A stretch of DNA of 64,000 nt from Deuterostichococcus epilithicus. Taxonomy: Eukaryota; Chlorophyta; Trebouxiophyceae; Prasiolales; Stichococcaceae. This document shows positions 1-64,000 of the stretch, in pieces (position 1 is the stretch's first letter; every line of letters starts with the position of its first letter). A program made the position numbers and the translations under genes. The stretch covers positions 1,178,009 through 1,242,008 of the forward strand of contig JAVTLE010000021.1 of assembly GCA_033439295.1 (NCBI GenBank). Direction: 5' to 3'. The notes beneath the pieces are model-generated. The model was not told where the DNA came from. It was given only the letters and a program-made list of their open reading frames with translations, and did no database searches.

Positions 1-1809
1 TGTCGCTGCTGCTGCCGCTGCCAGAGGTGGGGTTGCCTAAGCTAGAGCAGCCCGCCTCGCTGAACTGGACAGTGCCGTAGCCAGCTTCCATGGACGTTAT
101 GGTATCTGTCACCTGAGCCAGATGTATGGCATGATTTTAGACACACATCCTGAACGGCAAAGTAGGCGTGCAGTCCTGCAAATTGCCCTGCTAGCGGCCG
201 ACACCCAGCTCTCTGGCAGCAAGGCGGTCTTGGCACAATGGCAAAAGTCTCGCTCGTGGCAGCTTGCTGAAGCTTGCTGAGGGAGGTAACGTAGATCCAG
301 CAGCGTGGGACTGAGCACGCACCGCAGCGCCGCAGACTGGGGTGACGGTGATATCCATGGGGAAGGAGTAGGTGCCATGGCTGTTGTGGTACGCCCAGTT
401 GTTGTTGGAGGACCGTTTGAGTGGTATGGAGTTGCCGCCGATGGTGGCGGTCACGGCGGCCACTGGCACCCGGGTGTTGGAGATGACCAGGTTGAAGTAG
501 TAGACGGAGGATGTGGGGAAACTGTAGTACAGCTTGGTGTCGCCCACCTGGTGGAAGGGAGGTGATGCGTCAACACTGCGGGGATGCAGCAATGATGCGA
601 CCACACGTTGACAGGCAAAACCCTCTGGCAGCGGCTGCCAGAGACGGTCCGCACCTGCCGCAGTGCTGTGGCCGGCATCATGCATCGTAGGCCTTGGCTG
701 GCACACCACTGCCTTCTCAGGTTGAAGCACCAACTGTAGCATGTCCTGAGTGCGGCGCACCTGGCAGGGGACGGCGTGCCACTCGACAGTCCAAATGCCA
801 TCACCGACACTGAAACTGCGGGCGAGGTCCAGGGCGCCGGATTTGCACTCCGGGCACACGTTGTCTACGAGGCCGTACTGCCATTCGGTGGAGATCCTTT
901 TGCTCTCAACACCGATGCCGGAGCCTGCGCACAAGGTTGTCGACGCTTCAGGACTGATGTGTCTATGACAAATAAATTGTACGCCGCCAGGCACACGCCG
1001 TCTGCAGGCTACCCTGATGCTGATCATGCCCTCACTGCAGCATTCCTCATGCCAAGTAGATCAGGGAGCAATTGTCACATATTATACGAGCAAGGAGAGT
1101 AGGAGAGGAGAAGAGTGCACCGGTGCCGCGGAACCACACACAGGTGCCGCATGAGGCGGAGCCGTCGAACTGGGCGTTGTTAAGAGCGATGAAGGTGGAG
1201 GGCAGTCCGGTGCCGCCGTCGCTGGCGCCTGCGGGCGCGTTCGACCATGGCAGACCGGTGGTGTCTGCGAAGTTCTTGCCGAACGCGCATGCGCCCCTGC
1301 TGTTTTGGCCGTAGCCGTAGATGGTGCCCTACAGAGCGACAGCAACAATCAGCATATAGCATGCGCTGCCGAAAGGATGTCAACCAAACGACGTCTGACC
1401 CCCACATCATTGATCAGCACTCGACATGTTCACCAAGTCTTGCGGGGCACACTAAGGTGAAGGGCAGCTACAATGAAGTCAAGAGACGCTGATGCTCGAG
1501 TGATGCAGTGAAGAGCCTGCCACCATTCTGGCTTGATCTCTTTGGAGGTTGAGCTGGCTGTGTGAGGCGCCAGCGCACATTGCACAAGGCAATGAGACAC
1601 CAGGTCCGAAATCCATCTGCTTCGGTCAACATCTGGGCGCAAACTCACGTGTGGGGTTTGACGAGATGCGATGCAGTCATGTTAGAGCGTCTCACCGCGC
1701 CGGACTGTGTCGATGATGCCACGGACGACCAGTCGCCCTTGACGGTCGAGAGGGACCCCGCCACCGCCAGCGACGCCACCAGCGCCGCCAGGAACCGGAA
1801 AAATGCCAT
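1..1809 (-). CDS. Expansin-like cell wall protein, 3' partial
   Basis: Exons on the minus strand: 1809-1696, 1328-1121, 924-761, 547-323, and 112 running off the left edge; phases fit throughout. The first exon encodes a hydrophobic signal peptide (MAFFRFLAALVASLAVAGS). Exons 2 and 3 give a double-psi beta-barrel domain with GTIYGYGQNSRGACAFGK and later VDNVCPECKSGALDL and GIWTVEWHAVPC, which are typical of expansins. Exons 4 and 5 resemble the C-terminal expansin (CBM63-like) domain, including a Trp-containing strand (NNNWAYHNSHG). Expansins are secreted, non-enzymatic proteins that loosen polysaccharide networks in cell walls. The true C-terminus lies outside the window. The family is clear; whether it acts on this alga's wall is inference. 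Confidence 0.9.
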
Positions 1810-3623
1810 GATACCGACGCAGATAAGGATGTGGACTCCGTCCACCAGCCAGATACACCGGAGGTGGCTCCTTGCACCGACCTCTGGAGCTCGAGGATCC
1901 TCTTGACGACGTTGAAACGGAGGTGCAGCGGGCCAAGTGGGCGACCTGCGAAGCGGCAGGCACATGCATCAGCGTGTCCGCATGCATACGGCCGCTGGTC
2001 GCTAGGTTGCCTGCTGTCAAGACGCCCCGTCCGCCGCCACCGGTGCGCCCCCGACCGACATGACATAATTGTAATGTTCGCAAGCTGCGGTGCACTAACA
2101 CATTGGGCCTACACATAGGCGGCGGCCGCATGCTATCACCTCTACTTGAGGATTGACAGCAGGTGCATCAGGCGTCGCGCGCCAACTGCGCGGCAACGGG
2201 GTCAGGGTCGGTGACCTCCTGGGGAGACCACTGGAGCTCTGGACTGATCGAGGAGGTGAGCCAACGCGCGGCCCGGAGTTAAGCCGAAACAATGGCATGC
2301 ATCGTACTGATCTTCACCGCGGTGCACGGTGTAACGCTGTCCATCCAAGGAGTCGCGGCATGAGAGGTTCCGGGAAACCGGGGCGTCATGGCGGTGACCC
2401 TTTCTGGACCGTTCACTAAGCTCCTCAGGGCAGGCCCGGCTAGCGTCGGAGCAAGACGCGCATGATACGTTGCCGAAGCACCAGCAGCTGCGTCACGCAG
2501 CAGCATCAGGGCCGCTACATTTGCGTTTTCCCGAGTTCGTTGGGGGCCACAGTCATTTCGCCGCCGGCCTAGTCGGCAGAGCGTGGGCCTACAGCAGCCG
2601 GGCGAAACGCGGCGCTAGGGCCTTGAATATTGTGATTAGTCCCGCTTTTGCTGCTCTGCGCCAGCAGTGCCCCTGCGGAGGGCGCTCGCGCCGGGCCTGT
2701 CGTGCCCTAAGCTAGTACAAAGCGCTGGCGGTGAAGATAGTCGTAAGCGGCGTCTCACCTGGTCAGTCTAAGCCTCTCCGCTGACTTGGCGACCTTGGTT
2801 CGAGCCTACCGCCGTGTGCTTGCTGTGCAGTCTTGCGAAGTGGCGGGTCGTGGACGTCTGCGCAGGCCTGTCCTCGTGAGAAGGCTCGCTCACGTGCCTT
2901 CTTCTCCCAGACAGACCAGACCTCCAGCGTTGGTCCCCCGTGTGATGACGACGGCCATGTGTTCCGACCCTTGTAGTAACATGTAGCCAATCTCAAGGTA
3001 CTAATGCGGAGGTTATCGCTGAAGGTGCTCGACAGCTGGCCCTCGCTCCTATGACAGACTGGGTTACGTGATCAAGAGACCATGCTGTCCAACAAGCAGC
3101 GGTAGCTTCGCATCGCGTGCCTGTACTCTGAAAGCGTCAAGATTTATGTTCTGATCACAAATACACATGTGATGCACAGGATCGGGTCATGCAGGAATGA
3201 GCTGCTGCGGGAGGAGCCGCGGGAGAATTGGCTAGAATCTCCTGTTAACCAGTCCATACGGCTGGTCAACGCGAACACACATACGCATGGGGCAAGCGAG
3301 GGACATTAAAGCAAAGCTGGGTCGACAATGCAACAAATCCAACTGCTTGTCCCCGCAGAAGCTCGTGTCGTCATCATGCTTTGCATGCTGTGCCTGTGGT
3401 TAGGTTACGAAACAACGAATTAGCAGGCTGATTGACACCGCAACAACACCTTCACTCCTTCAGCGTCCAGCTCATTCAAACCACAGTGCCAACGCCAGAC
3501 ATTTGCTAGGTTGGAACGCGTGGACATCCACTGGCACTTCCCGTCACGTGCGTCAGCCGTCTTGATCGGTTTCAGAAAAACTGATGCATCTCGTTGAGGC
3601 TGATCTCCAGTCTCGAAACCACC
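1810..3623. other. Gene-poor divergent intergenic interval
   Basis: About 1.8 kb lies between the start codons of the expansin and the GBP-type GTPase, which point away from each other. I found no reading frame with protein-like composition or splice-consistent exons. Both promoters and 5' UTRs must lie here, but I recognise no specific element. A tRNA-like hairpin at 2727-2814 was examined and rejected. Confidence 0.6.
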
Positions 3624-6600
3624 ATGCTGCGACAAGGGCCGACACGTCGAGGGCCAGTCACTTTTGCGCCAGCACCAGCGTCAGCTATGCTACTGCTGGC
3701 CGTGCTGACCGCGCAATCGACAGCGAATGCCTCCGAACTCCGAAAGCCGTGAGCTTCTCTGATCTGCATTTGTGCAAAGAGAATTTCTTGTCTAGCTGGA
3801 ATGATATTGAGTGGATGCAGCATGCAAGGCACTTGTCGTGCGGCAGTACTTGATGTATGGTGCTGGAGCCGCATGCGGATGTAGATGCAGCTGTGCCGCA
3901 CATCGGCATGCCCACCCTGTTCACAGGTTTGCAGTCGTGCGGCCGGTGTCGGATCACACACAGCTGAAACTGGACCAAGAGGGCCTGAACGTGATCCGCG
4001 CCATCAAGGTCAGAGCTGGATCGTCTCTCTGTTGAGCTGGGCGTGCTCACCGCCCATTCGTTCACGCAGCAGTACAGAAGCAAGACCTCGCCCCCGATCA
4101 AGCGACCTCCACTGCTCTGTTCGCAGGGTCCGGTGATGCCCGTGGTCGTCATAGTGAGTTCCCATTTGCATGCGTCTTGTATGCTTTCTGTGATGGGAGA
4201 CCGTCACCGAAATGCACTTCAGAGCGACATAACTTCTCGTATCCGCAGGGACCGTACCGTTCCGGAAAGAGCTTTTTGCTCAATCAGCTTCTGGGCGTCG
4301 GGTGCAGTAAGTGTTATTTCATCTATGGCTCATCTCAAAGCATTGGGACACACCAGTGATGCACCAACTCTCTTCTGGCCTGACAAGCAGCCTGTGTGAG
4401 GCATGCCCAGTCTGAGCCGCGCCACCTGTCCTGTTGCAGATGATGGCTTCGAAGTTGGGCACACGCGCAGCACGCAAACGAAGGGCGTGTGGTTCTGGGG
4501 GGAACCACGCCGAGTGGAGCTTGAGGACGGTCAGACGGCCTCTGTGCGCCCCCCTTCTGGAGCTGGCACCAGCTTGCATGAGCAGGTCTCGTGACGCGTG
4601 GGCGCTCCAGCGCACAGCCTTCGGCGAACAATGCAGCCCTGCTTATGTCCTGCAATCGCACAGGCGTCAGCCGCCTTCGCCAATTTCGGGACAGAGGCGC
4701 ACTGTTGGATGGGCATCCCTGACAGCGTTCAGCGGCTGCTGCCGCCTGTTGACAGCTTGCGCTTGACGGCTGTCACCCGCATCGACGGCCGCCGCAACCG
4801 CTCGCAGATACTGTACATGGACACAGAGGGCTTCGAGGCGAGCGGCAAGGCGGACGCATACGACGACCGCATTTTCGCGCTGTCCACCGTCGTCGCCAGC
4901 CTGCTGGTGTACAACCTGCCGGAGACGGTGCGGGAGTCCGACGTGGAGAAACTCAGCTTTGCCGTGGAGCTCGCCGACGCCTTTTTTACCGACGCCCAGG
5001 TGTGTCGAAAGATGAGTGGGCTTTTCAGAGATGTCATTAGGGTGTGCGGGCCCTCTGGCGTGAGAGGCTTGCCAACGCCTTTTTCCCCGAGGTTCAAAGG
5101 TGCGTTCAGGTGCCTTGGGTCAGATCGGGGTGGGGTACTTGCACTCTTGGGCGGGGCGCACCGCCTGCAAAGACAGGGCGGCAGCCTGGTCTCCAGGCGC
5201 GCACTCTCGTGGTGGCGTGTCACCGTCATTGGCTGCGGCGCGGCCGGCGCGCCAGCCGCCAGCGGCCGCATTGGCGGCCTTGACGGAGTCTGGCACGCAG
5301 GGCCCAGTTGTCCCAGCGGGTCCCAGCTCCAGATGCCTGTCTTCGACCACCACGCGGCACCTTTGCAGGACGGCGGCGGCAGCGGCAACGGCCTGGAGGC
5401 GGGCAACATGCTGTGGCTCATACAGCGGGACTTCCTGCAAGGCAAGAGTGTGGGCGCCATGGTGGCGGAGGCGCTGGCGCCGCAGCCCAACCCGCACAGC
5501 GACAAGGACATTGACCAGGCGCGTCCGGGCGGCAGGCTTGTGGGGGCCGAGTGCCAGTCACAGGCCTGCTGCGCCGACCGAGCGTGTGTGCGCCGGAATA
5601 CGCCTGAATCAGACCTGCTGCCAAGGGCATGCCAAGCCGCTTGGGCCAGGGACTGCGCCAGCAAACCGAGCCCACCCACGTGCACAAGGCTGGCCTGGCC
5701 TGGCCACCGCCCGACCAGCAGAGTTTTTCAGCTCATGCCCCTTGGTGGGCCCGCCCGCCCCACCGCCACGCCGCCTCGCCTGCCGGCGCGCAGGTGAACC
5801 GCATCCGGCAGTCGCTGTCGCTTATCGCGCGCAACAGCTCAGCCTTCGGGCTGGTGCAGCCACACCTGGAGCGCACCAAGCTGTGCCAGCTGGCGGACTC
5901 GGCGCTGGACCAGCATTATGTGGCGCAGCGGGCGCAGCTGCAGAGCCTGGTCACTGGCCTGGCACGCCCCAAGGTGAGCCCTGTGGCTTGCACGCTTGTG
6001 TGTCTTCCCCCAGTTCCAACTTGGCGAGTGCTGGGCCAGCTGCCGCCCAATGTCATGCACCGGGTCCATCCATAAGGCGCCCAGCTGCTCGCTCTCCCAC
6101 ACCCGATTCCCTCAGAAAGACTCGTCCAGCTGCCCGACTCTGTCCGGCGCGTTGGGCGCAGGCGGTGCGGGGGAGTACGATGACGGGGCCGGACCTGGCA
6201 ACGCTCATAGAGCGCATGGTGTCGGCGCTGAACTCGCGGGACATACCCTCCGCCGGATCCATGCTGGAGTTCTTCAACAAGGAGGTGGGCGTTTTCACGT
6301 ATAAACAGAAAGGCCTGCCTGCCATGGGGCCTCACCGCCTGTGTGGCCCCACGCCAGCTCACCGGCACCATGCACCCACCAGCACACACGCGTTGCCTTC
6401 CCACGTCAGCAGGCCGCTCCGTCGTGTTCCTGTGCCCAACATCAATTGTGTCCCGGTCGCGGGCCTCTTGTCGCAGCCGGGGGCGGTCAACCTCGAGGCG
6501 GCCTGCGCGTTCATTCAGTTGTCGCCACCGCAGCCCTGCCGCGCCACGGGCGGGCGCGCCTGTGCCCTGTGCAGCTGCTGTTGGGCCGCCGGGAACAGCT

Positions 6601-8958
6601 TGCAGTCTGTCCTGTGCACCCGCAGCTGCTATCTGTGCGACGGGACCAGGGAACAGGGCACAGCTCTCGCAGCTGGCGATACCTCAGCCAACCTTTTCTT
6701 AACAAATTTGGGAGTCCTCAGCTACTTTGTCAACTGGTTTGAACTTTGTGCACCTGTGTGCGCAGCTGCTGTTCGCGTGCCGGGACCAGTACGCGGCGCA
6801 GCTGGCGCGGCTGGCGCTGCCGGTGGACACCCCGAAGCTGGAGGAGGCGGCGCGGGCGGCGGGGGACGCCGCCTTTGCGCGCTTCGACAGAGAGAAGTTT
6901 GGCAGCGGGCGCACCAGCGGAGCGGGCGCGCTGCGCGATGCGCTGGCCGGCGCCATCGACAAGGAGCACGAGTGCGGGGCGGAGCGGACCTTCCTGTCAG
7001 ACGACTTCAATGATCAAACTCGCATCATCTGGCCGCCGCTGCAGGGCCGCCCGGCCTGGCGCTGCACTGACTATCCTGTGGGAGTCAGGCATCTGGGCAG
7101 CCCTATTTGAGTGCAGGGGCAGGGGAACATGATCAATTGCGGAGTTGAACAAAAGCACATGGGCACTGGACATGAAAGTAAGATGTGGCAGCGGCCGTCC
7201 AGGTTTGGGGCGGCCACCCTCTCCTGTGCATGCCGCAGTGCGCGCAAGACTGCGAACGTGTACCGCAGCAACCTGGTGTGCGAGGCGGCGGAGCAGGCCT
7301 GCGAGGACGGCCTCGAGGCCGAGCAGCGCATGCGGCTGCCCTCCACCGGCCGCTTCCGGTGCGCCTGATAGCTCGTCAGATTGTCCACATTCCTGCACCA
7401 AAGGCGATGATGGCGGAGCGGCGCATGCGGCTGCACTCCACCGGCCGCTTGCAGTGCGCACCTCTGGCTCTCAACCGCCAGTCGTGTTTGAGATGCATCC
7501 GAAACACGTGCCTGTTCGCACCGGCTGCTTCCGGTGGGTCCCGTTACAGTGTCAGCTTGTGCACCAGCAGGCGGCCCCCGCCAGCCGCTTCTGGTGGGCA
7601 TTCGTTTGCTGTGTTCCGGGCTTGGGCCTGAGAGGTTCTGCAGGGACGTTTGCAGTGCGTGTCTGCATCAGTCGAAGCTGCTGAAAGTGAGGCATGCGGC
7701 GCAGGGCGCGGTACCAGCGGTGTCATGCGACATTCAACCGCACATGCGTTGGGCCCAGCCTCGAGCCACAGGCGGAGCGCCTTGCCAAGGTGGGACCCCC
7801 CCCCGGGGGCCCCCTTTGTGCGACTGTTGGCACTCTGTACAGGCGCCAGCATGCGAGGCAGCAGGTGGTTGGCTCGAAGTCCGCGAGGGTCATCGCATGC
7901 GCCGGGTGCTGCAGCCGCGCCCCGGGTGTGCCGTGCACGCTGCCGGGCACCACCGGGACTCCACACCGCGCGGCACGTGCGCCTGGGGGCGCGGCGCATG
8001 CAAATCCGACCGGGGGCCTGCCAGACGAATGCCATGCCAGCAGTTTACCAGGGCTACATGTTTGCAGGCCTGGCGGCGGGAGGAAGGTCGCTTCCGGCGC
8101 GACTACAACGACAAGTTGTTCAATGGGCTGGTGGTGTTTGCGCTGGCAGACATCCTGCTGTTCCGCTTCGTCGTGCGCATCAGCCTGGCGGAGACGGTCG
8201 GCTGGGTCGGCTTCGTCTTCCTGCAGGCGCGCTTCAGAAGCCCCTGGGCAGGAAGACCCTGGGACCACCCTGAGCCCTGCCCGCCACGCACCGTGGGCAC
8301 TCACATTTCAGCACATAAGAGCAAGGAGTCTGCTCGCCAGCGGTGCCAGAGGCCTCAAGCGACTTGTCAGTCAATGCGTCGAAGGAGTCAGGAGCTGTGG
8401 ACCTTCAGAGGGGCGGCGTTGTAACAAGGTCGTGCGAGGTTGGATGCGCCGATGTTCTGCAAAACAGGTGTACCCAAAGCTGTACCTGAGTGGCGGCAGC
8501 ATGTACGACGCCAAGTGGTGGCTGTGGCTGGTGCGGGGATGGGAGTTGACGGTGTGGAACCCGGTGCTGGACTTGGACCGGTGGGGTCCCATCTTGCTGC
8601 CGGGCGGCATCGCCGCATGGCTGGCCTGGAAGGCCTGGCGGCGCTTTGGCGGCAGCTGGCGGCAGGTGAGACTTGCTTTCATGTTGCGCGCTGCTGCGCC
8701 GCGCCGTGCCTGCGTGCCTTGCATGGGCGATTGCCGATCGATCGCATCATTGAAGGCGCCCTTGGGCGGGGTTCGTAAATCATGTGCATTGTTTTCCAAA
8801 TGGGTTGCACCGTCAGACACAACTGCATCGAAGCGCATTGTGACCTGGGCGCTGACGTCGACTATGATGGGCTGCAGCGGTGGGCGGCGCGGCGGCGGCG
8901 CAGCAAGCGGGTGGTGCCCGCTGGCAGTCATGGCGATGTCCGCGATTTGGACGTGTAG
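3624..8958 (+). CDS. Guanylate-binding-protein (GBP) family large GTPase with signal peptide and C-terminal membrane segments
   Basis: Fifteen exons: 3624-3748, 3927-4008, 4127-4153, 4249-4306, 4440-4543, 4808-4999, 5333-5518, 5794-5973, 6162-6284, 6766-6971, 7239-7358, 7705-7789, 8068-8226, 8468-8665, 8878-8958; 641 aa, all phases consistent. Residues 1-40 look like a signal peptide (MLLLAVLTAQSTANASEL). The G domain shows P-loop GPYRSGKS (79-86), TQTKGVWFW, MDTEGFE (G3) and LIQRDF, the RD motif of GBPs. The middle region continues as the GBP helical domain, with MLEFFNKEQLLFACRDQY in the position of the family's VYNKE motif. The C-terminus has a hydrophobic stretch around 513-545 and another near 590-605, then a basic tail. 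GBPs are self-assembling GTPases that act on membranes; placement in or across the ER membrane is inferred. Two introns (after 5518 and 8226) use GC donors. Confidence 0.88.
5068..5104 (+). repeat. Degenerate copy of GBP exon 6 3' end in intron 6
   Basis: This intronic stretch resembles the end of the preceding exon and its donor (about 4971-5006): both encode a variant of LA(D/N)AFF(T/P) and run into GGTG. Identity is only moderate by eye, so a chance match is possible. Confidence 0.4.
6561..6677 (+). repeat. Two degenerate copies of the intron 9/exon 10 junction in GBP intron 9
   Basis: Copy A (about 6561-6605) and copy B (about 6610-6677) repeat the acceptor and first codons of exon 10 (parent about 6750-6810). 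All three run GTGC, a few bases, GCAGCTGCT, then a CGGGA(C)CAG core; copy B also shares the CGCAGCTGGCG segment. The copies are diverged and not in a usable frame with exon 9. They look like old tandem duplications that left false acceptors upstream of the real one. Confidence 0.65.
7405..7600 (+). repeat. Degenerate copies of GBP exon 11 3' end and donor in intron 11
   Basis: The end of exon 11 and its donor (7312-7365) read GCGCATGCGGCTGCCCTCC then ACCGGCCGCTTCCGGTGCG. A close copy lies at about 7405-7462 (GCGCATGCGGCTGCACTCC, then ACCGGCCGCTTGCAGTGCG). Shorter pieces of the ACCGGC-CGCTTCCGGTG core recur near 7518-7545 and 7576-7600. The closest copy keeps most bases of a roughly 50-base segment. 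Confidence 0.75.
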
Positions 8959-9447
8959 CATAGGCGCTCTGGCCATCAAAGGCACGGGATAAATTCTGCT
9001 GACTGAAGGGTCCGCCACAGCGAAGCGGTTGCTGATTGGACAAATTTGGATTAGGCTCTGCCTTGATCAAGGCGCCACAATAGGATATATGCGTGTTGAC
9101 GCTCGGTTGCACAAACAAAACTTCTGTTGTTGAAAAAATTGTGTTCTGGTGGACAAATTCAATGCACATACAATGCGCAGCGGCAGTGCAACTATAATTA
9201 CTGCAGTCCCGGTGTCATGGGAAGCATCGCACCACAATAGCACACTTGTCAACAATAGGAAGTTCATGCCAACAAAATGTCAACCTTCTCTCTTGCTCAA
9301 ATTTTTCAACGCCAGGTACCGCAGCTCTAGATCTGCAGCTTGACAAGGCAGCAGCAGCACCAACAACACTGCATCACTGTGCCATCAAGCGCTCGAGCCG
9401 CCGGACACATGCAGAGAGCGCCAATGCGGCAAGCTTGCTGTTTGCCA
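8959..9447. other. Convergent 3' intergenic interval
   Basis: This separates the stop codons of the GBP gene (+) and the PPR gene (-). It is more AT-rich than the flanking exons and should hold both 3' UTRs. I see no gene in it. Confidence 0.6.
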
Positions 9448-12400
9448 TCACTCCGCCTCGGCGCGGTAGTATGAGTTAGGCATCCCTGATAAGCAGACGA
9501 ATGTCGAGTTCACAGGGGATCACGGTGCAGCGTATGTGAATGCACAGCAATCCGTGCACCTTTGTGCTGCATCAGCCGTTGCAGAGAGTGTCCCCTGCTC
9601 TGGGTCAACCAGCGGGTTGGGGTTGGGTGCATGACAGCCGAGACGGCCAAGGCACGTACGGTGAAAGAGCACAGGCCTGATTCGGACCGGCTGCTGCACG
9701 GCGGCGCGCGCCACGTGTCAGACACGATGCCAAAGACGGCGCACCCAGCCAGAACTTGAAGCGCTCGACGTTCTCGTTGGGCGGCGCGCCGTGGGCGGCG
9801 CCGTTTCCCGGCCGCTGCCCGCTGCCGGCGCGGCGGCCGGCCTCCTCCTGTCGGCAGACTTCCGCAAACAGCGCCTTGTACCGATCCTTGTCCAGCTCGA
9901 AGCCGCGCGCCTCCATGGCACGCACCACCTGCGGCGGAATGATCGCAGGGCGGCGTCTGACGTCCAGACAGTGGGCTTGCAGTTGCCTAGCTGAACGCAT
10001 GCTTGCCGGCTGCTGGGCAGAGCTGCGCCCTCCTGGCGTGGCCTGGGCATGCCGGGATGGACCCTCCCTGCGACGCGGGCGGTTTCGGCATAGCGAGCGA
10101 GCGCGCCTGCAGGGCGCGCTGAAAGTCGCGGGCGCGCATGGCGCAGTCCACCAGGCGGTCGTAGATGCGGGCGTCGGCCGCCCCGCCCGCGTCGACCAGG
10201 GTCTGCACCGCGCCCAGCGCCGCCCGCAGCCGCCCCCGCCGGCAGTGCGCATCCACCAGCGCGCCATGCGCCGCCACCGGCGGCGGCCGGCCTGCAGGCA
10301 GCGGACAGGAGAGGGCGGCATGACGGGTTGGCCGCGGGAAATGTCCCAGGTAGTGCCCTGGCGTGGTGCCGTGTGAGACGCGAAATCCGTCAGTCTCCGC
10401 AGCTGGCAGTGGACTGGACTGGTGCAAGCACAGCTACCTGTCGGGCACTGCAGAAGCTGGTGTGCCAGTCTCCTCCAAACTAGTACAGCTGCGGACAGAC
10501 TGGGAGCGTCAAGGACCCCTCACCCTGCGCGGCCGCCATGGCATTGGCGCGGGGCAGCAGCGCGGTGGCCCGCGAGGTGCGGCCGCCATGCGCCAGGGCC
10601 GCAATGACGGCACACAGTGCAGCCTCGTCGACCGGCGCCCGGCGGTCTGCTTCCAGCTGCCGGAAGACGCGCGCCGCCTCGTCGTGCTGCCCCAGTCTCG
10701 AGTGCGCCTGCGGCGGGATCAGGGACGTAAAGGTGACAAATCTGTGTGTGTTTGAGGTGCGAGGGGCGCCTCCAGTGCCTCCACATGGCCAAATCCCAGC
10801 TGTCGCAAGGGACTTTGAATCTGCAGGTCGCACAGGTGGGCCTGACGGATGAGGTTGTGTCGGCGTGCTGAGCGGCGCAGCGCGAGAGGCTGTCGCAAGT
10901 CAACAGCCTGCGCTGCTCGTGCCGCATCAGACTCCCATGGCTTTGGCTTATCTAGGCACGCAGCTGTGCAGGCCGGGCACAGCACCTTGCACACCCACTT
11001 TCAAAACGTTCAGGAAAAAGTCGACAGTGCAGCCCCTCGCCTTGATGAGGCTGGTGTACGTCAGCGTGTCAGGCCGCAGCCCGTCGAGTTGCATGCACTG
11101 CCACAGCTGCACCGCGGCGCCGGGATCGCCGTCCGCGATCGCGGCGCCCATAAGTGTGTTGTAGGAGACTGTATCAGGGCCGGCGTCCGCCACCCGCATG
11201 CGGTGCATCACCCACGCCACGCCCTGCGGCAGCAACGACAGCAGTTGCAGAAGCCCAGCGGCAGCCGTCCCAAAGCCACTTCAATTTGAGGCAGCAGGAA
11301 TCAGCCAGCGGTCCGCAGACCTGCAGTGTTTGGCGCTCACTGCTGCGCAAATTACACCCACTTGGGCATTGAAACTGACTTGGGAAGGAGCAAACCTCGG
11401 ACACACGAGCTGCAGGCCCAGCAGCTGCTAGCGCGAGCAGTGAGCGGGGCGGCAGCGTGGCGCGACGGCCACTCCATTGGCAGCCGATTTTCGCACGACG
11501 GACTTGGAAGCAGCTGGCCATAGCGGCCACGGTATCCCATGCGAGGTCGTAGTACATTTCAGGTGGCGGGTGCGGAGGCACGAGGGCTGAGAAGCGAACA
11601 TGACAGCGCCCCGCATCGAACCAGCAGACGCACCGTGCGCCCGGCGGAGCCCCTGGCAGCGTAGCCGCGCAGCAACACATTCCACGTCACTGCATTGGGC
11701 GACTCTCCATCCGCCTCCATCTGCTGCATCAGCTCCCGGGCCGCCTGCACAAGACACGCGCTGCCCAGCTGACAACCCTCCGCGCAAGCGACCTTATCGT
11801 CTTGCAAGACAGCCCAGCTAAGGGTTTGCGCTGGCTGCTGCCGCTGCTGACCTTGCTCTTGTTGCGATTCTCACCAGTGCAGCTTAGACGAGCTGCAGCT
11901 GCACGATCTGCATCGGGTCATCTCGTGAGCCAGGAGCCAGGGTGACACCAAGCCGACACTAAGCACCTTTAGATTGCCGGCACTGACTTCAACATCCACC
12001 AGGATGGTGTAGGTCACGATGTTGGGCGGCGCGCCGGCGGCACGCATTTCCTCCAGCACCGCTCGAGCGCCCTGCCGGTCGCCAGTCTGCAGGCAACCAG
12101 CATCGCGTGCTGGAATGCGACGGCCAGCAGCAAGACTCCATGCCGCAGCAGTCTTCGAGGCAGCGTTCAGGAGTGACAGTCTTGCACTGAGAGCGCTGGG
12201 GCGAGCGAGGAGGACGCTGGCGACCCAACTTCTGCCTCATTGTGCTCCCTACCCTCCCAGCCAGACAGCAGTGCTTGCCGGTACGTGGCTGTCGCATGGG
12301 TGCGAGTGCCACCTTGAGGCGGCCCTTGAGCAGGGCGGTGTAGGCCCAGGCGTTGAGCTGCACGCCGGCAATGCGCGCCGCGGCGGCCCACTGCGACGCC

Positions 12401-14754
12401 TCACTCAGCTGCCCAGCCGTCACGTGCGCCTCCACCAACGTGGCATAGCTCACAGCGTTCAGTTTCAGGCCCTGCAGCCAGGAATTCATCTTGGAACCCG
12501 GAGCAGCCAGCAGCTGAGCATTTGGCGGCTGGGGGCCCGCACGCTCGTGAGGATGTCTCCGACGGCAAAACACCGTTGGGGTGAGCAGACAGGCATGCGA
12601 AAAAAGTTGCAGCCGGCGTCGATGCAACCCTCATGAGGAGGCAGTGCACGGAGACTTCAAGGCCGAGCGACAGCAGTGCACACCTCCAGCTGCATGTCGG
12701 CGACCAGGTCGGGCAGCAGGCTCAGCAGCCCGGCCCTGACGTAGCCTTTAATCAGACAATTGTATGCGCGGGCATCTGGTGGTATGCCCGCCGCCTGCGG
12801 AGCGTGGTCAGACACACACAGTTGGCTGCAGCACACTTGACCGCATACTTCCAGTCAGGACACTCACAGGGCCATTGTGGTGCTGCAGCAGGGTAGCGCC
12901 GGGTGTGGTCCCAGATGGAGTGGAGCGACGGTCGGCCATCATCGACCGCCGGAAAGTGCCACCATCACAAAGCCTGGATTGCTGATGACTCGAGGCAGAA
13001 CTACCCTGCTGCCAGGAGAGAGGGCGCACACGCATTGCTGCCGCGACGCGGTGCGCTTCGTCTAAGGATCCTGCCTCCACGCATATGTTTATTCCTGCAC
13101 GCATCAACGGCGAAGTTGTCATTCAACTGATCGCTGACCAGTATGCACATGTGCCCACCCCCCCTTCTCCGGGGCCCCCCACCAGGGGCCCCCCACCGGG
13201 GGCACAGCTGCTGCTGCTAGGCGGCAGGCGGCCACAAGGTTGCAGGAGATGGTGGTGTGTGCAAGTCTGCTGCCCAAGCGAGATGCCTGTGCAGTCCATC
13301 CCACAGCGGGCGGCGCCCATGCGGCCAGCACCTGTCCTGAAGGCGGCGGCGTCCAGGTGCTGGCCGGACCTTCGCAGCTGGCCCCACAGGCGGCGCCCCA
13401 TCTTGACGAAGCCTGGCTGGCGGCTGCGCGCCAGACCGGAGATGATACCTGCAGACAGGCAGGCGATGGGGATCAGCAGGACACCAGAGGGCGCCAGAGG
13501 CCTCTGCAGTCGATCGGGAAAACCCTTGAGCAACCTGCACTGTCGCCTGCGTGCCAAGCCAGCAGCGATGCGCCTGTTCACGTGAAGCTCAGGGACTGTC
13601 AGGCTCGAGCAGGCGCCTCACCGCAATAGGTCACCACGTTGGGCTGCATGCCGGCTGCCTGGATGTCCTGGAACGCCCGCAGGCCGCTGCCATACTTGCC
13701 GGCCTGCGCATCGCCAAGTCAGTGTTGGCGATGAACCCTTCTGTGCAGTGCAATGGCCGAAGACTTGACAGGCTGATCGTCTCAGCAGAGTTGCATTGTG
13801 AGGAGACCTGTGGGCCGTAATGACCGCCAGTGACCGGGGAAGGGCTGTAAAGTCAGCAACAAGGTTTCACCTACCTTGAGGGCCACGCTCATGACGGCCA
13901 GGTAGGCTTTGTAACGAAGCTGCATGCCCTGCCGCTGTGCGACAACATACACGTCCCAGCACGCCTGAAACGAGCCAGCGCGGCCCAGTGCTGCGTGACA
14001 AACAAGAGCAATGCGATTTAATGTCAGCAGACCAATCCGCATATGCCTTGCAGTTTGCAAAGGACGGCCTAGCCATGGCTTCACGGCATGGCCATGTCAT
14101 GTTTCACAAAGCCTGCGGCACCACGTACTCTGTCCCACCTTTCAGCAGCTGCTCGCAGGTGTCGTCCGAGGGAGCCGCGCCGAGATCATCCAGCTGACGG
14201 AACGCCCGATGCGCCGCTGTAAGGTCGCCGCCTTTGAGCGCTGCACTGATGTCCGTCTCCAGCTGCCGCAGCTCCTTGAGTGTATCATTGACTGATGCTG
14301 AGCTGCCGGCACCATTATCGGATCCGCTGCCTGAGCTGCTGTCCCAAGAGCTGTCGTGGTCCAATGACGTTACAGCTACGCTGCTGCCGCTGCTGCCGCC
14401 AGGGTCGCTGCCATTGCCACCGGTCGCATCTGCGGCGACCGTGCTGACACGTGCGGGTCGCCTTTGCTGGGACGCTGCGGCTCGCCTACGACCTCGGTGC
14501 CTCGAACGGCCGCCGCCAGCAGACGCATGCTCCACCGCTGCCGCACGCTGAAAGTTGTCCAGGGACCGCGGTGCAGCAGTGTCCGTCAATATATCGCGCC
14601 AGTCGCCCAAACGGTGCACCGAACCACGAGCAACGCAGCGCAGAGCCCTTGAGGTGCAGCAGAGGTAGGGCAGTGCTGGTGTGTGGTGCAGGCGTGCCGA
14701 GGGTGGATTGCCGAGGCAAATCGTCAGTGCCGCGACAGCGGCTGTGGCCTGCAT
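9448..14754 (-). CDS. Organelle-type pentatricopeptide repeat (PPR) protein, MRL1-like
   Basis: Fourteen exons: 14754-14139, 13990-13875, 13703-13622, 13448-13332, 13094-13030, 12794-12684, 12471-12313, 12086-11967, 11744-11634, 11223-11041, 10707-10524, 10291-10107, 9928-9745, 9485-9448; 756 aa with all phases matching. The N-terminus is basic and Ser/Ala/Arg-rich, as in transit peptides, followed by an acidic Ser/Gly/Asp linker. From about residue 190 on there are roughly 12-13 tandem 35-residue repeats, for example NIVTYTILVD and DTVSYNTLMGA. The protein ends FKFWLGMPNSYYRAEAE. From memory, a WLGxPNSYY-type tail and a 12-repeat array occur in MRL1, which stabilises plastid rbcL mRNA; I treat that as a candidate identity only. 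Introns after 11041 and 10107 start with GC. Confidence 0.88.
13155..13206. repeat. Short GC-rich tandem repeat in a PPR-gene intron
   Basis: Two or three imperfect units of GGGGCCCCCCACC lie inside the intron between exons 5 and 4 of the PPR gene. It is non-coding in the model. Confidence 0.55.
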
Positions 14755-15388
14755 CTGCTGTCACGATTCGCGTCAATAACTACCTAGTGGGTGCGCTCTC
14801 CTGGACACTGTCTGCAGTTCAAGCTTCGCAGTACATCTGACGCGAAGCAATTCGGTGCAATTTTTGCGGAGTGACGCGTCGCCGGATTGATGTACCAGGT
14901 TTCAGACGCAGATGCAATCAATTTAGGCGCTGCAATCGCGGTTCTGCAGACTGCACCGTGGCTTCTTACGACAGCAAGATCTCTGCGCGCTTCCCGGCAG
15001 CGCTCCACCGCCCGAATGAGGCAGAGCAGGTCAACCGGGTCGTGTTCACTCTGCGCTCACATCGCCACAAGCAATCGAATGCGGATCCGGGAATTTGACA
15101 ACGCTGGTTCCTCACGCACCTGATCGCACTCGCTGCTTGGGTCCGAGTTTCGAATGTGATCTCGGCATGATACTGGCAAGCTAAATGTGCTTTCGAGATC
15201 GACTTGTGGCTCTCATCTTGTTATGTCTTGATCCATGCGTGCCACATACATGCGTTGTCGCGTCGGGTGCCGGACCCGGAGGCGATGGTGTGCACTTCCG
15301 GAAGCAATTTTGCCCGTATAGCACCGAGCTAACGGCACTGCAGCAGCGCTTCCAGCCCAGATAGAGGTGTGGAACGCCTCAGCCTGGC
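14755..15388. other. Divergent promoter interval, PPR gene and APP1-type gene
   Basis: 634 bases between two start codons pointing outward. It contains only short frames without protein character and should carry both promoters. No specific element was recognised. Confidence 0.55.
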
Positions 15389-18300
15389 ATGGCGGCCCAG
15401 ACCAAGCTCGCAGATGCCATTAGCAGCCATGCTGCGCCGCCGCAGCTCAGGGACACAAGGGAAGCGGCAACGCCGCACCTGCGAGACACCTTTGGTTCGC
15501 TCTACTTCTTGTGCTGCTGCATCGCCTTCGTCCTAGTGTTCCTCAGCTTCCAGAAGACAAAGCTGCATTTCAGGTACGCAAGGACGGCCTCTTCCTAACT
15601 GCGCTCGCCTAATTGCCTCACATTCGCAGCCTGCTGTGGGACGAGCTACCCGCAGTGACATATTTTATCCGGTCCTCAGCTTGGAAGCTGCTGTGCAGTC
15701 GCACGCTGCGGCGCGGCATCTGGGCGGCAGTGTCAACCGGCCTGCTCTTCTGGGTCATCAGCTTCCTACAGGCGCTAGACTTCGGGTCCTCGCTGTGGGA
15801 CTTCGGTCTTGTTGTGTGTGCCGGGGTGAGCCTGCACGTCTAAGCTTACTTTCATCCTCAGCGTGGCCACTCCTACTGCATAACCTGCTGGACCGCCATT
15901 GTGCAGGTGCAGTACCCCACGCTGCAAAGGCAGCCTGAGGGCCATATGATTTATCCCTTGGTCGGCTAACGTCTTCGCACTCCCCATCGTGTGCAGATCA
16001 TCATAGCGTCGGTTATCGAGGACCGCATCCAGCGGCGCTACTACCTGGTACCCTTTTCGGCGCGGGTGAAGCGGCCGCCAGGTCAGATGGCGGCATTCAC
16101 CTCAGCAATAATAGGACCGTGCATGAGCTGCACGTGCCACCTCAAGATCATGCCTGCAATACTTCGCCTTGCTCACTTGGCAGTAGCTCACTCGGCCGTC
16201 GCTCTGGCACCGCAGGCACACCGGAGGCCATTGGCAAGGCAGACTACCTGAGCACGCTCATCACGCAGATCACCAGCGGCCTGGGCGCGACGGTGGGCCT
16301 GGCGCAGGTTATTGCCCGCGCCATGAACGTCCGTGCCCGCCGCCTGGAGGCGCTCCATGACGTAAGTGACCTTGCAAAACATCCGTCGGGTTTACAACTG
16401 CCCATCTGTAGGCCCCCATGACGAGTGGAGCCACAGGATCTGAATCGAGTGGACTAATACCTGAGACACTCGATGCGCGCCGGCCTGCGCTGAGAAAGCT
16501 CAAGAGTGGAGAATCTGGCATGCCCCGAGCTGGCCCGCATATTGAACGGGGGCAAATTCACTAACGCTAGCACCAAACAGATGCGGGGAGCAGCAGGAGA
16601 GAGAGTACGGTGACAGCCGGTGTGAGACCTGGCCCGCGATACCTGCTGCGGCTTGCTGGGTGCTGCTGATCAGCGCGCATTCTGCTACTGCCCAGACGCT
16701 GGACAGCCCTTTAGAAAGTGTCCACCTTCATCTCGCCAGGTGCTGAACAGCGCGGACGAGGAGGAGCTGAACTACATCGTGTGCAGCATCAACTGCGCGG
16801 CGCTGGTGGAGGTGGCAAAGGCCGAGACCATGGAGATGCTGACCGCGCCCGAGCACCGCCTGCACGAGCTGGCCATCGCCACACGGTGCGCTCGCAACCG
16901 CTTCTTCGAGCTCACGACCGCCGTCTGCTGCGGGACTTCCCACCGAGGCCTGGGTGCATGCTCTGCTGCTGTGTTTGGCGGCATGGACGGGGGCGCTCGC
17001 TCGCGCAAGGAGCCACCGCCTGCAGGGCTGTGCATGGCATGCCGTTGTGCAGCGGCGCGTGCTGCGGCCAGAATCAAAAGCGTCGATGTTGAGCAGCTGT
17101 AGAGGTGCGTGCGGCCGACTGCGCGTAGGGCGCACATTATGGACGGGCTGATGAAGGTGGGCATGCGCAACCGGCTGGAGCGGCAGCATTTTGCGATGAA
17201 CATCCTGCTCAACACCTACGGCTCTGACCTCACAACGCTGAAGGTGAGTCCAGCACTGTCGTACCGCACCGTGGGCTTGGAGTGCGGTGCGGCCACGTGC
17301 TTCAGCGCGTGCGTCAGCATGCCTCCTTGTCGAGCATGCGGCGCTGCCTTTTGCAGCTGAAGCGGCGTGTGCATAGTGGCACGGTGACCGGCAGTGTTGT
17401 TCATCACGCAGGGCATGATTGACGATGGGGGCGACTACCACATCACCTACAAATTGTTCTACAATGACCTGCAGGGCAGGAATCAGGTGATTGTTTGCGC
17501 CCGTCGTGCTATGGACCATGCAAAGGCAGACACCTGCGTTGCGTCAACAGCCAACGACAGCACTATGCTCAGCAACGCGCAGCTTTGTTGCGGCTACACT
17601 CGCGAAAGGCTCGTAGCACCCATCCGAGTTTTCTATCGCGTCTGCGAATCGCAGGTGGACGCGCTGCAGCATGTGGCGGCAGAGGGCGCGCGCGCACGGG
17701 ACGAATTCCAGGCCAAGGCGCCTAATGGGCAGTCGCCGCACCCAGGTCTGTCTCCTGCGTCCTGTGTGCTGCTGTGGATGGCGCGCCGCCTTACATCTGG
17801 CCTCGTGCAGCTCGATACTGTGCAGTCGTTGCTCAGCAGTCGACCGCAACCTGCCTTCCTGTTTGTGAGCAGGCCTGATGCTCAAGATCGTGTCGGACAT
17901 TGACGACACGCTGATGAGCAGCGGCGGTGCCTTTCCCGCGGGCTGCGACCGCACCTACCCGCGCCACTGCATCTACCCTGGGGTGCTGGCCTTCTACAGC
18001 GAGATGGACATCTGTCAGGCGCTGCGCGTGCAGGTCGGTGCCTGAGTTCCTGCTGCAGTAGTGGGGGCTGGTCTCTGGCTGCTGCCCTGGCAGCCTGCTC
18101 TCACCCTAGGCGACGTTGCGCCCACGGCACTTCTGCATCGTTGCCAGATGCGTTGGCGGACCAGCTGGCATGGGTGCAGCGCTGCGTTCCTGAGGACTGA
18201 GTGTGCAGCAGCAGCCGGACCGCTCCTTGCCGCTCACTTCGCATGCTGCTGCGGCCGTGCAGGCGGCGGAGGCGGAGGCGGCAGAAAACGAGACGGCGGA

Positions 18301-21300
18301 CGGCGACAGCCTCGCTGGCGGCTCCGACGACGGCGGCGTGTCCGGTTCGGAGTCGGCCATTGGCAGCAGCTACAGCGGCGGCCTCAGCGGTGGCAGCGCC
18401 TTCTTTGGCGGCGGTGAGACCTCAAGCGCGGTGCAGAGGCTGTGTTGGCATTGCTCAGCGGCCTTGCAAAGGGGTCCAGATGCACCCTTCCGGTGCATGT
18501 GCACCCCCGCAAGCGCGTGCTCAGCCGTGACTGGTACAAAGTCGTCACGTGGGCTGCTCGGACACGGTCAATTCAGTACGCTGGACATGACCGCGGCACG
18601 ACCCTGAAAGCATCATGCGCTTCGGACCCTGCGCAGGCGGTGGCGGCGGCTGGGGCCGCCCGGGCGGCCTGCGCATGAGCCTGCGCGGCGGCAGCTTTAG
18701 CCTGGGCCGCCGGCGCAGCGGTGGCGCAGGGCGCTCCGGGCTGTTGGGCACTGCGGCCGGGGAAGACCTGGGGCTCAAGGACCTGCCGGACCGCAACGAT
18801 GTGGCGGAGGTGCTGTCAGGCGGCGCCAACTTCGGCGTCGACGAGGGTGAGCTGGCTCCGGCAAGTCACACCGGTTCCATGAAGGTGGTCGAAATTCACA
18901 GACGCCACAAAATTACCAGAGAGGATGCTGTTGTGGCATCGTGCATCTGGCGGGCTAGAACACTTGCTGTGCAACTCCTGGTGAAGCTGCTGGCATCGGC
19001 CCACAACCGCCTCCCCCTGTCTGCCTGCTTCCAACCAAAAGCCCCGCGTGTGTAGCAACGTCTCCACGACCTCGCACCTCCTGCCCGCCTCAGACGACGG
19101 CGGGCGGTCGGGGCTGCGGGAGACGCTGCGGGAGGCGGCGGCGGGCCTGCGCGCGGCGGCGAGCCTGGCGCGGCGGCTGGCGGGCAAGACGCTGGGGGCG
19201 CCGCTGGCGCACCTCTCGGTCATGCGCCCCCGCGCCGAGCACCTGCAGCCCGCCGTGCGGGGCGGCGACTCCGCGCTGCCCGTCGAGGTGAGCGCAGTTT
19301 TGTCCCTGAGGTCCACGGACGTTGATGATGCAGGGAGGTGAGATCCTCGTGCGCCAGCGGGAGCAGGGCGCCCTGCGGATTGGAGGGAAGTGCGCCGTGT
19401 CCAGCTGTGACGTTGGCGATTTTTTCGAACGATGCAGAAAGACGAGGAGAAGCGGCCGCACCAGCCGGGATCCAACCTGGTCTTCCTTTCAGCCCGCCCC
19501 GAGTCCTACGAGGTAGGGCTACTGTGAGAGCTGCCGATCTGCAATGCGAACAGGCCGTGCTCAAGAAGCGCAGCCAGGCGGCAGCGACCACACGAGCAAG
19601 CTGCTGACGAATCGCACCAGCCGCCATCGGAGCGGGCTGAGTTGACAGCCTGCATTGGACGGCGGCGTCCTCCCGTGCCCGAAATGAGCAGACGCTGCTA
19701 GAAGCCCCTGATCAAATCGACACTGCTGCCATGCGTGCAGGGCACAACGGAGGCGATGAGCTACAGCGCCATTTTCAGCCCGCTCATCCGGCGCAGCGAG
19801 CTGTACTGCAGCCCGGTGCTGCTGCTGGGCTCCATTGCCAGCGGCCCCCGCTCCGTGCTGCACTACGCCCTGGGCCTCAAGCCCAAGCACGGGTGCGCCA
19901 CTCAAGTACTGCCTCCTCTGCATTTGCAGTTTGCTGTTGCCGCTGCGGCCCCGGCCACAAAGGCCCAGCGGATCCGCACACGCAGCATTGCAGCCCGTGG
20001 TCAGTGGTCTGGGGGAAACCATGCATCAGAGGGGACATCGAACCGGGTTGCGGCCCTGCTTGCCAACTGGCATCGAGCGCGCACCAGCGAGCGCATGGCG
20101 GACCAGATCCTTCAGTCGGTTAGTGCTTGCGGCCGTAGGATTGAGCTGGAGCAGACCAGCGCGGTGAGCAGCTTCTACACTGCGCTGGCGGGCAAGAAGC
20201 TGGTCCGCTTCCAGCAGTTTGCCGCGCTGTACCCGGAAGCCGTCTTCGTCTTCTGCGGCGACGATGGCCAGGCAAGGCGTCAAGCACACAGCCGCTCGGT
20301 CCTCTGGCCTGATCCTCTAGGTGCTTGCAAAGACAGCGTCCCAGCCCGGGATGGCATTACAAGCACCAGGCTCGTCCCGGGGGCTGCTGCACGTGCCGTC
20401 GCTTCGTTGTGGCGCCTCAGGGCTCCGCCCAGCAGTGCGTGTGCGTGTTCTGACAGCGCGTCACGCTCCTGACCGCCCGCAGGGGGACGTGCTGGTGTCT
20501 GAGGCGCTGGCCACCATCTTTGCGCGGCAGGCAGACCGCGATGGCGGCCCCAACCGCCTCGCGGCCTGCTTCATCCACCAGGTGCCGCTCGCCCACGTGC
20601 GGGCTGTCAGGGACGCAGTGTGTTGAAGCAGGTGTCGTGTGCCGCGTCCATGCCTGGGGGAACACCAGCCTGTACCTACCTCTCGCGCCCTCATCTGTCC
20701 GAGTGGCTGAAGATCTGACCTGTGGCTGAAGGGCCGGGTGAACCCTGCTACCACCTGTGGTGCTATCGAGGAAGCGCACTGGCTCCCTGGCTTCCGCAGG
20801 TCGCTCCGCCGCCGCGGCCGGTCTCGAGCCTGCGCGCGTCCGCGGGCGGCGGGGACGGCCTCAGGACAGCATGGGCGTCGCAGCGGATCTTCTCGCACGG
20901 CACCTTTGTCGGCATGGCAGTGCAGGTGCACCCCAATCCGATCCTCCTTTTAGACACTGCATCTGGCAGCTCCTGTCAAACGCGGCCATGCGCGGCCGGT
21001 GTACGTCGTTGTGTGAGCCGCTTGCTCCGACCACGGTCGACCGGTCGCGCAGGCGTACACAATGGGGCTGCTGGACCGTGTGGGGCTGCAGCACGTGGGC
21101 GTGGCTGCGTGCAAGGACCTGCGGTGGGCGCGCTGCCGGTGCGGCCCCCTCGCTCGAACGCCGCTTGTTGTGCCTTTGAATCGCTCTAGGCGCACGCAAG
21201 CCGACCGCCAGCCTGCCGACATGGAGACGCAGCGGCACGGGCGTGCATCGCCACAGGATGTCATGACGCCCGAATCGTGAGAACAGGCTCTGTGTGAGCG

Positions 21301-23438
21301 CTACCCCGATGCCTGCCTGTTGCACAGCCCAGCTCCTGCTGATTGTACGAGCGTTTTCCTGGCCCCGGCAGGTACGCCATGGACATGGTGGACTGGGCGG
21401 CGAATGCAGCGCAGATCAATGCCGACATCCGGCTCGCCAACGAGCACCTGCCGCCCGAGATGCAGGTCCGCTGTCTGGTGTCCGATGCCCCTGCCTCGTC
21501 TCTGCCTTGCGTTCCGGTGCGTGCGGGCGCCCGAGGCGAAACGTGCCTGCGGTCAACCTGCGACTGCCAACGCCATTGGCGGAGGGTGCAAGTGCTGCTG
21601 GTGCGTGTGCCTGCAGGTCAGCGCCATCGAGCTGCCGGCCTGCGAGCGCCCCTTTGCCTTCTCGCCGGCGGAATCGCCCAGCAGCCCGACAGCCAGCGAG
21701 GGGGTGCCCGCCAACGGCCCCTTTACCGCCATGTCCGGCACCCGGTGCGCAGTTTGTGTCGAGTTGCAACGATCATGTGCTCCGCACACCCCGCCCTGTC
21801 GGCCAGTGACTTTGCAGGGCGGCTCCGGCCACGGACCTGCATGGTCGGCAGCAGCAGCTCGAGTCGCAGCTGGAAGAGCTGTACTCGACATGGCGCCGTC
21901 TCTGAATCATGGAGTAGGCTGTCAGGCTTCACATCTTCCCTGTCCTGCGCCGCCACAACAGCTGAACAGGCTTCGTAATGCCGCAACTTCAAACCGAGGC
22001 CTGCTGGGGCACCGAGGCCTCTCTAGCTTCCTCACGCAGCGCTGCAATCAACAGACGAAGCCGCTCCCTCTTCCCGCAGGTCGCCGGTGCCGGGCGGCTC
22101 GCCGACAGCGGGGCGGCCGCTCAAGTCCAGCAGCTTCAGCGCGCTGCGGCAGCGCATGACCGCGGCGCCGCTGCGCACGCCGCCCGCAAGCCCGGCGCGC
22201 CAGGTGCCGCCACAATGCACATGTAAAATTGACATGAACCCCATGCTAGTCAAGTCTCGGGCTGCGGTTGTGGAGCGTCCTGCTTGCTCTGCTGCGTGTG
22301 CTGCCCTGCTGCGCGGGCCTGCCGGTCGAATGTGCATGGTGGATGTGCATCTGGGCTTGCAGAGTGGCAGACAAACAGGCGACAGCTGGGCATCGAGGAC
22401 GCTGGCCTCAAGAACAACGTCAAATTCAACTCAAGGTCTGACTGTCGGCCTCGCCGACCCCGCATCGAACGCTGCCGCGAGGTCCGCTGCCTGCGCTGCG
22501 CAGGCCGCGCTGTCGACGGACATCGGGGACACCATGCGCGCCGGCTCGACGCCGGCCATCGGTAGCGCCGGCAGCAGCGTGTTCGGGTCGTCGCCGCCGC
22601 AGCGCAGCAGCTTCTTCCCACCTGCAGTGAGTCCAGTTCTGCAGCGCCACATGCAGCTGCATGCATACCTATCCGCCCGTTCGAAGCCACATGAGTAGCC
22701 TAGAAAATTCGAGGAGGAGGAGGCAGCAGGATTGACGGAGCGCCACTGCTGGTGTGCAGGGCTCCCTCGGCAACGGCGGCCTGCCGCCACTGTCCACGGC
22801 AGTGCTCGAGCGGCACGGGCGGGGCGCTGTGGGGCTACCCCCGATAGCGCCCCTGCTGCCCCAGGTGGCGCTTCGACTGATGCGAAACTCCTATCTGTCG
22901 CCTCCTGTGTCTCTGCTGTCTGCAGTCCTTGCCATCTCTCGTCGGAAGCGAGATGTCTGCTGCCGCCCTTTTGCTAGTGCTCGACTCTGTCTCTGCCGCA
23001 TTTCCAAATAGGACACCGAGTCAAATTGAAGCAACATGCTGCCGCTGCCCTTCTGCGGGGGGCTGTGGCTCTGCCCGACACGACTGGGGACCCGCTGACA
23101 TCATGAGCCTGCATCGCCGCTCGGCAGTGGGCTGTGGCTGAGTCTTGACATCATCGCCGTCCGTGCAGGCGAGAGGCGCGCCGCCGCTGCGGGGCTCCAT
23201 GAATGGCGATGGCGACCAGGGCGGCCTCAACACCGCCAGCAGCGCGCCGCCCGTCATGTCCTGTACGCCGTCGCCATTGCCGCCGGCCGCGCAGATCCCG
23301 CGCCCTCCGTCGCCGCCGGCCGCGCCGTCGACATCGCCGCCAGCCGTACAGGCAGCGGCCCCGCAGCCCTCGCCCCGTCCCTCGGCCGCGGCGCCGGCCG
23401 CCAGCAACGTGGTGCCGCTGCCGAAGCTGCCATTGTGA
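15389..23438 (+). CDS. APP1-type (DUF2183) phosphatidate phosphatase-like protein with membrane-spanning N-terminus
   Basis: Exons: 15389-15573, 15630-15825, 15997-16081, 16216-16361, 16740-16885, 17129-17243, 17412-17486, 17655-17745, 17873-18033, 18209-18413, 18637-18846, 19094-19287, 19438-19512, 19741-19892, 20172-20271, 20483-20581, 20800-20925, 21053-21138, 21372-21465, 21617-21744, 21818-21880, 22080-22203, 22363-22626, 22760-22864, 23169-23438; about 1164 aa. Two or three hydrophobic segments lie in residues 35-140. The catalytic part has the HAD-like motif KIVSDIDDTLMSS, then VFLSARPESYE, LLLGSIASGP and VFVFCGDDGQGDVLVSE, as in the APP1/DUF2183 family that dephosphorylates phosphatidic acid. 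A Gly/Ser/Glu-rich insert of about 200 residues splits the motifs, and the C-terminal 250 residues are Pro/Ser/Ala-rich. The donor after 21880 is weak; if the exon ran on, the frame would stop at 21903. The intron after 20271 has a GC donor. Lipid activity is inferred from motifs. Confidence 0.8.
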
Positions 23439-24155
23439 CGCTGTGACCGCGCACGAAGGCCCTTGGGGCAATGCCATGTGGCCCGGTGGGCAGCGTGGCT
23501 GATGGGCGCACCGAGCGGGCGCCTGGGCTGGCACCAGGCGGCGATCGATGGCCCGCCCGCCGCCATGCGCTGGCTCTGAGGTTCTGCTGCTTCATCATGT
23601 TCGGGACTGCAGGCATGCTAGCAGAGTGTGCGCCACATATTTCGTGTTGCCCCCTCGTCCTAGAGCCCTGTACTGGATTGCATCGGCTAGGGAGTCTGGG
23701 ATCGCCTTTAGGATGCGTCCCATGTCGTAGCGGCAGAGCAAAGGTGTACATTGTAGCAGGTCCAGCCTTCTGGTTTGCAGTTCACAACTGACTGGGCATT
23801 CCAACCTTGAAAAGCGTCGGTGATTCCAGAAGTCAGTGTCTGCAATAAGGGATGTCACACCCTCTCTCTCTCTCTCCCGCATGGCGCTCTGCTGGACAGC
23901 CTAGCGGGCACCAGAAAGCACTCAATCATCTGCTGCATGCTTGCGCGCACAGGGTGGTTGGGTTGTAGGTCAAGATACCTAGGTCAGTGTTTCCCAGTCA
24001 AGCCGGAAAAAAATGACGCTTGGTCAGAAGCCAAGCCATCCTGCCACGCCCGCGCCGGCGCTGTGCAGTCACCGACACCACAACATGCGTCCACGCTCAC
24101 AGCGGCGATGAGGCACAAGGGAGGGGGCTAACAGCCTGTTTCCCCTGCTCTCCTC
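23439..24155. other. Convergent 3' intergenic interval with CT run
   Basis: 717 bases between the stops of the APP1-type gene (+) and DGAT2 (-). It holds a short CT dinucleotide run at 23861-23877 and no supported gene; it should contain both 3' UTRs. Confidence 0.55.
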
Positions 24156-26659
24156 TCAGGCGATGATCTTGAGCTCCTCGCGCCGATTGGGGTGGTACTC
24201 GTTCTTGTGCTTCTGGTACAGCTCCAGCAGCGCCTCCTTGAAAGTCTTGTGGTACTTCTTGGTCAGTGCCTGGCCCTCCTCCCCAAAGACATCGCCCTCG
24301 AACTTGGGCACCTGCGCATTTGAGGAGATGTCAGGAAGGCAGCCTTGTCCGTCTGAGTCTGACCTGCGCTGGATGCAGCAGGAGCAGGCAGTCGGGCCAT
24401 GTGTGACCGCCGCAGGACCGTGGCATGCACGATGACTGTCAATGCAATATCCAGTCCATGCATTGTGACGGACGGCAGACGGCGCTGACCTTGATCGGCG
24501 CGCCGATGACGACATTGACGGGCACCCGGTGCGGGCCGGCCCAAGAAAAGTCGGGGCTCGTAATGCCGATATTTTTGAGGCCCCAGCTGCGGCAGGCGGA
24601 TGGCAGGGTCATGCCCAAAACAAATTCGCCACTTGCAGAATGCTCATGCTGTCGACCACGCATGAGTGCTGAGGGCAAATCAATGGAGAGCACGAGCTGC
24701 ACAGCGCGGCTTCGACAGACACGCGCCATCATGCCAGAGCGCAGATGCACTGCTGGGGGTGGCAAACCGCTCACAGCTGGAATTTGCCGAATGCTGTGTT
24801 GCCGCCCACGACCTTGGCGTCGAACAGGTCGTTCTCGCCGAACGAGATGGTCGGCACCAATGATGCGCCTGCATTGCCAGGCACAGCACTTGCAGCTTGA
24901 GCTGCCATGGAGCTGTAATCAGGCAATGAGCTGCTGGCAGTGGCTGATTGCGTGGCCTTGACCCCGTCCCAAGTGCCTCCCATCCCAGATGCCTCCCTCG
25001 CACTTACAAGTTCGGCTGCACACCCTTCGGCACGCGCGGCCGCGCCTCTGGACATCACTGCAGATCTCAGCAGCTCAGGCGGCAGAAGTAGGAGCCGACA
25101 TGTCGCCGCTGCTGAGCAATCGCACCAGTTTCGAGCGCGATCCGCACGAACCCCAGGCGCCTCTCCAGGATGATGTTCAGAAGGCCCGGCTCCACGAAGA
25201 GGCACTCGCGCGCGCCGCCGATGGCCATGGCTATCGACCTGCCCGTGCCCCTGCCGACGCAGTCGGGTGCGAAATGACAAACACCGTGGACACCTCGATG
25301 CACTTGGGACCTGCTCCGAGGCAGAGACCTCAACCAGCAGCAGGGTCGCTCGCAGCAGGCGACAGCAGATGCACCTTGCTTCGCGAGGTGCCACAGGGGT
25401 TTGCGTTCGCCGGGCAGCAGGCCACTGTGACCGCACAGCCACCGGGCAGCTGATGGGAGGGGTGTGCACACGCGACTGGAGGGCGGAAGCCCCGCGAAGG
25501 CGCACCCGGACAGGATGCGCTTGCACGTCGCGCGGCTGGTGTCCAGCATGCCATGCAGCAGGATCCAGTCCCGTACAAAGGGGTTCTTGAAGTGCCCCGG
25601 CAGCGTCAGGAAGTGCACATCGATGCCTGCAGCAGCATGTCGATCGTGGTCCATTGGGCGCGGGCACGAGAAAACACCCACGAACCTGCCTGGCTGGACT
25701 ATGCTCAACAGCGCGGCGCACCAGCGGCGTTGTGCTGCTTCAGCAAGCCCTGAAGCGGAGGGTATCATGTCTGCATTGACTGGTGCACCATTCAACCTGG
25801 CACTCTGCATGGTAGTTACCATATGGATGCGCTCACCTGGGAAGATCTTCGAGAAGTTGAGGCCCTCAGTCGCGAACGCCAAGAACAGCGACGAGCAGAA
25901 AATGCCGTGCGGGTGTGCGCAAAAGATGTAGTTGCCATCGGGATCGAGTTCTGCCGTCTTGACGATCTTTGCAGGGTAGAAGGAGGCTGCGTACTTCCAA
26001 ACCGGCAGCCTGTCCAGCAAGAGGCAACATAAAGCAAGAGGCAAAACCAAAGACCTGTGCCTTGCTCATCACGGCAAGGGTCCCACCCTAAGGCAAATGC
26101 AGCCATCCACATGTGTGCGGACGGCCGCAGAGGCAGTGAATGGACGTGGTGCAATATGCAGAGGATGCAGAGGACCCTCTGCAGGTCTCATCAGTCAGCC
26201 TGGCACCTTTTGAAGGGGTTGGGCCACTTGACGTCCTGGTTGGCTGTGCTCAACGGTCCAAACCATGTAACTGCCAGGTATCTGCGTGCGCATTGACAAG
26301 GGCGTCAGACACAACCTTGTGCACATGCGGCTGCACACTATGCTTGCGTGGCTGTCTTCGACTTACATGACGTACGGTACCACCGTCAGCCAGTTAAACA
26401 GAAACAAGGGGATCAGGAACCAGCCCCTGCGGTCATGAACCATGCCGCCGTCATCAGGCAATCTGCTCCACACAGATATAGGGGCTCCGAACACAGATAT
26501 AGGGGCGACAACATGTCGCAATGCACAGCATGACAGTGTCTGGGCGGCGTCTCTGCCTTCTCTGACTTGCAGGGACGAGGGTCCGCACCAGATGCCCGAC
26601 ATGAACGTGACCATGTAGAAGGTCACGGCCAGCCTTTCGAGCACAGCACGCACGCCCAT
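24156..26659 (-). CDS. DGAT2: Type 2 diacylglycerol acyltransferase (DGAT2 family)
   Basis: Nine exons: 26659-26589, 26426-26367, 26281-26207, 26009-25837, 25626-25506, 25250-25126, 24868-24775, 24586-24490, 24311-24156; 323 aa with consistent phases. The N-terminus has a hydrophobic hairpin (WGWFLIPLFLFNWLTVVPYV). Family hallmarks follow in order: LPVWKYAASFYP, ELDPDGNYIFCAHPHG (HPHG at 101-104, the active-site motif), VHFLTLPGHFKNPFVRDW, ECLFVEPG, and VPTISFGENDLFDAK. The C-terminus is charged (LYQKHKNEYHPNRREEL). DGAT2 enzymes join diacylglycerol and acyl-CoA to make triacylglycerol at the ER; monoacylglycerol or wax substrates cannot be excluded. The first ATG in frame at 26659 was chosen because it directly precedes the first hydrophobic segment. 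Confidence 0.93.
26470..26511. repeat. 20-21 bp tandem duplication in DGAT2 intron 1
   Basis: The unit CACAGATATAGGGGC(TCCGA) occurs twice in a row, once at about 26470-26489 and again at about 26491-26511. It lies within the first intron of the DGAT2 gene. Confidence 0.7.
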
Positions 26660-27186
26660 GGCGCCTTGGATTTGTGCTATGCTAAGGACCGTTTTTGGTG
26701 CGAAATAATGCGAGTGTGCAAGGACTGCTGGAGCTGGGATCTCCGTTGTCGGTTCCGACAGCGGCACGTGCGCCTTCTTGCGCAGCGCCTCGCAGATGTA
26801 TACAGTCCGTACCTGATGCCTAGACAAGCTCCTATAATCCAAAGGAACTCGCAATTGAAGACGTTGCGCTAGCTGTGCTTCGACCGATGTCTGAGTGTCA
26901 GTACTGAGTTCGTGAAAGCTGACTGTCGTCTGTGTTGCTGTTGCTGATTCACTGATGTCAGCATCATAGACAGCTACCTGATACAGGCAGGGAACTGAAC
27001 CTAGTGATAGCGGTGGCAGCCAAGCCGCTTGTCCATTTCAATCATCAACCAGCGCTGACGGGCAGCCACAGCTTGCTGCGGCGTTCCTGTGCTGCAGGAC
27101 ATGCCATCGACAGTGCAATGGTCTAGCTCTCGAACAGCAGTGGATTGAGCATCCCCGAGACGCTGAGCTGGGCTGGCGCGCTGTCC
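26660..27186. other. Divergent promoter interval, DGAT2 and oxygenase
   Basis: 527 bases between outward-facing start codons. No protein-like frame and no recognised regulatory motif; both promoters should lie here. Confidence 0.5.
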
Positions 27187-30100
27187 ATGGCCATGATGAC
27201 GGTGCGTCTGACATACTTGATAGCTGCTGCTGAATGCTGGAGACGGGCAGAGCAGTTCTGCGGAATGTATCTCTCTCAAAGTGCACGATGTCGTACACAG
27301 GCTCCGCACGCACGAAAGTGGCGTGACCGGCAGCGCCGCGCCAGCCGGCAGCGGTGGCTGCTCACCGGCGGCATTCTGACGCTGCTGGTCCTGTTCCTGG
27401 CCAGGTCAGGCTCAGGACTTCAACCTTTTGTGATCATCCGTGCATAAGCCGGTCTGTATCGCCTGCAAGTGATCTGTTGAGCAGTTGCTGATGTGCTCCG
27501 GTCCACTGGCACAGGCACAAGCTGTACCTGCGACACCCAGAAGGCAGCAGCGGCTCTGCGTCAAAGCCGAGGTCGCTGTCAGCGCTCGACATCGTCCGCA
27601 GGAGGCGAGCCTCTTGCAACGGGTCCTGCCGCACCCTTGACGCAGTGCCCCCTCATGTGCGGTCGCAGGGTCGACTGGAATGCACCGCATGGCCACAGCC
27701 TCGTCATGAGCAGCCACAGCCTGAGGTTCAGCCCCGAACGTCGCAGGTCGCTGCAGGAGGCTGCGCCGCCGGGCGCTGCACTGCACGCCTGGCGCCTGGC
27801 GGTGCTGGTGCCCTCGGGCGCAGGCGCGGGGTGGCAGCGGCCGGCGCTGACGGCGGCACTCAGAAAGGTGGTGCGGCCGCTGGCTCTGGACTGGCACACG
27901 GGGGCGCGCGCGGCGTCCCTGGCGCAGTACTTTGGCGTCGAGGCGCTGCCGGGAGCTGTGCTCGTGCCGCCGTACTGCAGCGTCGCCGAGTGCAAGGTGA
28001 GCTCGCTGCTCCTGAAGTGAACAATGTGGGGGTAGCGGTGGTGATAAGCGCGTCTGAGGGTTGCCCGGTAGGGCTATGGCGCCGAGGAGGTAGTGACCAC
28101 AGCAATGCCACAGTACTGAATGCGCTGCAGCGGCAGGAGCATCACACAGGAAGCATGGCCCGAGTGCAACCACTTCATGTTTGCAATGGTAGGCACCGGC
28201 CGTGTGGCAGCGGCGCACAGAGACGGCGGCCTCACCGGCTGAGGAGCTGTCGGAATGGATCGTGAATGTCTCGCTGGCGTGGCTGCTACTGGCCAATGAC
28301 GCCAGCAACCCAGTGCGCTTCACGCGGCGGCTGCAAGGCAGTGCGCCGGACGGCAGCCCAGACAGCGGCGCCGAAAGCGACAGCGACAGCGGCAGCGGCG
28401 ACAACGACAGCGGCAACGGCGACAGCGCCAGCGGCAGCGATGCAGAGGATGCGCCGACAACATCGGCAAACCTCACTGAGCACATGCTGGAGGCTGGTGG
28501 GCGACTGTGGGTCAGAACGCCCTTCCAGGTACTTCTTTCTCAGTGCAGGCGACACCGACTGCACCGCTAGCTCGTTCAGGTTGCCGCTCCAGAAGCTCCG
28601 CCACGCTGTACAGACAACATTCGAGCCCGCAGCGCCACGCAGCCTGGGGTAGGTGGCTGATGTGTTGAGAGCAGAGCAGAGCAGAGCAGAGCAGAGCAGA
28701 GCANAGCAGAGCAGAGCAGCGCAGAGCAGAGCAGAGCAGAGCAGAGCCGAGCCGAGCAGAGCAGAGCAGATTGCAGACCTTGCGCTGCAGCCGGGGCCAC
28801 AGAGTCACCTTGCCGAGGTCACATGCCGCAGGCCACCTGGACGGCCGTGCTGCAAAAGGGCGGCGACAACGCGGACCAGCCGCTGGCGCGGCACGTCGTT
28901 GTGGGGGACGCCATCATCACGGCGCGGCAGCCAGGGCAGTGCAACTTCTTTACGGAGCCTGGTTGCGAGCTGGCGCGCCCCAACAAACAGTTTCCGGAGA
29001 AGACGCTGCAGGTGTTGTCCCGCCAGCACTACCCCGTGTTGTGATGATTGATTTTCTGGGCCGAGGGCTCTCGGCTGTCTGCTTGACAAGCCACACAGCC
29101 CCTTTCTCGCCGTTCGATGCAGCCACGCCTGCAGTGTCCGTGTGACCAGTGAAAAGTCCTGTGGTGCAGGCGAGGGAGGAGGCGGAGGCAGCGCGACTGG
29201 CGGACATCCGCAACCAGAGCACCACCATACGACAGTACACGCCCCGCGGCTTCGAGAAGCGGCGGGCGCCGCCAGCGCTGTTCCACAGCCTGCACTCCTA
29301 TTTCGAGGTGTGGCGGCGCTATTGTCTGCTGTCCCGACCTATGTTGTTGCTCCAGAGATGCTGCTCAATGCCGCGGCTTCCGGCCGATCAGCTCAAACCC
29401 TGCATCCGGCTCGCCAGCTCGAGGCATGAGACTTCTGTGCAACTTGTCGGCACGATGCAATCCCTCCACCGCCCTCCATTGCTTCCTCGAGATGCTGACA
29501 TGCCTGAGCCGCGCGGACAGCGACGTGTCCTCTGATGGCTCGCAGGCGCATGCCGCAAACTACTCCAGGGAAGACTGGGAGGACGAGGACATCTTCGTCA
29601 ACCACGACAAGGCCCAGTTCCTGCTGGTGAGCCTGCCTCACTGAGCAGTCAGGTGCCGGCCTGGACTTCTGCACCTGCCCTTGATTGCCGGCCAGTGGCA
29701 ATGCGGCGCGAATGTTGACTGTCTGAACATGCCTTGCTGCAAGATCTCCCCAAGCTCTCTCCTGCATGAATGCTTGGTGTTCTAAGGAATGAAACCCTGC
29801 AGATCGACATCCCGGAGCTGGGGCCCATGCGGCCGGCGATATTCGCAGCGGTGCAGCCGATCTTCGAGGCGTGGGCGGGCGGAATATCGTTGCAGGCGAC
29901 CGCCATATACGGCGTGCGCGTGTACACCCGCGGCTGCGAGCTGCGGGACCACGTGGATGTGGCGGAGACACACCATGTGTCCGCCATCGTCAACATCGAC
30001 CAGGTGGGGTTTCGACTGCCACTTTGTGCCAATTTCAGTTGGGGCCTTTCGATTTTCAAAGACGGACCAGCTGCCAGATTTAGACGCTCAAAGAGGTCTG

Positions 30101-30576
30101 AGCCTGCACGGACACCAGCACCATGTCACATCTCGAAAGTCTTGCCACCCACCAGACTGTGCATGGGAACTCGATGACACAGTCTGCATTCAGCAGGTAC
30201 CGCCATGACGATTCGCGAGACAAAGCCGTGTGCAAATCCTTTCAAGCCAGGTGCTGTAAAGTTTTGAACACGGATTGCCGTGCAGGATGTTGACGAGCCA
30301 TGGCCGCTGGAGATCATCGACCATGAGGGCAAGACGCACCAGGCAGAGCTGCAGCCCGGCGACATGCTGCTGTGAGTTTCGCCTCCGTCAAGTTGAAGCG
30401 GACAGCACACTACATGCTTTAATGCGTTGCGGAATTCGCATCTATGGCAGTTGATTCTTTGCCACCGTTGTTGCAGGTACGAAGGAGCCACATGTGCGCA
30501 TGGCCGTCCAAGGCCACTGAATGGAAGGTGGATGGCGAACATATTCATACACTTTGCGCCGGCGCCCTCCGGCTAA
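27187..30576 (+). CDS. 2-oxoglutarate/Fe(II) dioxygenase, prolyl 4-hydroxylase-like, type II membrane anchor
   Basis: Exons: 27187-27201, 27301-27404, 27669-27996, an optional 18-base exon 28072-28089, then 28211-28528, 28832-29011, 29170-29307, 29546-29626, 29803-30003, 30286-30371, 30477-30576; about 516-522 aa. A basic stretch precedes one hydrophobic anchor near residues 25-38 (WLLTGGILTLLVLFLA), which suggests a type II ER or Golgi protein. A Ser/Gly/Asp/Asn-rich spacer lies at about 28368-28470. The C-terminal 110 residues form the catalytic core: CELRDHVDVAETHHVSAIVN supplies the HxD iron ligands, QPGDMLLYEGATCAHGRP the distal His, and an Arg/Lys-containing end closes the fold (IFIHFAPAPSG). 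Algal relatives hydroxylate proline in wall and secretory proteins; the substrate here is inferred. The short exon may be absent without changing frame. Confidence 0.75.
28669..28769. repeat. (GAGCA)n microsatellite with an ambiguous base
   Basis: About twenty copies of the pentamer GAGCA, with a few variants (GCGCA, GAGCC) and one N at 28704, lie in the intron between exons ending at 28528 and starting at 28832 of the oxygenase gene. The repeat reads without stops in several frames, which produces artificial Ser/Arg/Glu or Cys/Ser/Ala frames on both strands. Confidence 0.95.
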
Positions 30577-30812
30577 ACATCGCGATCAACGCCATTGATC
30601 AGCATGCAATTAAAGTACGGCGGACATCCAGTTGCGGTTGGGACGCAGCAAAGGCTCCGGTACACCATGACGTTTGCATACGACTGGCGCTTAAATTGCA
30701 TTTCAAGCCAATCTTCTATATATATGTTAGATATATCGAGTTCAAATGCCGATATCCCCCACCCTCCCCATCCCACCAAACCCAATAATCACCCCGCCGT
30801 GGCCAATCAATG

Positions 30813-30817
30813 TTACA
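30813..30817 (-). promoter_or_regulatory. TGTAA polyadenylation-type signal for DVR
   Basis: The minus strand reads TGTAA within a few bases of the DVR stop codon. TGTAA is the usual chlorophyte polyadenylation motif. Confidence 0.5.
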
Positions 30818-30818
30818 T

Positions 30819-33642
30819 CTAGAACACTGCGGCGTCTCCCAGCTCCTGCCCGGCCAGGCCCTCCTTGACAGCCTTCGTAAAGAAGGCCTCCAGGGTGTCC
30901 TTGCCATATGATGGCGTCGCGTCAGCATCGTATGCCTGCCGGCCCTCGTCCCACACCAGCATGCTCTCTGTCGCATAGTACTTGCCAATGCGGCCGAATT
31001 CCGCCGAGTCCTGCACGGCAAACATAGGGAGCTTCGGATCGTGCCGCCTGCGTTCAGTGTTGGCTGGCGTCCCCTTCCTGTTGCAATCAAGGTACTACCT
31101 TGCACCTGAGGAGCGGGGTGAGATGCTTGGTGCCATATCAGATCAAACCTGACTGTGCAGGGCAGGTCACGCACCCCAACGGGCGGGATGACCTTGCCGA
31201 CCAGCTCCAGCAGGCCGATGATGGCGTCCATGAGCGCCACTGGCACACTGAAAAACTTGGGCTCCCGGCCCGTGATGCGGAACAGCATCTCCGCCTGCTC
31301 CTTCGCTGTGTATGCCTTGCCTGGCCCTACGGGAGCACAGGACGTGTCGCTCTGTACGGTCCAGTGTTTTCATGTGCCCGCCCTACATGTGCACAAGGCA
31401 GGAGTCCCGCAGAAGTCACATCAACCGTAGCACCAGAGCTGGGGCGCCGGCAGCTGCCAGTGCAGGTGCAATGCGTGAGCCCTGCCGCCGCCGCGCCCAC
31501 TCTGGAGTCCGTGTGTGCTTGCAGTCGTGCCTCCACTCCACAGCCACCGCTGCGACCATGGCACGCACATGCAGGATCCTGCTTCCCGAACAACTAACGG
31601 CGCTCAAAGTTTTTGTCAAGCCGTCAAGCGCAGCATAAAGAACAGGCAGCATAAAGCATCGAAAGCGCACCGCCGATGGGCAGGACCTGGTTGATAAGGT
31701 CCTGCCCCTGCACGCAGTCCGCGATGAAGGCCGCCAGGTCCGCCTCGCTGATGGGCTTGCACGCTGCCAGGCCGCCGTCGCCAAACATGACGTACGGCTT
31801 GCCGCCCTTCACGATCTCCACCTGCGGCGCGGCGCGGGGCGATGCGAGTGTCTTGCTGGTGCCTTGCTGGTGCCAGTCTGGCAGAGCGCTTGACGTCTGA
31901 AGCAGGCTGGTGCCCCCTTGGCCGGCGCCTTGCCAATTGGTGCAAGCTGGCACTCGTCGATGTGTTCGAGCGGCGTTTTCGTCAAAGGCATGCCAGGCAA
32001 TTCAGCGATTTGTAGCAAGGGCGCTCGCACCTGGCCAGCAATGGACTTGAAGAATGCTGTCGGCCGCACAATGCTGTAGCTGATATCGCCGGCATTCTGC
32101 AGCCAGAACGGCGCAGCCTCCGGTTGCAAGGTCGCCTGCCCCTTCTACAGATACTACTGCCCACTACTGCTGCAGCAGCAAGCTCGTGCTTGTGCCTGGC
32201 TTGTTCGCGAGGTGATGCTCACGCAGCACAGCACTGCGATACAGCAGCGAACAGGCGAGAATCGAAAAGCCTCGCTGGCCAACTGCAAGAAGCCATGCCA
32301 ATGCACCTGCAGCGCCGCCTCGAATTTGAGCTTGGCCTTCTGGAATTCCAGCAGCGGCTTCTGCACGCAGATGGCAGACAGCAGCACGAAGTGCTTGGCA
32401 CTCGCGCCCCGCGCCGCCTCCAGCGTGTTGAGTGTCGCCTGGTAGTCTATGTCCCACGAGTCTTTCTGCGCGCGCGGTGCAGTGCGCCGGGTCAGTGCGT
32501 CGCCCGCTGCTGGTTCGTGATGCGCATGGAACGCACCGCGCCCTTCCAGCACGCCGTCTGCTGCTGAGTACGGGGTGAGGCGCTCCGCCTGGTGGCTGCT
32601 GCCTGTCCGACGCCTCAGCTGGCACTGCCGGCAGCCCTTTTGACATTCCAGGTGCTCGCGACGTAACATATTGCAGCCAGCAGGTCGTCTTCAGCTTGGT
32701 GTTTCATGCAGGATTTGGTCAAGCAGCAGATCGCCACTGATCAGATCAGGAGGACCGTTGCAGATGGCAGTCGGCACATCAGCAGCGTACCTTGCCGCCG
32801 GTGCGGCTCGCCAGGCAGGACACCACAACGTCCACCGGCTCGTTGAAGGCGACCTCCGCGAGGTTCTGAGCATCCGACACGTCGCCGAAGCGGACCTCTG
32901 CGCCCTCGAACTCCTGCCGCAAAGAGACTCGTCCCTCACTTCTGCCGCCATGATGCCATCAGTTTGGCAGTGCCGGTTCACAGCAACTGGATGACTCGAT
33001 GCCCGCTCATCCGACAGACTCCTCGTGTTTCCTCTTCGGGTGGCTCAGCAGGCTGGGCTGAAGCCACTGGCTTAGCTTGCAATCGAGGAGCTCGGGTTTT
33101 GCATCTTCAAAAAGCTCCGCACCCGCCGCACATCATCCGGCGAGCTCTTGCCCTTGATGCCGCTGCGCTCCCGCGCAAGCGCAACCGTCTGGTAGCCGCG
33201 CTTGATCAGCTCCCGCGTCACAAACTTGCCGATGTACCCCGTGGCGCCCACCACTAGCACCCGCACGTCCTTTGGGTCCTTCTGCCGCCAGTCTGCGGCC
33301 CCCGCGTCCGCCGCCGCGGCTGCCGCTGCGCGCGGCCTGCAGCTTCGCCGCCTCGCGGGTAGCTGCCTCGTGCTAGGTACCTGCGTGAATGTGTATCGCG
33401 TTCGGATGCATGCGGAAGCCGATGCCTGAATCTGGGTGGCGCTGCCGCATGGAAACACAGTAGTTTACAAGGGTGGAAGTCACCTGTGCGGAGTGCCTCA
33501 GCTGCCGTCCGAAGGCGCATTCGGAGCTACATCCGGCGCCAAGCTGGCTGAACTGCCTCAGGTTGACGGGCTGCTGTGCACAAGATTGCTTGATGTCCGG
33601 CTTGCACTGCGTGAATCCAGCGGCGCCCAGCAGCATCGACAT
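30819..33642 (-). CDS. DVR: Divinyl chlorophyllide a 8-vinyl reductase, plastid
   Basis: Eight exons: 33642-33484, 33380-33123, 32913-32791, 32465-32307, 32135-32031, 31821-31671, 31326-31175, 31010-30819; 432 aa with all phases matching. Residues 1-75 form a Ser/Ala/Arg/Gln-rich plastid transit peptide. The Rossmann-type NAD(P) site is [14 protein letters not shown] (94-107). Family segments follow: [69 protein letters not shown] and AESMLVWD with [13 protein letters not shown]. This is the atypical short-chain reductase that converts the 8-vinyl group of divinyl chlorophyllide to ethyl in chlorophyll synthesis. The internal length matches plant DVR as I recall it. It is divergent from the DUF1995 plastid gene, with 277 bases between start codons. 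Confidence 0.95.
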
Positions 33643-33919
33643 CTTGGCTGTTCAGTTTGAGATGTACATCTAGTCTGATGATTGAAGAGAGTGAAACTGC
33701 ACCAATAATGTGAGCCTTCTTATCGTATCGAACCCTTTTGGCGGGAATGATATCGCGCGGGAACCCCTATTGCGTAACCCAAGTGCTTCAGAGCCAGCTC
33801 TGCTTCTTGTTGGCACCAGCTCTTGCTTTACTGCAGCGCACGACGTTGTATTGCAGCACGCTGCTTTTGTGATGGTACCGAGTACGGAAGGCCTGTGCTA
33901 TACTCCGAATTTCTCGATC
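33643..33919. promoter_or_regulatory. Short divergent promoter region, DVR and DUF1995 gene
   Basis: Only 277 bases separate the start codons of two divergent genes for predicted plastid proteins, so a shared regulatory region is plausible. The DUF1995 start is uncertain (33872, 33920 or 33956 are in frame), so the real size may vary. Confidence 0.45.
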
Positions 33920-35600
33920 ATGAGCTCGTGCATCACACCCACTCGGCCTGCACACATGATCAACGAGCTACATAGCAGCTACGTATGCTGCCAGGCTGCG
34001 CAGGGCCAGCGCCGCAGGAGTCTTCCCACCTCCCCAGCATGCTTTGGCTCCAGGCCGCGCACATCACCGCTGCAGCGGAGCAGAAACGGCGTGCAATTCT
34101 GGGCAGCTGCAGGTAGTCCTGCAGAGGACCCCCGCACTAGGTGAACGATGTCTTGATTCCCTGGAGTCTCCTTCTGCTACCGTGCTGGATACGTCAGACA
34201 AGGCCTCACATATGCTTGCGGAACGTCAGAGTGACCTCCCCGCAGCCGGACCTGGCCGATCCCGCGCGACGCGGAGGAGACGGCACAACAGGCGCGTGCA
34301 GCAGTGCAGCGTGCATTTGAGGCCGGCGTCAAGCGCCAGCGCGTAGAGCTCCTGCTGCCTTTGATCGGCGCCACCGACCTTGATGATTGGTGAGCGGCAG
34401 CCCCACACTACATGAACCTCAGGCCACACGGCATGCTGTAAGGAAGCTTGCTGCGCCACATTGCCATAATAGATGGATGCGAGCCTGGTCTGTGGTCCTG
34501 GTCTGGGCCGGCACTCATGCCACGAACACGCGGCTGGCACGAAGTTTTTAACTGCCAGATGCTCGACATGTTGAGCATGGTCAAGCTGCAGAGCATGGTC
34601 AAGGTCAGAGTGATGATGCCCTTGCGCCAGGCCTGGTGGCGTGCGGCAGCAGTTCAAGGCGGTCCTGCCGATGGTGGAGAGCATGCTGTCTGAGCTGAAG
34701 CGCACCGCGGGTCTGGAGGGCCGGCTGAACGGCGAGATTTGGGATCAGGGTGACGCAGTGGGCGCATGGCTCGGCAAGGCGCTGAACGTGATCGTCTTCC
34801 CAACGGCTGAGACGCTGAAACGGGTGCGCCTCGCCATCTGCCACTGATGAAGCAGATCATTCAATCTGTGCTCTGCCCTTTTGCCCAAGATGAATGCCCC
34901 AAAGCAGCAATAGCCTTGTCAAACCCTGCAAATGTCTGATTTTTCAAGGTTTGGAAGCCCCAGAGATCATGCGCAGTGTTGATTGTGCACAGGTGCGGCA
35001 GGTGGCCAGCCAGCAGCCAGACAGCCTGCTGCTGATGGTAAATCCCCAGTGGCAGGCAGGCCAGGTCGTCAGCGACTTTGGAATCTTTGGCAGGAAGTCG
35101 GCAGAGGAGTTTCTGGAAGGTAGCACTTTACGCTTGCACCATGTTTGTGCTGTGCTGTACATCTATGCGACTGTTTCCCTGCGTGCGCTGCTGATGTGCT
35201 GCAATTGGGCCATTGTGAGGGTGGACGGGGCGGGGGGAACATGACAAGTCCAACCGGACTCTCATCCTCTATTCGTTGCCTGCAGGATTCGAGGACACAT
35301 ACTTCCTCAAAGTGTACACTATTTGTGGCGACAGTATCAGGTCTACATGGCCCATGGGATAATTGCATGCTTGTATGGAATGGTGGGAAAGCGGGCGTCT
35401 GTCGTCATGTGTGACACGAGTTGACTGAGCGACCTTGGATGCGCAGAATTCTTCGATCATACCCTGGCGATTGGCAGATCCACCTGGTGAAAGAGGTGAC
35501 TGGCGAGGCAGACCTCATCACGACGGTCCCTGACCGGCCCAGCTACAAGGCGCGCTCACTGCAACAGCTCAGCACCAAATATTTCCCGCCTGAAACCTGA
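33920..35600 (+). CDS. DUF1995-domain protein, predicted plastid
   Basis: Six exons: 33920-34140, 34246-34389, 34631-34823, 34993-35119, 35286-35340, 35447-35600; about 297 aa. The first 75 residues are rich in Ser, Arg, Gln and Pro, as in transit peptides; in-frame ATGs at 33872 and 33956 are alternatives. The body matches the DUF1995 pattern: WPIPRDAEETAQQARAAV, KRQRVELLLPL, DWPGGVRQQFKAVLPMVE, LNVIVFPTAETLKR, LLLMVNPQWQAGQVVSDFG and a final DWQIHLVKEV strand. DUF1995 proteins are found in plants and algae; the family includes LPA3, a photosystem II assembly factor. Exact role here is not known. A TGTAA at 35672 lies 72 bases after the stop. Confidence 0.85.
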
Positions 35601-35671
35601 AATGAGGCGGCACTCCATATAGAATCAGAGTTTTATCTGCGACGCGGATGCGGCGCCTGAATGCCCATACC

Positions 35672-35676
35672 TGTAA
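35672..35676 (+). promoter_or_regulatory. TGTAA polyadenylation-type signal for DUF1995 gene
   Basis: TGTAA lies 72 bases downstream of the DUF1995 stop codon, a normal distance for a chlorophyte poly(A) signal. Confidence 0.5.
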
Positions 35677-35771
35677 AGCCGAAGTGACCCTCAAATGAGC
35701 CTATCTGAGACTAGTGGGAACATGGCGTGACTGGCACACACTTCTGTGTTCACAAATTTATTGCATTCTAA

Positions 35772-35978
35772 TCCAAGATCCTGCAGTCCCTGCTCTTGCC
35801 CACACTTGCAAAGCATGTGCAGAGCAGGAGGAACTTTCTGACTGCCCTTGGTCCACCTCTGCAGGTCTTGGAGGAGCTCATCAGGAAGACAGAGGGCAGC
35901 AATTCCAGCAAGCCGTTCGCCGAGCGGCTGCGGCGTGAATTGCAATTCAATCAGGACAGTTTGACAAAAAAGCGGTGA
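35772..35978 (+). CDS. Unidentified short helical frame, possible terminal exon of a small gene
   Basis: The frame is open from 35772 and ends TGA at 35976-35978. It can start at the acceptor-like CTGCAG before 35787, giving 63 residues. The sequence is protein-like and charged: LAKHVQSRRNFLTALGPPLQ, then VLEELIRKTEGSNSSKPFAE, then RLRRELQFNQDSLTKKR. No upstream first exon with matching phase was found; MSLSETSGNMA at 35695 does not join in phase. It lies between the probable end of the DUF1995 transcript and the convergent NOP58 gene. I do not recognise the family. Confidence 0.3.
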   Translation, partial: SKILQSLLLPTLAKHVQSRRNFLTALGPPLQVLEELIRKTEGSNSSKPFAERLRRELQFNQDSLTKKR

Positions 35979-36217
35979 CGCCTTCAACTGTCAAACAGGA
36001 TCTATCACAGGCGAGCGCCCCTCCCGGGCAGATTTGAGCAGGAAGTGATTTGTGAGTGCACGTTGTAATTCGTCAGGATGTTGTGTTGCCATGAGAGGGT
36101 TGCTGAGGCTTCCAAAACTTTTTTGGATCAGCTATCTGATGTACGAATTGAATCATCTTAACGAGAGGTCACCGAAAACTTACTACTACTCAAGTATCCA
36201 AACCCCAACAGATTCCC

Positions 36218-39200
36218 TCAGGCGGCAGACTTCTTTTTCTTCTTCTGCGGGTTACAAATCGACAGTCGTCAGCCGCTGTTGTCAGAAAAACTTCGCAGGT
36301 CCGAGGGCACTGAACAGACCCACCACAACCATCTATTTTCTGTTGAAAGAAATGTCTTACGCACCTTGACCGGCTGCTCGCCGTCTGCCTCCTCCGCTGC
36401 CGCGCCCGCCTCGAAATACCGGTCTGCCTTCTTCTTCTTCTTTTTCTTCGGCGCCTCCTCCTCTGCCTCGTCTGCTGCAGCCTCCTCCTGCGATGACCAA
36501 GGCCCGCAGATTGAGCGCCGCAGCTCAAGTTGGTATGCTGCCCTCCATGCAGGAGGCTTGCCGACCAGCAGGGGCAGGCAAGCACCCTGGGCAGGCACAC
36601 GGTTTGCCTGCAAAAACGAAACACTGCGAACAGCAGGGCTGCCCACCTCCGCGGCGCGCTTCTTCTTCTTCTTCGGCTTCTCGGCCGTGCCATTGGCGGC
36701 CTCGGCAGCGTCCGGCACACCGTGCACCACCGCCTCCTCCACCTCTGTCAGCTTTGCCTTCTTCTGCAGGGCCGAGCACACTGAATGCCTCAGGCACATT
36801 GGTGGCGCCAGGGCGAACGTGATGCCAGACGGACAGCGCAGCGAACGCCACACCGAACGCCAGCCGAACGCGAGCCCTGCCGCAGGTGCCTGGTGCCCAT
36901 GCCCGCCGTGAGGTGCAGGACAGGAGTGCTGTGGAGGGGCCAGCCGTGAGACCCGTGCCCGACTATGCAGACAGGCCCCACCTTCTTCTTCTCCTCCTTG
37001 CTGGCGGTGGCGGTCACGTCGGCGTCAGCGTTGTAGGCCTTGGCCTCCGAGGCGAGGCCCGCGGCAGCGCCCTGCTGCGCCCTTTCGTACTTTTGCGGCT
37101 CCGCCTTGCCGGCGGGCGTCGCCGCTTGCTGCCCCAGGTCCCGCCCCTCCATCTGCCGTGCCCGCGCCTCGATCTGTAGCACAGGCCGGAGCGCAGGCGC
37201 GTCACCTGGAGGGTCTACGTGATGCTCCAGTGCCGAGCTTCACTGTTTGTGAGAATGTCACTTTCGTTCCCCCCCCTCTCCCCCACTGGGGCCTTTGCCG
37301 GAGACACACCCGTCCAGATCCTTGCTTCGCCGCAGGGAAGTGTGCTGCCAGGTAGACCACGAGCTTGTGGCTGCAGTTCCAGAGCGGCTGGCGAACGTGG
37401 GGCCGCGCAGCTGCCAACAGGAGTCGCAGTCTGGGGATTCATGTCGCCCCCCTTCAAAACTGCTTCAGCCATCACCACCTGGGCAGTCGCTGGGCAGCTC
37501 TGTAAGAAGGCTCGAGTTTTGTGTCTCGCTTGCAATTAGAATTCTCCACACAAGGTTGCAGTGTCGGCAATGAGAAGGTCCTGCTGCACGTTCTGGTGCC
37601 GTGAGTTCGGAGCCTGTCAAAGTCGTGAGGACGGCGTAGTGCGATTATGTCACTGCAGGCCTTCAATCTCGAGCGCCCTTGTGCTGCCTTGCGCGGCTGA
37701 TCGGTTTCGTGAGAATTCGATGCAGGCTCAGATCGGACGCTTCCAGCCGAGGTTTCGTTGAATCTTGGGAAAATCTGAGCAAAGATGCCCACCTTGGCGC
37801 GCGAGGTGATGCCGATGGTGGCATCGTCCGAGGTGCCCATCGCGTCGACGCGCGTCGCGAGCGACGCCTTGGCGGCCAGGATGCGAGACATTTTGCCCTT
37901 GTTCTTGGGCGCTGCCTGCCCGATCAGGCTGGCGTGGTAGATCAGCCCATACTTGGGCGTTTCGTGCTTCGTCTTCAGCGCCCGGAACAGCGCCTGCACA
38001 TTTTGGCAGCAGCACGTCATGTCTGCAGCTGCAGCGCCCTGGAGCTGCGCACTGGCTGTTGCCGTGGCAACCAGCCATCAAACTTGCTCCGGTCACCTCC
38101 AGTAAAAACAACTGGACATCATGCTTTATGTCAAGCTCTGCTGACACGGGTTCCAGGCTTCGAACAGCTGCCACGGCGGTCTGTGGGTCGGGCAGGTCAT
38201 TCGCCAGGCGTCCTGCATGCCTCGAGCAGTTTTGGGGCGCAAGAACCCAGATGGTTCCCACGAAAAAGGGCACCTTTTCGGCGCCCAGGATCTGCACGGT
38301 GGAGGCCGGGTACTTGGCGAGCGTCATGAGCGACCCTGCATGCGCGATGAGGCGCGCGCCCACCAGCTCGCCGACCAGCACCGTCAGGTTGGGCGCGATC
38401 GCCGCCATGCGGCTCTTCAGGTACTCGTACAGCTGTGCCCGGTACTCCGCCAGCTGCACCACCTGCACGAGTGGAAGTTCCAGATATAGATTTCCTGTAG
38501 CGAGGATGCTGGATTTTCCACCACCGCCAGGTGCACCACCTACACGCAACTAGAAATCAGTGCGAGCAAGAGCCAGCACATGCCTGTGGGGCTGCTTTGA
38601 ATGCAGTCGCAATCCTGCTGCTTCGGACACGCCTTCCGGCCAACGCCCTCCACATTTCGTCGTTTACCCCGGGGGGATGGCAATAGCGATGCAATGCTGG
38701 GAGCTGTAGGAGGTGCATGTTCTGACTGCACCCTTGGCCGCCGCTGCGAGGATGTGCCCCCAGCTGCAGCCTCGCCGCCGCATGACATCCGCAGCCCCTG
38801 GAACCGCACCAGTGAGATCAGAAGGGGTGGCTCGGCATGGCAGCGTGGCGCGGCTCGGGCCCCACCTGGTCGCACAGCGCGGTGATGTTGGACATGTCGT
38901 CGGCGCTGATCTCTGTGCCCATGGAGATGGTGGCGATCTCCTTGAGGTCCGCTGCCACCTCCTCCTCCAGGATGCCCTCGAAGTCTGTGTCCGCCGCGTT
39001 CTCCCGCGTCTGCATGTGCTTCACCTGCAGGGTTGCGTGGTATTATCTCAGTGAACAGGCTGGCTGGTTCCTTACCAGATCCGAATTCTCGAAGGACATT
39101 TGAACATCCCAATCATGCACTGTGATGGGCGGCGCCCAGTCTCCTAGAACGCTGCAGCAAGCCAGGCTGACGGCGCAGTTATGACCGGCGGCAAACTGCG

Positions 39201-40852
39201 GCAACTGCCCGCTTCTGCATCTGGCGGCACCTGCGCCGACACGCCTCACCAAAAGCTTCAGAGTTCCACACCGTTGCCCCACGACCAGCGCTCCTGCTGC
39301 CTATCAGGGTCGTTTCGCCCTCCCCACACACGCTCGTTGGCCGCTGCCGCAAGTCACCCTCCATCCTGAAACTCACCGCCAGCGCGTACTGGATGTTGTC
39401 GGCCACCACGCGCGTCATCTCTGGGAAATGCCAGCCGTACCACTCGCGCACCCGCATCGCATACGTGTTGAGCTCCTTGTCCAGGTCGTCCAGCAGCCCG
39501 ATGGCCTGCACGATCATGGTGTCCACCTGCACGCAGCAGGCGGCGGCTCGAGGGCAGGGTCAAGGTCAGGCCTGCAGGGGCGGCCGCATGTGCAGTCAGA
39601 GCATGCTGTGGCTCCTCGGCTCGCGGACATGGCCCGCCTGGGCGGTCCCATGCCGCTTGTGCCGGTCAAGCCTCTGTGTCGTGACTGCAATGTGTGCGCA
39701 GGCATAGACGGATGTTGCCATGCGGTGCGTGTCAGCGTCCAAGAGGCCAGTCGCCGCAACGCCGCACCGGCCCCGACCTCGACCAGGCAGAGGTGCAGTC
39801 ATGCGCACAAGGCCCACCTTGTCCGGGCTGAACTTGAGCTTGTAGCGCGACAGGCTGTGGCTGAGGCCCAGCGACATGGGCGTCAGGTCCGTGCCCGCCA
39901 AGCCCGCAATCAGGCCCTCCAGCTGCGACCGCACGCCACGCGCCAGCTCCATGACCGCATTGCTGCAGGGTTTTGCCAGGTGACACGCCTCAGTATCGCG
40001 TCGCCACAAGCCCGGCGATGTAGGTGTCAGCTCCCTCAGTCTGTAGCCTCATCTGCCCCTGCACAAGCTTCGGCGTGCAGATGCACTGCTGTGGGAACGT
40101 GGATTGCATGCATGTGATGCCCCTCAGAAGCCACGAGCTGATTACGGTAAGGGCGCACTTGTTGATGCACTGGATGCCGATCTTCTCCTTCACAATGCTG
40201 CCCAGCTTGGAGTCGAGCACCGCCAGCGTGTCGGTCTCCGCATCGACATTCTTCTTGATGAACTTCTTCAGGCCTGTGGTGGACGGTTGCCGGCATGTGA
40301 GCGTGGAGCAGCACAGCTGCAAGGACAAACCAAATCACGCAAAATAACATTTGCTCCAGCAACAGGGTGACATTGCACTGTAGAACGAGAGGCCAAGCCC
40401 ACCTTTGCTGAGCTTGCCGTCACCAATGGAGGTGGCGGCGGCCAGCGCCTCTGTGGTGTTCTCGAATTTGCTGAATGCCCTGAGCTTAACGACCTGCACC
40501 CGGGAAAAACGTCGTTGGCCTTCCGCCAGCCTACGCCATCGGGTTGCTCCCGCGTCGTGGGGCATGTACAGTGGTACAGTCATGCGCGGCGCTCATGCAA
40601 CCCCGCACCTTCTGTGCTGTGTCCAAGGTCTCAAAGTCCTTGCTCAGGTCCTGCGCCGTGATGAAACACAGCTCTTTGGTCATGCTCACGCACGGCTGAT
40701 GTATGAACAGGTGGGAACGGCCGTGCAGTGTGCCGTTTTTGCTTCCGGATGTGCACCTGCGGGTCGCTGGCCCGGACTTTGCCCTCGTCGAGGACCTTGA
40801 ACAGGGCAAAGCCAGCAGCAGTCTCGAACAGCAGCAGCAGGCCGCTGGCCAT
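36218..40852 (-). CDS. NOP58: Nucleolar protein NOP58, box C/D snoRNP core
   Basis: Thirteen exons: 40852-40757, 40650-40609, 40493-40403, 40273-40159, 39962-39818, 39526-39377, 39024-38866, 38462-38274, 37993-37793, 37173-36982, 36763-36647, 36487-36365, 36244-36218; 548 aa, all phases consistent. It begins [20 protein letters not shown] and contains the Nop N-terminal domain ([12 protein letters not shown]), the coiled coil, and the Nop RNA-binding domain ([58 protein letters not shown]). The tail carries repeated lysine blocks next to acidic stretches and ends KKKKKSAA, as in other NOP58 proteins. NOP58 works with NOP56, fibrillarin and the 15.5K protein in 2'-O-methylation of rRNA. I looked for intron-encoded snoRNA boxes and saw none that convinced me. 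Confidence 0.97.
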
Positions 40853-41372
40853 GCTGGCTCCTGTGGCTCTTTGTCCTGAACGCTACGCAAGCATGCGCCG
40901 TCTGTGAGTCTGAAGGCAATAGGTCCCGAGCACCAGGGCAGCGAGTAGGCAGTCCGCCAGCAGAGGTCAAAGTTAAGGGTTCTCAGGCAGCCGGTAGTGA
41001 CGCTGTGCGATCGACCCGTTTTCGCTGGGCGCTGCCGGCCTGGAGGCGGGGGTGCCGCCTAAGGGCCTAATGTAGTGCCTGCTAATTTTGGGCGCCCTGC
41101 AGTCATTTTTGGAGCAGAGGGGCCGGCAATTTAGCAATGAACTTCAGCTTCGGAGTGGAGCGCGCAATGTGCAGTCTGGAGGCTCGTGGTGATGTGTGTG
41201 CATCAATCAGATTATCATCCCCGGTCATTAGCTGCAGACCGTATGTGAGATCACATCGCGTTGGCTCTATCAGGTGAAGCTGTCTCGGTTTTGCAACTTT
41301 CACCCATACGGCAACGAGCCGATATCGGTGCAGAATTGGACAAGGCCGCTCCTGCGCAGACTATAAGCTGCC
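40853..41372. promoter_or_regulatory. Divergent promoter interval, NOP58 and SEY1
   Basis: 520 bases between outward-facing start codons. No coding signal; both promoters are expected here, but I recognise no defined element. Confidence 0.5.
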
Positions 41373-44300
41373 ATGTCGGAGGAGAGAGTGAAGCCGCTGC
41401 AGGTGGTCGACGCTGATGGCGACTTCAACACAGATGGCGTGCAGGCTTTCGCACGGTCGTCAGGCCTCGAATCAGCCGCACAAGATTATCAAGTTGTCGC
41501 CATTATGGGGCCACAGAGCAGCGGCAAGAGTACCCTCATGAATGCCGTGGTAAGCTTCACATTCCTGATGATTGGCCGGCGTCGCTGACTCGTCATGATG
41601 CATATTCTGATATGGCTGCCTGTGTGCGCAGTTTGGCACATCGTTCACGGAGATGGACGCATTGAGCGGACGGCAGCAGACAACTCGCGGCATCTGGATG
41701 GCGAAGAGCCCCAAGCTGCAGTCGCAGGTGTGCGACGGGAATGGTGCACTGGCATCATGCGTGCCTGCCATGAGCAGTAGTGGTGGTGACAGGCTTGGTC
41801 GCCGGCCGCTCATAAAGAGTAGCTGGCAAGTGACTGCTGCTGCAGACAGCAGGTCGCTCTTCAGGCTGGACTGGATATCTGCTAATTGTATCGACACATA
41901 CGCACCGATGCGCAGGTGCTCATCATGGACCTCGAGGGCAGCGACGGCCGCGAGCGTGGCGAAGACGACACCTCTTTCGAGCGGCAGTCCGCCCTGTTTG
42001 CGCTGTCTGCCGCCGACGTCCTGCTCATCAACATGTGGGCCAAGGACATCGGGCGGGAGACGGGTGCCGGGAAGCCGCTGCTGAAGACCATCTTTCAGGC
42101 AAGCTCGTGTCAGATGCAAGTTGATGACTCGGAAGCAGCTGCTTAGAAGCGCAAACACCTTGACCAGTAGACTGACCGACAAGCGAGGCCAGGCTGACGA
42201 GTGTGATCAGACATGCTAGCTGCAAACCCGCAGCAGACCGTGAGGAGCTGTCATCCACAAGTCGCTGTATCATTTGCAGGTGAACCTGAAGCTGTTCACG
42301 CCGGCGCCTGGCAGCCGCCGCACGGTGCTGCTGTTCGTCTTCCGCGATCGCACTCGCACGCCGCTCGCGCGGCTGATCGAGACATGGGAGGAGGACCTGC
42401 ACCGCATGTGGGAGGCGATTCCAAAGCCCTCGCAGTACGAAAGCACCACCGTCACCGACTTCTTCGAGGCGCGCTCCATTACACTTCAGCCATTGATTAG
42501 CACTTGACAGCCACGATTGGTGACTGCAGCCCGGGCTCAGCTGTCTTGATCCCGCAGCTCAGCAATGTGGTGTCAGGTTGTAAACTTTCTGATGTATTGG
42601 CTGCAGGTGCGTTATGCCTCGCTGCCGAACTTCGAGGAGCGGGAGGAGGACTTCAGGGCGGAAAGCGTGCTGCTGCGCCGCCGCTTCACCGACGAAGGTC
42701 AGCAGCTTGCTGCCGCCATTGCAGGCGACGCTGTGCCTGTACTCTTGTCACTGCCATCTTGCTGGCAACTCCCTGAAAATGATCTTAATGTGAGCACCCT
42801 GCCATCACCAGACTGGTATCTGATGCATGTCTGCCAAGGGCGCTGCATAACCTCTGTTGTAGATAGTTGGTTGTGCTGCTGCCCTGCAGCCACGGAGGAA
42901 GACAGCCTGGTGCACACGAGCGAAGACAAGCTGCCGGGGCAGGCGCTGCCGCTGAGCATGCAGCGCCTGTGGCAGGTCATCCGTGAGCAGAAGGACCTCA
43001 ATCTGCCCGCGCACAAGGTCTGCACCCTGCCTACTGCCATGCTGTCATGCCTGGAACATCCTAACAGCATTCATCAAGCAGCAGAACTCTCGTCCTCAGC
43101 AAGATCCTCGTCCGGCATGCTCGCTCGCCTGCAAGCCACGCAACAACGGGCGCAGCATGCAAGTGTCACGGTAGCGGTGCTGCCGCCCACCTGCGGCGCC
43201 GCGCAGTGTGCTGCAAGCCCCAAATGGGTGGAGCGGCTTGCTCAAAGCCCGAGTCCGTTGCTGCTGATAGGTGATGGTGGCCAACATTCGGTGCGAGGAG
43301 ATTGCGGCTGATCAGCTGGAGGCGCTGCTGGGAGACCAGGCGTGGGGCGCGCTGCAGGCCGAGGCCGGCGCAGGCCTCGTGTCCGACTTCGGCACCCGCG
43401 CCAGCGCCCTGCTGCACAGCTGCTTAGCCGGTGCGCACGGCTGCCGCATTGCAGACTCCCGGCAACGAACTCTCCCCGCTTTGTCAGATAGCAGATGTAT
43501 GGTTGCTAGACCATGTTCCTGGGCTGGACTGCCGTGACCAGTGACCACCGGCAGCACATCGCAGGTGCCTGTACAGCCAGATGTGAGTAACATCCAGTAT
43601 TACAGAGCCAGCATCATTCCCCACCTTCGGCCTGGACAGGCTACGACGAGGAGGCGCGCTACTTCGAGGCGTCCGTCCGCGCCGACAAGCGCAGGGACCT
43701 CGTCGAGAAGGCGTACGCTGCGGTCGCGGGGGTCCGCGACGGCCAGCTGGGCGCGCTGCGGCAGAAGGTACTGGCGCAGTTCCAGGCGGACCTGCGGGCG
43801 TCCATCGACGGCGGGCAGCAGGGCTTCACCGCGGCGGCCGCAGGGTGGGCCTTCTCGTTTGTTGCTGTTCGTTGTGCTACCGCTCCGGTGCTGCCTCTGC
43901 AGGGATTGTTCCTTGCTGCTGATGCGTGCTGGCGCTTGGCCCGTGGGCAAATGTGGGACAGGTTGCTCGTGCGCCGCATAGGTTGCACAAACGCTCACGC
44001 TTGCTCAATTATTTGCATCCTGTGAGTGCCGGCGTTCCGGTCACATGCCTGCCTGCAGGCTGGGCATCGAGGCGGTGGAGACATTTGAGGAGGCGGCCCG
44101 CGACCTGGACGTGGAGGGCTCCGGCTGGACGGCGGCGGAGGCGCACATGCAGCTGGAGGACGACATCGCCGCTCATGTGCGCGCCCTCGAGCAGCAGAAG
44201 GTGCGCGCTGCATGAACGCACATGCCACTGAGACCATCGCCCCAGATGTTCCATCGTCCCACCTGTGCAGGACTGGGGAGCATCCGAGGTCCTCGAAAGC

Positions 44301-47245
44301 AGTGAACATCTCGGGCCTGCACACACTGTTCTCATCCTGCAGAAACGTTCAGCAGCTGCTGCATCTAGTGCGCGGGGCCGCGGGGAAATGTGTTCTGGCA
44401 AGGCTGTCGACAGCATGCAAAGAAGATGCAACACGGTGAGCAGACCCTCTGCGCAGGTGGCAGAGGTTACCAAGCAGGTGGAGGCGCGCCTGTCAGAGGG
44501 TGTGACCGGGGCCGCCATTGCGCTGCTGGACTCGGCGCCGCCCGACCTGTGGCCGCGCGCCCAGAGCCTGCACGCCGCAGCCGTCGCCTCCGCGAACGAG
44601 GTCAGTCCAGTCCTGCATGGGGCTCGCTCGTCCATGGCAGCTGCAAGTTGATACCAGCAGAAGTTGTCCCTCGGCTGTTGAAGACGCGAGAACCGAGACT
44701 ACCCTGTTGCTGGCAAGTGCGCATCCTTTTGGAACTCCGACTAACGACTGGCGCTGCGCGCCGCATGGCATGGGACAGGAGCAACGTTCAAATCTCTCAT
44801 CTGTCAGCTCACCGCTTGCCCTGCTCTCTCGGCTTGCCCTGCAGGCGGCCGCAGCGGGGCTGGCGGGTTACGAGCTGAACGCCGAGGAGTGGGCCGCCAT
44901 TCGGCAGCGGCTGGATGCCTTTGGCCGCAAGCGCCTGGAGTCGGTTCTCCGCGAGGGCTCGCACACGGCCCTTAGCCGTATGAAGGACCGGTGCGATGTC
45001 GCTTTGTGCTGAAGAATGCTTGTCAGCTTGAAGCCAGCTCGACCGGCTCGTTTCGTGTCCTTGTTGGGTCGTGTGCATTGGACTGCCTCGACAACAGGAC
45101 TACAGTCGAGCTGTACTCTGCCGGTAGCGCTCTGCAAGCCCTGATGGGTGCCCCCGGAACCGATGTGCAGCTTCAGCGAGGCGTTCTCGCGGGACGAGGC
45201 GGGGCTGCCGCGCAGCTGGGGCCCTCGCGCTGACATCCCAGGGGCGGCCGCGGAGGCGCGCGCTGCTGCCGCCGGCGTGCTGGCGCTGCTGGCGGTCCTG
45301 CGCCTGGACCTGCCGCACCCGGCTGCCGCCGCTGTAGACGCTGCCATCACAGGCCTCACAGACCAGCCGGTGAGCAGGACCTTCCCCTGGGGTGCTTTTG
45401 CCATCTGCTCGTGCTTGTGACTCTGGCAGTGGATGCCGTCATGACCAGCCTGGACCAACATGTGAGCGGAAATGCTAATGCACTGAGAGCAGGGTTGCCA
45501 TGGTCTCCCTCTGCCGAATGTCGGCAGGCAACAACCTGTGGTTTTGTGCCTGTGATCCCTACGAAGGAATCCACAAACAGATTCACGGACCTGATTGCGA
45601 GCCGGGTTCACACGCGCCCCTGGCGGCACCGCAAGGACTGCGGCAGCGGCAGAAGCAGGCCTGCGACGATGCCACGCTCGACTGCGGGCAATGCTAGGTT
45701 GTTCGGGAACAGCTTCTCTGGGCACGGGGCTATTGAGCCGAGCTGTTGACATGGCTTCGGCGTCTTTGCTCCGCAGGACCGCGTGTCACGCAGCTCGGGC
45801 ATCACCTCAGCCGGCAGCAGCCGTGACGGCGGCAGCGACAGCGGCGGCTTCGACATGCTGTCGGCCGCAGAGTGGCCCGGCGTGCCGCCGGCCGCGGTGC
45901 TGCTGTCGCCAGGACAGTGCCGCGGGCTGTGGCGTCAATTCCTGTCCGACTCCAACTTCGTCGTGCACCAGGCGTGTGGCACCGAGGTCACAACTGCTGT
46001 CGTTGACATGTACCTCGTTTTGGATTTGTTGCACTCAAGCACACCTGGCCCCGGACTTCACCCCCGTAGCCTCGCAAAACAGAGCAAGTGAGGCTGCTGA
46101 CGAGCGGCGCAGTTCCCTTGCAGGCGATGGCCACGCAGGAGGCGAACAGGGCAGCCAGCAACAGGATGCCGCCCATCTGGGCGATTGTGGCCATCGTCCT
46201 TTTGGGCTGGAACGAGTTCTTCGCCGCGCTGCGCAACCCGCTGTGGCTGGTCCTCGGCCTCGTCCTCTTCCTGTTCGGCAAGGTGAGATCCTCGCCGTGC
46301 CCTGCCCTGTGGTGCCCGCCCCTGGTGCGCTCCTACAGCCCCGCCTGGACACGATCTCGCCCTGAGCTCGACTTTCCAGGCCCCTCATGCTTCTGCTGGT
46401 TACACTTGCCGAGCGCTGAGTGGGCCAGTGGATGTGTAGAGGATGAGGCCCATTATGTGTCAACGCTGTTGTGCAAATCTTGCTGAGACCTGGATCGAAA
46501 CCAGTCGAGCAAACATGTGCCTCTGGTGCCGGCTGCAGACGGTGTGGCAGGATCTGGAGGTGGAGGCGGAGATGCAGCGGGGGCTGCTGCCGGGAATGGT
46601 TGTGCTGTCCTCCAAGTTCGTGCCGACGCTGCGCTCCGCCACTGCACGCACCGTCCACAGCGTCGCGCAGGCACGGCCGCCATGGAGTGTCTATGTATCT
46701 TGATGAGGACGTTGGGATCGTGGACCCTGCGATGGGGCGTTTGGTGGTGTTCTATGCGGCGTCTCATGTGGCTTTCAGCCACACACAAGCCCTCGTCGCA
46801 CAAAGGCCCTGCCTGACAATTTCATTTCCTGTCCGCAGTTTGCGGCGGATGCGCCGCGGCGCACGCAGGACACTATCGCCTCTGTGCGCAGCCCGGCGCA
46901 CAAGGCGCAGCCGTCCTCGGCCTCGACCGCGGCCGGCGGTGAGGCATCATGCCACTGACCGCTGCACAGCATCGCACGTGCCTACCTGAACCGCTGCTGT
47001 TCAAAGGGCGTCATTGCATGGTGTCTTCTGATGTCTTGCGGATTGCATGTGCCACATGAACCCAAGTTCACATCATCCGTCAAAAAAGTGTTGTGCCGCC
47101 TGATGCAGGGGGTACGCTCAGGCGGCGAGGGGAGGCGGGCATTGAGATGTCGGGCGGCTCCTTCACATCGAGCCACACGACGGCGTACAAGAAGCAGCTC
47201 TTCAGCGAGGATGGCGATCCGCACGAGCACTACAAGGACAAGTAG
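41373..47245 (+). CDS. SEY1: SEY1/RHD3 dynamin-like GTPase, ER membrane fusion
   Basis: Seventeen exons: 41373-41549, 41632-41727, 41916-42098, 42280-42468, 42607-42697, 42890-43017, 43271-43430, 43640-43844, 44059-44200, 44457-44600, 44845-44990, 45171-45369, 45777-45971, 46124-46282, 46539-46670, 46839-46938, 47130-47245; 853 aa. The N-terminal G domain has [16 protein letters not shown] (P-loop 46-53), [24 protein letters not shown] and the RD motif LFVFRDRT. A long helical middle domain follows. Two close hydrophobic segments ([16 protein letters not shown] and [14 protein letters not shown]) form the membrane hairpin near residues 703-738, followed by a cytosolic tail ending HYKDK. This is the plant/yeast counterpart of atlastin, which fuses ER tubules. 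Four introns (after 42098, 42468, 45971 and 46670) begin with GC. Confidence 0.96.
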
Positions 47246-47335
47246 ATACTTGTTTGACACTCAGCTGGCGCTGGGAATCCTGTCCACCCCCAGAAAATTG
47301 CAGCCTTGAATGCAGAGGCTGAGGTAGCTACCGTC

Positions 47336-47340
47336 TGTAA
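47336..47340 (+). promoter_or_regulatory. TGTAA polyadenylation-type signal for SEY1
   Basis: TGTAA occurs 91 bases after the SEY1 stop, within the 134-base gap to the convergent neighbour's stop codon. Confidence 0.45.
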
Positions 47341-47379
47341 GGCCCGAATTCGCCGGTTTGACCACGCTGCTCATACACG

Positions 47380-48220
47380 TCAACTCGCAGCTTGCAGGCC
47401 AGCCACCACGATGCCGATGACCAGACTGAGGTACGAAAAGCCCTCTGCGAAGCACATCAGCTCACTTCAGCAAGGTGCTTGAGCGGAACTGCACAGACGA
47501 GCAGGGACAAGGCAGACATGAGCAAAGACAGGGGATTACCTGCCGCGCCCAGCAAGCCGGCTGGCCCAGCAGGCAGGCCACTGCCGGTCTGCTTCTTCGT
47601 GTACAGGCTCCACGCGACGAGCCCGACAATCACCAGGTACGACACGCCCTCTGCACAGGCTTACAGCGTCAAGGTGCGAAACGAAAAGGACGCGACGAGA
47701 CATGTATACACAATCAGGTGGAAGGCACGCATTGACAGATGGAGAACCTACCTGCCGCGCCGTAAGCGCCGCCAGGACCAGGCGGCAGTCCAGACCCTGC
47801 GCAACGATGGGGCTCGCCAGATGAGACATGCAGCCACCATCAAGAAATAAAGGCCTGTCATGCACTACTCCATGATGTCACAGTGCGCACCTGTAGTGGC
47901 TAAGGTGTACTCGCTGATCAAAACAATCGGATTGGCCACCAGACCCGCAGCGGCTGCTGCCAGCCCGACGGCACCGATGTCACTGCTCTGCTGCGCCCGA
48001 GGAGCTGCGGCCGCAGTACGCGGCCGCACCGCCCTCAGGCATGGACGCACTGCACCAGAGAATTGCGTATTGAGACAAATGGCAACAGCAATGCGTCGGA
48101 AGCATTGTCCACACATGCATGTTTCCTGCAGGGACCTGTGGTGAAAGCTGCGCGCTGCGAGAGCGGCCCCAAGTTGCAGGCAGGCAGCACGCGCAGCTGG
48201 AATGTGCAGCTGGCGCTCAT
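47380..48220 (-). CDS. Small predicted plastid membrane protein with duplicated GLPxGPxG-EG(V/F)SYL module
   Basis: Five exons: 48220-48136, 48049-47891, 47796-47752, 47650-47540, 47444-47380; 154 aa and all phases fit. The first 65 residues are basic and Ala/Arg/Ser-rich, a likely plastid targeting sequence. Three hydrophobic segments follow: IGAVGLAAAAAGLVANPIVL, VSYLVIVGLVAWSLYT and FSYLSLVIGIVVAGL. Two near-identical linkers, SGLPPGPGGAYGAAEG and SGLPAGPAGLLGAAEG, each lead into one of the last two segments, so the C-terminal half is an internal duplication. I recall an uncharacterised plant plastid family with the same layout but cannot name it. The ATG at 48220 is the first in frame. 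No catalytic motif is visible. Confidence 0.8.
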
Positions 48221-48720
48221 CTTGGCGACTGATGGGCCAGCTAGCAAAAGCTGATGATCAAATTGGGGTACAAGTGCGAATGGCTTGTCAAGGTGTGGCT
48301 CGCTGCGCTCGCAAGATCACGCTGCATGCACGTGCCTCAAGTTCAAGGATGACATAAACTAGTGCTGTGCTGCGCTTGGCCAAGCCTCGCGAGCACAACA
48401 GCAACTGCCGGAATCATTTCGAGCAGATGCACACTGTGATTCAAGCACATCAACAGCACCAGATTGCGCGTGGCACTGGATGTTTGAACGTGCACATCGA
48501 AACGGGAAAAGGCCGCCCTGTGACTTCTTGGGCCCGCTTGCCGTGCTCGTGTTTGTGCACCAGACCCTGGCCCAGCCCTGAGATTTTAGCCGTGCTTACA
48601 GCAGGTCGATCTCATTATTGTCGAAGCAGTCATAGCCTCCAAGTGATCTGGCAAGCGCCAATCCCTGGAACTTCCCACTGACCGGCAACAGTGGCCAGGC
48701 TGTAGCATTCGAACTCGACC
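48221..48720. promoter_or_regulatory. Divergent promoter interval, small membrane protein and ubinuclein
   Basis: 500 bases between outward-facing start codons without coding character. No specific motif recognised. Confidence 0.5.
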
Positions 48721-51700
48721 ATGGCGGCAGCGCGGCTGGCGCCGCGCCGGATCGTGCCGCAGCTGGTGGCGCCGAGCCAGGCCGTGCGACCGGCGGCATT
48801 TGGCGACGCCAACGACGCCTCGCAGTCTGCCTCGCAGCCGGCGCAGCAGCTGGACCTGCGGGAGCAGGCGGCCATCGCGTCGCAGAAGCTGGGGCCCGGG
48901 CGGCGCATTTTCGTGGACCTGGAGAAGGACGGCAATGTCGTGGACTGGCACAAGGTGTCGCTCCTGCCTTGGAGCTCAGAGCACTACATTTGCCACGCAT
49001 TGAGGGTGCACTTGCAACGCAATGCGTTGAGCCTGTGGCACCCTGCATGCGGGCGCTGGCGCTCACCTGGCCAATGGCCCCGGTTGACCTTCGAAGCACT
49101 GTCAGGCTTTGGACATTAGAGAGCTGTGCTGCTGATTCAAGCTCATAGCTCTTGTTCCTGCAAGTTCATTGACCTGACCTGACACTCGGCCTGGACGCCG
49201 CAGCTGCTCAAGGCCGCGGGCGCGCTGCCCGGCCAGCAGGCGCCCGCAGAGCCCGCGGACGGGCCGGCCGCTCCCGACACCCTGTTGAAGGCAAGCCCCG
49301 GACGCTCTGCATGTTCGGCTTGTGATTTGGAAATTTCCAACACATGGATTCCGAGGCAAGCAAGCCAACTCAAGATACATTTGTATCGTGCAAATTTCTC
49401 TTACACCCGGCGCAGGAGCCTTCACGCCCCAGGAACGTCTTCAGCAGTGTCATCCAGCGCCTGGAGCAGGCCTATGTGGTGCGTTGCATGCACCTTCCCA
49501 CCTCTTGTGTCTTGCAAATCAGCTTCAAGCCCTGCAGCAATGATACTGGCTGGTGCGTGTGCCGGTGCTGCAAGCTGCATCGTTGATTGTGACAGGCCGT
49601 GCTGTCCGCATGCAGCTGAACGATGGCGAGGAGAGCAGCAGTGATGAGGAGCCTGCAGGGGAGAGGGGCGACTCCGGCCAGTCTGCGGTGTGTTGCCTTG
49701 CTGCCGACCAGGGCCCACAGGGATCTCAGGCCTGCCTCGGCTAGCCACCTCTGAATGGCAGCATGTACAACCTGTCCCTGCAGATGACCTTATTCAGGCA
49801 GTGCAAAACCATGTGAACTGTGGGGTACCGACAAATTTATAGCACGTTGATGATGGGCAACGATATTCTGATCCATTGGTACAGGAGGAGGACGGTGCTC
49901 CCGAGCACCCCGCCGGTGAGTCTGGCAAGGAGTCTGGCAAGGAGGGCAAGGCCAAGCGCGGCGGCGGCGATGGCCCGCAGCGTGACGACCAGGTGGGCCT
50001 TAGCTTCTGTGCGAAGGCCTTTACTATTCTGCGAAAGATGCACATGCCGGTCCTGACATGGGTCCATGTCACCTGGAGGGAGCCGTTCCAGCGTGCAATG
50101 CGCGGAGTGCGTTCGAGTGCCTGCCGCCGCCCGCACCAGGACGGTATTGCCTGTCTTGCTGCAACTTGCCTTGCTGCAAGCGATGGTGTGGAACCAGTGC
50201 GTCCTGCTGCACGCAGTCGCTTGCATCCAGCGGATACCCATCAAGCGGACGTGTGTGCCCGGTGCAGTATGACTACGAAGACAACTTCATAGACGACTCG
50301 GAGTTCATAGAATACTACGGCGGCGACCGGCGCAAGGCCAAGCACTCTGGCTTCTTTGTCAACAGCGGCGAGATCGAGAAGGTGGGCGTCAGGAACTGTG
50401 GCCCGCTGTCCCTGTTGTGCGGTTTGACAGTCGAACAGTGCTAGCAGCAGCCGTGCTGCTTGGGGAGTATACCTCGCAGCAAGCACATCAGGCGTATCGG
50501 TCAACAGCCGCACTGCCTCTGCTGCGGCTGAATGTGCTGTCGAGCGTCTTACAGACACCGACTGCAGCGGCGCACACCTGTGCGCAGACGGTCGAGCTCA
50601 TCGACAAGCGGGAGGCGAGCCCCAAGAAGCGGCGCAAGAAGCATTTGGGGGCGGAGGCCGGCGCCGTCGGGGCCGGCGCCGGCGGAGCCGGCCCTGACGA
50701 CGCGCCGGCAGCAAAGCGGCCCAAGGTCGCCAAGCGCAAGCCGCAGTCAGGCGGGGCGCTACCGCAGGTGAGCTTCCAGGCATGTCGCCTCCAGGAGCAG
50801 CGGGCCGACCATGTCGCGCTCCGGGCAGATTCCGAGTCCCAAGCGCCCCATCCGATGCAATCTCCAGCAGGCCCTCGAACGCTGCGCAACAGCTCGTGGT
50901 GGATGTCAGACACACAGTGCATGCCAGCACTTGACTTGGCATCTGTCACGCTCCCTAAGGTGTGTGACATGCAGTGGCTCCATGGCACAGGCCCCTGGGG
51001 CAGCGCAACCAGCGAATGCGACGGCGGCGGGCGCCGATGACCTGGACATTGTTCCCGAGACGCGTGATGGCTTCGAGGCCGTGCCCGCCACCCCTGCGCC
51101 AGCCTTTGGCTCGGCGACCAACCCCACTGGTGCGATTTGCTTCTCCCAGGATCCTGCAGTGCCAGCGCGCAGCGCAGGTTCCTCATTGCTGTGAACAAGC
51201 CGAATGCTGGTCCGTTTGGAGGTTTGGTTGCAATCAGCTGGTGTGCAACAAGCAACCGATCGTTCCATTGAGCCGCTCAAGCCTTCAAGTCTGTTTCTGT
51301 TGAGGCGGTGGCATGAGCACGCCCCTCGAACCTGTGATGCAGCAGGCGCGCCCGAGGCCAGCGGCACCGGCATCAGCGGCTTCGCGGGGCCAGTGGCCGA
51401 GGGCCGCACACCGGCATCTGGCGGCAAGAGGAAGAACGGCGGCGCGCCTGGAGGTGACCCTCGTCGCAACTCAGCTCACAGCCGCGAGGAAATCGCCGAG
51501 CCAGACCGGGCTTTACTTCCAAAAAGCACTGGGTGTAGGCATACGTTCCGAAGTCCAGGAGGGGTGTCCGACCTCGTGACCTTGTCAATGGACCCCGCGG
51601 CACCCATGCTGTGATACAGGGCCTGCGCATGCGCATGCGCATGCGCAACCGCATGCAGTCTGGTAGCCACCTTCGCAAGCATTACATGCATGTAATCATC

Positions 51701-54700
51701 ACGTTTTCCAATCTGCAGTCGACAAGCCGTACGTGCCAACGAGGGAGACGCAGGCCGCGCTGGATGGACTGCGCGCCATGGCAGCGGCGGAGCCGCCGAG
51801 CGCCATCCCGCCGGAGGGCGCCAACAAGAAGATTCCAGACGGACTCCGTATGGCGCTGGGCGACGTGTTCGCGGGCATCTACGACAGGTACGCCTTCTGC
51901 TCTGTGAGGCCTTTCCCGAGTCTGTCATCCGTGCCCAACAGAGTGTGACTGACCAGCTGCGCGGAAGCACTCGCGGCGTGCGCCCAAGTCGCCAAATGCT
52001 GCCAGCGCTGAGCGCCCTGCAGTGGTTCGGCTTTGCCGCGCTGGATTAATGTTTGGCACATGGCGCGATGCTGAGAGACTCATGCCGCGCTGTTCCGCTG
52101 ACCTCTGCCGCTGTCGCCCCAATGCAGGGAGTCACAGCGGCACCCGGGTGCCCGCCCAGTGCTCGTCAACCGCCTCATGGAGTTCATGGACCCCTTCACC
52201 ACCCGGCCAAACCTGCAGGCGCGCTTTGCTTCAGCAAATTCAAAACTTGTCACTGGCGTAGATCAATTCCCCGCCCCTGTCTGCCGCACTGCCTACTTGT
52301 CAAGGTATGCTGCATCCGTGAGCACGGTCTGCAGGCCTCGCCTCAGCACATGCGGGCTGGTTGCTGCGGAGCTGCCATCCAGAACGCCATCCTGGCTGGG
52401 GTGCAGCGGCGCCTTCTGCATCTTCCGGCAGCAAGCATCTGCGGCGGGGCAATACCCCTCCCCAGTGGCGGGCTGCAGGGGCTGACGGAGCCTCGCATAG
52501 CAGAATGAGAGAGTGCTGAAACCCCTGCTTGGTGGAACGCAAATGCTGAGTCTCTGAAACCCTGATTGGCGGGGCGCAGCGGCTGCTGAAGCAGCTGACG
52601 GAGAAGCTGGACAAGGACTACCAGGCTGCGAAAACTGAGCTGCGCCGTCTTGTGGGCGTAGCGGCCGGCGCAGGTTCGTTCCCTCTCCCCCTGCACGATC
52701 CAGTCATCCTGCTTCCCCGAGGCTCTGCCAGCCGTTGCATGCACAATGCGCAGCCGCTGGAGCTCGCTGCCGTCAACCCCTGCCCTGGACTCAGTCGAGG
52801 ACGACACGTGGACGTGATTGCTTGAAGCCTGGACGGTTCCAGCAGCATGTGCGAGCGTTTCGCATTCTGCGCAGCGGCGGATGCGGCGGGGGTGCACGGC
52901 CCTGCCGCGCGGCAGCACTTCGTGTGGTCGCCCGAGCTGCTGCAGACGCTCGTCGACTTCGTGCACCTCCGCTGCCAGGTGGCCGTGTGGCGCCGGTTCT
53001 CATGTCGCTGCGTGCGCACCCTGCTTCGTGCGCACTCTTTGGGTCGCCGCCTCACTGTTCAACCAGCGGCCTGGACGGCACCTGGCCGGCCTGCACCACA
53101 CTTGGACGACCCGAGATGCTCTGTTGTCTCTGTACTGGACAGTGCATGTTGTGCGGCGCTCTCTGCAGGTGAAGGGCCGGATCCAGGTGGACAAGGGCAA
53201 GATCTGGGGGCCCCTGTGCGACTTCTGGCCCAACGGCATGATGGATTCCGCCTCCGTGCAGCAGGCGCGCCCGCACACTCAACATTTTTTGACTCCCCCA
53301 AGTCAGTCATGTCACGTGCCGCATATGCCCATTGACGGCTGTTCTGTGAAGATTGCATTGCAGCGCGATCTGCGCAACAATCATGCGGGCCCCACACGAC
53401 GTGCGCTGAGCGCAGAGGTCTGACCCACCCTGCCGCTGGAAACACGCGCAGGCGCACGACTCTGCAGTGGACAGCCAGCCGCCGCGGTCGCTCGTCGCGC
53501 CCGCGCGCAAGGCCGTGGCGCCGGCGGTCGTCAGCCTGCTCCCCGTCGCCGCGCCGCCCGCCGCCGTCGCGCAGCTGCCGGCGGCGGCGCCCGGCGCCGC
53601 GCCCGGCGTGGTGTCCGACATCATGCAGCGCACCGGCAGCCTTGCGAGCCGCCCGGCGCCGGCGATCAGCCCGGTGCCGCAGACGGTGGGGGACGCGGCG
53701 GCGGCGGCGCCAGCAGGCTTTGCGCCGCCGGCGTCCCTCGCGCCTGTGCACACAGGTGGGGAGGGTACAGCCTGGCGAGGGTATAGCAGGCTGGGACAAG
53801 CATGTCCTTCCTGCTTTTCCGAAGTCGTACGCCATGGGCAGCATCTGTCGAAGCGTTGCAGCATGGCACATCAGGAACAACCTCGGTCCTGGGGAGGCTG
53901 CGATGTGCGATGCGGATCGCCATCCAGGCAGGGTGCACAAAGTGCAGGAGACTCTTTTCGTCTCGGCCACTGGCCCGCTCCCTGAGCAAGCAGCGCTGTC
54001 TCGCAGGTGCAGCGCGCCAGCCGCTGCAGCCGCAGCTGCCGGCGCACTCGCCTGCCTGGCAGGCGGGCGCCAGCGCCGCCGCCCCGCTCGCCCTCAGCAG
54101 TGCCGCCTCGCTCGCCGGCGCAGAGCCCTCCAATGGTGTGCGGCACGTCCTGGCAGAATGGGGTATTGCCTGGACACCTCGTGCTGAATTGCAACATGTG
54201 CTGCAGGGCCGAGCCCTGCGCCCCCAAGCTGGTGGAGCTTGCACCACGCGCTGCACCTGCGCAGCGCGGCGGCAGTCACGAATATCCTCTGCGCCTGCAC
54301 GCCTGCAGCCGGGCAGTTCCCTGGCGTTTCCTTGCCCCAGCCTTTGTGTCAATCAAGTCTACTTCCTCTGCTTCCGACTGCAGCGGCGACGCCGCTAGCG
54401 GCGGTGGACCCGGCGCAGCACGTGGAGGCAGGCGTGGCGCTGGGCGGCGCCCGCATGGAGCTGGCCGCCGCCGCCGCCTCCTTCCAGCCCGGCAGCATGA
54501 AGTTCCTGCTCAACCTGGTGCGGCGCCGCCGCCAGCTCCGGGCCTGTTGAGCGGTCGTGCTGCAGTGGGTGCGGCGGCTGCTGGCTTGCGCCGGGCCGGA
54601 AGCCGAACTGAGCTTGTGGGCTGCCTGGCACCTGCCAGGGCTTGAACGTATCGACGCGGACACTGTCCCTGCGAGCGCCAGCCTCGCTTGACATCACATC

Positions 54701-55519
54701 CCGACAGCAGATGGAGCTGCGCCGCCAGCCCTGCTGCCCCCATGCCGGACCGCAGGTGCTGATGCACGCGGGGCGGACCGGCGCCAAGGTGGCGGAGATC
54801 GTGGAGAAGGCCGCGGAGGCCGGCATTGCGGACTGGCGCGGCGAGAAGAACAAGCGCAACTACATCAGCAGCGTTGTCTCCAAGGAGCCGGCGTTTGTGA
54901 ACGTGGGCGGCTACCGCTACGCGCTGCGCGCCTTCCCTGGCGTCGCCGAGGCCGGCGCCGCCGTCGGTGAGCGCTCGGGCGGGGGTTGGGGGCAGCCGTC
55001 GGCGCTGGAGCTGTTGTGGAGGCGGCAGCTATCACTTCTGCTGTTGGGTCTCCCGTGCGAGCGCTCTGCTGTGGCGGGGGCCCTGCAAATACGGCGTTGT
55101 GTGATGTGACACAGCGAGCCCTTGGTCGCTCTGTACACCCTCCCCTGGCCTGCAAGCGTGTGTGGGGCTGCTTCTGTCTGCACCTTTCGACGCACCCGGA
55201 CTGCGAGTGTGCCTGTGCCATCAGCTTGCCCAGGTCTCGAGTGCTCGACTGGGAATTCCGCTGTGGGTGTGCAGAGGAGGCAAAGCGCAGTGCAGCAGCC
55301 GCGGCAGCGGCCGCTGCGACGGCGGCCGAGGCGGCGGCGGCATCAGCGGCAGTGGCCGGAGGCGCCGGCACAGGTAGTGGCGGCGGTGCCCCGGCGCCTG
55401 CGGCAGCTGCCGTGCTGGGCCACCCTCAGGCGGCGGGGCTGAATGCTCTGCAGCCTGGCGGCGCCTCTGCAGCCGCTGCTGCGCCACCAAACCATGACAC
55501 GAACCCTGGCGCGTATTGA
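48721..55519 (+). CDS. Ubinuclein/HPC2-type HIRA-complex protein with C-terminal HARE-HTH-like domain
   Basis: Nineteen exons: 48721-48954, 49204-49290, 49416-49478, 49616-49687, 49885-49992, 50268-50381, 50588-50767, 50991-51129, 51346-51453, 51719-51887, 52128-52218, 52580-52673, 52875-52978, 53169-53264, 53452-53755, 54007-54135, 54384-54517, 54756-54966, 55275-55519; 893 aa with consistent phases. The ubinuclein/HPC2 HRD motif is in exon 6: YDYEDNFIDDSEFIEYYGG then DRRKAKHSGFFVNSGEIEK. The N-terminus (GPGRRIFVDLEKDGNVVDW) and the conserved middle region (LRMALGDVFAGIYD, LVNRLMEFMDPFTTRPNLQ, LLKQLTEKLDKDYQAAKTEL) fit plant ubinucleins. These are subunits of the HIRA H3.3 chaperone complex. 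Exon 18 encodes a helix-turn-helix of HARE type (AKVAEIVEKAAEAGIADW, then FVNVGGYRYALRAF). The end is poly-Ala/Gly. Introns after 49290, 52218 and 53264 have GC donors. Confidence 0.85.
52516..52591 (+). repeat. Degenerate tandem copy of the acceptor and start of ubinuclein exon 12
   Basis: Segment 52516-52550 (CTGAAACCCCTGCTTGGTGG and on to CGCAAATGCTGAG) resembles 52554-52591 (CTGAAACCCTGATTGGCGGG and on to CGCAGCGGCTGCTGAAG), which spans the true acceptor and first codons of exon 12. The upstream copy has lost its AG acceptor. Confidence 0.55.
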
Positions 55520-56222
55520 TGCATCGGCAAGGGCGGCTGAAGTGGCTAGGATAGCGGCCGGAGCGCCCTTGGCAGTGGAACGGCTGCCAGCAAGGCAGCT
55601 GGGCAAGGCAGGCGGGAGCGCTCGCGCGGTTTCATGCTCCTCATGGCAATGTTGAATGGCGAGCACCAGACCAATGTACATTCTGCATGGCACCAATGAT
55701 TAACAGGCAGCGACTTCAGCCATGGGCTGATGTGAGATCACCTGTACGCCTCGTGCTGGACCGAAATTCAATGCTTGCAACAAATGCACAAACTGAGCTC
55801 GCAAAGACGGGCTGCGGCTTGTAGACAGCTCTGCTCAGGAAGCACGTCCGAGGAGCACGTGAGTTCGCAGGCACGTTGCCGGCTTGTGCCTCACACTCTG
55901 TAGCGAGGGCTACACGCAGGTTCCAGCTGCTGCCTATATTGTGTGCCTGATAATTGTGAGGTTGCAGGAAGGGCACGCGATCAGGGATGGCACTCCGCGT
56001 CAGCGGCAGGGGCAGCAATCGACTCAGTCAGCCGCAGTTCCGCCGCAGCCATAGCTTGAGGCTGCCATGCACTCAGCTAGCGGCACACCACTGCAGCTGC
56101 GTTCTCGTCACATGCCGTCCTCCTATCAAGAGTCCCACTCCGAGTCATGTTCGTCGTCATGGTCGGAGTCGCCTTGGTGGTTGTCGTCATCAGATCCGTC
56201 GTCATCAGATGACGTACCTCTC
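55520..56222. other. Convergent 3' intergenic interval
   Basis: 703 bases between the ubinuclein stop (+) and the end of the decayed F-box/LRR copy (-). The right part, about 56130-56222, still reads as an acidic Asp/Ser-rich tail on the minus strand in another frame (SSDDDGSDDDNHQGDSDHDD), probably a remnant of the F-box/LRR C-terminus. The rest shows nothing. Confidence 0.5.
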
Positions 56223-59113
56223 CTACTCGTACTCCTCGTCCTCGAAGGAACCGTCATCCGAGGAGCTTTCCAGGGGGTGAACAGTCAGAGGCACAGCGCC
56301 TGCCGGGTTCGGGCGCGGGCACTGGTTTGTCGTCGGCCGCCCGCAATGCCGCTGTTCGAACGCCTGCGTGGGCCGCAGAGTTGGGCATTCAGACCCGAGG
56401 CCGCCAGCAGGGGCGATGTCAGATGAGCAGTGCAAACCGCTGTGCCGGTGGAGATGCGCCGCACAGCCATGACACGCGTGCGCAGCGCCTCAGAGCGCAG
56501 CAGTGCACTCTGAAGCGCTGACGGCGCACGGCTTTCATTCGGGAGCACCGGGGGGTTTGGCGCGGGGACCGGGAGGCGGGACATGCACGGGTTTGCAGTC
56601 GACTGTCGTTCACACAGAAAAGAGTTGTTGAGCTGACCTGCTGCAGCGTGGCTACTGCATCACGTCCTGGTGCCGCCACATGGCCTGCTCCACGCACAGC
56701 ACCCGCAGCGCCGGCAGGGCCAGCAGCAGCGCCCGGCCGCGGCCGCCGTGGACGTCGAGTGCCGCGCTGAGACCGTTGATGCACGTGATGGTGAGGTGGC
56801 TGCAGCTGGTCGCGTGCCACTCCGCGCCCAGAAAGCTCTTGCTGCCGCGCAGGTCCTCCGGGATGTCGGGGAACAGGTTACCGCCCAGATTGATGGCAGC
56901 CAGCCGGCTGGCGCTTGGGCCCAGCCAGCCATGTATCGCATCCGAAATGTCATTGCTGTCGAGGCTCAGCTCCTGGGTGGCACCAAGGCACATTCCAGTG
57001 GCGGTCAGTAGGGCGCAGCGCTGGCCACTGGCGGCCCACTTACTGGCGAGCCACAGAATGAAACGACGTCGCTGCAGCTGCCCCCATGCTGAGCTAGGCA
57101 CGCTGTGAGCTCGTGTGCCCGCGTCACCGCCGCTCGGCTCTTCAGATAGGGATCGGCTTGTCACAACCGTGCCGCATGCAGGGAGCGGATCAGGCTGACA
57201 CGGTGGGCAAGGCATCCTGAGGGCAAGGCTTTACTGTACCTTGAGTTGCGGCAGAGAGCCCAGCAGCGGCGCAAGGCTCCACATAGTTTGCTCGCACACG
57301 CAGCCATGCAGGCGCAGCCTCGTGAGCGCCATCCCCTAGAGGCACGACTGCAGGTCCTGCGAATGCGTGAAGCTCGGTCCTGCAGGTTGTTACTGGGTGT
57401 CAGCCGCGCATGTTCAGGGAGGTCGCCAAAAGGCTGGTGTGCGCGGCACGTGTGAGCTCCTTCCAAAACCCAGTTTGCTGGACAGCAAGTCTGCAGCGAC
57501 GCAGGCCTGGCAGCTCGAAGGGACAGGCCGCAGCATGACAGTGCTGCTGCATGAAGTGCGGAAGTCGTTGGCACCCCCCCTACCTCCAGTCCGCCCACGC
57601 TGAGGTCGAGAAGCCCAGAGAATGCCGCCAAGCCGGTGGGAACGTCGTGGCTGCACAGAGCCAGCCGGCTCAACGCGGTGAGCGCCGACAGCTCTGGCTG
57701 CAGCACCAGGGTTGCCGGGGCGCCGTCTACCGTGCTGACCCGCCGTCCGATGTTGATCAGGGACCGCAGGCGCACCAGCTGCGAGCAGCTGGCCGGCAGC
57801 TGCCGCAGAGGCATGCCAGTCAGCGTTAACGCCTCCAGCTGCGCCTGCAGATGCAGTTCCGGCAGACAAGCATGAGCTAATTGAAATGCTGCATCGGTCA
57901 CACAGAGGCAGCTTGACATGCACGCGTGTGCCACTCGCCATTCTCCCTCGCAAACAAGGTTGCACCGTCTGCATGCAGCATAGACCCACTGCAGGCCTGC
58001 GACTTAGAGAGGCACCGCCGCTTACCAGGCTTCCAAAGTCAGCGGGCAGGCCCGCATGAAAGTCCTGCACAGCCAGCCGACGTAGCCGCGTGCAGCGCGT
58101 CACGGCGGGGCGGGCCACGGCAATGAGAGATCGGTGTGCCCTTCCTGGTCGAACCGCAAGTCAAGCTCCTCAAGCTGCGACATGCAGGCCAGCGCGCAGT
58201 CCAGCTTTCTGTGGACGCCGCTGCCCCTCACCGAGTGGAGCCGCAACGTGCGCAGGCCCGTGACCAATCGAAGCGCTGAAACTACCTGCAGGGTGATGAG
58301 GAGCGCGTCAGCAGATGAAGGGTTCATGTGGACGTGCAGGGCTGGAAGGGCTGCAAGCATCACATATGCAGAGTCGGGGGTTGCTGATGTGCCAAATCCG
58401 GCAGGCAGTGGCGGAATTGCGGTGGCGGCAGGACGGTCGCGATGGTGGGGCTATTCAACACAGACCAGTGCTCCTACCTGGCTCTCGAGCACGCATTGGC
58501 TGAACGACAGCGCCTCCAACGGGGCAAATGACAGCAGCCCGAGCGCGGCACTGTAGAATGGCGAATGCCAGGCCTGCAAGGAAGCATGCGGACATATGTA
58601 TTAATGTGAGGTTGGTGATCACCGTGATCAGAGCAAGCTCCCTTTGGCAGCAGTCCGTGCGCACGTGCACACCTGGAAGCGATGGAAAGTGAGGTCCCGG
58701 ATCCCGCCAGCCGCGCCCGCAGCCACACCGTCAGCTTGTCACCATCCGGCGGAGCAGTACGCGCAGAGGCCTTGCTGCTGTACAGCGTGGCAGTGTCCCA
58801 GACGCTGGTCGGCGACTTGAGGAGCCGGTCCCATGCCTTGCAGACGGCCGCCAGCCGTGCAGGCCTGTGCAAGTTTGGGCATTAGAGGAAGCGTCGGCGA
58901 CGTGCAATTGCTTGCAAGGCTGCTGACGCATGCATGGCGTCTTGTCGGTGCCCTGCGCGGCCCAATTTGAAGCTGTGCTGTTGAGTAAGAGGCGCACCCG
59001 TCCACAGAGCTCAGGATCTTGAGCAGCACATCACCCGGGAGGGACTTGGTATGGTTTGGCCGCTTTGGCAGTCGAGCTGTGCTTTTGCGGGCGGATTGGG
59101 AAATTCTCGGCAT
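56223..59113 (-). pseudogene. Decayed F-box/LRR gene, tandem paralogue of the 59565-62588 gene
   Basis: Eight exon-like blocks match the intact neighbour in order: 59113-58998, 58864-58673, 58573-58478, 58285-58026, 57844-57584, 57356-57240, 56972-56638, 56363-56223. They encode an F-box (LPGDVLLKILSSVDG, VCKAWDRLLKSPTSVW) and leucine-rich repeats ending in an acidic tail. Compared with the paralogue, block 2 lacks one base near 58697, block 4 is 260 bases instead of 258 with the shift near 58105, and block 7 lacks one base near 56655. Block 6 also carries an in-frame TAG at 57338-57336, although an acceptor placed on that TAG would avoid it. Splice sites are still good, so the decay is recent, or part of it is assembly error. 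As assembled, it would make at most a truncated F-box protein. Confidence 0.65.
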
Positions 59114-59564
59114 GTCCGGCTTGTCAGCTCGCTGGATGACTGGCAGCAGCACTGAAAGCTTGCGAAGTCAGGCCTATCTCCGTCAGAGCCTGGCCATGCC
59201 AAATCTGCTGACGCTTGTTACGTATTGCGGTCTGCGTCGCAGGAGGGCATGAGGCGTGAAGAGCAAATGTACATATATATGCGATTTGCTGCACAGTGCC
59301 GATTGGTGAGCGCCCCTGCTTGTCCCTCGGAATGGTATGCCGCTTTGCTTGTTCTTTCACGACCACTGCACAAGCCAACAGCCGGAGCATCATTGCTGCT
59401 GCGAGAGGATTTGCAAGCACAGAGCAATGCCCCAGTGACTGTTTCGTTTATATTGTGACGGCACCGACATTGGAACCCACCTTTCCCCATTGACGTATTT
59501 CATGTTCACAAATGCACTGCCACATGAATATCAGACTGCGGCGCAACACCACAGCACCGTTCCG
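59114..59564. other. Intergenic interval between tandem F-box/LRR copies
   Basis: 451 bases between the start of the decayed copy and the stop of the intact copy, both on the minus strand. No gene seen; it should contain the 3' UTR of one and the promoter of the other. Confidence 0.5.
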
Positions 59565-62500
59565 TCAGTACATGTCCTCGTCCTCGCCAGACTCGTCGGA
59601 GGGGTAGTCGTCTGAAATCATGCCAGCATTCCAGTAGCCATAGCCGCCGACCATCCCACCGGCGTAGAAATGCGGGTCATCCTCGTCTTCGAAGTCGTCA
59701 CTGTACGCCTCGTCCTCCGAGTGCAAGCCCTCCGGATAGTGGACGTGGGGCACCGCCACCACGGGAACGTCTGGGCGCGGGCACCGGATCTGCGGCCGTG
59801 CCACCTTGCCGCGCCGCCTGTCAAATGCCTGCAGCCGGGGTGGACTGCTCTCAAGCCGGGCGGCAACGAGCATGAGACTGTGAATTCTCGGCAGCACAAT
59901 GGAATGACCATGGATGAATGGTCGAGACAGGCTGCGCAGCTTCGAGGCGCTGGCAGTTCCTGATCGACTAGCTGGCGGAGCGCACGGGCGCGCTGGGGGG
60001 CGACAGAAAGCAGGCCGCGGGACAGCAGCGCTCGAGGAGGGCTCCACCTGCTGCAGCGCTGCGACCGCCTCCACGTCGTCGTGCGCCCAGGAGCTCTGCT
60101 CCAGCGACAGCACCCGCAGCGCCGGCATGGCGAGCAGCGGGCTGCGGGCGGCGCCGCCGGCCAGCGCTGCGGCGACGCCCGGCATGCACCCGATGGTCAG
60201 CTGCCGGCAGCCGGTTGCGCGCCGCAAGTCGTCCGGGATGGTTCTGAGGTTATTCCTCGACAGGTTGATACTGCGGAGCCGGTGCGCCTGCGGCCCGAGG
60301 CAGCCCGCGTCCGCCAGGTCCGCACAGTTGCCGTCCAAGCTCAGCTCCTGGGGGCAGCACAGCTGGAGGCGCTCAGCCGGCGCTCAGTGAGGCGCTCATC
60401 TGGCGCTCAGCAAGGCAGGGCCGGCAGCTGGCCGCGGCGGGGCCGAGCGAGCTGGCTTGCAGATGGAAGCAACTCGGCACTGCTGACCCGCGCTGCACCA
60501 TGGGGCTCACGGCTGTGAGGCTGTCGGCTTGCACGCCCGCCCACACAGCTAAGGTCTGCAACTGGCAGGCTTTGTGTACACGCAGGAGGTCGTGTCCAGG
60601 AGCAGGCGGCCGTGACACCCGTGCCGCAGCCCCGGGGCATGACGTGCACCTGCAGCTGTGGCAGTGCCCCTAGCAGCAGCGCCAGGCCTCGCATCTTGCC
60701 GCCGCCGCATGTGCAGTCGTGCAGGCGCAGCCGCGTGATCGCCAGCTCGCTGATGCACGACTGCAGCCTTGACGAGAGCGCTTCGTCCCAGACCTGCGAT
60801 GCGAGCACGGTCGAGAGTCAGGTTGCGAAGAGTTGGACGCGTGGTGACGCGGTCGTGTTCAAGCCGCCCTTGGGCGCGTCACGGGGCCGGAGCCCGAGCC
60901 TGAAGAAGCCTGAGCAAATGTGGAAGCTTGCGAAGCTGTCCCGAGAGGACGAGGTCTGGAGAGCCATCTCATAGCAGCGACGCACATGATCTGCTTTGGT
61001 CACTAGCTCATGGACCCTACCTGCAGCCTGCCGAGGTCGAGGTCACGCAGCCCGGAGAGTGCCGCCAGGCCGGCTGGAGGCTCGAGGGCATTGATGGCCA
61101 AGCTTGACAGCGCGGTGAGCGCGCATGACTCCTGCGGCAGCTCCAGGTGGCCTGCGGCATTGATGCCCATGGAGAGGCTCCCACCCTCAGAGTTGCGCAA
61201 CGACTGCAGGCGCGTCAGCCGCCAGAAGCTGCTCGGCAGCTCCCGCAACGTCGTCCCCGTCAGCGTCAATGACTCCAGCTGCTCCTGCAGCCATCACACG
61301 GGAGGAAGGGTGCTCGCATCAGAGACGGACAACCGCGGGCGCGTTGCATGGCGTCAGCAGGGATGCAACACGACAGCGTGCTGATAGCTGCTCCACGGCA
61401 TGCTGGTGTGTACCCGCCGAACATGGCACCCCCCCATCTTGCCACAATGATTGCAGGGCCGCCACCCCGTAGCGGAGTTCCAACGGCTACTTCACGTGCA
61501 CTCACCAGATTGCCAATGTCTGCCGGCAGCTGCGGGCCAAACGCCTCCATCGCCAGCCGGCGCAGCCGTGTGCAGCGTGTCACGCTGGCGGGCCACGCGC
61601 AGACGCCGTGGGTGTGGACGGGCACCTCGTACCGGATGTCCAGGTCTTGCAGCATCGGCAGCCGAGCCAGCGCAGATTCCAGGAAGACATGGGCGCTCAC
61701 GCCGCTCACGGAGTGCAGCTGCAGGGATGTCAGACCCGACACGACGCGCAGCGCCGGCAGTACCTGCTGCACACAGGGGGGTTGCGAGGCATCGACCGGG
61801 GTGCGCCCTGAAGACGCCCGAGCGGGGCGCCACATCCGGGTACGATCGGCGTGCCACGGAGCGCTGGGCGTGCAGCAGGTGTGCGCAGTGGGGTTGCGAA
61901 GGCAACGGTCAGTTGAAAGGCAGTGGGATGCACTCCTACCTGGGCGTCGAGGAGGCACTGGCTGAACGACAGCGCCTCCAAAGGAGCAAAGGACAGCAGC
62001 CCGAGGGCGGTGCTGAGGAACTGCAAGTTGGCCTGCGCGGATGACAAGGGACTTTGGCACAAGGTGTTGCGACATGGGCGGGCTGCGAGTTATCGCGGCA
62101 ATGGCGGCAATCGCAGAGCATAGCAACACTCCAGAGTGGACCCACCCGGAAGCGGTTGAATGTGAGCTCCACGATGGCCGCCAGCCGCGCTCGCAGCCAC
62201 AAGGTGAGGTTGCCGCCATCCGGCGGCACTGGCGGCGCCGAGCTTTTGGCGCCATAGAGTGTGACGACTTCCCAAACGCTGCTCGGCGACTTGAGGAGCC
62301 GGTCCCAGGATCTGCACACGCTTGCCAGCTGTGCAGGCCTGCAGTCGAAGGGTGACGCTTCAACAAGGGATGCGCTCAAATGAAGCAGTTGACAAAAAAG
62401 CACTTGACGCCAATAGCTGCCCGCATAGGGTGTGCGCTGCTAAGGGGAGCGGCGCACCCTTGAACGTAGCCCAAAATTTTGAGGAGCACGTCCTCCGGAA

Positions 62501-62588
62501 GGGACGTTATGTCGGCGACAGTCATGTCTGCAGCGCTGGTGAGAGACCTGCTGGACTTTGCGCGCTTGCCGTTCTTGGATCTGGCCAT
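59565..62588 (-). CDS. F-box/leucine-rich-repeat protein, intact copy
   Basis: Eight exons: 62588-62458, 62338-62146, 62032-61940, 61763-61506, 61284-61021, 60793-60650, 60347-60048, 59828-59565; 548 aa with all phases matching. Residues 25-65 form an F-box-like motif: ADITSLPEDVLLKIL, then LASVCRSWDRLLKSPSSVWE. Leucine-rich repeats of irregular length follow (LTSLQLHSVSG, LESLTLTGTTLRELPSSF, LRSINLSRNNLRTIPDDL). The C-terminus is strongly acidic (EDEAYSDDFEDEDDPHFYAG, ending SGEDEDMY) with a Gly/Tyr-rich patch. F-box proteins of this type normally recruit targets to SCF ubiquitin ligases through the repeats. The target is unknown. It has a decayed tandem copy downstream and a divergent relative upstream. 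Confidence 0.85.
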
Positions 62589-62982
62589 GTTGCGTTTTGG
62601 GCGGATTGGCGGGCAGCTGACGCAAACGCAGCTCAAAATTGCTGCACTCTGCACCCTGCTTCAGCCACAGCGCTACGTCCTTTATGTCGCGGCTGGCTAA
62701 ACTTTGCAGCTGACCGCCAGGAGGCAGCTGGTGCTCCGCTACGTTCCAAAGGTCTCGTCTTCTCAGTTGTCTCTGCAAGTGTAGGGTTTATCCACAGCTA
62801 GAAACGAGACCAGACCGAGACGAAGCTCATCTGGAAGAGCCAACTTTCCTGTTTGGTTCCAGGTTCCCTACTTGGTCTTCCTCAGCGCCTTTCGTGGGGC
62901 TTCCTGAGTGCTTACTGTGGTTGCTTGACGGCGTGAGCTCGATCTGATGGCAGTTTGACCCATCGAGCATCGGACTGCAAGA
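62589..62982. promoter_or_regulatory. Divergent promoter interval between two F-box/LRR genes
   Basis: 394 bases between outward-facing start codons of related genes. No coding signal; no specific motif recognised. Confidence 0.45.
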
Positions 62983-64000
62983 ATGCCTCCAAGGAGGAAG
63001 GTGACGCGAAGGACGTCCACCATTGCGACAGCCCCGAGCACCGCGGACATCACGACGTTGAGCCAGGACCAACTGCGTCTCATCCTCAAACTCGCAGGGT
63101 GCGCATGCGAGAACGGCACGCCGAATCAGGAAGTGCATCTGCGGGCCCAGTGGCCGGTGCATCAGCTGCCGTTTCCTGCTGGATTTCATCTAGCGACCAT
63201 GTCGTGCATGTACCGCTGGCAGACTGGCGCAAGTCGCTCGTTTGCAGGAACCCTGGGCGCTTCGCATGCGTGTGCAAGGCATGGCGGGACGCCCTGGCCG
63301 GCCCATCAGAGGCATGGCGAGACGTCGTGCTGTCGGCGCCAACACCGCCTGCCACCAGCACGTATCCCCCTGGGGCGAGGCCGCCCGCTGATTCCACGCC
63401 GATCCTCAACTGGCTTCTGGTGCGCACCTCTGCCAGCCGTGCGGGCCTGCATGGTGCGCTGCTGCTCGCCCGCCCCCGGGGTGCCTGTCGGCACAGGCAG
63501 CGCTGTTGCCATGGGAGCGCTCATCGTTGTGAAGCATCTATCCTGTAAAGTGGGCACGATCAGCTTGAGGATGAGGACTTATGAAAGCGCAGGTCCGGCG
63601 GGCGTGTGTGGAGAGTTTGACGTTCCGGCGTTTCAAGGTGTGACCCTCTTGCCCTTGAAGATGCACCCAGTCGTATTGCGAGGCACACAACGTACACGTC
63701 TGCGCTGGACAGAGCGCCCTCTTGAGGCGTGCATCACAGCACACCACCTGCCGTGCGTCACCAGCCATGAGGCGGTACCGGGGCAGGCTCGTCACCGTGG
63801 CTACCTGCCTGCGCCCTGCAGACGCACAGCGAGCACTACCTGCCGCTGTTCAGCACCGTTGTGGGTCTCATGGCGGGGGGCCCCCAGCTGCGGTCCCTGC
63901 GCTTTGAGGACTGCGACCTCAGCAACGACCTGCTCCCTCAGCTGCGGCTGCTGAGCGGGCTGACGGCGCTGGACCTGAACAGGATCGAGAGCGTGGCCAA
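62983..64000 (+). CDS. F-box/LRR protein, third family member, 3' partial
   Basis: Exon 1 is 62983-63098 (116 bases, the same length as in the decayed copy) and encodes MPPRRKVTRRTSTIATAPST then ADITTLSQDQLRLILKLAG, the start of an F-box. Exon 2 begins at 63248 with NPGRFACVCKAWRDALAGPS and EAWRDVVL, matching the second half of the F-box in the neighbours. Its end is uncertain: a phase-matching donor follows 63419, and the frame stays open beyond 63480. The last visible exon starts at 63822, reads LRSLRFEDCDLSNDLLPQL and TALDLNRIESVA (leucine-rich repeats), and runs off the right edge. One or more exons may lie between 63420 and 63821. Confidence 0.75.

Follow-up and report, generated by a model that had tools for sequence, protein, structure and literature searches.

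Roughly one in 10–13 of the introns sampled from this genome contains a degenerating copy of a neighbouring exon's end, in the same direction and about 100 bases away from it. The preliminary description of the locus had pointed to such copies in the introns of one gene, predicted from its sequence to encode a GTPase of the guanylate-binding-protein (GBP) type. The pattern is not special to that gene.

Copies of exon ends in the introns of the GBP gene

The window, i.e. the whole stretch of 64,000 nucleotides that was analysed (G000:C18:1178009-1242008), belongs to an assembly of 46.8 Mb in 21 contigs. The GC content is 57–65% across the window and the fetched stretches, and single 2-kb bins of the window range from 57 to 68%. 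In the GBP gene, the frame of exon 6 matches Pfam GBP, and the frame of exon 4 translates to GPYRSGKSFLLNQLLG. A second gene with a GBP domain is located in the same genome at G000:C12:2197467-2199032 (minus strand). The splice junctions are predictions that combine a self-trained gene finder, the Pfam GBP match on the exon 6 frame and the reading frames at the junctions. The gene finder was trained on a 232-kb sample (the final round yielded 448 exons and 409 introns), and it learned the donor consensus CAG/GTGMG and the acceptor consensus YGCAG/G (the slash marks the junction). The gene models used are those from a training with a higher intron cost. GBP exon 12 was set by hand to 7706-7806 for several tests, and its frame gives 7705-7789, which was used for the edge analysis. 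Owing to the hand-set start, the printed score of acceptor 12 is one base off, and this score was not used.

In the junction test, the body of each intron was searched for similarity to its own last 60 exon bases and first 10 intron bases (mirrored at acceptors), with a match scored as +1 and a mismatch as −1.5. For the GBP gene this covered both sides of eight introns, 16 sides in total, with the introns upstream of exon 6 left out. Three sides, in three of the eight introns, were positive, and the other 13 of the 16 had no copy of the flanking exon by this test against shuffles. Equal similarity in shuffled introns, which had been named beforehand as the outcome that would speak against the copies, was not seen, as none of 300 dinucleotide shuffles of each positive intron reached its best match.

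Intron 9 (6285-6765) indeed contains the two degenerate copies of the exon 10 acceptor that had been described (Table 1). Copy 1, which no shuffle equals, carries TGTGCAG at the junction, and copy 2 carries CGCAG. An additional piece at 6657-6678 is weak, and its score of 12.0 stays below the 12.5 that shuffles reach. For intron 11 (7359-7704), one close and two short copies of the exon 11 end with its donor had been proposed; the close one and one of the short ones stand, and the second short one is borderline. The source at 7317-7364 consists of the final 42 nt of exon 11 and 6 nt of the donor, and 300 shuffles of the intron top out at 12.5, below copy a, which has a donor-like GCA/GTGCGC at 7454. 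In intron 6, the weak match to the end of exon 6 that had been suspected was also recovered, with a shuffle maximum of 12.0. As the preliminary description had expected, the copies retain splice-like sites, and the five putative decoys of the GBP gene, donors at 7454, 7534 and 7594 and acceptors at 6575 and 6626, have splice-site scores of 2.9–6.5, inside the range of real sites.

Table 1. Predicted exon ends and their intronic copies, and young pairs with their properties. Positions are those of the window, except for the L-numbered stretches.
Feature	Position	Strand	Evidence and properties
Exon 6 end, source of the intron 6 copy	4969..4992	+	exon ends at 4999
Intron 6 weak copy, exon 6 end	5067..5090	+	83% over 24 nt; score 14.0; offset 98
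Intron 9 copy 1, exon 10 acceptor and first codons	6568..6598	+	81% over 31 nt; score 16.0; offset 191
Intron 9 copy 2, exon 10 acceptor and first codons	6621..6678	+	79% over 29 nt (6621-6649); score 14.0; offset 138-140
GBP exon 10 (predicted; 3′ end uncertain)	6766..6995	+	gene finder, frame; source of the intron 9 copies at 6759-6789
GBP exon 11 (predicted)	7239..7358	+	gene finder, frame; source of the intron 11 copies
Intron 11 copy a, exon 11 end and donor	7412..7459	+	48 nt; 90% identity; score 35.5; offset 95
Intron 11 copy b (short), CACCGGCTGCTTCCG/GTG	7519..7536	+	score 15.5, shuffle maximum 12.5; offset 175
Intron 11 copy c (short, borderline)	7575..7599	+	score 12.5, equal to shuffle maximum; offset 235
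Acceptor junction and exon start in another predicted gene (exon 38274-38462)	38447..38469	-	gene finder
Copy of the 38447..38469 junction in the upstream intron 38463-38865	38524..38546	-	91% over 23 nt; offset 77; AG kept
Young pair, GBP intron 11			48 nt; 90%; sharp on both sides
Young pair	L013 9767		41 nt; 95%; sharp on both sides
Young pair	L020 434		45 nt; 91%; sharp on both sides
Young pair	L020 2240		30 nt; 93%; sharp on both sides
Young pair	L024 2127		31 nt; 100%; sharp on both sides

Prevalence in the sampled genome

In addition to the window, the 232-kb sample was made up of one 8-kb and sixteen 10-kb stretches, and it contained 359 introns with usable flanks, 356 of which were tested (three were too short). 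At a score of at least 13, donor-junction copies were found in their own intron in 12 of 356 cases and acceptor-junction copies in 19 of 356, where length-matched pieces taken from other introns lead one to expect 0.57 and 0.67; at a score of at least 16, there were 7 donor and 13 acceptor copies with 0.0 expected. Altogether, 28 of the 359 sampled introns bear a copy (1.2 expected), a number that includes one low-complexity case, a proline-rich repeat at the donor of L022 8019-8349. This case was taken out of the donor profile, the codon counts and the length test; it is still counted in the 28 introns and in the 32 pairs of the flank test described below. In a validation set of fresh 40 kb (four stretches, with the model fixed), copies were found in 6 of 59 introns, or 6 of 118 tests, against 0.47 expected. 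The screen of introns against their own flanks that had been suggested for the genome gave an excess in both of these samples. More than one copy is present in several introns, namely GBP introns 9 and 11 and introns in L016, L020 and L024.

The copies are almost all in direct orientation. In 830 tests, which cover 418 introns minus three that were too short, 37 copies were direct, 1 was inverted and 3 were reversed, so that inverted templated insertion was rejected. Exon sequence located 62–125 nt away from the junction had copies in 3 of 483 tests. Local direct matches with a score of at least 18, simple repeats included, numbered 97 at a spacing of 30–180, compared with 4, 0 and 0 in three bands at 1000–3150. 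Gapped matches with a score of at least 25 numbered 22 (1.75 expected) and were 31–151 nt long, and none of these 22 was a copy of a whole exon.

Size, edges and decay of the copies

In the 32 exon–intron pairs, the offsets range from 77 to 326, with 24 of the 32 at 77–165; in the validation set they range from 64 to 125. Offsets of exon–intron pairs fall into all classes modulo 3, and those of exon–exon pairs are multiples of three in 9 of 11 cases. Protein repeats were therefore rejected as the origin of the exon–intron pairs and accepted for most exon–exon pairs. The cores of the 32 pairs have a mean length of 34.9 nt, 85% identity and a score of 20.8, and the listed copies are 73–95% identical to the exon, with one exception at 100%. 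The six young pairs displayed are sharp-edged patches of 30–50 nt, separated by spacers without homology. Of 25 spacers tested (7 of the 32 lie outside 25–150 nt and were left out), 6 match local DNA directly, with 0.6 expected, and none in inverted orientation; it is as if several local copying events had accumulated.

Copy-bearing introns are longer than ordinary ones, in agreement with the preliminary description (median of 369 versus 233 nt, p = 1e-10; 34 introns, including 6 from the fresh 40 kb and GBP intron 11). When the offset is subtracted, the median falls to 250 nt and is indistinguishable from that of ordinary introns (p = 0.50); when only the copy is subtracted, it is 337 nt and still different (p = 2e-8). 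The longest quarter of the sample (90 introns) holds 23 of the 28 copy-bearing introns. The copies thus sit in long introns, and together with the length tests this indicates an excess length of approximately one offset.

Many copies end close to the position that corresponds to the splice site. Edges of 20 of 31 pairs lie within −3 to +14 of it, when random placement within 60 nt would give 7.0, and none of the 31 pairs extends beyond +14; among the 12 youngest pairs, 6 have edges near the junction. In this analysis, two assignments were made by hand: the L020 exon end was placed at 470, with a GC donor, and L013 9889-9927, a predicted 39-nt exon, was taken as a copy. AG or GT is kept in 12 of the 14 listed matches that cover it, a count biased by the choice of matches by similarity, and the identity of donor-type copies does not peak at the splice site. 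At L013:9889-9927, the exon-end copy follows an acceptor-like TGCAG and keeps its donor, and it is called by the gene finder; to judge from these signals, it could be a cassette exon of 39 nt. At L020:470, a helicase exon apparently ends at a GC donor (CAGCAG/GCGCGC), and its intron copy retains the GC. A 20-nt pair at 47429-47448 and 47635-47654 of the window (offset 206) starts with the donor-like AGGTACG and lies outside the called exons, and it possibly consists of an uncalled exon end and its copy.

Intronic copies decay near-neutrally. Mismatches between copy and exon number 48/326 (14.7%), 45/324 (13.9%) and 67/325 (20.6%) at the three codon positions; 89 of the changed codons are nonsynonymous and 42 are synonymous, and stops make up 4 of the 310 codons copied. 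On our reading, the third-position excess of ∼6% is the exon's own silent change, so the copies evolve at least at the rate of silent sites. In 26 cases a CpG of the exon stands opposite CA or TG of the copy, and in 12 cases the reverse holds. The decay at a silent-site pace and the loss of CpG from exon to copy argue against function and for copying from exon to intron, which we take as the probable direction; the decoy splice sites are probably unused. The suggestion that the copies might serve as alternative exons gained no sign in their favour, and coding duplicate exons are likewise unsupported, with mismatches nearly flat over the codon positions.

Exon ends appear to be over-represented beyond what decay alone predicts. 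When random patches of 30–60 nt followed by decay were simulated, 0.45–1.0 intron–intron pairs were obtained per exon–intron pair, whereas counts by intron were 5 versus 25 (with 5, p = 0.08 for a ratio of 0.45 and p = 0.0005 for 0.95). These counts used a milder low-complexity filter, as the filter of several other steps, the edge and modulo-3 counts among them, also drops long matches (L019 4019-4098 is lost). One of the 5 intron–intron cases is a 5-nt array and one a copy–copy pair, and three were judged genuine. The simulated short patches placed 36–40% of edges within −3 to +14, compared with the 20 of 31 observed. Several repeats of other types were seen alongside: an array of ∼20 copies of the 5-nt unit AGAGC in a predicted intron (window 28668-28770), a short minisatellite in another (L025:6529-6620) whose unit contains ATGCATCAGAGGTATGGC-like sequence, and an identical 29-nt pair with an offset of 187 at both L023:1956-2171 and 9750-9965. 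Its recurrence 7.8 kb apart marks this last pair as belonging to a dispersed or duplicated element.

Origin of the copies and relation to known systems

The explanation that we favour, at about an even chance, is recurrent short-range duplication on the same strand, of the 'spaced' or partially tandem kind. A patch of ∼20–70 nt would be copied to a site mostly 80–165 nt away, and the copies that survive would lie in introns. Selection would hold the exon copy and the intron copy would drift neutrally, leaving a recognisable echo of the exon; the host intron would be lengthened by about the offset, and copies that span a junction would bring a decoy donor or acceptor along. The process would have its origin in DNA repair or replication. 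Three observations stand against this model: the added length equals the full offset, which is unexpected if the patch alone is inserted, unless several events accumulate; intron–intron pairs seem too few; and the edges are too tight at splice sites.

Ordinary tandem duplication of a junction-crossing unit of 95–150 nt, with the intronic half decayed on both copies, would explain the direct orientation, the offset-sized lengthening and, as the limit of constraint, the splice-site edges. In this case, homology should persist in the flanks. Next to the copy and next to the real junction, it was detected at p < 0.05 in 0 of 32 pairs; when the simulation's own statistic was applied and the flank was cut to the extent of the expected unit, 1 of 32 fell below 0.05 and 4 of 32 below 0.2 (the first test counts ties fully and the simulation by half, and acceptors only were simulated). 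Simulated tandem units gave a flank signal in 37–67 of 80 cases (46–84%) at K 0.2–0.25, values that bracket the length, identity and score of the observed cores, although the signal weakened to 19–25/80 at K 0.3 and 3–9/80 at K 0.4. Young pairs with 90–100% identity also lack a flank match. The full-unit simulation placed 46–57% of intron-side edges beyond +14 and a simulation with 30–60 nt patches 10–15%, against the complete absence observed; both the flank and the edge simulations are toy models in which indel rates and constraint were assumed. Flank and edge results together are thus fitted better by short patches of 30–60 nt, and a full tandem unit is disfavoured and seems to us rather unlikely. 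Of the tandem duplication across splice junctions that had been proposed for this locus, decayed direct copies that span the junction are confirmed, and a whole unit including the intron part is not. Full-unit duplications also happen, as shown by L019:4019-4181, where a predicted intron contains a near-complete 83-nt tandem duplication (80 of 83 nt matched at 89%, 4019-4098) that is readily visible. The shortage of intron–intron pairs and the tight splice-site edges indicate that something beyond ascertainment may favour exon ends. A process specific to exon ends would copy a piece of exon bounded by the splice signal into the intron next to it, on the same strand and across a spacer of ∼40–110 nt; it would be linked to splicing or transcription and act as a main source of long introns. 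We regard it as unlikely, though it deserves to be kept in mind. The same two features and the exon-end source would also fit copying linked to splicing or RNA, such as repair of the transcribed gene that reuses pre-mRNA fragments delimited by splicing factors. We consider this quite unlikely, as half of the 12 youngest copies lie off the junction, no result points to an RNA step and the sample is small.

Another possibility is that the copies are what remains functional of old duplications and that selection retains them because they act as decoy or regulatory splice sites, as pseudo-exons or as aids in long introns. The edges that stop at the splice signal, the retention of AG or GT (biased as noted above), decoy scores like those of real sites and the location in long introns are in line with this idea, but divergence at least as high as that of silent sites (14% at positions 1–2), the CpG loss and the donor-type identity, which is not maximal at the splice site, make it improbable. 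That the pattern stems from chance or low complexity, or from errors in the assembly or the gene models, is disfavoured and very improbable. The gene models were self-trained on sequence alone, and L022 8019-8349 is a repeat; however, the shuffle, other-intron, reversed and inverted controls speak against such a source, the divergence of the copies shows that they are not duplicated assembly, and Pfam domains run over junctions of copy-bearing introns. Among ten predicted proteins, seven were submitted to this check, and domains crossed the junction in four genes (GrpE, Cupin_8, MTPAP-like with PAP_assoc, and Glyco_transf_90); for the other three, the domain stopped short of the junction, the copy was weak or the exon end was doubtful. 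A dispersed or mobile element of the introner type is unsupported, in line with the preliminary description, which saw no known mobile-element pattern: GBP introns 9 and 11, searched against the 46.8-Mb genome, had no match outside the locus, which is not proof of rarity, and three spacers were likewise unmatched elsewhere. For intron gain, to which such duplications had been suggested as a route, no case was seen, and gain by AGGT duplication does not fit offsets that mostly stay at or below 165 when the median host intron is 369 nt long and the copies lie inside introns.

Intron growth that does not involve transposons is poorly understood, and introns in this genome seem to lengthen via short local copying. 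With the exon as a slowly changing reference, single growth events become visible, can be ranked by age and can be counted in one genome. A genome-wide exon-end bias would implicate a mutational process linked to splice sites; without such a bias, the copies would still allow short local duplication to be measured cleanly. The decoys offer natural tests of spliceosome choice among near-identical sites. Introners occur in algae. A 2010 paper by Blanc et al. on the Chlorella variabilis NC64A genome reportedly mentions exons repeated in adjacent introns; if this is true, the pattern is already known in this group.

The intron-rich genes, the exon and intron sizes and the GC content seen here resemble those tabulated for Chlorella-type green algae (table in PMC6972661). 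Among the matches listed in literature searches, titles and abstract openings do not describe exon-end copies in introns of green algae, and the available parts of papers on Coccomyxa, Chlorella vulgaris, Chlorella protothecoides and chloroviruses do not mention the pattern. Introners share with our case the copying of sequence associated with introns (PMC9860276, in the part available), whereas no genome-wide family was found here in five queries. In the potato RdRp gene (PMC4974935) and in Drosophila (PMC2891723), introns are described, in the excerpts available, as gained or changed by tandem duplication over an intron–exon boundary. The likeness is that the duplication crosses the junction and carries splice signals; here, however, an existing intron becomes longer, none is new and the unit is a spaced patch. 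Pseudogenic, i.e. decaying, exons are reported in 0.4–1.0% of mammalian genes (PMC2718932), and Exonize detects exon matches in introns (PMC12343006). As far as the accessible text of these two sources goes, both concern degenerate exon copies within introns of the same gene, and both are exon duplications; the copies described here decay neutrally in the same way, whereas they are not complete exons, being partial ends, mostly of 20–70 nt, in ∼8–10% of the sampled introns. In rice, partially tandem duplications and duplications from a nearby donor (insertions of 10–1000 bp) have been attributed to imprecise repair of breaks (Vaughn and Bennetzen 2014, as summarised in PMC7407515). According to that summary, they are short, local (within 200 bp), partly spaced, possibly with several donors, and expand the genome. 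The pairs studied here likewise are short direct copies near their source with an unrelated spacer, and they differ in the apparent excess of exon ends, the edges at splice sites and their older-looking ages. By this comparison, the closest known kinds appear to be the spaced local duplications of rice together with decaying exons in introns. The phenomenon is of a known kind, and its prevalence is unusual.
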